A stretch of DNA of 64,000 bases from Tethya wilhelma (taxonomy: Eukaryota > Porifera > Demospongiae > Tethyida > Tethyidae), in contig CAXIPT010000002.1 of the NCBI GenBank assembly GCA_964030475.1, positions 2,488,827 through 2,552,826 of the forward strand, written 5' to 3'. This document shows positions 1-64,000 of this stretch, piece by piece. The notes under the pieces were generated by a model, which was not told the DNA's origin, made no database searches, and worked only from the letters and a program-made list of their open reading frames with translations. How positions within the stretch are numbered: the stretch's first letter is position 1; every line of letters starts with the position of its first letter. The translations under genes were made by a program, and so were the position numbers.

Positions 1-3000
1 GCACAAGGTGGGGCCATTGCAGCTACAAAAAGTAAACTTATTGTATATGGAACCATTACTATATCTTACAACACAGCATTCGTGTCTGGTGGAGGTATCT
101 ATGCCTACCAGAGTGAACTAAACTTTAGGAATCAGATCACAATAAGTAAAAATACTGCAAAGTTTAGAGGTGGAGGCATTCATGCTATTGGCTCAACGAT
201 AACACTGACTGATGTAACAAACACTAATATTCTAGGCAATCATGCTCAAAGAGGAGGTGGAATGTGTTTAGAAGAAAGTGCTAAAATCTACATACTGAAA
301 AATAAGATAGAATGTTATACAGATGAGTTTCGTCAATGCATTAGTAACAAATCAGAGTGGATATCACTTCAATTTCTAAACAACACTGCAGACTATGGAG
401 GAGCTGTGTATGTTGCTGATGACACAACTTCCGGCACCTGCCATGCTATTCCTTTCAATAACATGCCCATGACCACAATCCACAATGAATGCTTCATTCA
501 AACATCAAATAGCTATAGTGGAAATTTTGAATTAGTTGGCGACTTAAGTGCTATACACATTAACTATCATAACACAAATTTTACAAACAACTCAGCTAAT
601 ATAGCTGGAGATACACTGTATGGTGGTTTGATAGACAGGTGTGAAGTAAGCCCCATTGCTGGAAATATTTTTGGTACTTATTTTTTAACAATCAGCTTGT
701 CTTATTTTGTTAACATCACAAATATTAAAGTAGACGATTTCAACTCATCTAAAGTAATATCATCTGATCCAGTTCGTATTTGCTTCTGTAAAGACAACCA
801 ACCAGACTGCAGTTACCATCCTCAGCCAAAGTATGTTAAAAAGGGAGAAAGGTTTACAGTGTCACTTGTTCCAGTCGACCATATCAACAACTCTCTAGCA
901 AATAGTACCACTGGTGTGCCTACTATACATGCATATGTATCAGTAGCAGCAAAGCTTGGAGAAGGACAATCAAACCAGCTAGCAAATAGAAATGGCAGTT
1001 GTACAGAGTTAACATATAGTATTCTCTCTCCACACAACTCTGAGGAGCTTCATCTCTATGCTGATGGACCATGTAAAGACGCAGGAATATCCATAGCAAA
1101 TCTTACAGTGAACTTTGCACCATGTCCAGTTGGATTCAAAGGTCCACGTTGTGAATGTGATCCCACAATCTATCCTGAATACATAACAAACTGTGATATT
1201 TACACAGAAACAGTTCAAAGAAAAGACAATGTATGGTTTGCTTTTGTGAACATTACAAATCGCTCAGGTTATGCACTACACAAATATTGTCCTTTTGACT
1301 ACTGTAAGCCACAAAGTGAAAATATCTCTGTCAATTTAAATGATAAGAGTGGGGCTGACCAACTCTGTGCATTTAATCGTTCAGGAAGACTCTGTGGAAC
1401 TTGTAAGGATGGTTCAAGTGTCATTCTTGGTAGTTCACGTTGTCGGCCATGTTCTAACAGCTGGCTTGCATTGATTGTTGTCTTTGCTCTGGCTGGTATA
1501 GTACTGGTTGCTTTTATTCTCAAGGTAAACTTTGTGGTAGCCGAAGGAACTTTTAACGCTCTAATTTTTTATGCCAACATCATTGCTGCAAATCGTGCTA
1601 CTTTCTTTCCACATGATGGAACAGTGATATTGTCTGTCTTCATAGCATGGCTTAATCTAGACTTTGGATTTGAGACCTGCTTCTATGATGGAATGGATGC
1701 CTATGCTAAAACATGGCTACAACTAGCATTTCCACTCTATGTCATTTCATTAGTAGTTGCTATTATCATAATTAGTGACTATTCTACAAAATTTGCAATG
1801 CTTTTTGTTGGAAAGAACACAATAGCAACACTGGCTACTCTCATTTTACTCTCATATACAAAGCTCCTTCGTACAATCATTGCTGCATTGCAATTTACTA
1901 CACTCAAGTACTCTGATGGCTCACAAGAACTAGTATGGCTAGTTGATGCTAACATCCTGTATTTCAGTGGAAAGCATGTCCTTCTCTTCATCACAGCTCT
2001 TATTATTGTCCTAGTTGGTGGAACATTTACTTTCATACTCTTTGCTTGGCAGTGGCTTGTTTACTGTCCAAACAGAGGACCCTTCAAATGGATCTTTGGA
2101 AATGGTAAAGTCATTGCTTTCATAGATGCTTATCATAATCCCTTCAACAAAGACCATCGCTATTGGATTGGACTGCTATTTCTAGTTCGTGTTCTCCTGT
2201 ATCTTGTATCAGCTGTGAATGTTCTTGGAGATCCTGGTGTCAACCTCCTCAGTATAGGCATTGTAGTTACAAGCATGCTCATTTTTCAGATCATTATTAC
2301 TGAATGGAAAAACAGCAAAATATACAAGAAAAAACGTAATACTCTACTCGATTGCATCTCTCTCTTAAACCTAATAGCTCTAACTATTACCACCTTCTTC
2401 ACTAGTGAGGTTAAGGGGAACCAGACAGTGGTTGCTTACATTTCAGTGGGTATTGCATTTGGCACATTTTTAGTCATCCTAGCACACCATGTGAACCTGT
2501 TCATCCTTAATAATCTATTTCAAAAGATATTAACCTGTTACTCTTGTAGGCCACCAGTAGCAAACACTCTACCTTTGGAGAATACATCAAGTGATTCCAA
2601 TGATGAATTGATGCAAGTCAGTGAGACTGAATTTAATGCCCTCCCTGAATCCTTGGATACCATCTCTACGACAGACTCGGATGAAGAAATCACTGAAAGT
2701 GAAGATCAACTTGTATTAGTCAAAGTGCTCCTAACTGGAGATCAAAACAGCTATGTTAGCTTAAATCAACAACACAAGTGTGACCATCAAGATTCATCAA
2801 CCACTCCCCCAAGCACACTTGCTGACCTGGAACCATCAATGATTATTTCACTACATGAGCTTAATCTAGACAAACCCTTTCAGGACAGATCTGATCAGGG
2901 CAAGTCAAATCAGGACAGATGCAATAAGAGCATCTCTATTGAAGTGTCTCCCTTAGAACCTGGACCTGGACAAGAATGCTCTACTATGTCCCATCTCCAC

Positions 3001-3042
3001 CAGTCAGAAATTGATGATGAGAATTCTCCACTACTACCATAA
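1..3042 (+). CDS. beta-helix / multi-TM surface protein, 3' part
   Basis: The frame is open from base 1, so the true start lies to the left; stop codon at 3040-3042. The first part has repeats of the form GGGI...N.A (for example around 85-270 and 385-420), a pattern of right-handed parallel beta-helix / POMP-like repeats. A cysteine-rich stretch with an EGF-like CPVGFKGPRCECD (about 1120-1160) and CGTCKDG...CRPCSNSW (about 1393-1464) follows. From about 1465 to 2520 there are roughly seven to nine hydrophobic segments separated by short polar loops. The tail (2521-3039) is acidic and serine-rich (TDSDEEITESEDQ), as expected for a cytoplasmic domain. The extracellular half has many NxT/S sites. 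I infer a plasma-membrane receptor or adhesion protein. The TM block is not a recognisable rhodopsin-type GPCR (no DRY or NPxxY). Similar architectures are common in sponge gene sets, but I know no assigned function. No intron is needed within the visible part. Confidence 0.75.
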   Translation, partial: AQGGAIAATKSKLIVYGTITISYNTAFVSGGGIYAYQSELNFRNQITISKNTAKFRGGGIHAIGSTITLTDVTNTNILGNHAQRGGGMCLEESAKIYILKNKIECYTDEFRQCISNKSEWISLQFLNNTADYGGAVYVADDTTSGTCHAIPFNNMPMTTIHNECFIQTSNSYSGNFELVGDLSAIHINYHNTNFTNNSANIAGDTLYGGLIDRCEVSPIAGNIFGTYFLTISLSYFVNITNIKVDDFNSSKVISSDPVRICFCKDNQPDCSYHPQPKYVKKGERFTVSLVPVDHINNSLANSTTGVPTIHAYVSVAAKLGEGQSNQLANRNGSCTELTYSILSPHNSEELHLYADGPCKDAGISIANLTVNFAPCPVGFKGPRCECDPTIYPEYITNCDIYTETVQRKDNVWFAFVNITNRSGYALHKYCPFDYCKPQSENISVNLNDKSGADQLCAFNRSGRLCGTCKDGSSVILGSSRCRPCSNSWLALIVVFALAGIVLVAFILKVNFVVAEGTFNALIFYANIIAANRATFFPHDGTVILSVFIAWLNLDFGFETCFYDGMDAYAKTWLQLAFPLYVISLVVAIIIISDYSTKFAMLFVGKNTIATLATLILLSYTKLLRTIIAALQFTTLKYSDGSQELVWLVDANILYFSGKHVLLFITALIIVLVGGTFTFILFAWQWLVYCPNRGPFKWIFGNGKVIAFIDAYHNPFNKDHRYWIGLLFLVRVLLYLVSAVNVLGDPGVNLLSIGIVVTSMLIFQIIITEWKNSKIYKKKRNTLLDCISLLNLIALTITTFFTSEVKGNQTVVAYISVGIAFGTFLVILAHHVNLFILNNLFQKILTCYSCRPPVANTLPLENTSSDSNDELMQVSETEFNALPESLDTISTTDSDEEITESEDQLVLVKVLLTGDQNSYVSLNQQHKCDHQDSSTTPPSTLADLEPSMIISLHELNLDKPFQDRSDQGKSNQDRCNKSISIEVSPLEPGPGQECSTMSHLHQSEIDDENSPLLP

Positions 3043-5125
3043 AATTAAGGACTTTAAATTTAACAATAGTAATTATAATGATGAGGAAAACAAAATAATT
3101 ATTAGATGGATTGTTAACAAACATAGATATGTAACAACAACAACTTTTAAAATTAGTATTCTCAAGATCCTACCATACATATGTTTTTGAAACTTTTTTG
3201 CTTAAAATTTAACTGGCTTACATCGATCAGTTGAACACTATAATAATATTGATTTGTGACTTTGTATTACAGTATGCTTACATACACACAAATTAATAAT
3301 GATTGTACCTTGATATGCTCATAATAATATTATTAATTTTAGCTACTACATTAAATTGAAGCGAACAGTCTTACTGAACAAGGAACGCCCTGGGTTTGGG
3401 AATTTGGTCCTTGCTAATTATTATTACTTTGTCGAGAGGTGCAAGTAGGGGAAGAGAATACATAAACACACATATAAACGAAAAAAAAACACAACAGAAC
3501 TCACTCAAAAGTGAAACCTCCATGGTCGACTCTCTCAATCAATAGCTGTTTACTTTTATGTAATTTTATTGCTGCATGCAACTTGAGTACAGAAATGTTT
3601 CATTTGAAGTGGTAGCTTCAAAAAAAAAAGTTCCAGTAGTAAATAGAAATGGACAAGCTGAGTCAGCAAAAGCTTGAATTGACACTCTTGTGACATACCT
3701 TCTTTGAGGTATATTGCTGTGTTACAATTATATCTTTACCATAATGTATACTGAAGGCACCAAAGGAGAGTAACTCCCGCGGCATTAAAAAAATAACTGA
3801 TAGACTTATGAAACCAACCATAATTTCACAATCAAAAATTATTGTCAAGAAGTCAACATGGTAGTCATGCATGTACAATGTGAAGGAAATCAACTAACTA
3901 TAGACGAATCTGATAAAAAATGGATGAATTAAAAAGAGAGTATCATGCATGGAACTAGGTTCTGAAGTAACGAGTCAAGAAATGGTGTATACAATTTGTC
4001 TTGATTAGTCTGTAACAACAGTAGGTGAATTCTACTAGAATAATTATTACAGGTCTACATCCTATCATATTATTATGCAAATCTACATATGAAGAAGTTT
4101 ATGATCATTTTTGCAAATTCACAGCTTGTCACACCTTTTGACATTGGAAAATGACCATAATTGTCTATAATTTGTATGTTTTTCTTGAATATTTTTTTTC
4201 ATAATTGATATTTCAAATTTTGCAACCTATTCTAAAGTTGTTCAGTCTTTCTTCTATCTGATGATGCTTAATATGATAGGTATTTGTCTCTTTTTCCCGC
4301 GGCATTTTTCACTTGAAAGAGACAACTCGAGCCATTCACTCTATTGAACTGTATTGCAACTGAGCTGGCAGATCCAACAACCCTTTACCTTTTTCTAGAT
4401 TTTCTCCAATTATAAGAATTTAATGAAAAATTGCAACACGTGGTGATGTTGTTTAGAGCCTCAGCTAACTTTTTGCCAATCATTGTGTTAAGAAAAAGTG
4501 AGTTTATAGCGCGGCAAAATTGGATGAAAGTTCAGTTTGAAGGTTCTTGGTAGCATTACTAATGTACAGTGAGCAGTGATAGTCACACCTTGGTCCTGAG
4601 CTCTCACTAATTGGCACCTGCTGAATCAAAGGCTCTACTAATTTGCAGTTCAAGGAGGACATGAGCGTTTTGAGGGAAAACTTCTTCATATGGCTAGAAA
4701 AGACAAAAAGGTCTGGATATAAATGACAGGAGTTGAAACCAGGGATGTATATGCTGGCTGGGTTGAGCCACCAACACTGTATACTACTTAGTACACAACT
4801 AGTGTACTATTATGATTTGACCAATACAATTGCATGTACGGTTTTGGGAAAATTTATTCATAATGTGTCACATTAGGACAACAGTCATTGGACAAACGCT
4901 TAAAATTTGACTGTCTATCACCAAATTACACATCAATTGCTACAGGTACATATATCTTGTAAATTTAGTACAGTCTGTACAAAGTAACATCTTGCTGGTT
5001 ATACTGAGATATCATTCCCAAGATAATATTGACAAATGTGTCATTAATGTACGTTGGCCTAAGTTTGACTGTGTGCATGACTCACTTCTGCTCTAGTTCT
5101 TAACAAATTAGTTTTCTCACTCTTA
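3043..5125. other. AT-rich intergenic stretch
   Basis: No exon with a recognisable family signature and flanking splice sites was found on either strand. Short open frames here are unsupported. A small motif, cccgcggcatt, occurs at 3776-3786 and again near 4296. Nothing else is supported. Confidence 0.5.
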
Positions 5126-5262
5126 TAATAACTGTTCCTCTTCAACTGAAGACACAGGATGCCCTCCATGGTATTGCAGTGGAATGATCGATGCAGTCAC
5201 GTTTTGAATGGCATCTGATACAGCTAGCCTGGCATGTTAATTTTGATAATTAGAGAGAAATA
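5126..5262 (-). pseudogene. degraded copy of PA2G4 exon 6
   Basis: On the minus strand this piece matches the 5' half of PA2G4 exon 6 (17135-17277) and its upstream intron (the gataattagagagaaata motif), but with substitutions and small insertions that destroy the frame. It is the most decayed of the exon-6 copies lying downstream of the functional gene. Likely a relic of segmental duplication. Confidence 0.6.
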
Positions 5263-5457
5263 CTAAAGGCAGGGAATAATTTAAAAGCTAGCTAAAGATT
5301 CAGTTTGAACTTCTGTAAAGTTACATGGTTGATCATGATGTAATCTCAGGCAAATTATATCAGCAAAATACATGCATTTATGTTTATCTTGTATAATAAT
5401 GTAAACACTGCATGATGTTTTGAATATTGTGCATTGGTAAAATAATAGGCATCAGTG

Positions 5458-5548
5458 TATAGCTACCGTAGTCTGGCATGCCAAACCGCGCCTACTTTTC
5501 TTAGTGGCCAGAATTTAAGGGTCTGCCAGGAGTGCCAGACTAACAGGC
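5458..5548. repeat. short imperfect foldback
   Basis: The ends gtagtctggcatgcca and tgccagactaac are inverted relative to each other. This resembles a shrunken member of the tagtct..ccagac foldback family seen at 13602-14218. Confidence 0.35.
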
Positions 5549-6289
5549 ATCTTTGGTTGGTTGAGGGGAAGTAATGCATAGTTGCAACTGCACATTCAGA
5601 AATACCTTAAATAAATTTTAGGACAGAATGCATATTTACTTCTTTTTTTAAATATATAATTCAACGATTTTAACTATTCCAGTTTGGTCAATGCCGTTAC
5701 ACTTTCTCAATGTTACAACATTCCTATGGGGCTCGCTCAGGCTCACCCCAAATAAGGCCTTGTTTACACAGTAGCATTTCGAATGAGTTTTTTGTTTTCT
5801 CTTAGAAAACGCCTATGTTTTGATTTGCGTTTACACAAGTACGTTTCCAGTGAACTACGTCATACGGCGTCACGTAGAGTGTGCACATGATAACTTTTGA
5901 ATCAGCAAAAATTTCACAAAGACAAGAAAAGACTCGCTTTTGAACTAGAAAAACAGAATATGACTTGGAAACTATACTACTTAGACCAAACGAAGCTCAA
6001 ACGGAGGTACTAGCTAGCTATAAAGGCCAAGCGTTTTTGTTTCCAGTTGTGTTTTTGCCATTTACATGATGAGCAAAAGGAATCGTTTTCAAAATGCTCC
6101 ACTTTGAATTGCGTTTTCAAAACATTGCGTTTCAGGTTGCGTTTTGGGCGCTTTGTGTAAACGCAAGCCGGAAAGGTATATAAAAGTATACGTTTTCAAA
6201 CAAACCGCATCTGTGTACTAAATGGGGACTATAAGGCTCCTGGACCAATAACAACTTACCTATAGCTATGAAGGGTTACTGAGAATGAC

Positions 6290-6376
6290 GATCTTCTCAC
6301 TCTCGTAGCTGTTCCTCTTCAACTGATGACACAGGGTGCCCTCCATGGCACTGCAGTGGAATGATGCAGCCACCTT
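6290..6376 (-). pseudogene. PA2G4 exon 6 fragment cut at an N
   Basis: The minus strand encodes the second part of PA2G4 exon 6 ([25 protein letters not shown]) and stops abruptly at the N at 6377. It is a partial duplicate of 17135-17277, with the upstream part replaced by a foldback element. Confidence 0.6.
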
Positions 6377-6377
6377 C

Positions 6378-6679
6378 NAAGTGTAGGAATGGGCAGTGCT
6401 GTAAAAAGCAAGGAAACAAGACAAGTCTCTGAATTTCGGCACATGACTACTTCATTTTTGTGCCCAACTCTCAAACGTTACTGTGTATCTACATTCTACA
6501 TGCTTGTCCTTTCATCCAAATTAGTCAAGTGATTGCTTGCATTAACTCATGTCCATTGAGCCAAATGGCCGACATTTTACGTACTATGCTTGAGTCATGA
6601 AAATGAAGTAGTCATGTGCCGAAATTCAGAGACTTGTCTTGTTTCCTTGCTTTTTACAGCACTGCCCATTCCTACACTT
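6378..6679. mobile_element. TIR/foldback element, gtaggaatgggc family
   Basis: Bases 6378-6457 are essentially identical, reverse-complemented, to about 6600-6679, giving terminal inverted repeats of about 80 bp around a roughly 140-bp core with no coding potential. The same terminus (gtaggaatgggc...ttcggcacatga) recurs as an inverted pair at 63586-63972, so this is a dispersed non-autonomous family. The left end abuts an N, so its target-site duplication cannot be read. Confidence 0.65.
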
Positions 6680-7105
6680 CTCATTTTTATAAAATTTTTA
6701 CTACTTGTATTAGTAGATAAGAGCATTTTCATCTACTCTAAAATTATGATCGTAGCCAGATACAAGTATAGCTCAAAGCCAGAAGCGAGCTAGTTGCCCA
6801 TTTGTCTGCAAGGGAAGGAGGCTGTGCCAGTGAAGAAATGAGCAGCAAGCTAGGCTTAGCTGACTGTGGGTGGTAGTATATATACTGTCTAAAGCAGCAA
6901 TTATAACTTAAAAGACTTTTCAGAAATTCTTTAAGTATAAATTTTACGATAGGATATTTACTTTTTTTTTTTTCATAAATCAAGCATTTTAGCTCTTAAT
7001 TGGGGTGAGCCTGCATGAGTGAGCCCCATAGGAATGTTGAAACATTGCGGAGGAAGTGTAACGGCATTGACCAAACTGGGCTCCTGCATGGACCAATAAA
7101 AACTT

Positions 7106-8713
7106 ACCTATATATATAGCTATGAACGGGTTACTGACAATGATGGTCTTCTCACTCTCGTAGCTGTTCCTCTTCAACTGATGACACAGGATGCCCTCCA
7201 TGGCATTGCAGTGGAATGATGCAGCCACCTTCTGAATGGCATCTGATACAGCCATGTTCTGATAATTAGAGAGAAATATTGAAGGTAGTGTAAGTACAGC
7301 ATTCTTGAAAATGAACTCATAATCCGCATTAATGATCATGGACATCATATATCTTATAGTACAATGTCATAGTACAAAGTCAGAGTAGTACACATAGTAC
7401 AGTAGGTTAGGCAACCACCCTATGTTATTATTGATGACAAAAAGTGTGCACANAATGCCTTCTAGTACCTTACAGTTAGATTATGTACTACATGATGGTA
7501 ATCATTAGTACAAGACTCTTGGATCTTTTTGACGTGAGATGCTTCTTAAGCAATTATTATACCAGCTAACTGTTAATATTAAACCTTTGTGTACCTACCT
7601 CGAGACGCCTCCATCTTAAGTTTGTAGACATCATTTGTTTTACGATAATAATATTGTGGTCCTAGTATCCAGTGGTTTGGCCTGGAAAAAAAACAACAAA
7701 ACAAAAAAGACTTACAGCTTGAGTAATATATACATAATCTTTTATTAAAGGAACTGTATCAGTATATTATTGTGATTAAATGTAGAAATCACATTTAATT
7801 TACGGGTCCCAGAAATGCACGTTTGCACCTTGTACTGGACATTTGCTACTATATACTTGTGCAATAACAACTATGTGGTCAGCTGTTATTACAACTGTGG
7901 TAGCTCACATAAGTACACTAAAATTGTAAGGTTTTTGGTCATGTTTGATATTTTTAGCAACAAAACAGAGCTTTTGTACTGAAACAGTAGCCTCGTTCCC
8001 AGGCTCTCTCCCAGAATATTACACGCTGAAAAATAGGAAGGGAGAGAGCCTGGTACGCGAAATCACGTGAATGACGTTGTGCGCAGAAAAATTAGTATAC
8101 TGTAGTAGAGAAACCATACAAACTCTCTCTACGGGCAATGTCATTCACGTGATTTCGCGTACCAGGCTCTCTCTCCCTTCTTATTTTTTGCGCGCGTGTG
8201 CATAAATATTCACTGTGAGAGAGCCTGGGAACGAGGCTACTGAAACAGTTAATTCCTTTAACTTTTAAGTAAGAGAAGCATGCTGTTCATATTAGATCCG
8301 ATATTTTTTTTCTTGCTCTCTTAATTTGTCCTATAGCACAAAAACGAAGCTCAATACATAGCTAGCGAGGCAACACTTAGCTAATCTAGGCTTTAAAATT
8401 ACTAGACTATGTAAATCTAGCAGAGTAGTGCCTTCTCTAGTGGCTTAGGATGCACTCACTCGATCAGACAAAAGACTGAGACTGGATCGTTTTCACCAAG
8501 CTGATCTTCAACAATCGTACAAAAGACAGGAGAGCTTCAAGAATTTAACTTTAGACATAATTATACCATGCAGACAAATCAGAACAAATCATGATTATAA
8601 TTATAGTGACATGAAAATTTGTGTAATTCCCAACCTTTCCTTCTCCAGTGGAGACAATGATATCTATGGCGTAGGCTTCATGAAGTTCAAACTCACAACT
8701 CTTGTGTTCCCTC
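7106..8713 (-). pseudogene. scrambled duplicate of PA2G4 exons 6, 8 and 7
   Basis: Three PA2G4 exon copies lie here on the minus strand. An exon-6 copy (about 7136-7258) keeps its acceptor and frame but has a divergent 3' end. An exon-8 copy (7599-7681) keeps both splice sites but has four extra bases relative to 15999-16077, which shift the frame. An exon-7 copy (8635-8713) is intact. The intron DNA between exons 8 and 7 is also copied (7454-8900 resembles 15862-17050), starting exactly after the N at 7453. The order 6-8-7 differs from the functional gene. Either a decayed segmental duplication or an alternative haplotype placed in tandem. Confidence 0.75.
7988..8239. mobile_element. MITE with 9-bp target-site duplication
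   Basis: The element starts tagcctcgttcccaggctct and ends with its complement (gagcctgggaacgaggcta), with long terminal inverted repeats that include tcacgtgaat. It is flanked by the direct repeat ctgaaacag (7979-7987 and 8240-8248). The paralogous block at about 16350 has one uninterrupted ctgaaacag with no element, so the empty site is visible. It has no coding capacity. A 9-bp duplication is compatible with a Mutator-like superfamily. Confidence 0.85.
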
Positions 8714-9420
8714 CTACAGTGAGAAAAATACACGTACGTAAAAGGGTATGGTTGTATCTATTCCACACAACAAAATATTTAACTGAAAATGATAACAGCA
8801 GAGGCTACCATAATGTGAGGTGCTAGAAATTATTAAAGATAGTAGTTTTCAGTAATCATAAAGATATAAAAACAACAACAACAACAAAAAAAAAAAACAC
8901 GACACAACAATTACTTCCAAAAACAAATCACTGCTTACAAACAGTAACTTAGGGTTCATTTACACGGAAACGTTTTCACAGCAAAGAGTGTGCAAACCAT
9001 GTGTACCAGGCCCTTTTTTGGGCCTGGGAATGAGGCTAAGATCATACTGATTCTCTTGGTCAGTACTTCTAGGCCTTCCAATCAAGTTAAGAAGTCCTAT
9101 CATTATTTCGGAGAAGTTCTAAAATTGTAGGCCAATGGTTGACCAGAAACAGCTGCATGGCTATATAATTATAGAATACGCTACTACTATGATCACTGTA
9201 ACAAATTACTATAAGCATAATATTATTGATTGTACAAAGTTAATAGGATTCTGGTTAGTTGTCCAAGTAGGAAAGAAACCACATGTATGCATGATGCTAT
9301 ATAAAATACCCAGTGCATATGGATTGAAACTGATTTAGTCTGCACTTTTGACAGAATCTATAGTCTTAAACCTTTCAAGTCTGCCAGAAAATTACTGTGA
9401 CAGTAACAACTGAGTACAGT
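8714..9420. other. intergenic, mostly duplicated intron DNA
   Basis: About 8714-8940 copies intron DNA of PA2G4 (compare 16873-17100). After 8947 the similarity stops, and a short foldback relic (ccaggcccttttttgggcctgg, 9005-9026, next to gaatgaggcta) is present. The rest is upstream DNA of the small gene at 9421. Confidence 0.5.
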
Positions 9421-9904
9421 ATGGCTGATGTTCATCCATTTGTTGGTAAGCAATTTGGTAGCACTACAATATAAACAGATACTGTCAGATAGGATTTTCA
9501 CTGCTTTTTGTTTTATTATTAACTTTATTGTAAAAGTAAATTTTGTTGTATTTATTTATCCTGCAGCTCTTGCAAGCCAAGAGGGTCATCCCACCAAGGC
9601 AAAATATATTGGATCAGATGGCTCTATTGTCAACTTCACTGCCATGGACCTTGCTTCTGGTATTGGAGCTGGCTACTATACACCAAAGGGAGGGAAACCT
9701 TTGTATTTTAGTTCGATATTCAATTCAAAGAGTATGACATCTGTTGCTTGGATGGTAAATTACGGCACCCCAGATCAGGTCCAAACATTTACAGGGCAGT
9801 TTAAAGAGTACATTACTATCCAAGTTACGTCAGTGCTGAGTGCTACTGGTGTTAAGCCACTAATCCAAGATATCAACTATACATTGGATCCAACCTTGAA
9901 ATAA
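9421..9904 (+). CDS. small two-exon orphan protein (120 aa)
   Basis: Exon 1 is 9421-9445 (ATG, encoding MADVHPFV), followed by donor GTAAGC. The intron ends in ctgcag at 9566. Exon 2 is 9567-9904. The join is in phase (25 + 338 = 363 nt) and gives 120 residues: an N-terminal SQEGHPTKAKYIGSDGSIVN region, a central glycine-rich YYTPKGGKPLYF stretch, and a hydrophilic C-terminus. I see no signal peptide, TM segment or known domain. The TAA stop is embedded in an AATAAA hexamer (9900-9905), a plausible polyadenylation signal. I do not recognise the family; the clean splice sites and full-length frame make it a likely real gene. Confidence 0.6.
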
Positions 9905-10702
9905 AGGCAAGTCATGCAAATGCCATGAACTGTACGTTGAACAGCAAATCTGTAGACAGATTTTAGTAATTATGTATTAGGAACTTTCTTAGTATATAGC
10001 TGCAGTTATATTATTGCTTATTATGACGTGATCAGTTTAATAATTGTATGCTACACATTATTATAAGCAAAGTTTTGCATGCATGTGTGTTTATCCATCT
10101 GTCTGTATGCATGGATATGTGTGTCATGCACGGGGTTCATTGGAAGTTAATATGTGACCTCAAGGTAAATATATACTCTTTCTTTGCATAGACTGGGGAT
10201 AATTGTAGACTAAGAAAGGAGTGTCCAAAAGGAGAGAACGATACATCTTACAAATTTTTATTATGTGGTATCTGACAAAAAAATGTGATAGGGCTCAGCT
10301 ATAGGAGCCAATCTAGCTTGCACAAAAAAAAATGTAGTAATTTAAGTAGAGAAGTTTGCCTGTTTCTCTGTTACTGTACACAAACAATAGCTAGACATAT
10401 AGCTATAGCTAACCTTTTTTGCTATCTAACTGCAGCAAAAAAAAAAAAAAAAAAGATAAAGTCGGAAAAGGGTCTTCTGTGATGTCATGTTGAAAGGAAA
10501 ATACTGAGTTAGACAAGTGTAGAAGTTATAATATGCTATAGTATATACATGCAGCTTACGGCTGCATGTGCATGCATGCATCTAGGCAGTAAAAAGTATT
10601 TAATACACAGCAAGGAGCGTGGTAACTAAAGCAATAAGGCACACTTCTTGTTTTATATACACATGAGTAAGTGCATGTGTTCATTATTTCTATCTATATA
10701 TC
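9905..10702. other. intergenic, no gene seen
   Basis: Simple-sequence and AT-rich DNA with a poly-A run near 10439-10455. No supportable exon. Confidence 0.5.
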
Positions 10703-10885
10703 ATACGTACGGTAGTACATATAGTAGGAATGGGCCTACTGTGACAGTCCCATAGACACAATACAAAATGTTCATGATCATAAAAATCTAGCAAAACAAA
10801 ATTAAGCCTTCAAACTTGCTCAGAGGCCCTCACTGACAGATTACCAATTGCATACAAGGCCTAAAACTCACAGGAACCTTCTTAA
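10703..10885 (+). repeat. dispersed repeat, copy 1
   Basis: This segment (catacgtacggtagtac... tagtaggaatgggc...) matches the reverse complement of about 22805-22990. It contains the gtaggaatgggc terminus seen in the foldback elements at 6378 and 63586, suggesting a related transposon end. It runs directly into a PA2G4 exon-6 fragment. Confidence 0.6.
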
Positions 10886-11460
10886 GCACTGAATGATGCA
10901 GCCACCTTCTGAATAGCATCTGATACAGCCATGTTCTGATAATTAGAGTGAAATATTGAAGGTAAATACAACATTAGTTAAAATCATTAATACATATACG
11001 TATACGTAATGATCTGGAAACCTTAGATCTTACAGTACATAGTACAAAGTTCTAGTATACACAGTAGGTTAGGCAACCACCCTATTCTTGATGACAACTT
11101 AGTGTAAACTGTCACGGTAAATCCGCAAGTTAATAATTTTGCATGTGGCATCTTAGTACTACTTATCACCTTTTAAACTAAACAAAGGATTTCCATTTGC
11201 AAGGTGACAAGGTCAACTACAGAATTTGATGTACCCCTGCTAAAGTAAGCCATTCATGACTGAAGTTACTTGAAGCATAATTTGAGGATCCCTGCAAAAT
11301 CCATGTATTATACAGTTTAACAAGCTTATATGCATGTCCTCACCTCTGTAGAATCTCAGATCACAGTCATATCAGCTGCTATGAACCCTCCTTGCACAAA
11401 ATAATTTATACACTGACCACGTGCACATTTGATAATTAGAGAGAAATATTGAAGTCAGTG
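10886..11460 (-). pseudogene. mosaic of PA2G4 exon fragments
   Basis: About 10887-10945 is an exon-6 5' half with its acceptor. 10956-11110 resembles 7270-7440. 11185-11290 resembles PA2G4 exon 2 (19345-19473: the aaggtgacaa.gtcaac and gagga(t)cc.tgcaa motifs) with a disrupted frame. About 11428-11456 repeats the intron motif upstream of exon 6. These are non-functional relics 3' of the real gene. Confidence 0.55.
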
Positions 11461-11800
11461 GATTTTGTATCCTTGGACTCTCAATATCAACAGCTGCAAC
11501 TGCAATATAGCTTCATGATTGATTGGCTAGGCTTGAAATTAAAAGCAACTGATTGTAGCTATTGCTCTGACTAGAATTGATACCTTCACAGCACTTAAAC
11601 CTTTCACCTGACTATAACAAGAACAAGGGTGTGGAACAAAATTCAGTTTTACATTTTAAGCACAGTATACAGTACAATAGTTACTACCAACCATTACACA
11701 CACTGACACAGAGAGAGAGTGCATGTCAGTTTCACTGATGGTGCCATATAGTGGATGTGGTACATCCTTACAACAATAATATTAATACAATCATTAGTTT

Positions 11801-12709
11801 TCACTCTTCATTAGTTGCCGAGTCATTGGATGCTGGCTTGGCCTGTAAGAGAAGAAACAGATACCACCTTTCAATAACAATGAGTTTGTATGCTATCAAA
11901 GTGCTCGAATAAGGTTGATATGTAGTTAAACACCACATTCTCTAAAGGAGAAAAATTTCAGATATATTCCCAGTATAGTACTGCATGGAGGAATGTCTGA
12001 TTACCTCAAAGGATATAGTGCTAGGTGACCCTTTTCCCACAGGCCATATGTTAAACCCCCATTATAGGGACACCACACTATTATAGCAATTACTGCCATG
12101 GCACCCACACACCAACACATGTCAAGGAGGATACACAACAACAAACTTTCGCAATCGACTAAAGATGTGCACGCTCTCACCTTCTTTTTCTTCTTTTTTG
12201 CCTTTCGACTGACAGAACTAGACAACAAGGCCTATACAAAAGATATGTAGGAATACACGTTATAGTATAAGTAATTTTTAAGACATAAGGTACTTAGGCC
12301 GATTGCATAACTGATTTGTCTAGTGTTAAAATAAATCCCTTCCCTAGCTTTTCAAGCACATACAGTAGGCTTCTCTGTAAGGGAACAATACCAGGCTCAT
12401 TGGTTACCTCTATACTAACTCAGTTGCTGATAACTAGTAGTGTGTCTTCTACTAACAAACCTTAATATCAGCATCTTCCACAGAGTAAGATGATTCAAAT
12501 ACTTCAGGGTCGAAAGGTCCACCTGTGATCCTGTAGAAAGAGAGGATAATGAACTAGGATCTCTCTAAAATAGTTGACAGCTAGTGGTACTCACCTCAGA
12601 GGACCATTAGGCATTAGAAGGACTGTAAACTTGAACTGGGCTACAAATTCACCTGTCAATGAATGAATTGAAGGATCAACTACATACAGACTATCAACAA
12701 CGCACATTG

Positions 12710-12747
<38 letters not shown>

Positions 12748-13177
12748 GTTGTTTTAGTTAATATATAAGAGACAAACATAGACATTTATTTAAACAAACA
12801 TATATAAACACAAACACAAAAAAACAAATACAAACACAAACATAAACATAAACATAAACATAAACATAAACATAAACATGAAAATAAATGCTAACTTTAA
12901 ACACACAATAATCAACATACCTTCTTTTTCATAGAGTACATTGAAAGGTTCCACTAAGTTGTGATTGAGACATTCTACCACTCCCATCCTAGCCTTTCCT
13001 TCCTCTTCACACGCTCTGAACAAAACAAAACACAAACAACAAACAAAAACTCCCTTTGTCAAAAATTATGGCATAAAAATTTAAACACAATGTCTAGGAA
13101 CAATGCATTCAAGAGAAATACTTACCTTAGTGAGAAAGGCATTACTGAAAACTTGCTACTAATTTCGCTGAAGAACG

Positions 13178-13221
<44 letters not shown>

Positions 13222-16200
13222 ATGTGTGAGCATAAAGGAAGAATGCACACACGTGATATCACATTCAGACTACTCTCTCACTCAAAGCCATGAATATTAG
13301 TCAGAGTGAAGTGATTCATTCTAGTTTGTTTAGTCTTTTCAAACTAAGTCTATCTGGTTTGAGAATGGCGGTAGAAAAAATTGAATAACTTTCTAAATAT
13401 CAAACCGATTTTAAAATTTCAAGTACCATTGGAAAGCACTCATTTTCCCCGTTCTCTTGGTTGCTTTTCCAGCTTCCTCTGCCTTACCAATCAAATGTTA
13501 ACTATTTTACCGCGGATGAAAAGTATTGTGTGAATCTCATGGTGGCATTCTCAAACCAGATGGACTTTAGTTTGAGACTTTCTCTGGCCTCATTCCAATG
13601 CTAGTCTTGCTAGCCAGACTCTCCGCAAAAAATGGGAGAGTCTGGTGAACAGCGCATACTAAACTCGTTCTCATTACCAGAATCTGGTAATGACCACAAT
13701 CATGCTTTGCGGGTTGTAGATGACGTAATATTAACCGCAATGCGCTATGCAACTGCAGCTCAGCGCTCATCACAGAAATGGATTTTGCTAGAACAAGAGG
13801 AGGCTAAAGAGTACCTTTCTTCGTGGCGAAGGTGCTCTCTATCCTTTCCTACAAGCTAAGTATGGAAAGAGTCAATTTTACCACGCACTTACTATTTTGA
13901 TTTGACGATTGAGCTGTGGAACAAATAGTTCTGTTACAGGGTACTTACATCTCGCTTGTTAGTCAAACACAAGACCGGGCCTGTCTCGTCGTTGTGTAAG
14001 AATACTTACGCTTGCTAAACTCTCAGAAAAAACGAGAGAGAAACTTCTTTGATTGCTTTGCAGATTCCAAGTGCTATCAGATTACGTAATCTACAACCTG
14101 CACCCACTTATGGAACATGATTGTGGTCATTACCAGATTCTGGTAACGAGAACGAGTTTAGTATGCGCTGTTCACCAGACTCTCCCATTTTTTGCAGAGA
14201 GTCTGGCTAGCGAGACTATTCCAATGCTGCATGGTGAATCAAAGGGGAAAGCTTTCTTTGTGATAGGTTGAAAAGGGTTTCTTAGGACAATTGATTAGGC
14301 TTCACGCAATAATACCTTATGTTACAAATTTTGCCACTTCAAAACGCAAATGCCAGCTGCGTAAAAATTCATTTTTAGATACAAGCTGTAATAAATACCA
14401 TTAAGTGGATAGTCATACAGGTACACATTGTACATGCCACTTCATTACATCATGTGTAGCAATGTAAACCATTGCAGAGACCACATACTTATGCCAGTTC
14501 TGGCTTCTTGCAAGGATTGAACTTTGACATGGCAGGAGTGTTATGACTACAAATTGTAATGAAGGCATAATCATTTAAGTACTCAGCCCGCTCAGTATCA
14601 AGAAAACTGGTTCTAAATTACGCATTACCAACCCTTGTTTGTCTTTCCAAGGAACACTGAATATCAGCAGCAGCAACATAGATTGGACTTGAGTCTCTCA
14701 GTACTGGAGTGAGTCACTGGCCTGATCAGCTGATGGAGCTAGGCTAATGTCCAGCCACAGACAGACTGAAAATCTATACTATAATCATGTTAATATATCT
14801 ACTTACATAGAAAGCAGGCCAACCCCTGTCTGTCTTTCCAAGGAACACTGACTAACAGCAGCAGCAGCATAGAGCAGCATCATGCAGTAACAGCATCACT
14901 GAATTTAACACAAATTCTAAATAACGCACACTAAATCAATAGGCGTGGCCTCGAAGCTAAGCGCTAAAAAGAGCACAAAAGCCTCAAATCTCAGCAACAA
15001 CAGCATTTTGGGCAGCAAAAAATGTAATTTTACAAGATCATTCAGATTTATGAACGTAAGTGCCATCAATTTTATCGCTAGAGCTGCCTTTCTTGAAATT
15101 TCGATGGGACAGACAGACAGACAGACGGACAAAACGACTACCATAATCCTCTGCACGTGCTACGCACGCGCCGAGGCTTAATGACTGTTTTTATTTTCAA
15201 CAAAATTGTAGAATTTACCAGTAGAATGATTGTAGCATTAAGACAATTGGTTCAAAGTTATACGCAAATTATTGGTACATGGGCTACAAATCGAAAATAG
15301 AACAAGGGAAAAAAAATCATGACACATACAAGAATACTCTGAAAATGATGTTTATGTTTTTGATGACCTTTACCAAAGGTCATAACCACTCCTTGAAAAA
15401 CTGATACCATATAGCGGGAAAGTTTCATAGAGTTTAATTTTCACGGATATCTCTTGTCAAACATTTTTACATTTTTAACTTTTGCAGATGAGCTGTATGA
15501 TGCCTGTGTGTATATATATATGTTGTGGAGGGTTTTGCAGATAGATGGTGGCCTGTGAAAACCACAAAAGCTTAGCCTCGCGAAACATATTACACCCTCT
15601 ATCTAGCCTCATTCCCAGGCCTTCTGGGTGCTACTAGTATTGATTTATTAAATTGATGATCTTTACCATTTTTGTTAATTTTTTAGCATGGAGAAGGCCT
15701 GGTGAACGAAATCATGTGAATGACATCAGAAAACTTGTACCATAGGCAGCCTAACCGCATGCAAGCTAGATATACAAATTTTCTCATTCACAAGCCTGCG
15801 ATGCTGGACAAAGAACAGAGTTTTACAGTAGCACAGTGCTAGTCAAGAATTCAAACCAAAGCAATGCCTTCCAGTACCTTACAGTTAGATTATGTAGATG
15901 ATGGTAATCATTAGTAAAATACTCATTTTTGATGTGAGATGCTTCTTAAGCAACTAATATACCAGCTAACTGATAATAATAAACCTTTGTGTACCTACCT
16001 CGAGATGCCTTCATCTTAAGTTTGTAGACATCGTTTGTTTTACGATATATTGTGGTCCTAGTATCCAGTGGTTTGGCCTGGAAAAACAAACAAACAAAAA
16101 AAACTTACAGCTTGAGTAATATATACGGATAATCTTTTATTAAAGGAACTGTATCAGTATGTTGTGGTTGAATGTAGAAATCACATTTTACGGGTCCCAG

Positions 16201-19200
16201 AAATGCACGTTTGCACCTTGTACTGCATTATACTTGTGCAACAACAACTATGTGGTCAGCTGTTATTACAACTGTGGTAGCTCACAAGAGTACACTTAAA
16301 CTGTAAGGTTTTTGGTCATGTTCGATATTTTTAGCAACAAAACAGAGCTTTTGTACTGAAACAGTTCCTTTAACTTTAAAGGAAGAGAAGCGTGCTGTTC
16401 ATTTTAGTTCGATATTTCTTTTCTTGCTCTCTTTGTCTTAGCACTAAAAACGAAGCTCAATACATAGCTAGCGAGGCAACACTTAGCCAATCTAGGCTTT
16501 AAAATACTAGGCTATGTAAATCTGGCAGAGTAGCACCATCACTAGTGGCTTATCATGCACTCACTCAGACAAAAGAGTGGATTGTTTATACCACGCTGAT
16601 CTCCAACAATCGTACAAAACACAGGAGAGTTTTATTTCATTTTAACCAATTCTTGTCCATAAAAAGCTGCTCTTTCAAAAACTCACAAACGCTCAAAACC
16701 ACAAGATTTGACTTCAGACATAATTATATCATGCAGACAAATCAGAACAAAACATGATTATATAGTGACATGTAAATCAGTGAAATTTCTAACCTTTCCT
16801 TCTCCAGTGGAGACAATGATATCAATGGCGTAGGCTTCATGAAGTTCAAACTCACAACTCTTGTGTTCCCTCCTACAGTGAGAAAAATACACGTACGTAA
16901 AAGGTAAGGCTGTATCTATTCCACGCAATAAAACTTCTAACTGAAAATGATAACAGCAGAGGCTACCATAATGTGAGGTGCTAGAAATTATTAAAGATAG
17001 TACTTTTCAGTAATCATAAAGATATAAAAAAACAACAACATAAAAAAACGACACAACAATTACTTTCAAAAAAAATCACTGCTTACAAACAGTAACTTAG
17101 TTATGGTGGTATTAAATATGCACTATGCACTCACCTCTGCTGTTCTGATGGGTTAAGAATGATGGTCTTCTCACTTTCATAGCTGTTCCTCTTCAACTGA
17201 TGACACAGGATACCCTCCATGGCATTGCAGTGGAATGATGCAGCCACCTTCTGAATGGCATCTGATACAGCCATGTTCTGATAATTAGAGAGAAATATCA
17301 AAGTCAGTAAAACACAGGGGGTAGAATTGTGCTATGTGTATACGGCTAATGCAACTACAAATTAAACTAGGGAAAAATCAAGTAAATATTACATTTTATA
17401 AAATGTACTCATAGACATTAAATGAGATATTGAAGTTAATAAATACATGGCATTTGAGTATATTCTAACACATAGCTGATGCCTGCTGAGTCAGCAAAGT
17501 ATACAGAACTGTCATGCACACCTGATAGAACTAGTAGGTCAGAAAAGGCAATAGAAGGAGAGAAAAACCAGATGGTAACTCAGATATATATATATATATA
17601 TATATATTATACTGTATTTGGAGCTGCAAATGGGGTCAAAATTAGGGTCAATATCAAATAAGATTTTATAGTGCAGGTCAAAATTCGGCAATGGTTGTCA
17701 GCAAAGCATGAACTTCATTGTATGGTCTAGGGTCAAGATCAAAGGTCAAAATGGAAATATTAGATGGTCAAGATCTTGACCGAAGTCACAGCTCCAAGTA
17801 CAGTGCATATGGGAGTCCCCATTATAGTGGATCAACTCCAACTGACCTCTCCACCGGGAACTACCATTCTGTGAGTGACTTCAGAGGCAAGGAAAGCCGC
17901 TTGGATTGCATCAGCTACTTTCCCTGTTACCTTGTTATCCTGGAGGGAGGAGAGAACAAATAAAGTCAACCTGGCTGGGGAATGCTGCTGGAAGTGAAAT
18001 AATGAGACTCATGCATTACTTTTTTTATGGGACAAAATAGCTAACTTTTGACTGGTAAGGTGTAGAAACTGGAAAAGCAATCAAAAGAACAGGGAAATGA
18101 GTTGAAATTTTGATGTAAGCTGGATATTTAGAAAGTTATTAAATTTTTTTCTAGAGGCATATTCAAAATAGATTGACTTTAGTTCGAGTCAACAGATGCA
18201 CCTTAGGTAGAAACGCTCATTTTACAATGATCAATGAATTGTGTAACAATTCCTCTGAACTATTATGGAACCAGTTACTTAAGTAACCATCAAAAAATAC
18301 ATGTCTGACTATAGCACATGTACTTACAGCAAGCATAACAAACGTTTAGAAAGAGGGAGGCAATAAAAGAAGCTCAAAATGACTAAACAAAAGTGCGTTA
18401 AAAGAGTGGAGTTAAGCTTAGAATGATAAAATAGTCGGTAAAGGTCACCAAAGAATTTTGCAATACTAGAAAGAACATATATCACACACAAATTACCTTG
18501 GAAGCTCCAACTACCATTGTATGACCAACAGTGGCAATAAAGCCATCCACATGTACACCTAATTCACTGAGGAGGAGGAAAAAAAAAAAGGAAAACAAGT
18601 AACTAAACAGCAATGAGCAGTTGAACTCGTATTCCCGGATAAAATATATTCATTGGATATGATGATGACAACTAACTTGAAAAATAAGAATTGGTACATT
18701 CTCACACTACGATGAAATAAGATTGAGTACCACGAGCTAAACTATATTCCATATCTGATCAATAGAGGGAAAAAAAAAATTTAGGAAAACAATAGGAGTC
18801 AAACCAATGCCCACTGACTGATTTGAGCCACTTTAGCATTCAGACTACTACTGCCTGAGCTACATTAGATACCAAAATCCCGTCTTCTAACTTTAAAAAA
18901 AAAAAAGATAGACAGATAATAAATTGAGTCAACTTACATTTTGACCAGATTTCCATCACTAAGAGTGACAGGTGGGTCTGATCTCAGTGGAGAGAAATGA
19001 CAGACACAGTTGTTGACTGACACACAGGTAGGAAACGCAATACCTGAGCACACAATTAGAGGTAAATGGTATCATATTGTACACACAGTAAAAGGTAGCT
19101 ATAAAAATTTGAGTATTGTTTACAGAGGGAAGTCTTGGTAGAATTAAGTTACAGTGTACGAAAGTAAAAATGACTTAAAATCTGCTTAGTAAAATACGTA

Positions 19201-19803
19201 CGAAAAGTGACCATGTGAGCATAAAATAATTCAATTCAAATCTAGCTCAAACCATGGCCTTAAAAAAGGCAGTATATGCAAGACCAATACAGTGACAGCC
19301 AGCACACACACACACACACACACACACACTTCACCCACATGTACCTTTCTTCATTTCCTTCTCTTTCTTATACACTTTCCCTGTCTCCTCTAAGATGAGT
19401 TTATCTCCAAGGTGACAAAGGTCAACGACAGACGCACCGGCTATACACCCATCCAGTACTTGCTTGAGGACTCCTGCAATGGTTCATAAGCGAAGATCAG
19501 TGACAATGAGTGTGTATGAATCATTGTAGAACTTTAAAGAGGATCATTATCAGTGATTGAAAGTTAGTTTTACCAAATTATAATCAGTTTAGACCCAACG
19601 ACAAGAGCTTTAATTCAACAAACAGATTAGGTACTAAAACAGTGACATACAGACAACGAAGCTTGCTAATATTGGAGTGCCTGCTAGGAGATTCATTAGC
19701 TTTTCTTACTGTTTGCCATGTCACCAGCCATCTTGTACTTTGTAACCACGACATCTTCGGCGATGGTAGGCTCCTCATCTGAGCTGTCTCCCTTCTCTGC
19801 CAT
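11801..19803 (-). CDS. PA2G4: proliferation-associated protein 2G4 (EBP1), complete
   Basis: Fourteen exons join in phase to 386 residues plus a TGA stop: 19803-19710, 19473-19345, 19043-18938, 18566-18497, 17939-17847, 17277-17135, 16872-16794, 16077-15999, 13177-13126, 13015-12921, 12652-12595, 12530-12461, 12231-12181, 11842-11801. Every junction is GT-AG. The product follows the animal family along its length (human about 394 aa): [19 protein letters not shown] at the start, [91 protein letters not shown], and a lysine-rich C-terminus ([10 protein letters not shown]). The family has the methionine-aminopeptidase (pita-bread) fold without peptidase activity. It binds RNA and ribosomes and acts in growth control and ribosome biogenesis in nucleolus and cytoplasm. 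Intron 8 (2.8 kb) carries a MITE. The gene is divergent from the EF-hand gene at 20067. Confidence 0.95.
12706..12885. repeat. AC microsatellite and aacata-type minisatellite
   Basis: An (AC)n tract at about 12710-12744 is followed by an (aaacat)n-like tandem array at about 12805-12885. Both lie in PA2G4 intron 10 and explain the open frames of repeated valine-cysteine and phenylalanine-methionine found there. Confidence 0.85.
13180..13220. repeat. TG microsatellite at PA2G4 exon 9 acceptor
   Basis: A (TG)n tract immediately precedes (on the minus strand) the acceptor of PA2G4 exon 9, so the intron ends in an (AC)n run followed by AG instead of a typical pyrimidine tract. Confidence 0.85.
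13602..14218. mobile_element. 617-bp foldback element with 9-bp TSD
   Basis: The left end, tagtcttgctagccagactc, is the near-complement of the right end (gagtctggctagcgagacta). The inverted arms extend for more than 150 bp. The flanking duplication is ttccaatgc at 13593-13601 and 14219-14227. There is no transposase frame. It lies in PA2G4 intron 8. Members or relics of the same family are at 62461-63042 and, one-sided, near 44238. Confidence 0.85.
14630..14880. repeat. diverged tandem repeat (two units)
   Basis: The phrase tctttccaaggaacactga followed by a cagcagcagca run occurs at about 14641-14682 and 14832-14874. Located in PA2G4 intron 8. Confidence 0.5.
15594..15735. mobile_element. 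partial tagcctc..ccaggc MITE relic
   Basis: It starts tagcctcattcccaggcctt and has an internal aaggcctggtgaacgaaatca motif matching the inner arm of the 7988-8239 element. The right terminus is not intact. Located in PA2G4 intron 8. Confidence 0.45.
18790..18872 (-). repeat. tRNA-like sequence (possible SINE head)
   Basis: On the minus strand an A-box-like TAGCTCAGGCAG (18862-18851) is followed at tRNA spacing by a B-box-like GGTTTGACTCC (18805-18795). Both have mismatches to consensus and I could not fold a confident full tRNA, so a tRNA-derived SINE or tRNA pseudogene is more likely. It lies in PA2G4 intron 3. Confidence 0.45.
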
Positions 19804-20066
19804 CCTCGACACTCTCTTTGCCAATCTCTACGAGTGGATCACCTCTCAAGAATGACTTTAGTTGCTCTTTTCTCCTATTTACACTTTTTACAGTCTAAAG
19901 GTTATTTCACAACAGCATGGCAATGGACACACGTGCTCGTTGCACATGCGCAGTATGTTTTCACTTTGGTATTGATCGTCAAAATCAAATGACTTTCACG
20001 CACGTGGTAATTATGTTTCCATGGCAACAATTCTTTGATAAAAAAGAAGGCCAGCTTTGTCAAGTC
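19804..20066. promoter_or_regulatory. bidirectional promoter, PA2G4 / EF-hand gene
   Basis: Only 263 bp separate the two start codons, which face away from each other. The interval holds two CACGTG E-boxes (19930-19935 and 20001-20006), an NRF1-like tgcacatgcgca (19941-19952) and an X-box (20015-20028). It is less AT-rich than its surroundings and has no repeats. Confidence 0.65.
20015..20028 (+). promoter_or_regulatory. RFX X-box motif
   Basis: GTTTCCATGGCAAC matches the RFX X-box pattern (GTNNCCATGGNAAC-like palindrome). It sits 38 bp before the chosen start codon of the EF-hand gene. In animals such sites mark genes for cilia, which suits that gene if it is an axonemal EF-hand/WD protein. 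The motif match is direct; the function is inferred. Confidence 0.6.
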
Positions 20067-21304
20067 ATGGAAATAAGGCCCTCAGGCACAGCCGCGGGCA
20101 GGCGGCGCTCTGTGAGCGCCACCAAGAAGCGTAACTTCAAGCAGCACCTGACGGTCCCCGATTTGAACGATATGGCTCGCAATCCCCACAGGCTTACGAA
20201 GTTTGCCTCGAGCACTGAAGCCATAAGCAAATCTGCTGTGGGCTTCGGCAAAGCCTCAAAGGATGCTAAGAAAGAAGCCAGTAAGCAAGCGTGGGCGCCA
20301 CCACCGAAGCAAAAGCTGGCAAGCAACTCTTCTAGGTTTTCTGGACACGCTGAACCCTCTGTGAACAGCTATGGTTATCTCGGTGCTTCACGTGGTGGAG
20401 GCAGCAAGCTGAAAGACTTTGGAAGGGTAAGAGTTGAATTTACCTACTGTACTTTTGTAGTCCAACAGTAAAGGGTCTGGGCACCAGCAGACTAGTGTTT
20501 TTGTGGTAAATTATGAAAATTAGGTCAGCTGCTTGTGGTGAAGAGATGTACAGAGGGTGGCACAACAACTTTGTGTGGGTGGGATTGGTTACTGTATTGT
20601 GGGTGGGACCCTGGGTACTACCATGTAGCACAAAATATTGGCGGCAATAAATTTTGATGGATTGTCAAAAATTTTATGTTTGGCGAATCTAATTTTGGCA
20701 GTTATAATGCTTGAACGATACACGTATCCTGTATGTGCTGCACAAATTTGACTGTTTGATATTGTCACTCCTTACCAGAACTTCCAATCCACCAAATTTT
20801 TGTGCTCTATGGTATTATCTGTAGTCTCGTATCCAGACCATCCCATAAGCTCTGCAACTTGGAAAATTTATACCATGCACCAAGGAAGGCCTAGGCTCAG
20901 AACGAGCTAGTCTAATTTCTTCTGTGGTAGCCATTCCTGCACATATCATGACTGGACAATGTCATTCATTTCAGGCTGAAGATCATATCTATCTTGATGA
21001 CCTGAAAAAGTTGAGAGAAGAATTTGTAGTAAGTCTTACATATTACCATCAGTTAGCACCATGTAATATTTGTTACATTGTACTGTGAATCCAAAGTCCG
21101 ATCTTTGTTGCTATACTTTTTTTTTTTTTTTTTTTCCTGTACTACCTAAGATTTTTTGAAATGCTGTACTTTGTATATTGAACAATGGTATTCAAGGTGC
21201 TTTCCTCTCTTCTCACATAGGCTGCTGATATTGATGGCAATGGGACACTGGATGTGAGCGAGTTCACTGCTGTGTTTGATAGACTGTTTGGACTTAAGGG
21301 AAAG
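20067..21304 (+). CDS. EF-hand protein, 5' part (possibly ciliary EF-hand/WD type)
   Basis: Exons 20067-20426, 20975-21028 and 21221-21304 are each a whole number of codons and have clean splice sites (donors GTAAGA, GTAAGT, GTACGT). I chose the ATG at 20067 because the upstream in-frame ATG (19917) would place the shared promoter and X-box inside the coding region. The first 120 residues are basic and low-complexity. Exon 2 encodes LDDLKKLREEF. Exon 3 holds a canonical EF-hand loop, DIDGNGTLDVSE, with calcium ligands at positions 1, 3, 5, 9 and 12. The order (basic N-terminus, leucine-rich helix, EF-hand) resembles EF-hand/WD40 axonemal proteins such as the WDR64/WDY group, but no WD repeat is visible. 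Downstream exons are missing, probably lost at the hairpin/N at 21996. Confidence 0.6.
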
Positions 21305-21643
21305 GTACGTTGACCGTGCTATGATGAATGCTGTTGGATTTCATTACTACTAGGCTACTCTGCAAGTGTTTGTATATAGGCCAAATTTTACGAAGAATAT
21401 TGACCTGGGTTGGAGAATATAATTTGCATTCATATTATTTTGTGTTTTCTCTTTTGAAATGGAAGTGAGATGAGTATAGCTAAAGCTTATCCTTCGTGAT
21501 TTTATTCCTAGGTTGAAGCAGCCTTGCCCATAAATGGCTCCAAATATCATGGAGATTACACATGTTTCCTGAAAACATTGAAATGTGTACTAGTCTTGTA
21601 ATCTTGTAATCTCAAAGAGTTCTAGTTACACTGATACTACTCA

Positions 21644-21995
21644 TGTGCCTTACACTGATCAGACATGGCTACGTTTTCTTGTTTCTTAGTACCCTGTTTG
21701 ATTTGTTTTATTAACCCTTGGGCGCGTGCATGCACACCAAGGGTTACTGTAGTCGTTTTGTCTGTCTGTTTGTGTGTTTGTCCACTCTATATCTCAAGAA
21801 CGGCAACTCCAGTCATCAAAAGCTGACTGGAGTTGCCGTTCTTGAGATATAGAGTGGACAAACACACAAACAGACAGACAAAACGACTACAGTAACCCTT
21901 GGTGTGCATGCACGCGCCCAAGGGTTAATAAAACAAATCAAACAGGGTACTAAGAAACAAGAAAACGTAGCCATGTCTGATCAGTGTAAGGCACA
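21644..21995. repeat. perfect 352-bp hairpin ending at an N
   Basis: Bases 21644-21815 are reverse-complemented without any mismatch I could find at 21824-21995, with an 8-base loop (tcaaaagc). The right arm ends exactly at the N (21996). Part of the sequence (gtttgtctgtctg with cccttggg..gcatgcac) looks like a transposon end. Identical arms and the abutting N make an assembly artefact possible. Confidence 0.8.
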
Positions 21996-22199
21996 NGTAC
22001 GGTAAATACTCTTGGAGTGGAAGGAGAGGCTGAGAACTAAGATTCTGTACCCCTTAGCTGGATGCCTTGAAGCCTAGTTTGTTTATTGGTGTGTGCTAAG
22101 TGGCTTGTTTAGATGTGACCACCTGTATTTGTTTATTATGTGTTAGTGCATTTTCCTCTTGTTAGCACCCATTTACCAGTGTGTGTGTGTTAGTACTTA

Positions 22200-22761
22200 C
22201 CTAGTCTTTTGCCATCTCAATGTTACATCTGATGCATGGTATGATCATAATGTTTGGCACATGGTGTACTTGCAACCTACTTTTCTCTCAAAATGCAAGT
22301 AGAAAAGTAGCTATTAGCATTTATTTGTCAGGCTTATATACTGAGGTAAATGTCATTGATTTTAGCCAGAATAGTACTACTCAATTTAATTATTTTAGTC
22401 AAAATTTCTTGTCAGAATCTGTTACGTTTTAGAGTGTTTTTTCCTCTTGTTATTATGCTAATGCCATTGAGTGTGCTACTATATGGTCATTTTTTTTAAT
22501 TTTTTTTTTGTCTTTACCTTAATTATTGGTAGTTAGTTGATTGTAGAGTGTTCAGGCTTTTATGGAAAAATATAGCAAGCATCGAAAGTCATTTTATTAA
22601 AATCCATTGACACATAGTTCATTTCTCCAATATGTGTATCCATATATATTATATATGGCAAACATGACAACACCACCGTGCACCCATACTGGGACACTCA
22701 TTCCTCTCAACCACAACTACACTATGCATAGTTACGCATCTCTGACTTTGGTATGTGTGAT
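22200..22761 (+). repeat. diverged copy of GPCR 3' flank / NLR upstream DNA
   Basis: The segment aligns by eye with 54795-55395: cattgagtgtgctac, caacacca.gcaccca and catctctgactttggtatgtgtgat occur in the same order. It carries no GPCR coding sequence and ends at the N at 22762. It indicates another copy of the GPCR/NLR locus nearby. Confidence 0.6.
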
Positions 22762-22804
22762 NGAACAAAATTGCACTAGTGTGGCTTCTCGCAAGCGCTC
22801 TCTC

Positions 22805-22990
22805 TACGAGTGATCAGAAAAGTTTCGGCGAAGTTTAAGCCTTCCATGCAGTTGGTTTTCTATAAAGGAGAGCCTCTGAGCAAGTTTGAAGCCTCTACTT
22901 TGTGTTGTTAGATTTTTATGGCGATAAATATTTTGTATTGTGTCTATGGGACAGTCGGCCCATTCCTACTATACGTACTACTGTACGTAT
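22805..22990 (-). repeat. dispersed repeat, copy 2
   Basis: Reverse-complement match to 10703-10885, including the terminus gcccattcctac and a tattgtgtctatgggacagt core. Confidence 0.6.
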
Positions 22991-23264
22991 GATAAGGCAA
23001 GTACAGCTAATGCACATGCAAAAGTCCATCGACATACAAAAAAAATGTACTGAATCTATAAAAAACAGAGTTTTCAGCAGCACAAATATACAGACAAATT
23101 TCATGAGGCAAGAGCCGTCAATAATAGCACCCAGTGGCTTTGATGAGATGTGACCATGTCTTATAAGAATGTTCAATGTACTTGCTATGTTATAGATTGA
23201 TTAATCTTAACATTGTAATTTATACACATCAGCTCAAAATTGATTTTCGTATTAAATGTTTTTC

Positions 23265-23675
23265 AGTACAGTTCATGGCCAGATTCAGCCTGGATCACCT
23301 TGAATTTAATACATGGTAAAGAATGCTAAGCAAAAAACCACAAACATTTTCAAGCCAATAGACAATAGAATCATTGTCTACACTTACATTTCAATTATTG
23401 GGTGTAGCCTTTCTCAGTAAAGAAAATTGATAGCTTTTGGACTGCATGCTTACATGGCTTAGAGCAATAGCATTCCGGAGAGTGGGCTACATCAGTACAG
23501 TAAGTGTTACAACTGTTCTACAATTCATGACCTTTAAATGTTATTCATACACACAAAGAGAAGCCAGCCAGAAGATGTATAAATACAATGTACTATATAT
23601 AGCTACATATGAATAACATTTAAAGGTCACTACCTGGAGACACTCTCTCTAATACTACTATTATTGAAAGTACTG
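23265..23675 (+). promoter_or_regulatory. 5' region of ATP-grasp array, copy 1
   Basis: The 5' flank directly upstream of exon 1 is shared among array members: atacatggtaaagaatgc, a ttttcaagc..ata block and a ctttctcagt/gctttctgagt block recur at 30310-30554 and 35985-36232. Conservation at the same distance from exon 1 suggests duplicated promoter plus 5' UTR. Confidence 0.5.
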
Positions 23676-25266
23676 ATGCAGGAATTTCAAAGCAAACAGG
23701 AAGAGGATTTAAGTAAGATTATAGTTCTTTACTGCATGTTTTGTGACAACATGACATTACTATTGCAATAAGAAAAGAACCTCCAAGAATAGGACAATCT
23801 CTCTACAAAAGACAAATTAGCCAAATTTATACTGTCTTTAAAATGTTTTTTGGTTGAGAGGCTTCATAGTACTACTTAGGCTACTCTTAAAACCCATGCT
23901 GTGCTCAGGATTCTATTTTAGCAGCCTTAAAATTTGTGTTTCTAGACCATGTAGAAACGTCCAAAAACTGTGTCTAACTATTAATAAGGACACTATTAAT
24001 AGCAAGTACTGTACTATTTTTAGGGTATGTACTGCATCAAGCACAGTTGGGCTACTAAAATATCAAACATGACCAGAAACCTATAGAAAGTGTATTTAGA
24101 TTGTAAATAACAGCTAAATCATTACTGGTATTACACAAGTATATAGCAACAATTGCACTGTACAGGGAGCATGCAATTAGAAGAATGCATATGTGCACAT
24201 TTTTGGGGGCCCATAAAATACAAAAAGAAACGTGACAAAACATCACAATTCTATTTTCAGTATAGCTATATACTAATATATTATATAAAAAGAAAGATGT
24301 TTGATGTGCCTATATATTAATTTTGGCCTTTAAATTTTATTTTCATTTATAAAAGTGTCCTTAAGTTACTAACATATATGATTATTACGTTATAATAGAA
24401 TATTTCCTTTCCCAATAATATTGCATGACTAGCTGTAACATTATGCAGGTTTTGTTCGTGGTATAAGACCGTGTATTGTTGCTTTACGACTTGATGCTAA
24501 TGACGGAAATACCTACTGGGACTACCTCAACATCAAGTATCCTGGAAGACCATTGTGCTTTTCTGTTTTTGAAGCTGATGTAAAAGATGCAATCACTATA
24601 TCTCAAGGTCGGGGGTTCCTGAATTTTGGCTATACTAGCAATCGTAATGGCAGTATTTCATGTCACAAGTTCCAAGAGCCAAAGGAAATTACGTTTGTCA
24701 TCAATTTTAGTAATTCTGAAATTCTACAGGAGTTAGCAGTTAGTCTTCCATGTCCTCGCTCTGGGTCTCTTCCTCAGAATCAGCTGATAAACGACAAGTC
24801 CATCCAACGGTTTATCTTATCATCTAACATCCTACTGCGATTGTTTGTGAGTAGAGAAACACACACTACTGGTGGCTTCAAGTATGACTTGTTGACTCAA
24901 CTGAACAAGGCCAATTCTGTGGACAGGATTGAGGTCATCGATTTCAACACAATTGATTTGTGTCTGCAAAAGTTTGTGAGTGATTACTTTGAGCAGCATC
25001 CAACAGAAAATAAAATTGTCGTCAAAAATACGAGCTCCGATTTGTTATCTTGTGAAGGAGTGCTTATTCTAGACCGCTCTGAAGTTGTCAATCTCTCTAA
25101 GAAATTGAAATGTCTCCAAATAACTCCCAATGCCAACCTAATAGTTGAGTGCTTCGTAGTAGTATATAGTTATAGTAGTATATTCATAGTACATGACAAT
25201 CCTATTGACCCATTGATATTATACTTTTTCCATCCTAATTGGTACTACAGAATGATTGAGCACTAA
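23676..25266 (+). pseudogene. carnosine-synthase-like ATP-grasp gene, copy 1, truncated
   Basis: Exon 1 (23676-23712, MQEFQSKQEEDL) has donor GTAAG. Exon 2 starts at 24449 after atgcag and reads FVRGIRPCIVALRLDANDGN, then follows copies 2-4 closely. At about 25156 similarity to coding DNA ends abruptly within IVECF. The remaining codons to the TAA (25264-25266) are unrelated and hydrophobic, and from about 25185 the DNA matches intron 1 of copies 3 and 4. The gene thus lost its Rossmann-like and C-terminal ATP-grasp parts. If translated it would give about 285 residues with no catalytic centre. Confidence 0.8.
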
Positions 25267-26290
25267 AATGTGATATCAGTCTGCCAGCTTGGCCTGCTGG
25301 AGTATTCATAGTAGACAGTACACATACCAGTGGAGTCCAAGTGATATTCATAAGAACTACAATATGAAAATTAAGGATTACTAGATACCAATTAGGAAAC
25401 TCTTGAAGAACTCTTGAAGAACTCTTGTTACGCTCAGGATTCTATTTTAGCAGCTTTGGTGTTTCTAAACCAAATAGAAACCTTCAAAACAGTGTCTGAT
25501 TATTACATGTGTTTGATAATAAGGACACTATTATTAGCAGGTGCTAATTTTAGGGAGTTTTAAATTAAGAAACTGTATCAGTACATAAGCACAATTTGGT
25601 TACTAAAATTAACAAACATGACCAGAAACATTACAATCTAAGTGAGCCTACCCAAGCATAATGGTTGTAGGAACAGCTGATCACATAGTTGCTAATAAGT
25701 AAGTGGTAACAAACATGCTGTACACAAAGCAAGCATTTCTGTGGGCCAATATGATTAAAAAATGTCACAATATTCTTTTTTTAGTGGTTATATACTGAAA
25801 CAGTCATTTTTAAGGAGAGTAGGTTTGATGCGTATCATTTTTTTTTCCTTTTTTAATTTGTAAAAATGTCTTCATCCACAAAACTAGCTAAAAATTATTA
25901 CCTTCAAACAAAAGTGTCTTTAAGAGTGCTTGGCCATGGTTACCACTAATGCACTAAGGAATGCATTAGGTAGTACAGTGGTTGTAATTGGACATCACCA
26001 CATGTACAGACCACTAATTAAAGCCATATTTATGTGCAGCATTATCATTTCTATTCACTAGTAAGCAACCTTTCACTCACGGAAAGGAGAAGGGGAGGCT
26101 GGTATCCGAGATCACGTGGGGATAGAACAGGGTAGAACAGTGAAAATTACAAGCGGGCATAATAGGTGGAAACAGAACTACGTAAAGTTTTTCCATTTAT
26201 TCGAGGTTAACAAAGCATACATGGTACAAAAATTTGAATTTGCAAGCATGCTAGTGCAAAATAGAATGCGTAGCTGTGTTCGGTACACAT

Positions 26291-26624
26291 CGTAAATGTT
26301 CTAATTATGGATACACTCTAATTTAAGAACCATTTTACATACATCATAGTTTTTATGAATCTTTTACAACACTGTTAACAAATATGACGTCTATAGAAAT
26401 TGGTCCTTAAAATTAGAACAACAATTTCGTTCGTGCTTATATTCATGTAGTTGAATGGTTTAAATGTCTCTCCAAGCATTTTTAGTATGGCAAGATCAAA
26501 TATGACTCCAATTATTAAGACATACTCTAATCTAAGATCCCAAGTGTACTGAGAGGGTTCTCTGTGCTACCAAATAATGATACCAATAAAAAAAAAATTT
26601 GGATCTATAATTAGAACATTTACG
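26291..26624. mobile_element. TIR element, AT-rich, about 335 bp
   Basis: The left terminus cgtaaatgttctaattat(g)gat is inverted at the right end (26603-26624). No coding capacity. The TSD is not clear. Confidence 0.55.
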
Positions 26625-26949
26625 GTATCTTAGCGTTTACTGCCGCCTAAAGTTTAAGCCAGTTTGGAAGATATAACAAAAAAAAAGGTGACTAGCTATC
26701 TGTATGATGATAATGAAAGCACTTTACAAGAAGGAAATTTTTTCCAGTATTTTTTTGACATCTTTTGACTTTAGTTGTTCATAAACTAGCTGATTGAGTT
26801 GCATGCAACAAGAAGACGCTCCATAGCAACCACATGGCCGACAACCCTTAAGGTTACGATGTACAGTTGGCAATTTGGGTCATGAATATGATTATAGCCC
26901 GGTCATGAATATGATTATCAGTATAGGCCAGTTATTTTAGATACGCGAT

Positions 26950-27293
26950 ATGGCAGTGTATTTTAGAACTCAAAATTTGAAGAACTGGCAAAACTTAGAA
27001 CCACATATGGGCTATTATCTGATTGTTCACTCTTCACTCCAGGGTCAGACACTGAGTTTTTCTACGAAAAGAGCCACAAACAAATCGTGGCTGGCTCAGA
27101 TGTCAGCAGGCAGCTGCCTTGTGCTCTTAGCTGAATGTTTTATTGTGTTCTAGAACACTTTGTACACACAGTAGAAAGAAAGTCTCAGTGTCTGACCCTG
27201 CAGAACCAAGGTAGATTTCTACTAACACTGACTTCTAGATAGTGTAACTTCTCTACTTGGCAAATTTTGAGTTCTAAATTTTATTTTAGCCAA
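26950..27293. mobile_element. imperfect foldback element
   Basis: The ends (ttttagaactcaaaattt and its complement near 27268-27285) and an inner pair (ccagggtcagacactgagt and tcagtgtctgaccctg) are nested inverted repeats. The 67-codon open frame inside has no family signal. Confidence 0.5.
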
Positions 27294-27495
27294 AATCCAC
27301 TATATCTCCTTAGATAAAGCTTCGTAGAAGCATATTCAATGTTGATTTTTGAAACTCTAGAACATATTAGCCACAACTTTTGCATTTTAAAAGGTAGAAA
27401 CTGTCAAAAGCACTTCTGATGATAGATATAGGGAGAACAAATTTCCTAATGAATTATTCATATTCAAACTGTGCATCCTAACCTTAACTTAAAAA

Positions 27496-27687
27496 ATACC
27501 GTAGATCGGGAAAATTTCGTAGGTAAGATATTTTGCTGGTTAAATTTTCGCATAGTTTAATTTTCATTATTGTGGATGATTCGGTAAAGATCACAATACA
27601 AAATAAATTTTCGCTAAGTTTAATTTTCATTCGTAATGGTCGTTGACGAAAATTTTTAAGCGGCAAAAATTTTCTGATCTACGGTAT
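27496..27687. mobile_element. short TIR element (ataccgtagatc)
   Basis: ataccgtagatcgggaaaat at the left is inverted as aaaattttctgatctacggt at the right. The AT-rich core has internal repeats of tttaattttcat. A typical MITE structure, inserted just upstream of copy 2 exon 2. Confidence 0.65.
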
Positions 27688-27727
27688 CTCTATTCATGAT
27701 TATAATTATAACTGTAACATTTTACAG

Positions 27728-30143
27728 GTTTTGTTCGTGGTGAAAGACCATGTATCATTGCACTACGCCTTGTTCCTGATGATGGAAATACCTACTGGGA
27801 CTACCTCAACATCAAGTATCCTGGAAGACCATTGTGCTTCTCTGTTTTTGAAGCTGATGTGAAAGATGCAATCACTATTTCTCAAGGTCGGGGATTCCTA
27901 CATTTTGGCTATACTAGCAATCGTAATGGCAGTATTTCGCGCCACAAGTTCAAAGAGCCAAAGGAAATTACATTTGTCATCAATTTCACTAATTCTGAGA
28001 TTCTACAGGAGTTGGCCGTTAGTCTTCCATGCCCTCGCTCTGGGTCTCTTCCTCAGAATCAGCTGATAGACGACAAGTCCATCCAACGCATGATCTTGTC
28101 ATCTGACATCCTACTACGATTGTTTGTGAGCAAAGAAACACACTCTTCTGGTGGCTTCAAGTATGACTTGTTGACTCAACTAAACAAGGCCAATTCTGTG
28201 GATAAGATTGATGTGGTTGACTTCAACACAATCAATTTGTGTCTCCAAAAGTTTGTGAGCGATTACTTTGAGCAGCATCCAACAGAAAACAAGATTGTTA
28301 TCAAAAATACGGGCTGGGATGTGTTATCTTGTGAAGGAGTGCTTATTCTAGACCGCTTTGATTCAGAAGTTACCGATATTGCCGATCTATCCAAGAAATT
28401 GGAACGTCTTCGAATAACCCCCAACATCAACGTGATTGTGGAGTGCTTTGTTGATAACCGGCTTGATGCAGAAAGGGCATATCATCGCATCCGAGTCTAC
28501 TCCACTAGAAATGGGAAGGAAAAAGAGCCTCACCGATCAAATATTCCAACATCAATATCTCCCTTGTTCTACACTTTCTCGCGACACCTACCCTACTGTA
28601 AGGGTGACACTTCCATGCTCCACGTTGACACAGTCACCAGTGCTGATATTCGCTATCAGATACATGTCATCACACAGCACTACTGGAACACCATGGTGCC
28701 TGTGCTCATGAAAGTGGACAAGCGTGCAGAACAGGTCATATTTGGTTTCGACTTTGTTCTATCTCCAAACGGGCCAGTTTGTATTGAAGTAAACAACCTT
28801 GACTCCCTTTCCACACTCTCATTGTATGTGTACGAGACATACGGTGATGAGTGTGGCCTAGTGCCTCTCTATGGGATGTATAATCACATGCTCACACGTT
28901 CTTATGACTACATGTTGGGTGGTCGCACGATCATTGTTGTTGGAGTGGGTTGTTACAGCAAGCTGCGTCTGTTTGAGTTCTTGGCCAATATACAAGCAAA
29001 AGTAATATTGATTGACACCCAGCCACCTCCATCAGGTATTGAAGTCCAGTACTACATTCAAGCTTCATTGTACGATCCGACCAAGTATGAAGTGGAGATC
29101 GAAAAGACAGTGGCAAAGTTGAAAGAAATGAATGTGGTGCCTTTCTCTGTAGTTACACTCTACGAAGACTATGTTCCCTTTCGGACCATGTTGACCAATG
29201 TTTTACAACAAGAAGGCATTCTCAACATCCGTAATCACACCTTGACTGCTGAAGATTCATTCCGCAACAAAGACAAGGTCCGTGTATACAACACAATCAG
29301 AGGTGGTACATCATCCCACTTTGAAGCTCGTCACTTTTCAATTGCTTCAGATGCAACGGTCTTGACTGATGAAAATGTCTCAACCATTCAAATCGACCGT
29401 CCTCACATTTTGAAGCTAAGTACCTCATCAAGTGCATATGGATGCATGCGAATCAATACTACCAAGGATATCGTGCCTGTTTACAAATCCGCCAAAAATC
29501 TCATTGCTGAAACACCTTTAGATGCTGGTGTTGGGATGTGTTTTGACACACAGATCTTCATGAGTGAGTTGTACACTGGGAGTAAGCATGGCCTTGACAT
29601 CATCATGAGCGATGGAGAGCCAGTATGGCACATTTTTAGTGATAGTAGTGAAGTGGCAGCTGAAAGTGGGACTACTGGTACCCAGTTTCTCAAAAAGGGG
29701 TGTACAATGCCATCCACAATTATAACAGGCGTAAATTCAAAGCAAATTTTGTCTCGCATCGTCCAATCATTGAAGTGCTTGTCTCTGACTCATGGCATCT
29801 TTAATGTTGATTTTATTCTCACAGCTTTTGGCGTCAAAATCATCGACGTCAACCCACGCCCTGGGGGCTATTACATCAATGAATGGGTGAATGTAATTTC
29901 TGGTGTATGCACTTTGCAGCTGAAGTCATTCTTCAAAGCGAACTGGAGTACTTCGTTCAGCCACTGATAACCAAGAGAAGCATTACAGGCTTTAACGTGT
30001 TCACAAAGAAGGAGCTGAACAAAGAAATGGCTCGTAACTCCAATAGTGGTGAAGATGTTCGTGTATTTTTCGTGCAGAACCCAGATGAGGAGGTTGACCC
30101 AACTGAGCTGTATGCAACTGTTTACAAAATAACTACAAATTAA
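27728..30143 (+). CDS. carnosine-synthase-like ATP-grasp protein, copy 2 (late frameshift)
   Basis: Exon 2 starts at 27728 after ttacag (FVRGERPCIIALRL) and runs as one frame to a premature stop at 29967. Compared with copy 3, one base is missing at about 29912 (gcactttgc versus gcacctttgc). The normal C-terminal frame (AAEVILQSELEYF to the TAA at 30141-30143) continues intact one frame over. Features: N-terminal ATP-grasp-like half (GFDFVLSPNGPVCIEVNN), Rossmann-like pre-ATP-grasp segment (IIVVGVGCYSK), and C-terminal ATP-grasp core (FNVDFILTAFGVKIIDVNPR) with the D..N..R metal/ATP residues. The layout follows CARNS1. It has no exon 1 of its own; the only upstream candidate is copy 1 exon 1. 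Without the C-terminal about 60 residues it may be non-functional, or the missing base may be a sequence error. Confidence 0.75.
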
Positions 30144-30309
30144 AGAAATTTTAACGTAAACCTCTTCAAAGTAATGGTCATACATAGACGTATAACATAG
30201 AAGTATATATTATCAAAAGATAGTAACATCTCATCATAGTCACTGAATGCTATTATTATTAATAGACATTTATAGATCAGCTAGGAAACAATATTCGCAT
30301 TAAAATTTC

Positions 30310-30554
30310 TTTCTGTACAGTATATGCCCTACTTCAGCTAGGAGCACTTTGCTTACAATACATGGTAAAGAATGCCAAACAATGAATTATTTTCAAGCTA
30401 ATAAACTACTTATAGAATTGTTGATGTACAAATTTGTACATTTTTCAACAAAAGGTTGTGGGCTTTCTGAGTGGGGGAAATTGATAGATTTGGGACTGTA
30501 TGTTTGGATCGCTGTACAAGAGTCTTTGCCAAGAGACCGAAATAAAAACTACTG
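30310..30554 (+). promoter_or_regulatory. 5' region of ATP-grasp array, copy 3
   Basis: Homologous to 23265-23675 and 35985-36232 and ends directly at the exon-1 ATG. It carries the shared atacatggtaaagaatgcca and aaaaggttgtgggctttctg blocks. Confidence 0.5.
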
Positions 30555-33500
30555 ATGCAGAAATTTCAAAGTGAAAAGGCAGAGGAAATGAGTAAGTTTA
30601 GTTCTTCATACACAGCATGCTCTGTGATTAGTCATTGTTATACTCAAATGCAAATGGCCAGGTATTTCAAGTGTCATTATGTCACTTTTGGGAAATAACT
30701 TAATATATTATTATATGCAAAAAATTACACAGTATATGTAAGTGCTGTGAGAATGGCTCATTATGCATGCATCCTAACAAATAACACTCTTAACACTATA
30801 CATACACAATTTTGTACAAAGACAGTTTTCAAGGGGTATACTTGTATACGTAGTGACTCAATTGAGTAGTACAAATTGTATGGAACCAAACAGCTTAGCC
30901 AATGGTATTGTTGCAACAAAACTTTCTGGATTTACGGTTACTGTACATTAATTATTAGTGAATTCTCAATGTACATTTTGTTCTGATGCATGGTTACTGT
31001 ATATTGACTATTAGTGAAGTTTCATAGCTATCTATATGTACATTTTGGTTTATTGAGTTAGCATCGACACGAATTCTGCCCATCTCTCCATGTGTAGCCA
31101 CGCATACCGAATATTAAATTTTAATATATGAAAAGTTTTGCGGCGCATAAAGTTCCAAATTAACAGCATATTGTATCGCCGGAAATATTGAGTCAAAATA
31201 TTTGATGGCTTGCTCCGCAGAACGTAAAATGAAAATATTGATAAACTTTGGATTGGACTTCAATCGCTAAACCGTCAAATTAAAAACTCCGTTAATATTC
31301 CAGGCTATGTAGTATACAAACGTGTATCACATCAACTTTGGTTACATACTAAATGATTAGTCTTTGATAAGAAGTCATGCACTGCTCTTTAATGGCCGCT
31401 CATTTTGAAATTATAAACTCTTGATTTAAGAACACCTTTCTAAGAAAATGGAAGAATTCTTTGATCCATGATACAGTGCTTATAGTCTATTGAGTAGAAT
31501 TCGAGTTTTTGCCAACAACTTTATTAAATCTAACTTTTGGCTGAATATTAAGTTTATTTTGAATAAATGACAATGTTTCAGAACTACATGTAGTTAACTG
31601 TTTGTCCTACGCCAACTTTCAGGGTATGGTCATCATCAGATTTGAAGTGTTTATGGAATTCAATAGTTTGTACTTAGATATCATTGGTAGTATATGGTTT
31701 CAGGACAAGCTGATGGTACTCAAAGCTAGTCCATTTTATGACAAAATTGTCATGCAAGTTTCAGACCTTAGCTGCTAATGGTTCTAGAGTCTCCCACCTA
31801 ATAGAGAACGAATAGAAGAAGTCACAGAAAATAATGCTCACTGAAAGTGATGTATATGCTTCTAGCTATGCAAAGTCCTGCACAAGATGGACAAACTAGT
31901 CATAAGTGCTTGGGTAAACTGGCAGACCTTATAGCTAGAAACAGTTGGCCATTATCTCACAGAACCAAATTTTCATTAGTACTGTATATTGGAAGCCATA
32001 TCTCTACACTTAAGGTTGCCACGACAACATCTCTGGTTAAGTTAGTGTTATGGCCTAATGATCATCCAAAATTTTTAAATACTGTTTAAGAGTTATTAAT
32101 GTACACCAGGTACATATCTAACATCAAAGGTATGTTTGTAAGCTAATGGTATTACTTTTGGAACACTACCGATACTTGTATGCATGTACGTAAAACATTT
32201 ATTTTCATTGTCTCTTAATTGGTTCCACATGTGATTAATGATTTTAAATGGCCTCTCTCTCTGACTCTGCATGCATGAGTCATGAAGACACAATGAAATT
32301 TTGTAAAATAAACAGGTATACAGTGCATGCATGGATTACCATAATTCTATAGACAGACTTTATTCCATGCAAGTGTAGCAACATGACAATCATTTTGAGC
32401 TATATTGGTATTATGCACATTATATTTTTGTAATCGTTAATTTTAATTTCAAATGGCAATATACAGAATGATCAAGGAATAAAATGTACAATATCAGTCT
32501 ACTAGCTCAGCCTCTATAGCTTTGTCCCCAGGCTCTACTCTCACGAATATTTCCTTGAAGGTAATATATTCATGAAGGAGAAGCCCGGGAATGAGGCTAG
32601 GTTTGGCCAGCTTGCTGGGTTAACAGTGTACATGCATATGTACAGCCAAACTATTAATTCATAACAACTAATGTGAAAGGAATATTAGTTAGACCACTTA
32701 TAGAGAACTTTTGTTGCACTCAAGATTCTAGCTATTTTAGTAGCCTTCTTGTTTGTAGATCATAATTATAGAAACCTCCAAAACAGTATCTAGCCATTAT
32801 TTACCTTGTAATAAGGTCACTATTATTACCCACAAATAATAGTATCGTAAGTTAAAATATTTTTATTCATGAATATAATAACTGAAACATTGTACAGGTT
32901 TTGTTCGAGGTGTAAGGCCATGTATCATTGCCCTGCGTCTTGTTCCAGATGATGGAAATACCTACTGGGACTACCTCAACATCAAGTATCCTGGAAGACC
33001 ATTGTGCTTCTCTGTTTTTGAAGCTGATGTAAAAGATGCAATCACTATTTCTCAAGGTCGGGGGTTCCTACATTTTGGCTATACTAGCAATCGTAATGGC
33101 AGTATTTCATGCCACAAATTCCAAGAGCCAAAGGAAGTTACATTTGTCATCAATTTCACCAATTCCACTATTCTACAAGAGCTGGCAGTTAATCTTCCAT
33201 GCCCTCGCACTGGATCTCTTCCTCAGAATCAGCTGATAGATGACAAGTCCATCCAACGCATAATCTTATCATCTGACATTCTACTGCAATTGTTTGTGAG
33301 CGAAGAAACACACGCTACTGGTGGCTTCAAGTATGACTTGTTGACTCAACTGAACAAGGCCAATTCTGTGGACAGGGTTACTGTCACCAATTTCAAGACA
33401 ATTAATTTGTGTTTGCAAAAGTTTGTGAGCGATTATTTTGAGCTGCATCCAACAAAAAACAAAATTGTCATTAAAAATACGAGCTGTGATTTTTCTCGCG

Positions 33501-35302
33501 CAGGAATGCTTATTCTAAACCGCTCTGAAGTTGCCGATCTTTCTCAGAAATTGGAGCTTCTCCAAATAACTCCTGCTGTCAATGTGATAGTTGAGCGCTT
33601 TATTGATAACAAACTGGATTCTGAAAGGGTCTATCATCGCATCCGAGTCTACTCTACTCGCAATGGAAAAGAAAAGGGGATACACCAAGAAAATATTCCT
33701 ACATCAATATCACCCTTGTTCTACACTTTCTCGCGACAGCCACCCTACTGCACAGGTGACACTTCTATGCTTCATGTTGACACAGTCACCAGTGCTGATC
33801 TTCGCTATCAGATACATGCCATCACACAGCACTACTGGAACACCATGGTGCCTGTGCTCATGAAAGTCGACAAGGGTGCTGAACCAGTCTTATTCGGTTT
33901 CGACTTTGTTTTATCTCCAAACGGGCCAGTTTGTATTAAGGTGAATAACCTTGATTCCCTTTCCAAGCTCTCAGTGTTTGTGTATGAGACGTACGGTGAT
34001 GAGTGTGGCTTAGTGCCTCTCTATGGGATGTACAATCACATGCTTACACGTTCTTATGACTACATGTTGGGTGGTCGCACGATTCTTGTCGTTGGAGTGG
34101 GTGGTTACAGCAAGCGGCGTCTGTTTGAGTTCTTGGCTAGTATTAAAGCAAAGGTGGTGTTGATCGACCCCCGACCACCTCCATCTGGTATTAAAGTCCA
34201 ATACTACATTAAAGCTTCACTGTACGATCCATTTCAGTATGAAGTGGAGATTGAAAAGGTAGTTTTGAAGCTGAAGGAGCTTAACGTGGTACCATTCTCT
34301 GTAGTTTCGCTCTACGACGATCATATTCCGTTTCGTACCATGCTGACCAATGTTTTACAACAAGAAGGCATTCTCAATGTCTGTAATCACACCTTGACTG
34401 TTGAAGATTCTTTCCGCAACAAAGACAAGGTCCGTGTATACAACACACTGAGAAGCAATACATCATCCTACTTTAAGTCTTGTCGCTATTCGATTGCTCC
34501 GGATTCAACTGTCTTGACTGACAAAAATGTCACAACAATTCAAATTGATCGTCCTCACATTCTGAAGCTGAGTACCTCTTCAGCTTCGTATGGTTACATG
34601 CGTATCAATAGTACCAAGGATATCATTCCTGCTTACACAACCATGAAAAAGCTCATAGTCAATACACCTTCAGATGCTGGTTGTGGGATGTGCTTTGGCA
34701 CGCAGATCTTCATGAGTGAGTTGTACAATGGAAGTGAACACAACCTTGATATCATCATGAGCAACGGAGAGCCTGTTTGGCATATATTTGGTGACAAGAG
34801 TATTGTGGGTGCTGAAGGTAAAAACATGGTCACTGGTACTCAGTTCTGTAACAAAAGTCGTGTAATGCCATCCACGATCATAACAGGCCTAAAATCAAAG
34901 CAAATTTTATCCCGTATCATTCAATCGCTCAAGTGCTTGTCTCTGACTAATGGTGTTTTTAACGTTGATTTCATTCTCACAGCTTTGGGTGTCAAAATCA
35001 TCGACGTTAACCAACGCCCTGGCGGATTTTACCTTAACAAGTGGATAAATGCTATATCTGGAGTATGCACCTTTGCGGCTGAAGTCATTCTTCAAAGTGA
35101 ACTGGAGTATTTCGTTCAGCCACTAGTAACCAATAGAAGCATTACAGGCTTTAATGTGTTCTCAAAGAAGGAGCTGAAGGAGGAAATGGCTCACATACCC
35201 AATAGTAGCAACGATGTTCATGTTTTTTTCATACAGAACCCAGATGAGGAGGTTGACCCAACTAACTTGTATGCAACAATTTACAAAGTAACTACAAATT
35301 AA
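30555..35302 (+). CDS. carnosine-synthase-like ATP-grasp protein, copy 3, intact (813 aa)
   Basis: Exon 1 (30555-30591) encodes MQKFQSEKAEEM. Intron 1 is 2.3 kb. Exon 2 (32898-35302) completes the 814-codon frame, with TAA at 35300-35302. Approximate residues: N-terminal ATP-grasp-like half, core GFDFVLSPNGPVCIKVNN at 346-363; Rossmann-like strand ILVVGVGGYSKRRL at 408-421; C-terminal ATP-grasp core FNVDFILTALGVKIIDVNQR at 700-719 followed by PGGFYLNKW. This matches the CARNS1 pattern (GVFNVELKLT...EINPR.GGFYLRDW). CARNS1 joins beta-alanine to histidine using ATP, but the substrate here is unknown. NPR is NQR in this copy and the N-terminal EVNN is KVNN, so activity may differ from copy 2. 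It is probably cytosolic, with no signal peptide or TM. It is the only complete copy in the array. Confidence 0.85.
32517..32602. mobile_element. short MITE in intron 1 of copy 3
   Basis: tagctttgtccccaggctct ... gcccgggaatgaggcta is an inverted pair of the tagcctcgttcccaggc family. The orthologous position in copy 4 (37469-37550) carries it too; copy 2's intron relic does not. Confidence 0.6.
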
Positions 35303-35984
35303 TTACGACTTTGAAAAAACCAAAAAAAAACAAAAAACAAGTGAACGTAAAGAAAGAGAACAAAAACAAACAAACAAAACTACAATAATTTTATAGTAAA
35401 TCCTTATACAATAGCTAGCTAAACTAACAATAATTATTATAATACGCTTGTGCATATGTCATCCCCAAGAGACAGAGTAATAAGAAAAAATATATAATAC
35501 TTGCTTTTTGGTGTCATTTAAATGTTTACTTTAACAGTTTTAAACAATTCAATTATTTATTTTTGTATTTTTTTTTTAAATTTTTTATTTTTATTATTAT
35601 TTTTGATGATAATTAGTCATTGTAACGAATGATAAACAGGCATGCCTTATGAGTAAAAGGATTCGTCCTAAGATACACATTTATATGACTCAAACATTCC
35701 AGCTATACAATAAATATTAGTGTATGTTCATTCTACATCACAATTAAATCAGTATGAAGAGTTTCTTTGTGATCATAGCTCAATTTTAAACATTTTCTTC
35801 ATAAGTTACAAGACATATATAGTCACATCTCATCATATTCCGAATGATTACATGGATGCTATTAATGGCAGCTCAAAATCAATATTGGTATCAAATTTCT
35901 TTCAGTACAATTTAATGTAGGTCATTTGATGCTATCATTTTTAATGAAAATTTATTTATCAAGTCAATAAAACTTCTTTCGGTA
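35303..35984. other. spacer between array copies 3 and 4
   Basis: Very AT-rich, with poly-A and poly-T runs (35320-35345, 35555-35605). No exon seen. Confidence 0.5.
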
Positions 35985-36232
35985 CAGTATATATGGCCTA
36001 CTTCAGCCAGGAGCACCTTGCATGCAATATGTGGTAAAGAATGCCAAACAAACAAACAATAAAATTATTTTCAAGCCAATAGACTGTAGAATCGTTAGGT
36101 ACAAATTTGTATATTTCTCAACAAAAGGTTGTGGGCTTTCTGAGTTAAGGAAATCAATAGATTTGGGACTGTGCGCTTGGATCACTGTTAACAAAAGTCT
36201 TAGCTGAGAGACCAAAATAAAAAAAAGTACTG
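35985..36232 (+). promoter_or_regulatory. 5' region of ATP-grasp array, copy 4
   Basis: Closely similar to 30310-30554, with the same aaaaggttgtgggctttctg block, and ends at the exon-1 ATG at 36233. Confidence 0.5.
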
Positions 36233-38971
36233 ATGCAGGAATTTCAAAGTGAAAAGGCAGAGGAATTGAGTAAGTTTAGTGCTTCATATACAATACATGC
36301 TTTGTGACTAATCATTGATATAATATTATGCATGTGGAAAGATAAAACAGCTAAAAAAACTATGGCCTCTGGCAAGTACATGTCAGTGTGTCAGTTTCAG
36401 GAAATTACTTGATATATGCACAAAATTAAACAACGTTTGTACTTTGAGAATGGCTCATTATGTGGAACATTGTACGCATTCTAACAAATAATACATGCAC
36501 ACTTTCGTGCAGAGAAAGTTTTCAAGAGATATATGTGTATATGTAGTGACTCAATTGAGTAATACTAACTGTAATGAAACCAAGCGACTTAGCCATCTGT
36601 ATTGTTGCATTGATTAAGTTCTGCCCACTAAAATAATTATACAGTCACTTAAATTGATCATGATCGAGTATATTCAACTTTCATACACCTAAGCCCTGTT
36701 TTTCTTTCACAACAAAACTTTCTGGATTTACGGTTACTGTATATACATAGACTATTAGTGACTTATTCTCATAGCTATCTATGTATGTTTTGTTTTACTG
36801 AGTTAGTATCGACACGAATTCTGCTCATTTCTCAATGTGTAGCCATGCGTCGCCAAACATTTAATACTTGTGCACAAAATTCCAGACTAACAGTATATAC
36901 AAACATGCATCAAATCATCTTTGGCTACGTACTAAATGATTAGTCCTTGATGAGAGATCATGCACTGCTCTATAATGGCTACTCATTTTGAAATAGTAAA
37001 CCCTTGATTTAAGAACACCTTTCTGATACAATGGCAGAATTCTTTGATTCACGATAGAGGGTTTCAAAGGCATGCTTGTAAGCTAATGGCCATACTTTAG
37101 TATTAGAACACTACAAGTATATGTATGCATGTATACGTATGACATTTATTTTCACTCTCTCTTAATTGGTTCCACTTGTAGCTAATGACTTCAAATGGCC
37201 TCTCTCTCTGACTCTGCATGAGTCAGAGAGACACAATGAAATTTTGTAAAACATGCTACAGTATACTGTGCATGCATGGATCACTATGCATAATTCTATA
37301 AACAGACTAGTCTTTATTCCATGCAAGTATAGTATAGCTACATGAAAATTATTTTGAGCCATTGGTATTATGCACAATATATTTTTGCCATCCTTAACTT
37401 TAATTTCAAATGGCACTACAGAATGATCAAGCAATAGAATGCATAACATCAGTCTACTGGCTTGGCCTAGCCTCGTTTCCAGGCTCCTCTCTCGCGAATA
37501 TTTTCTCAAAGGAAATATTCATGAAGGAGGAGCCTGGGCATGAGGCAATAAGCTTGGCCTGCTGGGCTGATCATAGTTCACAGTACACATGCATGTACCG
37601 TCAAACTAAAATTTATGAGAACTAATATGAAGGGAATTACTCATAGAGAACCCTTGTTGCACTCAAGATTCTACTTTAGTTGCCTCCGTGTTTCTAAACC
37701 ACATGGGAACCTCCAAAATAGTATCTAATTATTATTTACGTTATAATAAGGACACTATTAGTAAATTAGTACCGGCAAATAAGAGTATCGTAATTCAAAC
37801 ATTTCTATAATAACTGAAACATTGTGCAGGATTTGTTCGTGGTGTAAGGCCATGTATCGTTGCACTACGCCTTGATCCTGATGATGGAAATACCTACTGG
37901 GACTACCTCAACATCAAATATCCTGGAAGACCATTGTGCTTTTCTATTTTTGAAGCTGATGTAAAAGATGCAATCACTATTTCTCAAGGTCGAGGATTCC
38001 TACATTTTGGCTATACCAGCAATCGTAATGGCGGTATTTCGTGCCACAAGTTCGAAAAGCCAAAGGAAATTACGTATGTCATCAATTTCAGTAATTCTGC
38101 AATTCTACAGGAGTTGGCTGTTAGTCTTCCATGCCGTCGCACTGGATCTCTTTCTCAAAATCAGCTGATAGGTGACAAGTCCATCCAACGCATGATCGTA
38201 TCATCTGACATTCTACTGCGATTGTTTGTTAGCAAAGAAACACACACAACTGGCGGCTTCAAGTACGACTTGTTGGCTCAACTGAACAAGGCCAATTCTG
38301 TCGACAAAATTAATGTTATCGATTTCAACACAATCAATTTGTGTCTGAAAAAGTTTGTGAGTGATTACTTTGAGCAGCATCCAACAGAAAACAAGATTGT
38401 TATCAAAACTATGAGCTGGGATAGTTTTAATGCAGGAGTACTTATTCTAGACCGTTCTGAAGTTGCCAATCTCTCTAAGAAATTGGAAAGTCTCCAAATA
38501 ACTCCAGATGTCAATGTGATAGCCGAGTGTTTTGTTGATAACCAGCTGGATGCAGAAAGAGCCTATCATCGCATCCGAGTCTACTCCACTCGCAATGGAA
38601 AAGAAAAGGGGATACACCAATCAAATATTCCAACATCAATATCACCATTGTTCTACACATTCTCCAGGCATGGACCCTACTGCACAGATGAGACTTCTAT
38701 GCTTTATGTTGACACAGTCACCAGTGCTGATATTCGACGTCAGATACATGTCATCACACAGCACTACTGGAACACCATGGTGCCTGTGCTCATGAAAGTC
38801 GACAAGGGTGCTGAACCAGTCTTATTCGGTTTCGACTTTGTTTTGTCACAAAATGGGCCAGCTTGTATTAAGGTGAAAAACCTTGACTCCCTTTCCACGC
38901 TCTCAATGTTTGTGTATGAGACGTACGGTGATGAATGTGGCTTAGTGCCTCTCTATGGGATGTACAATCAC
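36233..38971 (+). CDS. carnosine-synthase-like ATP-grasp protein, copy 4, cut by gap
   Basis: Exon 1 (36233-36269) encodes MQEFQSEKAEEL and ends in donor GTAAGT. Exon 2 starts at 37830 after gtgcag; the second base differs (GA not GT), so the junction residue is R instead of S. The frame matches copies 2 and 3 until ...GLVPLYGMYNH, where the N at 38972 interrupts it. The Rossmann-like segment and the C-terminal ATP-grasp core must lie in the gap or elsewhere. The N-terminal core reads GFDFVLSQNGPACIKVKN, so the acidic and Asn positions of that half are degenerate. Confidence 0.75.
37469..37550. mobile_element. short MITE in intron 1 of copy 4, TSD ggcttggcc-like
   Basis: tagcctcgtttccaggctcc and its complement bound an 80-bp element. 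Flanks ggcttggcc (left) and agcttggcc (right) suggest a 9-bp target-site duplication, and copy 2's relic (25280-25305) shows the uninterrupted cagcttggcctgctgg. Confidence 0.7.
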
Positions 38972-38972
38972 N

Positions 38973-39326
38973 AAGATCAAAGAGGTTGCTAATTGCATTA
39001 CCTTGCTGCTCAGAATAGTCCAAAGCCATGACCATTGGCTCAAGTATTATTGAAGTTCGATCAGACTTATTACCAGTAACTGTATACCGAGAAATTGTCA
39101 ATGGACTGGTACCGTGTATCATAATATTATATAGCACTATAATTGACAGACAGAGAACTGAAACAATTACTGTGGCCTTTCGGATACCATTGTGAGTAGG
39201 CAGATGGATGGCCCAGGCAGAAGTACAATCCTTCAGATCTTTCATGGATGGTTCTCTGAACTCATGGTGAATAGATTTTTCGCTGTGTGTACCCCACATT
39301 GAACTCTGAACCATAGCTACCTGCAT
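38973..39326 (-). CDS. type II membrane protein fragment, unidentified
   Basis: The minus-strand frame begins with ATG at 39326 (MQVAMVQSSMWG), has one hydrophobic segment (ATVIVSVLCLSIIVLYNIMI, about residues 50-69) and runs into the N at 38972 with ALDYSEQQGNAISNLFDL. A short N-terminal tail, a single signal-anchor and a lumenal stem are typical of Golgi glycosyltransferases. The EQQ.NA..NL.DLQ-like motif makes me suspect that class, but I cannot name the family. Alternatively this is a chance frame next to a misjoined contig. Confidence 0.4.
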
Positions 39327-39726
39327 AGCCTACGTCGGAACTCAGTGGCTGGCTGGCCACGTGCATAGTTTGCGCATGTGTAGTAGTCACAAGTGTGTTC
39401 AAACTTGAAAAAGTCATCATTGCTCCGATTCAGAGCTCAGAATGATCACATTTCATCCCCACTAGGTGGAACAAGTTCACAAAAGAACTTTCATCCACCA
39501 GTTGAGTCAAATAAGATCAAGAAAAACTGTCGAACGGACCGAGTTTTGCTCGTGACCATTCTGATATTTTTGCGAGTGCAAAAAGTTTATATATGAATGG
39601 TTTCGCTTAATTAGAGAAATCGACCACTTACCACATCAATCTCCAGCAACATCATGACTAGATAGCCTTACATTAGCTGTTGCACTATATATTATATACA
39701 CAATGTCATGATGTGGCTGCTCACCA

Positions 39727-42700
39727 TCATGTACATTGCTCCAGCAGGCATAATCGGTGTGAGTCCAGGGACTTTGGAAAGTTCTGAGAAGCAAACTTTG
39801 GCATTGTTCTCAAAAACTTCCATTGTTTCAGAGAAGAATGATTCTGGAACATTTTTGAAAGCATCTGGAAGAGTGCATTTCCAATAGGGTTCTCACTGAT
39901 GTCCAGTTTCTCTAATGATGTCATTGATGGTATGGCATTGGCTAGGTGAGATAGAGCAGTCTGATCTAGTTTGGTATTGTGCAGGTCTAGCTTTACCAGA
40001 CCATGTAAGACTCGCTGTGGGAGTTGACAAAACCACCTCATACCATCTGCAGTGATGGAGTTGGAAGATGTGACACCACTAAAGTCAGCTTCTGAAATGT
40101 AGCCCTTGTATTCAGTAAGACTGTTCACCATCACTCCTCTCGAGAACATCTTCAATCCATCATCATCAATAAACTGCCAAAAGTCTAAATCCCACCCACA
40201 GTTTGACAGTGAGAGGCAGTAGCCAGTGACATAGAAATCTAGAGGAGTCCAACTGTATGATGATACAACTCTCATCTCCTTCTCTCCTAGAATGGTAGCT
40301 ACAATGGAGGCATCACCAGCTTCAAAGAGCCAATGAAAGAGGGTCAGTTCATCTTCACTGTCCAGTAACTGCTGAGTCAGCTCTGGTGAGAGATGGTGAG
40401 AGTGAGTTATGCCGGCCAAGAATCGTAGAGGCATCTTGAAATGGCTGGATCGGAGATGTTGGTGAACCAATGTATTCTGTTCTTCTGGTGGTAGTTGACT
40501 GACGTACAAGGCGGCTAGATACTCCTGCAACGTGAGGTGGATGAAGTTGTATGACTTGTGGGTGTGCTCTTCATCATAGAGCTGCTCCACTGCCTTCATT
40601 AGTCCAAGAGACTCAAACTCTGAGGGAAGGTCACTGAACACTAACTGCCGTTTTACTACTCCATTGTATGCCAGTTCACAGAGAGACCAGAACTGCTTGG
40701 AAACACCAGGAGGTAAGTCAGCTAATCCACGCAGCTTCCACTCACTGGATCCCTCTTTGCTTGAGAGATGCTGTGTCAGCAACTTGAGGGTGAAGCTTGT
40801 GTAGAGTTGAGTCACTGTAGTTGGAGGGGGTGAGTCTGTTTCTTGACTCCATTCAAACACCTCTGCAGCAATGTCGGCAGTAATGGGGGTATGCATGCTG
40901 GCTAATATGGCTGCATTGGAGGAGGTGTACTCGACAAATTGTTGGGATAGTGAACTGTTCATCTTTCCTCCTCTAAGCACACGATCTAGTTGGATTTTTG
41001 GTGTGGTTAGAATTTCAATATGTTGGTCAGTCTCTTTAGATATCTTCTTTGCAATCTCTTGACTAGCCCACGGTCTGCTGGTCACAAAGATGGTAGCTTT
41101 TGGTAGAATTCGTCCGTGAATCAGATCTAAGAATACTGAAGACTTGGTACGGCGGTCTTCATCCAGTTCATCGAGTCCTTCCAACCACAGGATGACCCCT
41201 TCACCTTGGCTGCTCTCCACCTCTTGTGCTACTGTGTGTTGGAGTTGAGAGTGATGGAAGAGATCAGCGATGGTTTTGGCTGATCTCACTCGGTTGTCTC
41301 GTAGTGGGAGGAGGACAAGAAGAGAGTACTCTTGAAGAACTTCTCCTTGAGACCACTTGTAACAAAACTGAGAACTAAAGGTCGTCTTTCCAACACCAGG
41401 TGCTCCCTCAATCAGTACTAGCTTGGGTTTATGATATTTACGAGAATACCAGACCTTCCCTATTACATCTTCAGTCAGTGGTCTCTTGGTATAAACCACA
41501 TCATCCACATCACCTCGGATGCTTGATCTTGTGAAGCTGTCCATAGTCTGCCTATTAACTTGTTTCTTCTCAATCCTAGCTAGTTTAAAAGGAGCAATAT
41601 TTTTCCCCTCCTTGGAGGAGTAAACTCCTTTGAGGTAGGCTGCATACTTCTTCACAGGGGAGTAGTAACACTCTTGTCCATTTATGGTAATCACCTTGAT
41701 CTGGTTCACCTTATAAAACTCTGTCAAACTCTCTGCCATATTTGTCATGTCTTCTCTCAAAGCAGCAGCAATCGGAGCAGGGATGGCCCAGGTTATCACA
41801 AACGAATTGTGTTCATCAGCATTTTTCAAGATCAAGACAAACGATGGAAGGAAAAACTTGTGAGTTATTGTTCTTTTCAGCTCCTCCAGGTCCTCTAAGG
41901 TGGTCTCTTGCCAGTTTCCCTTCTTCCTCACCACAAACTCTTGCAGCTCTGTTTCAGGGAGGGAGACGCCTTTCTTTGACCAACAGTCAATAAAATCACA
42001 GAGACGAGTGTCTTTACGAAACTTTTGAAGTTCACTAACGTAAGTGTTCATCTGAGATTGCAAATCTTCAGGGCCAAACATTTTGACCACATGTTCCAAC
42101 AAGGTGTAGTTGAGGAAGTCCCAGTACTGGTTGAGCTGAAACCACAGGTCACTCAGTTTGGTGCCTTCCTTCATTGCCAGCTGCTCCTTGAAGAAGTCTT
42201 GATGTTCTTTTCTCATAGACAATCCCAGAGTACCAATGTGGGCATAGAATGTTCCAGCCTCAACTTTCCTTTGAACAAGTGTATCAAACGTACTATGAAC
42301 AAGCTGTAGAAACTTTCCCTCAATACAAGTTACTTTGGTATCAACTGACTCTGGTTCTGTAGAGAAAGAGAGCAAGATGACTGAATGACTGAATGACTGA
42401 ATGGTGCACATCATAACACAAGTAGCTGTCATCTCACTGACCTTTGGGTGGCTCCTGATCTGCTGTTGTTGAAGATGATTCTTGAGACCTGTCCCCACCT
42501 ACACCGCATGAAGAGAGAGAGAGGACTACAGTGAGTCACTGATATACACTGACACTGAACCCAATTCTAATTCTAGTCTAATTCTCCTCACCTGACTCAC
42601 TGGGGTCACAGGGGTCACTGGGTAGAAGAGTCTGTTCCACAGGATGCTCTAGACCAGGTGCTTTGTGAGGAGGTGTATTGGCTTGTCTCTCTGTTGAACC

Positions 42701-43568
42701 GACTGAACCAGAGCTTCCATCTTCAGTTGTCACCTGTCCATCAGGAGGAATGGCTGAAGCACCACTCTCTCCCTCACCACCAGCTGGGTCAATGTACTGC
42801 TTCTTGATTTGTTCTGCTAAGAGACTAAACCCAACAGTAGGTTGTTTCAAAGCCTCTACCAAGGCTGACCATGTCGGGTGGGGGGAGGTCTGTTTGAGCC
42901 ATAATTTCAACATGGCTGTGAAACAGCTCTGCACATCCCGGTTCTCCATGCCAATGGCTTCAAGGGTTGTGGGGTCAAGGTTCAATTCTACTCCAATATC
43001 TTCCCATTTTGTACGAGCATCCCACAAAGCCTTCCTAACTTCCTTCAGATCACTCAGCGATAGCTGGTCTGTGAGGAAAGAAACCATTGTTGATGGCTAC
43101 TGTTATGATTTAATGTAGACAGACTTACCCAGAGGTCCAGGATTCCGTTCCACATTCCCAGACTGTAGTAGTAGTCCAGCTACAATGATGAGGAGAAACA
43201 CTGCTAGCAAGGTACCACCATTTTCATTTGTCTTCCCAAGATGGCAACCAACACCACCCACCTCAGAGAAACCACTCACAGCTGCTGCTAGGAGAGAAAC
43301 ATGGAGTTTGGTAGTCAATGGAAAGGGGTCGTTTCATTCTGTTGCTAGTTGGGAAATGGTGGTCAATACTAGAACCTCTCAACTTACATTGGTGTTGTGC
43401 TGGTTGTGCCTCTCCAGACCACCACTGTATGAGCATCATGAGAGGAGAGGCTAGCAGGTCCAACAAGATGGACCATGGACCACATCTCACAACATTCCTG
43501 CTCACAACAGGGATGTGGTTATAACAGAGACCAATGGACACCCTCCACTGTTCTGCACTGATGGGCAT
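39727..43568 (-). CDS. Death-NACHT NLR with N-terminal TM and 2A-like motif
   Basis: Five exons join in phase to 1,167 residues: 43568-43388, 43287-43129, 43068-42592, 42498-42442 and 42356-39727 (TGA at 39727-39729). Residues 1-85 include hydrophobic stretches (SILLDLLASPLMMLI). Residues 86-101 (TLLAVFLLIIVAGLLL) are a TM or signal segment, followed at 104-112 by GNVERNPGP, a 2A-like motif. The Death-fold domain is about 118-202 (LKEVRKALWDARTKWEDIG). A conserved sponge NLR linker (HIGTLGLS..., YWDFLNYTLLEHVV) leads into NACHT: Walker A GAPGVGKTT (609-617), Walker B VILWLEGLDELDED (about 679-692), sensor FVTSRPWA. The C-terminus has only about two LRRs (LVKLDLHNTKLDQTAL, LEKLDISENPIGN). An innate-immune sensor/scaffold is inferred; the ligand is unknown. 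The LRR part is short for the family and may continue in missing sequence. Confidence 0.88.
43133..43159 (-). other. 2A-like ribosome-skipping motif (GNVERNPGP)
   Basis: At the end of NLR exon 2 the codons spell G-N-V-E-R-N-P-G-P, immediately after a hydrophobic segment. The consensus is D-V/I-E-x-N-P-G-P, so all positions fit except N in place of D. In 2A peptides the bond between the last G and P is not formed, which releases the upstream product. Such motifs are known at NLR N-termini in sea urchin and sponge and can double as signal sequences. Whether the D-to-N change keeps activity is unknown. Confidence 0.8.
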
Positions 43569-43936
43569 TATCGGATCCTCTCTTCTTTGGTCAAGAGTTT
43601 AAGACTTCTTTAGTTTAGAGAATATTAACAAATTCGGTAGCTGCTACAAAGGAAATTAAGAAATTTGGGTGTGGGTGTGCCCACACACGTCCTATATCTG
43701 TATAATAATGATAAATGAGGCTTCTGAAGTATTTTCAGCTATTTATTTGCTTATATATTTACCTTTTTTGTAAACTTAGAAGCTATTGTAATTGGTTTCT
43801 GTCTTCAAAACACCTTGCTCACTGAAACATGAACTGATTGTTTTGTGTTGTTTTATAGCGCACGAGATCAAGAGTGGGTGGGGCTCGCAATATATTTCAT
43901 ATCGCGAAATTTAATCATACATTAACATGATAAAAT

Positions 43937-46085
43937 TCAGTGTTTGTGAAGTTCATTCCAGATGGCCTGTTGTCCTTTGACCTCTCCTCTGTCCCCCAGC
44001 GCCCCCTCCCAGGGGGTCATCATGTCAGTGACCCCCTCTCTCGCTCCAGGGACCCCACACACCAGCAGAGAACACACCACAAAACACCCTCTGTTGCTCT
44101 GAACCCACAAATGAATCTCATCAGTCGATATTCTTTCCAATATCAGCTCAGCAAAGCTCACTGCAATAGATGCAAAATACTGAGTTATACTGAACAGTTT
44201 GACATGAACATTTACTGAGTTACGGTATAGCCGGTTAGTCTCGTGAAGCCAGACCCTCACAATTGGGAGCGTATGGGCACTCAGAGCAAGTGTGAGGGAA
44301 AAGAAATTACTAGCTAGTAAAATGTAAAAAGGAAATGTCTAATCAGTATGACACTGTGTTCAGCACAATTGATATTTTGGATCTAAAAGCCATAATTTGT
44401 AATTCTGCTCATCCAAAGTCACATCAGTGACTCGAAAAAACAAGCACCCCTTTTCAATGAAGTTGCGTAAAATGAATCAGGACTGATTATCATAACATAT
44501 TTTAGAATATAGTTGTCACAAATACTGTAATCTGATTGGTCAATCACAGGTCTCTATTGAGCTTAGAGACCTGCAAAGCTCAATAGAGACCTGCAGGTCT
44601 TCTAAGTGCCTGAGGCAAACTATCATTATATTCAAACAATAATACTACCAGTGTCTTCTCTTGTTTTCTTGAAAAACCATCCAGCTTGTTCAAGCGCTAG
44701 CAGGTCAGCTATGTTAGCACTGCGCTTTTAAAGTTTGACCTCTGAACTCATTTCAAAACCACTCCTACCTGGGTCAGCTGGCAACATGAAGAAAAGAAGG
44801 CTTGAAGACTCGCCGTAAGTAGCTCAAGTATCTACGGAGGACAGTCCATAGCTTGACAAACTTGAGAGTAAGCCAAAATGAATCTTTCAAGTCTATGTAA
44901 CTAGCTTGACAAAGAGCGAACTTGGAACCAAGATGAATTTTTAACTGTACGTATCTATGGTAGCTAGCTCGGATTTTTGCAGCTATCCAATAGAATTTCT
45001 TGTTCTGTTTTGTTGCTTGGGCCGTTAGGCCTATATTCTAAACCAGTTAGAGGCCTCGTCCAATGGTCTCTACACTATTTAGAGGCCCTCAGGCCCTTAG
45101 TAGCGCCCTCGCTACGCTCGGGACACTACAGCCTCGGGCCTTTGGGCCTCTAAATAGCGTAGAGACCTTGGACTCGTCCTCTAACTATTATATAGAAAGG
45201 CAAGTAAATCAGCTCCTGCCTCCAAATCATGCAAACGACTGAGATGTGTGTTACACTTCAGTATTAAGCAGGCTCAGTACACAACTTACTGAGCAGCCCG
45301 GCCACAGTCTAGCTGGCTTGCCAGACTACTAGCTTAATAGCTAGCTACACACACCAACTCAATTGTGATTTGTAAAATTATGGAAAATGAGAACAAACAA
45401 GTACAAAAAACATTGGAAATGTAATGAGACACAGGAATGGCTAAATCGTATAAAGAACGCAAAAAATATGGAAAGGCTGTTAAGAGTGTGTAAGGAATTC
45501 TTCCTGTGGGCAAAATAAGAGACTCAATAAGGAGATTGTTAAATGCAGCCCATATAGGAAGAATTTTGCACACACTCTAACAGCCATTCCATCTTGTTTG
45601 CGTTCTTTTTACGATTTAGCCAATCCTGTGTCTCATTACATTTCCAATGTTTTTTTTACNTTAGTGTATTGTGCTAGTCTCACTTAGCCATGTGGTATAA
45701 ATCACGTGGAGAAGGGCTGGTTTATGAGGCTAACTCTCTCACTAACTTGTCCAGTAATGGCAGTAGGGTTGTCTTCATGTGAGCCAACACCCTCTCTCTC
45801 TTCTCGGGGTGAGAGGTCAGCAGCTGTGAGAGGCCACAGGGGGAGGAGGAGAGACCCCCATCCTTGAAGACAGTGTAGAGGGGCCCATAGAACTCCTGGA
45901 CCAAGGCACTCCTCTGGGGGGCCTGGCACCAGTCGTTGTAGGCCACCTCCACGATCTCAGCCGCCTCAGTGTGACGGAGCAACTTACACACATTACCATA
46001 TAAGGAAGAGATGATGGTCCCCCGCTCCGAGGGGGTGCTGGGAGGAGACCAGATATGATAGCTCAGATAATCCCTAGAGATAACA

Positions 46086-46123
<38 letters not shown>

Positions 46124-46196
46124 TCTCACCAGTATCGCAGCAAGGCCTTCACGATGAACTTGGCATATTTCAACTTGCTTAGCTCCACCACGTGAT

Positions 46197-46245
<49 letters not shown>

Positions 46246-47218
46246 TGTGTGTTACCATCCCTCCCTCTCTTCACCTTTCAGCTCAGTGAAGACAGCTGTC
46301 CTCTGGTCACGAGAGCCAAGCTTCAGGCAGCACTGAACAATCCTGGCTGTGTCGTGTTTGGCTGCCAGCTACCAGGGAGAAATACAACATACAACTGTTA
46401 CAATACTACTATATTTATACTTGTTACCATAGCAACAATGCTACTATATATATACTTATCACCATGGCAACCCCTACCTCGTACATATGACCAGTCATGG
46501 TTTCCATGGCGAGGCCCAGCAGCTGGCTCTTGTCCTCTGAGTTGATGTCATGACGCCTCAGCCTCTCCCAGTAGAGCTTGGCCTCCTTGACCACGCCATA
46601 ACCCTTCTTCTGACTCCTGCGATGGACCAGCCTCTCCTTCCGGTCAGTAATGACCTGAGGGCATTGGAGGAAGGTGGGAATGAATGAAAGGGGTGCACAG
46701 ATTATGCCAATGGCAACACAAAATAAGACAATCTTCTTAAGCAATGAACAGATACTTAGAATATCAGTCAGAACGTTTCAGGAAACTACTGATGTAAATG
46801 GCTTCAGATATCACCATTATAATGTGAGTGTACAGTGCAGGATATAAATCTGATGGTGTGACTTTCTCTTACCTTTGGTTTCTTTGTCTCTGCCCCCTCC
46901 TGGTCACTGTGGGCTCTCTTCCTCTTCCCCTTCACCTGGCTGCCACTCTCTCCCTCTTCCTTCTCCTCCACTGATGGCGGCGGTACCTTCACGGCGGCCC
47001 CTCCCTTGTCAGCTGGTCTACGAGTCCTCTTGCCAGCAGGCCTGTGTTTGTGAGAGGGTTTTCTCACTCCTCCGCTACCTTTCTTCCTAGCCACTGAACT
47101 GCACCGTGGACGTATTAATACATACACATCATTGCTGTACGATATAGAGGGACCTGCAGACTCACCCCTTGGCGGCTTTCCCTCCCTTAGAAGAACGTTT
47201 AGCAGCTGCTCTGGCCAT
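43937..47218 (-). CDS. PUM3: PUM3/Puf6-type RNA-binding protein, middle exons missing
   Basis: Exons 47218-47166 (MARAAAKRSSKGGKAAKG), 47098-46873, 46654-46478, 46368-46275, 46196-46130 and 46037-45743 join in phase (304 codons), and a terminal exon lies at 44160-43937 (TGA stop). Matches to PUM3: a basic KR-rich N-terminus; EAKLYWERLRRHDI; AAKHDTARIVQCCLKLGSRDQR (Puf repeat); HVVELSKLKYAKFIVKALLRY; LYGNVCKLLRHTEAAEIVEVAYND; LVQEFYGPLYTVFK; and near the end VQSNRGCFVVCSLL. The family is nucleolar, binds structured RNA and functions in 60S ribosome biogenesis. The section that should lie between LLPLLDKL and the last exon (about 200-250 residues) is absent from 44161-45742, which holds an N (45660) and foldbacks. 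Either those exons fell in the gap or the gene is broken. Confidence 0.8.
44161..45742. repeat. foldback-rich DNA inside the PUM3 gene
   Basis: Contains a short palindrome (44560-44605, tctctattgagctt / aagctcaatagaga), a foldback at 45044-45184 (tctctacactatttagaggc against gcctctaaatagcgtagaga) and an imperfect hairpin at 45386-45659 with arms of about 105 bp that ends at the N at 45660. One-sided ends of the tagtctcg..ccagac (44238) and tcacgtgga..ctgg (45700) families also occur. No PUM3 exon was recognisable. Confidence 0.6.
46088..46120. repeat. CT microsatellite
   Basis: A (CT)n run in the intron between PUM3 exons 5 and 6. Confidence 0.85.
46200..46252. repeat. TG microsatellite
   Basis: A (TG)n run immediately upstream (minus strand) of the PUM3 exon-5 acceptor. 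As at PA2G4 exon 9, a CA run replaces the usual polypyrimidine tract. Confidence 0.85.
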
Positions 47219-47464
47219 GTTTACAGTGAGAGATATCTATATAGCTGTGCTGTTTGAGGTACACGTGGATGAATTTATACGTCAGGACTAACGACCCTTT
47301 ACCAACTACATAAGCATTATTACCATTAATTTAATTCTTTGTAATGATTCTTAATTATACAAATTAAGTGATAAATAAGATGAGGCAATGAATGGTGTTA
47401 AAATACAAATATGAAGTATTATCAGTTTCAGTCCATCAATCATCGGCACATGACATCAATCAGC

Positions 47465-47585
47465 TCAGGAGAGTGGCCTCTGGACCAGCTCAACAAGATG
47501 GACAGATCTACCAGTCGCTGTCTCAGTTGGCCCCTTGAACACCACAGTAATATCTTTGTCAATTAGATCATCACTTGGGTGTGCC

Positions 47586-47636
<51 letters not shown>

Positions 47637-48860
47637 CATTAAATCAATGACATCATTGACTTAAATACATGCTATATATATTCACATGCACACTAGTTAC
47701 CATGGTAACTACTCTCATTGGCAGGGCCTGTGCAGGGACGTGGGGCTGCACCACTACAGAGAGACACTCTGAGAGAGGGAGCCACTCAGAGTTACCAAAG
47801 TCAATGAAGAACACCTGAGGAAGAGAGATTGAGGTTGTGATAAGAAACACAATGACCTAGACAGCACATGTACAATACTAGTTGCCATGGACAGCTGTGC
47901 TAGCCTCGTTCCCAGGCTCCCCCCTCTCAGATAGTACGGAAAGGAAAGGGGGGAGCCTGGTCGCCAATCTCACGTGACATACGTCATTGGCGATTACAAC
48001 GTATGGTTGAGAGCGCGCTCTTTCCCGGGTTTTTGCCAACAGCTTTCAAAAGAATTTTACAGTCTGTGAGATCGAGATAGGAGGGTCAGGTAAGTGAAAA
48101 AAGAAAGTAGTTAACTAGGAGGCTTGTTGTATTTAGCAGTAGTTCAATTTTATAGGCTAGTAAAACGTGCTTGAGCTGTCACGATGGCTACAAGCCTCGA
48201 GGCCTCTTGCCTAGGCTTTTGAGTTACTTTTTTATCCGTAGACTATGAATTCAGCTAATACAAGTAATATTAGAGAAATATACCTGGTCTTTGTTCTGCT
48301 GGCTGTATTTTCTGCTGCAAAAATCTTGAGTAAAAGTCATACAAAGCTATTACACGTGAGCGCTCGCAACGTCACCATGAATTTTTGCGTGGGCGCAATT
48401 TTTTACCTGTCTACCGACGTCTATCCTTTACGTCACTCACGTGAGATTGGCGACCAGGCCCTCTGCTGTGCTTTTTTGCAAAAAAAGCTAAAGGGAGGGG
48501 CCTGGGATCGAGGCTACAGCTGTGCTGGTAGGCAACCATTCACAGCAAGAGAGGAACAAGTGAAAACTTGCAACCAATTTTTGTGATAACTAAATTTCAT
48601 TGAGAATTCTGAATCCATCTTTACAGCAAACCACTCTACCATTGCCCACTAGTGCCCCCTGGTGGTTGCCATGCAGTGTGTGTGTGTCCCCCTCACCTTG
48701 GCTCTGTCCCCCTCCCTCTGGGTGATGGTGACCCGGCACCACGCCTCCCCCTGGTAGCGGGCACAGCAGGACCCACCTACGGACAGCTGGGGAGGATCGC
48801 GGTGGTCACATGACTGACACGCCTCCTGGATGTGGCTGTTTAATGTCTTCACTTGAACAG
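47465..48860 (-). CDS. Tudor-domain protein, C-terminal part
   Basis: Exons 48860-48697, 47814-47701 and 47584-47465 join in phase and end with TGA at 47465-47467. The first encodes VQVKTLNSHIQEACQSC..GGSCCARYQGEAWCRVTI (Tudor entry strand, C.A.Y..W.R). The second encodes VFFIDFGNSEWLPLSECLSV (Tudor F.DFGN.E core). The third encodes AHPSDDLIDKDITVVFKG and a short tail. This is one extended Tudor domain with aromatic-cage-type residues. Such domains bind methylated arginine or lysine, and many animal members act in piRNA/germ-granule pathways, but one domain does not identify the paralogue. The 5' exons would lie beyond 48861, where low-complexity repeats and an N (49155) intervene before an unrelated GPCR. 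The gene ends 247 bp upstream of PUM3 on the same strand. Confidence 0.75.
47590..47633. repeat. AG microsatellite
   Basis: An (AG)n run forming, on the minus strand, the CT-rich tract of the acceptor of the last Tudor exon. Confidence 0.85.
47901..48516. mobile_element. 616-bp foldback element with 9-bp TSD in Tudor intron
   Basis: It starts tagcctcgttcccaggctcc and ends gcctgggatcgaggcta, flanked by the direct repeat cagctgtgc (47892-47900 and 48517-48525). The inner arms share gattggcgacc and tcacgtgag with opposite orientation. This is a large member of the 7988-8239 family. The internal ATG-led frame (48245-48586) has no family signal. Confidence 0.85.
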
Positions 48861-48935
48861 CTATAAGTATGGGAGATCACATGACAGGTCACATGACAAT
48901 CAGGTTTGTACAAAATTACACTATTTGATCTCTCC

Positions 48936-49154
48936 CACCCATATATATAGGTGGGATATAGTGTGGGGGTACGCTAAATCCCTCCTACATATATGGGCGG
49001 GCAGGGCAAAATCTTGGCGTACCCCACGCTAAATATCCCACCCATATATATAGGAGGGATTTAGCGTAGGGGTACGCTATTTTCCTCCTATATATATGGG
49101 AGGGATTTAGCGTAGGGGTACGCTATTTTCCTCCTATATATATGGGAGGGATTT
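48936..49154. repeat. tandem palindromic repeat array ending at an N
   Basis: Units of about 45 bp built from cctcctatatatatgggagg, atttagcgta and ggggtacgcta repeat two to four times. The module cccacccatatatatagg/tggg is inverted at the left. The array is interrupted by an N at 49155, so its true length is unknown. It lies directly 5' of the GPCR start (49183). Confidence 0.75.
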
Positions 49155-49182
49155 NTTTTTTGAGAGACGTGACTTCACAAGC

Positions 49183-50313
49183 ATGGACTACTTGAACAGA
49201 TCATTCTCAGGCACTGAAAGGTTCCTCAACACCACTGAGAGTGAAGAAAACAGCACAAATATCACCAGCAACTGTGGACTCACTCTACCTCAGCCTCTCC
49301 TGACTCCAGCAGTGACCAGAGCACTACGCTACATCCCTCTGGCTTACTACTTTGCAGGGTTGCTATTTGCCATCACTCTCAATACATACATTATTGTGCT
49401 GATAGCAAGACACAAGAAACTACATAATATGAGTTTCTACCTAATCTTGCAAATTATCGCTGCTGATCTGATTTTCGCCCTTCATTTCTTTCCAGATAGT
49501 ATCGTTAATGTTTTCCTCAACACTTGGTCACTTCCATTTAGTGTATGTGATGTGCTTGTTTTGATTTTCTCCATTGGACGACATGTTCGAAACTTTCTTA
49601 TGTTAGTATTGGGTATAGATCGACTGTGCAGTGTTTTCCTACCATTTTGGTTCCCTAAACATCGCAAGCTTGTGATTGTCCCGCTCTCCATTGCAGCTTG
49701 GCTACTAGCTTTTGTTGTTGCATTTGCTCCTGCATCGGGAATTCTGGGTTGCAACAATTTTGCTGATCGATCCTTCTGGGTTTGTGAACGGCCCATACCC
49801 AGTGAGAATAGATGTGACAGGAATGTAATGGCCAACAATTGTATATACTTTCAAATCTTCACAATAACTGTGTCCAATTTCAGTTTACTTGTGTGTTCAA
49901 TTCTATACCTCATTTTGTTTTACAAAACGAAAAAATTGAAACGAACTGTTGTCCCTAACTTCCAAATGCCTGACAGAAGTGACGATTCACAACTTGAAGC
50001 TTCCAGAGATCAAGCACAGTCTAAAAGACGTGTTACAACTACATATGTCCTACTCTTCTTGGCCATTGCGTTTCCAACTCTCGTTTTCTTAGCTGCTTCA
50101 AGTACTATTAATATTACAGATCCAGACTCAATGCAAGGTTCAAACCCTCCAAATCCTGTACTTATTGCTATCCTAAGTATTTTTCTTAGAAGTTTGTTTT
50201 CATTTATTGTTTTTGTCGATCCTATTATACTCATGAAAAATGGCGACATGAGAGAGGCCAATAGAAAGGTGCTAACAACACTAAAGAAAAAGTTGTCAAG
50301 AAGACCTAATTAG
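49183..50313 (+). CDS. rhodopsin-like GPCR, intronless (376 aa)
   Basis: A single exon with ATG at 49183 and TAG stop. Extracellular N-terminus about 50 residues with sequons at N5, N16, N23 and N26. TM1 52-75, TM2 84-106 (IIAADLIFAL, with the conserved D at 95), TM3 119-145 ending in IDR (145-147, the DRY equivalent), TM4 163-184, TM5 220-247, TM6 286-306, TM7 326-350 with DPIIL (346-350) in place of NPxxY. Short basic tail, KKKLSRRPN. Cysteines at 122 and in loop 2 (190, 201, 211) could form the usual disulphide. A sponge-type class A receptor; ligand unknown. Intronless receptors in tandem suggest retro-origin followed by local duplication. A paralogue (decayed) lies at 53646. Confidence 0.88.
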   Translation: MDYLNRSFSGTERFLNTTESEENSTNITSNCGLTLPQPLLTPAVTRALRYIPLAYYFAGLLFAITLNTYIIVLIARHKKLHNMSFYLILQIIAADLIFALHFFPDSIVNVFLNTWSLPFSVCDVLVLIFSIGRHVRNFLMLVLGIDRLCSVFLPFWFPKHRKLVIVPLSIAAWLLAFVVAFAPASGILGCNNFADRSFWVCERPIPSENRCDRNVMANNCIYFQIFTITVSNFSLLVCSILYLILFYKTKKLKRTVVPNFQMPDRSDDSQLEASRDQAQSKRRVTTTYVLLFLAIAFPTLVFLAASSTINITDPDSMQGSNPPNPVLIAILSIFLRSLFSFIVFVDPIILMKNGDMREANRKVLTTLKKKLSRRPN

Positions 50314-50492
50314 CTGACATTGAATATTAAATTATCAGAACTTTGGTAACTTTGAACTTATTATTGTGTTAAATTTTCACGAGACTTTGATTTGAATGTG
50401 TAAATGCAACTATAGTCATGACCATGGCTGTTAGCATTTATTTATGTTGCTTACTGCATAATAGTAATATGTTTCAGTCCTAATTTCTTGTC

Positions 50493-51121
50493 ATTGGGGC
50501 GAGCCTGAGCGAGCCCCAGATAGCGAGTAGTACGTCGGGTGTGTCTGTCTGTCTGTCTGTCTGTCATCGTTGGGTCTTGTACGCTCACGTAAGCTAATTC
50601 TAGCTAACATAATTATCGACCCGTACCATGTACCATGCATTACTAACGCATGCGCATAAGTATATAGTGTGCATGTGTTTTCGAGACAGTTGATCGAGAA
50701 ATCAGATCAGACAGAGGCAGCTAGAGCAGAACAGTTGAGAAATAGTTCTGCTAATAGCTAGAGGCTGTGAGACTTAGACAGTTGCTAAGCATATCTTATG
50801 AGAGAAAGGCACAGAAACAGTTTAACAGCAGCGCTCAACAGAAAGACAGGCAGAAGCAAGGGGAAAACGGTGATGCCAGGCTTGCTCAACATACAGTGTC
50901 AGAGGGTAAGAGATACCAAGTTTGAAAATAACCCTAGACTTTACATCTCATTAGCAATCCTTCGTGTAAGCTAACTTCTGATGTTCACACCACAGTCATT
51001 TGAACACTGTCAGTTTTGTACTCACTCTGACAGCCAGATCTATACCATAATTGGGCATTCTGACAAATATTCTCCATACACTCTCTGTGCAAAAAGCTGC
51101 GCTTGCTCAGGCTCGCCCCAC
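50493..51121. mobile_element. TIR element, ggggcgagcctgagcgagcccc family
   Basis: The terminus ggggcgagcctgagcgag at 50497 is inverted as cgcttgctcaggctcgcccc at 51103-51120. A tgtctgtctgtctgtctg run lies just inside the left end. The only internal frame is unsupported. Related ends are at 59607-60398 and, one each, at 5727 and 7001. The TSD is not clear. Confidence 0.6.
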
Positions 51122-51489
51122 AATGCCTTGCATTCTTCTAGTAATCATATTATGTGTAAAAATGTGCTTCCATCTATTACACCCTACTACCACTGCATTA
51201 GTATATTAAATCACATTCTTTGTCATTTCCGCACAATAATATGTGACCAAATTTTGGATAAATGACCAGAATTGCAAAGCTAGCTATATTTCATATTTGA
51301 AGTGGTGATAAGATCGAGCTCAGATGTACTGACAATGCATTCATTCTGAATCATGATCAAATATGTTGCTAAAGTGCGAGTATACATCAACTCTGTGTTA
51401 CTATCCATATTACAAAGAGTTTATGTTTCTGGTACAATTTTAGTGTAGCATCAGAATATGCATGAAGTTAGTTGAAGACCTACTTAAAA

Positions 51490-51838
51490 CAGTAGAACCT
51501 CCGTTATCATGACACCTGCTTATCCAGAAGCCTGCTGGATAAGCAAAAAATCCGCATAATCAAAATGATGAATTTGTACTGGTTCTAGCAGCACTATAGA
51601 AGTAGCCTTGGACGATAGTTTTTCTTACTATTTAGCATGTCACAACACTTGTAGATTGTACTTTTCTTCGTTTAGATTTAAATTACTCGAATTTTGGCTG
51701 ACACTTACAAGCGTCAAGCTTGAAAAGTGGGTGTAGTCTATAAAATTTTGTTCTAATTAACCAAATTTTGGACTTCCAGCTCGATCCCGATAATCGAGAT
51801 TCCAGATAAATGGGGTCTGCATAATGGAGGTTCTACTG
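51490..51838. mobile_element. pogo/Tigger-like MITE
   Basis: cagtagaacctccgttat at the left is inverted as cataatggaggttctactg at the right, with internal gctggataagca and gataatcgag motifs. CAGTAGAACCTC-type ends are typical of pogo/Tigger-related non-autonomous elements. No TA duplication could be read. Confidence 0.65.
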
Positions 51839-52292
51839 AACTTGCTTTGTATGAAAATTTCCCCAAGTGTACATTCAATGGTGTAAAAAGTGACATTGTC
51901 TGGTATCATTTGATCACTGCACTCCTAAGTGGTGTGATTCGAGTACATTTGCACCCTCTGTTTAAGTTTTTTTCGTAACTTTTTACCCTCAGCTTTGTAA
52001 CTATTGCGTAATCATAGATAATATAGACTACGTGACCGGGATTGGAAACGCCCAGGATTTTGCGGACAACTCTGGTTTCGTAACGCATGCGCGGGAAAAT
52101 TGCAAAATGTCACGTGATACAGGAGGAATGGCTGCTCCTGGATCTTTTGAGTCTTATCAGAGCTCTTATGCTTTTGAAATGGCATGCTGCAAGTTTAGAA
52201 GGAGACTTTTAAGGTAAGATTTCTTGCATATTTATTCTACAAATCATTATACTGTCTATAGTAATGAAATGGCTGCTTTATTAAACTAAAAT

Positions 52293-52302
52293 TATTATCA
52301 CA

Positions 52303-52341
<39 letters not shown>
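52293..52341. repeat. CA microsatellite
   Basis: A (CA)n run inside the TIR element. Confidence 0.85.
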
Positions 52342-52342
<1 letters not shown>

Positions 52343-52394
52343 AATATTGATATGCTGATAAAGAGATGTTCCATAATTGACAAGTTTATGGTGG

Positions 52395-52462
52395 CTGCTG
52401 CCAGGGATCTGAACACGGAACATCAGGAGTGCGGTGCATCTGCCATCTGAACAGTCCGGCAC
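52395..52462 (-). repeat. tRNA-like sequence (possible SINE head)
   Basis: On the minus strand, GTTCAGATGGCAGATGC (A-box-like) and GTGTTCAGATCCC (B-box-like) occur at tRNA spacing. The arms pair poorly, so a SINE or tRNA pseudogene is more likely than a functional tRNA. Confidence 0.35.
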
Positions 52463-53645
52463 CTATTGCATTAATCGAGTCAGAACTGAACTTCAATCTT
52501 GTCTTGCTGTGATTAATTCTGGTTGTAGTACTTTTTCTTATGAAATATGATTATAGGCGAAGTTTACGTCCCATCCTATCAAATTAGAATGTAATGATGC
52601 TGTTTAGGAGTACTGTAGAAGTTCAAATACCCAATCTTGCTGCTAGGTAATAATTACATCACTTGTCATTTAAGTACTTGTATAAACACACCATTCAGCT
52701 GAAAACTATACATTCCCATGAATAAAAATTGTGCTTGTTCCATGAAACATAGACTTATGCACCTTAAAATGTCAATATTAGCTATAGCCAGAGAACAGTA
52801 CAGTTCTGAGGGGTACAGAAAAAGTATATACATGGAGCTCTACTATACCTACCAATTGATGACAAAATTTTGACAAAGCCCTTTATGTTATGCCACACAA
52901 GATTAGCCCATTCCATATTGAACCAAAAGTACTAGTTAGTATGATAACAATGACTACTATTGTTGGCTTACTTTTAGAGTTAGAGGTACAGAAACAATGA
53001 GAGTTCATAGACTCATCACAAACTCGGCATGATTTAGCCCAAAATGCATACGTAAGTAGGTATTTGCACTTTATTATTCCAGTGCCAAGTAAGTATATTC
53101 TTACCTGTTCCAATGAACCTCCACTGTAACAAAACTATTGCCTCTCCAGCTTCTCTTCGCCTCTTTTCTTGCTGACTTGCACGACAAAAGAACTCGCGAA
53201 TTTTATGGCAGCTGTCAAAAATTGAAACCCGCGCTGTCCGTGAAAATTACATTGGAGTAAATGGGCGTTTCCAATCCCGGTCACGTAGTCTATATTATCT
53301 ATGGCGTAATATGCCATGCATGCATATGCTTAGCATGTATGTGACTTAGAATGTAAAAACTATAAAGAATCGACGCGAATTGAAGATATATGGTAGATCG
53401 AGCTGCATTGGAACTTATGTTCATTAATTTAGTTTATGTTTTTTTAAACCTTTCCTTGGTTGCTATTGCGTAATATGCCATGCATGCATCTTTCTGAAAA
53501 GTTATGTATAAAAGAAAAACTGCAAATCGTAGATAGCAAGAGCTGTGTATGAATTCAGGTTGACTTCTCGATCGTTAACAACCTGTAGCTACAAGTTGAT
53601 CTCTTTGCATCTGTGTAACCAGCATTTCTGAGAGACTTCACAAGC

Positions 53646-54732
53646 ATGAACTACTTCAACATATCATTCTCGGATGTTGAAGATTTCCTGAACATCACTG
53701 AGAGTGAAGAAAATCCCACTAATGCCACCAACAACTGTGGACTTGCTCCACAGCTGCCTCTCTTGACTCCAGCAATGACCAGAGCGCTACGCTACATCCC
53801 TCTGGCTTACTACTTTGCAGGATTGCTGTTTGCTACCACTTTCAATACGTACATTATTGTGCTGATAGCAAGACACAAGAAACTACACAGTGTGAGCTTC
53901 TATCTAGTCTTGCAAATTATTGCTGCTGATCTGATTTTCGCCCTTCATTTCTTTCCAGATAGTATCGTTAATGTTTTTCTCAACTCTTGGTCACTTGGAT
54001 TTAGTGTATGTCATGTATTTTCTTTTTTTTTCTCCATAGGACGACATGTTCGTAACTTTCTGATGTTAGTATTGGGTATATATAGATTGACTGTGCAGTG
54101 TTTTCCTACCATTTTGGTTCCCCAAACATTGCAAGCTTGTGATTGTCCCTCTATCAATTGCAGCTTGGCTCCTAGCATTTGTCATCGCCTTTGCTCCTGT
54201 ATCGGGGATTCTGCATTGCAACAATTTTGCCTATCGATCCTTCTGGGTTTATGAGCTGCCCAAGTCCAGTGGCAATAGATGTGAACGGAATATAGTGGCC
54301 AATAGTTGCATTTACTTGCAGATCTTCATAGTTACATTATCCAATTTCAGTTTGCTTGTGTGTTCCATTCTATACATTGTTTTGTTCTTGAAAACAAAGA
54401 AGTTGAAGCGAACTGTTGTCCCTAACTTCCATAGACCTGACAGTAGTGATGATTTACAGCTCAAAGCTTCCCGGGAACAAGCACAATTCGAAAGGCGTGT
54501 CATTCTCATTTTCTTTGTTGGTGCCAGTACAGTTAGCGTTAGATGCCCAGACTTGATGGCAAGTTGAAAGCCTTAGAATCCTCTACTCATCGCAATCCTA
54601 AATATTTTCATTTGAAGTTTGTTTTCTTTTATTGTCTTCATTGATCCGATTATACTCATGAAAAATGGAGACATGAGAGAAGCCAATGGAAAGATGCTGG
54701 CAACACTGAAGAGAAGGTTTTTCAAGAATTGA
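53646..54732 (+). pseudogene. decayed GPCR paralogue
   Basis: Residues 1-145 match the GPCR at 49183 closely (RYIPLAYYFAGLLFA, IIAADLIFALHFFPDSIVNV, IGRHVRNFLMLVLGI). A 4-base insertion (extra tata at about 54076-54082) then shifts the frame just at the IDR motif. TM4-TM5 continue in the next frame (VIVPLSIAAWLLAFV, SNFSLLVCSILY). The TM6 region has a deletion ending in a stop near 54567. TM7 and tail (VFIDPIILMKNGDMREA) follow in yet another frame to about 54732. At least two independent lesions make function unlikely. Confidence 0.85.
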
Positions 54733-55439
54733 CATTGAATACAAAATTATCGTGTTTTCAAACCTATACTACAAAAAAAAAGGGGACCAACAGGTTAAAT
54801 AAATTTAAGAGACTTTGATTTGAAATGTGTATTTAATGTAGTTAGACAAGTACCTATTAGCATTAATTTGTCATGCATACTGAAGTAAATTTTAGCTATG
54901 GAGGACAGTAGTCCTCAACATAATTATTTTAAACAGTCAGAAAACCTTTTTAGTGTGTTTTCCTTGTGATCACCCTACTACCATTGAGTGTGCTACTTTT
55001 GTGATAATCAAATTTTAGTGTGTTTTCCTCTCAATTATAACATATTGTTCATAGTTATATTTTATTGTAGTTTGTTTCAATAACATGTGTGTCTATACAG
55101 TATGTTTTTCAGTAGTAGATACACATGCAAGCTAACATCTAAATCCTATGTAATCTTCTAACTTCACCATACACTGTTTATCAAACACTTTGTTTTTGTG
55201 TATATGCAACACTCTGCATTACTTATACATAATATGTTGCAATCTATAGTTCAAGGTACTAATGTTAGTAGACATGGCTGACAACACCATGCACCCATAT
55301 TGGGCCACTCATTCTTCTTAACCACGACTATGCATGCATGTAGATTAACTCTATACGTAGTTACACATCTCTGACTTTGGTATGTGTGATTTTTGCATGT
55401 GGATAGTATAGTTGTAGCGTTTGTTACTACAGTTTTGTC
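54733..55439. other. spacer between GPCR pseudogene and NLR 2
   Basis: No exon. About 54795-55395 matches 22200-22761. It includes the probable promoter of the NLR, with no motif I can name. Confidence 0.5.
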
Positions 55440-58400
55440 ATGGGTAGTTGTATAAAGAAACCCTCAAGACCAAACCTGAAGCATCCTTTTTTACAAGAGG
55501 ATTACTCATCTCAAAAAAGACACCGATCCTCCATGATCAACAAGAATGTGCCCGTCAAACAGACACTACCAAATCATCCTGTGTTCAATGATTCACTATC
55601 GTATTCTAGTTTTAGTAGCTCTATAAGTTCTTTAGATGACAGCACAAAAAAAACAGTATGTGGTGTTCAGAGCAAGTCAAGACAGCCACCCATAAAGCCT
55701 GCTGTAGGAAGTGAAATCTCTACCACTGAGATGGAACATTGCCAACTTCTTAAAGTTACAACTACCGGATTGTATAGTCCTTATCAGAGCCCATTAGTTC
55801 ACAATAGTAGTAATCCTGCTAGTATATTACTTTCTGAGTGTGAAATTCCAATTTTACTTGAAGTTCTGGCAGAGTATGCCTATAAATGGAGAGAAATTGG
55901 GCTTCTGTTGGGATTTTTGTCCAATGAGCTAAAGGTGATTGCTACCAAACCAAGCCTCTTTGAAAATGCTCCCAACAGCTTTTTGTCAGAAATGTTCACC
56001 AGATGGGTTCAATGGAGCCCACAGACACACCATGGCAAGCATGCCACCCTCGATGATTTAGTCAATGCTCTGAGAAGCAAGGCTGTTGGATTAGCGACTG
56101 TTGCTGAAGAATTGAAGAAGTCATTCAGTGGTACGTATGTTATGAGAAAAGAAAATAATAAACAGTAAACAGTATATAGAGTCAGATTATTGGGTACACT
56201 TTGCTGTTAAGTCAAAGTATATTATGTTCACATGATCAAAAGCTATGAACTATGCTTTGTTCCCTGCATTGTCCTTCAATTTTCATAGGAAGTGGAGCTT
56301 CTCAAACTTCATTCATTTGGATGTGCGGTCATGCATTAGTGTTCCTCATAATTTAGTCATTTTTTTTTCACAATGATCACACATTGTGCCTAATAACCTG
56401 ACTTGACATTAACAGATTTTTTGTTTATTACAGACTCATTATAATGTATTTGTAGGTATTGCCAAACGAACAGCTTGTTTGTCACAAAACACCAAGCAAG
56501 AATCTCGTGATGCTGGGATAGTTACACGAAGCATAAAGTCACCGGATCCATTTGCTTCTCCTCTTGAGCACTATGCTTTCTACCTTCGCTCTTACTTCAC
56601 TTGCAACAGAGAACCAGCTGATAAGTGGCCAGAAATAGAAGCAAAAGAGTACATAAGGTTAGCTGTAGTCAGTAATGAATTTATCGGTCGTGTTGAGTTG
56701 GAAGAATTTCGGGAAGCAACAATTCATGGATCCATTGATGATATTCTAAAATCAAAAGCTCCTCTGGAGTTCAATGATATTTTAAAGCCTATCATAGTTA
56801 AAGGTAGAGAGTATCCTGTAAGACGTATTCTTTTAGAAGGGGCTCCTGGCATTGGCAAGTCTACTATGTCGTGGGAGGTGTGTCAAAAATGGGGAAATGG
56901 AGAGCTTTTTCAAGAATATTTTCTGGTCATCATGCTTCGATTTCGTGACTCGTGGGTTCAAAAGATCAAAAGCCTATCTGATATGTTTCGTTTCTCCAGT
57001 GAGCCTCAAATGCAGCAAGAAATTTCAAAACAAATCAGACAAACACTAGGAAAGGATGTGTTGTTCATTCTTGAGGGATTTGATGAAGCACCACCATCTT
57101 TGAGGAGTGAAGATTCTCTCTTTTTTGAACTTTTCAATGGATCTCTCCTTCCAAATGCCACAGTGATGGTGACAACTCGTCCCAGTGCTAGTTACGATCT
57201 TCAGAGATGTTGTAAAAGTATTAAGTATTCGCGAAGAATCGAAGTGCTAGGATTCGGAAAGAAGGAAATTGATGAGTACATTGAAGCTCACTTTAGCCAA
57301 AGCACTCTTCCTGTTAAAGATTTTTACAAGTACCTTGAGCTCTACCCTCACATCTATAGCATGATGTATGTCCCATTAAACAGTGCTATAGTGACACACG
57401 TGTATCAGATGTGTAAATCAGCTTCTACTTTAGTCCCTCAAACCATGACACAACTCTATACGTCACTGGTGAAGACATTGCTACTGCGCTACCTTAAAGA
57501 TAGAGAAGAATATGAAGATGTCCAGATCAATAGCTTCAGTGATCTTCCTGAGCCTGTTTTTCTCAAGTTCCTACAAATATGCCAAATTGCTTTTGATGGA
57601 TTAACTAAATGTGAAAAAGAGATAATTTTCTCTGGTCTTCCAAAAGATTTTGACTCCCTTGGTCTAATGCAGTCTGTTTCTGAGCTTTACATTGACAAAG
57701 GAGCTTCCGTGTCTCATAACTTTCTTCATCTCACCATTCAAGAGTTTTTAGGTGCTTTTTATCTCACAATGCGTAATGAAGATGAACAAATTAATTTCTT
57801 GGACCAGAATTTTTATGGTAAGGAGGGGGACAAGAAGTCTTATCAAACAGAAATGGCCAGGTTTTTTGCAGGTCTTTGTGAAAATAATCCAACACCAGTT
57901 TGTGAAGTTATTAAAAACAATAGAGTGTACTCGCATCATGATAAACGTAACTGGATTATTAATAAAATCGAGGTCCATTTGTTGTTCGAATTACATACTC
58001 CTAGTGTTTTGGCCAGTATTTTTGATTCACAAAACCCAATGTTTGGCTATGAACTCCATGAATATACATCGGATAATCTTTATTGGGATGATTCATGTGT
58101 AGATGATGACTTGCTACCAATTGATCAGCTAATTTCTTTCACTCCCTACGACTTCTATGTGCTGAGCTATGTCATTGTAGCTTCAGATTGCAAGTGGAAG
58201 GTTGGACTTTCTCATGACTCAATCCTAACAGATGCTATATTTGAGAATTTATTGTCAACTGATCAAGGTAGCGAATCTGGTCCATCTGCACATATAGCTG
58301 AATTGGAATGTAGTTTGTACTCGGGTAAAATTACCAAATTAGTAGATTTGCTTCCCAATCTGAATCATTTCTGTATTGGGTATCTTGGATTTACTGTTGG

Positions 58401-59352
58401 CAAACTTTCCGCTTGTCTACCTAATCCTCAGCTCTCGCTAACTGTCCATAAACTGTATGTAAGCAATGAAAAGGAATTAGCAGCGGTTGGTAATTTACTA
58501 GCATCTCCACATCACACTTTCAAACACATTGCCATCCAACATTTAGGGTCTGACAGTGTACAATTAATGATTGATTACATCTCAAATCCTCAGTGCTCTG
58601 TACAGGAATTTAGCATAAGGAACTCGGTCGTAAATCCACTAAATATAGCCAGTCTTGCGAAACTTTTGGAAGTAAGTACCACTTTGACTGCTTTCAGTAT
58701 CCATTCTAACCTAGAAACCCATGCTATAGCTTGTTTAGCAAAGGCAATGGAAAAGAATACAATGATAAAGGTCCTTTGTGTTCACAATGATCTTGAAGTT
58801 GACACACAAGAATCCAAAGTTGAATTCGATTTACCTCGTGCTAAAAAAGTCCAAAAAAGGGAATTTTTATCTTCTAGTGCGCTATGTCATATGCTAGTCA
58901 AAAACAAATCTTTGATTCAGCTCAATGTGAAACATTGTCAGCTATCTGGACGGCATCTCACTCTCTTAGCCGAAGTTCTGAAAAACAATTCAACTCTTAA
59001 ATACTTAAACCTCAATCACAATATGGCAGGTAGTGATGGTGCTGCAGCATTAGCTACTGCGTTGAGGAGCAACACGACACTAAGATACTTGCATCTTAAG
59101 CATAATTCAATTGGTAATGAAGGGTTCACCTCATTACTTGAAGCACTGAGCTCTAATTCGACTCTTCGATATTTGTGTCTTAAGGACAACCCTGTTGGTG
59201 ATAAGGATGAACTAGTAGCAATGAGTTCCCTCCTCACTAGTACGTTGAAAGTAGATACGATTTGGACAATATTGTCAAGTTTGTATACAAAAACTGGAAT
59301 TGAAATAGACGTTGACTATGTACCCAAAGAACATATTTTAGAAGTATTGTAA
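55440..59352 (+). CDS. Death-NACHT-LRR NLR (1,195 aa)
   Basis: Two exons: 55440-56130 (donor GTACGT) and 56456-59352 (acceptor tttgtag; TAA stop), in phase. The N-terminus reads MGSCIKKPSRP, resembling dual myristoylation/palmitoylation signals of Src-family kinases. Residues about 20-120 are serine-rich and disordered. A Death-fold domain is at about 125-228 (IPILLEVLAEYAYKWREIG ... VNALRSKAVGLATVAEELKK). NACHT: Walker A GAPGIGKST (359-367), Walker B VLFILEGFDEAP (about 432-443), VMVTTRPSAS, and a winged-helix/HD region with FLHLTIQEFLGAFYL. The C-terminus has RNI-type LRRs (LKYLNLNHNMAGSDGAAAL, LRYLHLKHNSIGNEGFTSL, LRYLCLKDNPVGD; about 1050-1155). Unlike the NLR at 39.7 kb it has no TM or 2A. 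A cytosolic-face immune sensor is inferred. Confidence 0.9.
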
Positions 59353-59606
59353 CTTTTCTGTCTTTGCTATGCCTGTACAGATAGCAAGTATATATGTGAA
59401 ATTTTCAGTGGTAAAATTTTTATATTAACTGGTGTGTACATACATCATTGTAGATACTTAATACTCTGCTGTATAAATATTATGGGACCTTGTGGCAATC
59501 ATCTGTATACTAACCTATAGCGTCAACCTCACATCTTTTGTGTGCACGCTATGAAATTGTTCAATAATCAACTTAGTGAACAGTTTTGTAAATGTATGTA
59601 ATTAAT

Positions 59607-60398
59607 TGGGGCGAGCCTGAGCGAGCCCCCTCTTAGTCATGTCAGCAGCTCGCGGTGTCTGTTTGTCTGTTCCGTACGTCTTTCCGCGCATTTTTAAATA
59701 GTCTCAATTAAACCGGAAGCTAGCTCGCGCTCGTACGTCAATTCGTGCATTTCCGTATGTTTTAATTTAACGAATTCCCATGAGAAAAGTTAGAAAGAAA
59801 CACGTGGAGACTTCTCAGAGTTGAGAGAAGTAAAAACAGAACGAAACTGACCAGTCAGCGGCTAGCTGCCAGCGCAGAAGACCATCTCAGACCTGCAATT
59901 ATAGAGAGCAGCAATGGAGCAAACAATCAAGCAACAAAAGCAAAAAAATAGGTCCAGTCTGAGCATAGGTAGTCATGGTCTGAGTCAGGGCCATCTTCTG
60001 AAGACAGATCAAGCATACTGTAGCTGTCAGGACATCACTGATGAATGATGGAACAAAAAAGGAGCAGAGAATAGCTATAGAGCAGGAAAGCAAGAGACCA
60101 GTTAAAATAGACCAAGACAGGACCAGTCCAGCCTCTGTAAACTGCCATAACTGTTGCGGTTGATAGACTGTATACAGCAATTCATTATTGTAAGTAGACA
60201 CATGTTACAGTAGACAGGACCAGATAAAACCAATCAGTTTATCTTGATCTCTGGGCAATTCAATATGAGAGTTGCTCAGTATCTCAAGCCATAGCTCAAA
60301 CTCATTGATCAACAGATTGATCAACAATAGGTAATCTATTCTAGCTATGTAGCTTGTTCATACAAGTCGATCCAAATTTCGCTCAGGCTCGCCCCACC
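59607..60398. mobile_element. TIR element, ggggcgagcctgagcgagcccc family
   Basis: ggggcgagcctgagcgagcc at 59609 is inverted as cgctcaggctcgcccc near 60382-60397. A tgtctgtttgtctgt motif follows the left end, as in the 50493 element. No transposase. The A-rich interior shows an older tandem structure. Confidence 0.6.
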
Positions 60399-61051
60399 CA
60401 TGCTTTGCATGTGCCTAGTATATGTATGTATGTATGTGTGTATGTAAATGTAATTAAGTATAAATTTAAATGTAAAAACATATAGATGTGTGTAATAGAT
60501 GCAGCTGTATAGCACACACCCATGCATATGTTCATACCAGGATAATCACTAATGCCTGCATAGCAATAAAGAGCCCAAAACTCACCCCCTTGTACCTATG
60601 TAGGCTCTTCCCTTTGAGTGAAGGGTCAAAGGGGAAAGCCTCTATACAAGGCTGTGTTGAGAGACCAGTGGTAAACAAATGGATTCAGCGTAAGTATTGT
60701 ACAGTTTGTCATGATTGCTGACTTTTTAGGTTGCTTTATGCCTACAAGTTGAGATGTGAACCACCTCTGCATGTAGTTAGTAGCTATGATGTCTCCAAGT
60801 CGAGATCCCTTTCAACTTACTCAAATCAGAACTGAAAATGCACCAAGCACTTGCAATTGTACAATCATGTAGTTGCTTCATGTGTCGGAGAATATTAACC
60901 TATTATGGTATATTTCAGCTTGCATGGTATTTTATAAAAAAGCAACTCTTTCACAGTACTGATATACTTAGCCATCTTGCGCTAGGGTTTTATCTGTTAG
61001 CTCTGCAAGCACTTGCTGCCGGTTCTCGATTTGCGTTGGAAATTGATCATT
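60399..61051. other. intergenic 5' of secreted-protein gene
   Basis: A (tatg)n-like tract at about 60418-60445. The frame 60838-61119 overlaps the real start in another phase and is not supported. Confidence 0.4.
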
Positions 61052-62056
61052 ATGTTGATGAAGCAAGCACCGATTTTCTTCCTAAGTGTGTTTCTTCTGA
61101 AGGTCCACTGCTACTGTAGAAAGGAGCCAAGCACCATCCAAGTCACTGTATTGGGCCATGGCGATGTCAATGTCACTGTATTAGCTCATAGCAATGTCAA
61201 TGTGACTGTTCTTGATGATGGTGAGGAGTCTTGTCGTCCCAGCACTGGCAATCAGTGCACATCAGTGACAGTCAACGAAGAAATTGACCAAGAGTGCAAC
61301 ACTTCACTTAGCAATGACACCCTCGTTCAGTCTGGCCAGCCTACTGGTGTGTGTGGAGACCCTCTTTCTGGATGGAAGCAGATTGCCTTCTTCAACATGT
61401 CCGATGGTACCAATTATAACTGCCCCTCTGGACTCAAAGTAACGTCACGAACAACTGCAAAGCGTCTCTGTGAGCCAACTCTCAGTGGTACCTGCTCCTC
61501 AACTGTGTTTACCACTGACCAGTCCTATTCTCAAGTCTGTGGAAGGTTGATAGGCTATGAAGTAGGATCGACAAGTGCTTTTGGAACTCCACAAAGGTTA
61601 GGCTACAGTGCTCCAGTTCTAGATATTGAAGGTTCGTACGTGGAAGGTGTGAGTTTGACCCACGGAGCAAGTGGATCTAGGAATCACATATGGACATTTG
61701 CTGCTGGGATATTTGAAGGGGCTGCTGGTAGTGAACGTCTGCATAACCAAAAGTGCCCATGTGACACTTCTGGTTCTAGACAGATAACTCCTCAATCTTT
61801 TGTTGGTAATGACTATTTCTGTGAGAGCGGTGACTCTGATTCTAGTTACACGTACAACAAGGTGTACCTTGATGACCCTCTCTGGGATGGAGAGAACTGC
61901 ATCAGTAGCAGTACTTGCTGTGAGTTCAACAGCCCTCCATGGTTCACGAAGAACCTTACTGACCCTACAAGCGATGATGTTGAAATGAGAGTGTGTGTCA
62001 ACCAGCCTTCCCAGGAAACAGTTCTTCTTGAATTTATTGAGATGTATGTGAAGTGA
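61052..62056 (+). CDS. secreted cysteine-rich protein of a marine-invertebrate family
   Basis: The first ATG in frame after the promoter-like DNA is 61052 (a second one is at 61058). Either gives a signal peptide (MKQAPIFFLSVFLLKVHC). About 334 residues and no intron. After a repeat-like region (VTVLGHGDVNVTVLAHSNVN) comes a conserved module: GWKQIAFFNMSDGTNYNCPS, CGRLIGYEVGST, YVEGVSLTHGASGSRNHIWT, CPCD, FVGNDYFCESGD, DDPLWDGENC, CCEFNSPPWFTKNL, DDVEMRVC. I know this module from many sponge, cnidarian and lancelet predicted proteins with no assigned function. Conserved cysteines and the signal peptide suggest an extracellular, disulphide-bonded lectin-like or adhesive domain. Confidence 0.85.
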   Translation: MLMKQAPIFFLSVFLLKVHCYCRKEPSTIQVTVLGHGDVNVTVLAHSNVNVTVLDDGEESCRPSTGNQCTSVTVNEEIDQECNTSLSNDTLVQSGQPTGVCGDPLSGWKQIAFFNMSDGTNYNCPSGLKVTSRTTAKRLCEPTLSGTCSSTVFTTDQSYSQVCGRLIGYEVGSTSAFGTPQRLGYSAPVLDIEGSYVEGVSLTHGASGSRNHIWTFAAGIFEGAAGSERLHNQKCPCDTSGSRQITPQSFVGNDYFCESGDSDSSYTYNKVYLDDPLWDGENCISSSTCCEFNSPPWFTKNLTDPTSDDVEMRVCVNQPSQETVLLEFIEMYVK

Positions 62057-62460
62057 ACTATACTTTGTTCATTCAAACTACATGTCAATAGCTATAATGT
62101 AATATTATAGAAAATAATTTTTACTCAAAATTAATCAAAACTTTAGAATTGTGCTAGTCTTAAAAATAGACACTATAACCTATGTTGTAGAAATTCTTCT
62201 TTTAACTTTTGACCGATTTTGTATAGTTTTCTTGTTGTTGTGGCTTCCTCTCATCAATGTAAACTTATTTAGATTAGTGATTCTATTTGGAATGTACATT
62301 TGTACTCTTGCTGACATACTGTTGTAGAAAGTATACTTGTATTACTCATCGTGTGTGCTTGTCAATTACTCACATTGCTCGTTAGTTCAAGGAGTAAAAC
62401 TTTATCATTTTTCCATTCATCTCTCCAAAAGTTTTAAGTAAAAGTACTGCGACCTTAGAC
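62057..62460. other. 3' flank, no gene seen
   Basis: AT-rich DNA between the secreted-protein gene and a foldback element. Confidence 0.4.
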
Positions 62461-63042
62461 GCAAATAGTCTCGCGTGCCAGACCCCCAACGGAAAATGGG
62501 GTTCTGGTCACCATTGCATACAGGACTTGTAACGGCGGAATGCAATTATTACGTAAGTCGACAACCACATGCCCACGCAACACACAGCGTGCACTGAAGC
62601 ACAATGGAGAGCGCTAGCGCTAGCAGTGTCTCTTATAAATGCTATCAGCCATCACTATGGACGCTCCAGGTGTCTTTTCAGCTTGTAAAACACTTTAGGC
62701 AAGAGACCAAAGCACAGAGACTTCCGTACCTGGTCGGGAGTGACACGAACATGTCCTTGCCATCCACAAAGGAAAGGATAGCCTTTTCTTGTTCTGCTTT
62801 CAACTTTGTGTAACCTACAGATCGAGTGGCAGCCTGTATTTTACAGCTTTCACTTCAATAGCTCATAGTTTTTTACTCGGCTGATCAGTACAGTCAGAAA
62901 GCGAACGTGGGCGCAATTAAATTCCAACGTGACGTCAATGCAATCCTCGAATCTGATTGGCAGAGCCAGAAACTGGCGCTGGTTACAAGTCCTGTATGCA
63001 ATGGTGACCAGACCCCCATTTTCCGTTGGGGGTCTGGCATGC
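62461..63042. mobile_element. foldback element of tagtct..ccagac family
   Basis: The left arm (tctcgcgtgccagacccccaacggaaaatg from 62470; caccattgcatacaggacttg) is inverted at 62985-63042. A direct repeat gcgaccttagac flanks it (ending 62460; starting 63041), so a TSD of about 10 bp is likely. No transposase. Same family as 13602-14218. Confidence 0.7.
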
Positions 63043-63319
63043 GACCTTAGACTCAAAATACATGGGGAGTCTGATTGGCTAGACGTGATACATGCCCACG
63101 CTCAATTATTTTGTTCTATCACTCTACAACCACTTAGTGTAATGCTGTGATCACATTCCTGTGTCAGTTATGTAGTTTATACTGAGTCAGTCAATGACAT
63201 TCTTCTCTACCCAACCATGCATATGCAATATATATATAACATAATGATGTTAAAAAAAAGGAAAAAAACAACAAAAAAAACCACTTTATTTTTAAATATC
63301 AACTCTTGGCCGGCAGTCC

Positions 63320-63930
63320 GGATCAAGTTTAAGTTACCAATCTGTTATAAGTTTACTCCATGCACTGCTTAGTCACCTGATTAGTTGGAATTTGAACAAT
63401 GCAATGCAATCCAATAATAAGCTACGGCACTATTGTACAGATCTGTTTGTTATGGTTTACTCCACTGCTTAACCGAGGAATTTGTACCAATGCAATAATC
63501 AGCTTCTACACTACTCTACAGATCATTGCATTTATGACACTGAGGATCCATAGTACAAGAACAATTTTTAAAAAAAGCAGTGTAGGAATGGGCAGCGCAA
63601 TAAAAGTATCAGTACAAGGCACGTTTCAATTTCGGCACATGATTACTTCATACCTAACTCTTGGCCAGCTGTTCAGTTTAAGTTTCCTGTCTGTTATAGT
63701 TTGCTCCACTGCTTAGCCTACTGATTAGTAGGAATTTGAACTAATACAATGATAAGCTACGGCACTATTGTACAGATCATTGCATTTTACGACACCTTAT
63801 GATAAAAAATGAAGTAGTTGTAGTTTAGGTTACCAATCTGTTATAGTTTACTCCATGCACTGCTTAGCCCACTGATTAGTAGGAATTTGAACCATGCAAT
63901 ATAGTCATGTGCCGAAATTTGAGACAATGT
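63320..63930. repeat. four diverged tandem repeats of about 120 bp
   Basis: The phrases gtttactccactgcttag, attagtaggaatttgaac, caata(a)taagctacggcact and attgtacagatcattgca recur in the same order from about 63340, 63440, 63665 and 63825. The array is interrupted by a foldback element. Confidence 0.6.
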
Positions 63931-63972
63931 CATGTCTTGTTCCAATACTTTTTACTGCACGCCCATTCCTAT
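63586..63972. mobile_element. foldback element, gtaggaatgggc family, copy 2
   Basis: gtgtaggaatgggcagcgca ... ttcggcacatgattacttca (63590-63650) is inverted at 63908-63972 (gtcatgtgccgaaatttgag ... gcccattcctat). Diverged relative to the 6378-6679 copy, and its interior contains tandem-repeat DNA. Confidence 0.6.
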
Positions 63973-64000
63973 TTAAAAAAAAAAAAAAATTGTAGTGTAA

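What the first reader, a model, noticed from the sequence alone, without database searches (positions are those of the whole stretch)
43129..43287. 2A-like motif directly after a TM segment at an NLR N-terminus
Exon 2 of the NLR encodes TLLAVFLLIIVAGLLLQS followed by GNVERNPGP. If skipping occurs, ribosomes release about 111 residues carrying the membrane/signal segment and then make a cytosolic Death-NACHT protein; without skipping, the whole receptor is membrane-targeted. One mRNA would yield two locations. The motif has N instead of the usual D, so it may be a weakened switch. The exon boundary right after NPGP-L suggests the signal is a separately shuffled module.
Basis: partly seen in the sequence, partly recalled or inferred. 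Interest (0 to 1): 0.78.

Follow-up and report, generated by a model that had tools for sequence, protein, structure and literature searches.

The report
Swappable 2A leader on immune receptors
An immune-receptor gene, probably of an animal, begins with a short, interchangeable leader that should make ribosomes release a small membrane peptide before building the receptor itself, a trick already shown in sea urchins but here found as a reusable cassette with an unusual motif letter.

Summary
Exon 2 (43287-43129, minus strand) encodes a transmembrane-length hydrophobic stretch followed at once by GNVERNPGP. It is the second exon of a Death-NACHT gene model (five exons, 1167 aa). The motif is not chance: 88 G(D/N)(V/I/M)ExNPGP cores occur in the 124.6-Mb genome, against 0 for the reversed pattern. 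With the position free, all 89 cores found carry D (77) or N (12). A tree fits one D-to-N change. Exon 1-intron 1-exon 2 is a sharply bounded cassette: two copies on another contig are 98-99% identical, while flanks and the next exon have diverged. 'Weakened switch' is not: natural N variants skip at over 95% in published assays. Dual targeting by such leaders is already demonstrated for sea-urchin NLRs (Roulston 2016). New here are the N-type subfamily, the swappable two-exon leader with a 111-residue product, its symmetric 1-1 phase, and 2A exons upstream of NB-ARC, ZU5 and COR-A frames too. Skipping, membrane targeting and splicing were not tested.

The parts
43388..43568 (-). Exon 1, 60 codons + 1 base (MPISAEQWRVSIGLCYNH...); no known domain; weakly hydrophobic stretch within residues 29-52
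   Evidence: Open frame joined to exons 2-3; 9 rows compared, dN/dS 0.28 over all pairs; no Pfam or NCBIfam match for the 111-aa leader at E 1; KD19 1.59 at best
43288..43387 (-). Intron 1 (100 nt), part of the shared cassette
   Evidence: 95/100 and 97/100 identical with the two close copies on C1
43129..43287 (-). Exon 2, 159 nt, phase 1-1 (symmetric): linker, hydrophobic stretch, 2A core
   Evidence: GT/AG ends; 53 codons; 12 rows aligned
43160..43213 (-). TLLAVFLLIIVAGLLLQS, transmembrane-length hydrophobic stretch
   Evidence: KD19 2.35-2.37
43133..43159 (-). GNVERNPGP, 2A/StopGo core with N at position 12; predicted break between G and P
   Evidence: Pattern match, 0 of 100 shuffles; 88 genome copies vs 0 control
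42592..43068 (-). Exon 3, Death domain
   Evidence: Pfam PF00531 28.5 bits, residues 133-189
42442..42498 (-). Exon 4, short linker exon
   Evidence: GT/AG model
39727..42356 (-). Exon 5, NACHT ATPase, HD2-like region, LRR-like C-terminus below threshold
   Evidence: Pfam NACHT 60.7 bits, residues 604-741; NLRC4_HD2 26.7 bits (cut-off 33.1); LRR_4 14.7 (cut-off 27)
43124..43572 (-). Leader cassette shared with C1:18.659 Mb and C1:18.678 Mb: from GATAATG (four bases before the start codon) to the exon-2 donor GTAAG. With C1:18.659 Mb alone the likeness runs about 30 bases further upstream and 10 further into intron 2
   Evidence: Three-way alignment; 440-base search: full-length copies at 99% and 98%

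Best explanation
The leader (exons 1-2, residues 1-111) is a genuine, selectively maintained 2A/StopGo signal sequence. Each ribosome decides at NPG|P. If the Gly-Pro bond is skipped (probably the usual outcome), a 111-residue leader peptide with a C-terminal hydrophobic tail is released, and a cytosolic Death-NACHT receptor starting with Pro is made. If the bond forms, the hydrophobic segment emerges fused to the receptor and directs it to the secretory pathway or membrane. The leader is an interchangeable cassette carried by a subset of the genome's Death-domain receptors and homogenised between contigs. Shown here: sequence, conservation, cassette edges, phase, clustering. Inferred: skipping, its efficiency, targeting, the fate of the leader.
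For: 88 cores vs 0 reversed. With both residues before V/I free, 89 cores, 77 D and 12 N, control 4. One mismatch adds only 3. Two searches that did not require the core agree: all 11 listed protein matches confined to exon 2 and all 11 DNA matches (the window included) that reach the core coincide with intact cores. In exon 2 the core varies least (pN 0.031, TM 0.106, pre-TM 0.255). Of 67 distinct contexts 44 have a GTRAG donor in phase 1, 2 in phase 0, 2 in phase 2, 19 none. Exon-type leaders are more hydrophobic than transposon-type 2As (50 of 59 KD19 at least 1.6 as run; five transposon-type 0.49-1.15). N rows on one side of a branch, 93/83, next to a D copy, 98/96. Published: a sea-urchin NLR 2A leader skips (~80% in vitro) and, when non-skipping, sends the reporter to the Golgi (PMC4981915); natural N variants over 95% active (PMC12846837).
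Against: No translation, localisation or RNA data. D12N in a foreign 2A context was only modestly active, and upstream context matters strongly. Here the 2A lies 111 residues in, not at the extreme N-terminus as in the tested sea-urchin leader. Exon 1 has its own weakly hydrophobic stretch, which could engage the translocon first; some proteins translocated into the ER inhibit the 2A reaction (PMC2978324). L-rich upstream sequence is itself a StopGo feature, so hydrophobicity alone does not prove a membrane role. pS is also lowest in the core (0.159). No Death or listed NACHT hit was found downstream of 60 of 88 cores (incomplete lists). One Death match (C2:12860534) runs back to query residue 80 through two stops and has no core. 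The protein lacks a significant LRR match.
Confidence: 0.66

Rival explanations
1. Skipping is near complete and the hydrophobic stretch is only the tunnel-binding part of the 2A. The leader is discarded, the receptor is always cytosolic, and there is no dual targeting.
For: L-rich LLLLSG-like upstream motifs matter for StopGo in their own right (PMC12846837 section 10). The natural N variant is over 95% active. The stretch is inside the tunnel when the bond is skipped (30-40 aa tunnel).
Against: Exon-type leaders have stronger hydrophobic stretches than transposon-type 2As in the same genome (only 5 of the latter). Exon 1 is under purifying selection (dN/dS 0.28). The sea-urchin leader is a working signal sequence when fused.
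Confidence: 0.2
2. The N copies are inactive or nearly so, and this subfamily is a constitutively membrane-anchored receptor; the core is a relic.
For: D12N was only modestly active in a foreign 2A context. Transmembrane NLRs have been proposed in sponges (PMC12909245).
Against: All 11 exon-2 relatives found without asking for the core keep it (compared). The core is the least variable part of exon 2. The natural N variant tested is highly active.
Confidence: 0.08
3. Splicing is the switch: exon 2 is symmetric (159 nt, phase 1-1), so skipping it gives an in-frame soluble receptor and including it a membrane/2A form; some genes have two leader exons in a row.
For: Phase 1-1 and in-frame exon 1-exon 3 junction read from the sequence. 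Two N exons follow a D-type 2A exon on the same strand 700-846 bases downstream (C2:1357685/1358531, C3:213684/214384).
Against: Does not explain the conserved core. No RNA data.
Confidence: 0.06

Closest known systems
Sea-urchin NLR N-terminal 2A signal sequences (SpNLR2A; Roulston et al. 2016, PMC4981915)
   Same: 2A core after a hydrophobic leader at the N-terminus of Death-NACHT receptors; dual targeting proposed and shown with reporters
   Different: The tested leader is 26 aa at the extreme N-terminus with D in the core; here a two-exon, 111-aa leader with N, carried as a cassette shared between contigs
Viral StopGo/2A sequences with rare N at position 12 (Li et al. 2026, PMC12846837)
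   Same: (D/G/C/N)(V/I)ExNPGP; L-rich stretch ending SG before position 12 (LLLQSG here, LLLLSG-like motif class there)
   Different: Viral polyproteins there; here a cellular gene family in which one inherited D-to-N change fits best
2A sequences of non-LTR retrotransposons
   Same: Same core; two loci in this genome (L004, L019) read GDVE(T/V)NPGP straight into PHD-like and endonuclease-like sequence (judged by eye)
   Different: No GTRAG donor within 60 bases after the core, weaker hydrophobic stretch
Membrane-bound NLRs proposed in sponges (Dysidea avara, PMC12909245, citing Amphimedon work)
   Same: NLR genes with a predicted transmembrane segment
   Different: The passages I saw do not mention 2A; here the N-terminal segment is immediately followed by a 2A, so the receptor may not stay attached to it. 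I did not look at the Dysidea or Amphimedon sequences

Membership tests
StopGo/2A recoding element | Core (D/G/C/N)(V/I)ExNPGP | tested here: met
   GNVERNPGP at 43159-43133; motif definition from PMC12846837
StopGo/2A recoding element | Suitable upstream context (motifs 2/6: L-rich, ending in [A/S/C]G) | tested here: met
   ...AGLLLQSG-N, compared by eye with motifs 2/6; not run through the paper's motif software
StopGo/2A recoding element | Uncoupled products in translation | not testable with these tools
   Needs an assay
SpNLR2A-type dual-targeting leader | 2A at the extreme N-terminus acting as signal sequence | tested here: not met
   Core ends at residue 111 behind a separate exon 1. 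Other leaders of this genome come closer: L005 and L006 have a Met 21 residues before GDVETNPGP, 30 aa in all
SpNLR2A-type dual-targeting leader | Targets the fused product to the exocytic pathway | not testable with these tools
   Only hydropathy was computed
Bona fide NLR (NACHT + LRR) | NACHT domain | tested here: met
   60.7 bits, cut-off 26.7
Bona fide NLR (NACHT + LRR) | LRR domain | tested here: not met
   LRR_4 14.7 bits, cut-off 27; so filed as a Death-NACHT receptor, not as a bona fide NLR
Death-NACHT architecture (the NLRD class without its LRR) | N-terminal Death domain | tested here: met
   28.5 bits, cut-off 22.6

The most novel reading that the evidence does not exclude
The genome keeps a pool of interchangeable 2A leader cassettes that are swapped or gene-converted onto different Death-domain receptors (NACHT, NB-ARC, ZU5, Roc-COR). 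Each recipient mRNA thereby makes two proteins: a small leader that is inserted like a tail-anchored protein and works on its own, and a cytosolic receptor, with a minor fused membrane form. Many 'transmembrane NLRs' reported in sponges would then be 2A products rather than membrane receptors.
Probability: 0.25. Interest if true: 0.78.

Novelty: new variant of a known kind. Interest (0 to 1): 0.55.

Why it matters
Cellular use of 2A is considered rare (PMC12846837). Here one genome carries 89 cores; of 88 checked, 28 have a Death hit within 2.5 kb or a listed NACHT hit within 9 kb downstream, and one leader type moves as a unit between receptors. That gives a natural set of D and N leaders for measuring how recoding efficiency sets the cytosol/membrane ratio of an immune receptor. 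It also warns that a transmembrane call at an NLR N-terminus may be a 2A leader that is released during translation.

Tried and rejected
Species naming: not achieved. 'Animal, probably a sponge' is my inference from the compact genome, short introns and the large NACHT/Death repertoire, not a test.

Protein database: residues 1-250 of the model gave no hit at E 1e-3. PDB by sequence: none for residues 1-208 at E 0.1.

Chance: rejected. The looser pattern had 4 control matches against 89; the short pattern is expected 0.27 times in the window.

Weakened switch because of N: rejected as a default reading on published data.

Whole-gene duplication as the reason for the leader's identity: rejected. 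Between window and C1:18.659 Mb, exon 1 dS is 0.03 and exon 2 dS 0.00, but exon 3 dS is 0.98 and most of the 5' flank is unrelated. Against a simple story: over its first 372-391 codons exon 5 has a dS of only 0.20-0.30, so the genes are mosaics and the Death exon, not only the leader, has its own history.

Weak points of my counts. Of 88 motif contexts 74 were fetched; 14 were not. (My second notebook entry, says 18; 14 is right.) In one search I had labelled L083 transposon-type, but it has a Death hit downstream: moving it makes 51 of 60 against five; L092, L097 and L107 were put there by eye, and L080 and L091 were dropped as too short. In one search one of the 44 phase-1 donors lies 52 bases on and may be chance. 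The tree left out eight loci, leaders shorter than 30 residues and exact repeats; it has few columns, long branches, a bootstrap that had not settled and a midpoint root. In one search the rows C1_17935 and C1_17936 are identical in exons 1-2 and may be one copy entered twice. Death/NACHT counts use only the listed best hits.

Prior work not seen: Rao 2025 (Cell Rep), Odon 2013 and Yuen 2014 are not held. Rao 2025 may already list sponge or other animal 2A receptors. Two listings were not opened: PMC9925728 and PMC5519566.

Full report
What is there. On the minus strand of the window a five-exon gene model (43568-39727) encodes 1167 residues: a 111-residue leader (exons 1-2), a Death domain (exon 3; 28.5 bits, cut-off 22.6), a NACHT ATPase (exon 5; 60.7 bits, cut-off 26.7) and a C-terminus with only sub-threshold LRR similarity. 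All junctions are GT/AG. Exon 2 ends with a hydrophobic stretch (19-residue hydropathy 2.35-2.37) directly followed by GNVERNPGP and, four bases later (CTGG), a splice donor.

Not chance. The core pattern occurs once in the window and in none of 100 shuffles. In the whole genome (124.6 Mb) there are 88 exact matches and none to the reversed pattern. Leaving position 12 free after Gly gave the same 88. Leaving both positions before V/I free gave 89, with 4 in the control; the extra one has D and a changed position 11. So of 89 cores 77 carry D and 12 N. Allowing one mismatch added only 3. Two searches did not require the core. In the listed part of a protein search 11 matches are confined to exon 2, and all 11 coincide with intact cores; one Death match (C2:12860534) runs back to query residue 80 through two stops and has no core. 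In a 440-base DNA search all 11 matches that reach the core, the window included, coincide. Weaker relatives may have been missed.

Who carries it. On the same strand 25 of 88 cores have a Death hit within 2.5 kb downstream, 7 of 88 one of the 102 listed NACHT hits within 9 kb, and 28 of 88 either; 60 have neither. Controls: 1 and 2 upstream on the same strand, 0 and 0 on the opposite strand. These are lower bounds: the lists hold the best hits only, and the window's own NACHT exon is not among them. Ten downstream frames were scanned with Pfam: five gave a match at E 0.01 (Death 22.8 bits against a cut-off of 22.6; NB-ARC/NPHP3_N; ZU5; COR-A; and a Death match below cut-off), five gave none. 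That the ZU5 and COR-A frames (3.2 and 3.7 kb downstream) belong to the same genes as the 2A exons is inferred from strand and order. Two loci (L004, L019) read straight from the core into PHD-like and endonuclease-like sequence, as non-LTR retrotransposons do (judged by eye). The window's second Death-NACHT-LRR gene (55407-59349, plus strand) has no such core: NPGP-type DNA occurs once in the window.

Exon design. Of 67 distinct contexts (from 74 of 88 cores fetched) 44 have a GTRAG donor in phase 1 within 60 bases after the core, 2 in phase 0, 2 in phase 2, and 19 none. In the window gene exon 2 is 159 nt and phase 1-1, so it can be inserted or skipped without changing the frame. If intron 2 is retained, the frame stops nine codons after NPGP (read).

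The cassette. Window vs C1:18.659 Mb: exon 1 180/181, intron 1 95/100, exon 2 159/159, but 5' flank 178/400, intron 2 40/60 and exon 3 403/477. dS is 0.03 (exon 1), 0.00 (exon 2) and 0.98 (exon 3). The copy at C1:18.678 Mb shows the same (180/181, 97/100, 155/159; exon 3 dS 0.75). Among the three, identity begins at GATAATG, four bases before the start codon, and ends at the exon-2 donor GTAAG; with C1:18.659 Mb alone it runs about 30 bases further upstream and 10 further into intron 2. A 440-base search gave 16 matches: the window, these two full-length copies (99 and 98%), one at 75% (C9) and 12 partial ones. Over its first 372-391 codons exon 5 is intermediate (dS 0.20-0.30), so the genes are mosaics. 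With a more distant copy (C1:17.936 Mb) intron 1 has lost its likeness (28/64) while exon 1 keeps 170/181. Over all pairs exon 1 has dN/dS 0.28, exon 2 0.48, exon 3 0.31. Within exon 2 pN falls from 0.255 (before the hydrophobic stretch) to 0.106 (the stretch) to 0.031 (core), though pS is also lowest in the core (0.159). Gene conversion or duplication of a leader unit explains the identity; I did not look for terminal repeats.

D and N. In a tree of 59 leaders the N rows (10 distinct) lie on one side of a branch (93/83; 94% of 200 bootstrap trees), next to a D leader, L077 (98/96). The tree has few columns and long branches. One D-to-N change followed by retention fits best. Published work extends the core to (D/G/C/N)(V/I)ExNPGP and finds the natural N variant over 95% active, but D12N only modestly active in a foreign context (PMC12846837: abstract and sections 9, 10 and 14 read). 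So N is not evidence of a weak switch.

How it probably works. A sea-urchin NLR leader with a 2A skips (~80% in vitro) and leaves the reporter cytosolic; a non-skipping mutant sends it to the Golgi (PMC4981915: abstract, results part 1 and discussion read). By analogy one mRNA here gives a leader peptide plus a cytosolic Death-NACHT protein, and some fused, membrane-directed receptor. Two inferences go further. First, the stretch starts 26 residues before the last Gly and the tunnel holds 30-40 (PMC2978324 discussion), so skipping is decided before exon 2's segment can be seen by the targeting machinery. The released leader then ends in a hydrophobic segment plus eight residues, the layout of a tail-anchored protein. 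Second, exon 1 has its own weaker stretch (hydropathy 1.59), about 60 residues from the last Gly when the decision falls. If it engages the translocon, skipping could be inhibited, as shown for some artificial secreted polyproteins. Neither is tested.

Is the hydrophobic stretch more than a 2A requirement? As run, 50 of 59 exon-type leaders reach hydropathy 1.6 (median 2.15); with L083 moved, 51 of 60. The five transposon-type 2As reach 0.49-1.15. This favours a membrane role, but the comparison group is small and partly labelled by eye.

Literature. That NLRs can carry 2As is established (PMC4981915; passage in PMC11512398). In the held library no paper that I recognised as joining 2A with sponge NLRs turned up; the one listing with 2A-like, NLR and sponge was a false match, and two listings were not opened. 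A 2026 Dysidea avara paper reports transmembrane domains in NLRs and proposes membrane-bound NLRs (passages only); those passages do not mention 2A. Rao 2025 on eukaryotic 2As is known to me only as a citation.

Verdict. A real, conserved 2A leader on an immune receptor gene: a new variant (N core, two-exon cassette shared between contigs, broader receptor range) of a known kind (2A signal sequences of NLRs).

Noticed in passing
G000:C2:1357685 and 1358531 (L066); G000:C3:213684 and 214384 (L065): A D-type 2A exon and an N-type 2A exon lie 846 and 700 bases apart on the same strand, upstream of Death and NACHT matches (C2) or Death-like and COR-A matches (C3): possible alternative leader exons or a double 2A.
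   Followed up: partly
window 55407-59349, + strand: A second Death-NACHT-LRR gene in the same window with no 2A core, so leaders are carried by only some of the receptors.
   Followed up: partly
window 27718-29964 and 32882-35299, + strand: Two neighbouring long frames with ATP-grasp matches (the second below the family cut-offs).
   Followed up: no
window 49111-50310 and 53619-54251, + strand: Two rhodopsin-family GPCR frames (7tm_1 67.5 and 35.6 bits).
   Followed up: no
G000:C1:17935653 and 17936761 (L067): Two identical N-type leaders 1.1 kb apart in tandem, each followed by a Death match; the Death match of the first copy along the strand (17936761) is shorter and the second leads on to the NACHT exon.
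   Followed up: partly
L005, L006 (G000:C1:13958863 and 13965383): Leaders with a Met 21 residues before GDVETNPGP (30 aa in all), close in layout to the sea-urchin 26-residue N-terminal 2A.
   Followed up: no
window exon 3 (43068-42592) vs paralogues: The Death exon is much more diverged (dS 0.75-0.98) from the three closest copies than exon 5 (0.20-0.30); with two of them the leader is almost identical (dS 0-0.03). The genes are mosaics.
   Followed up: partly
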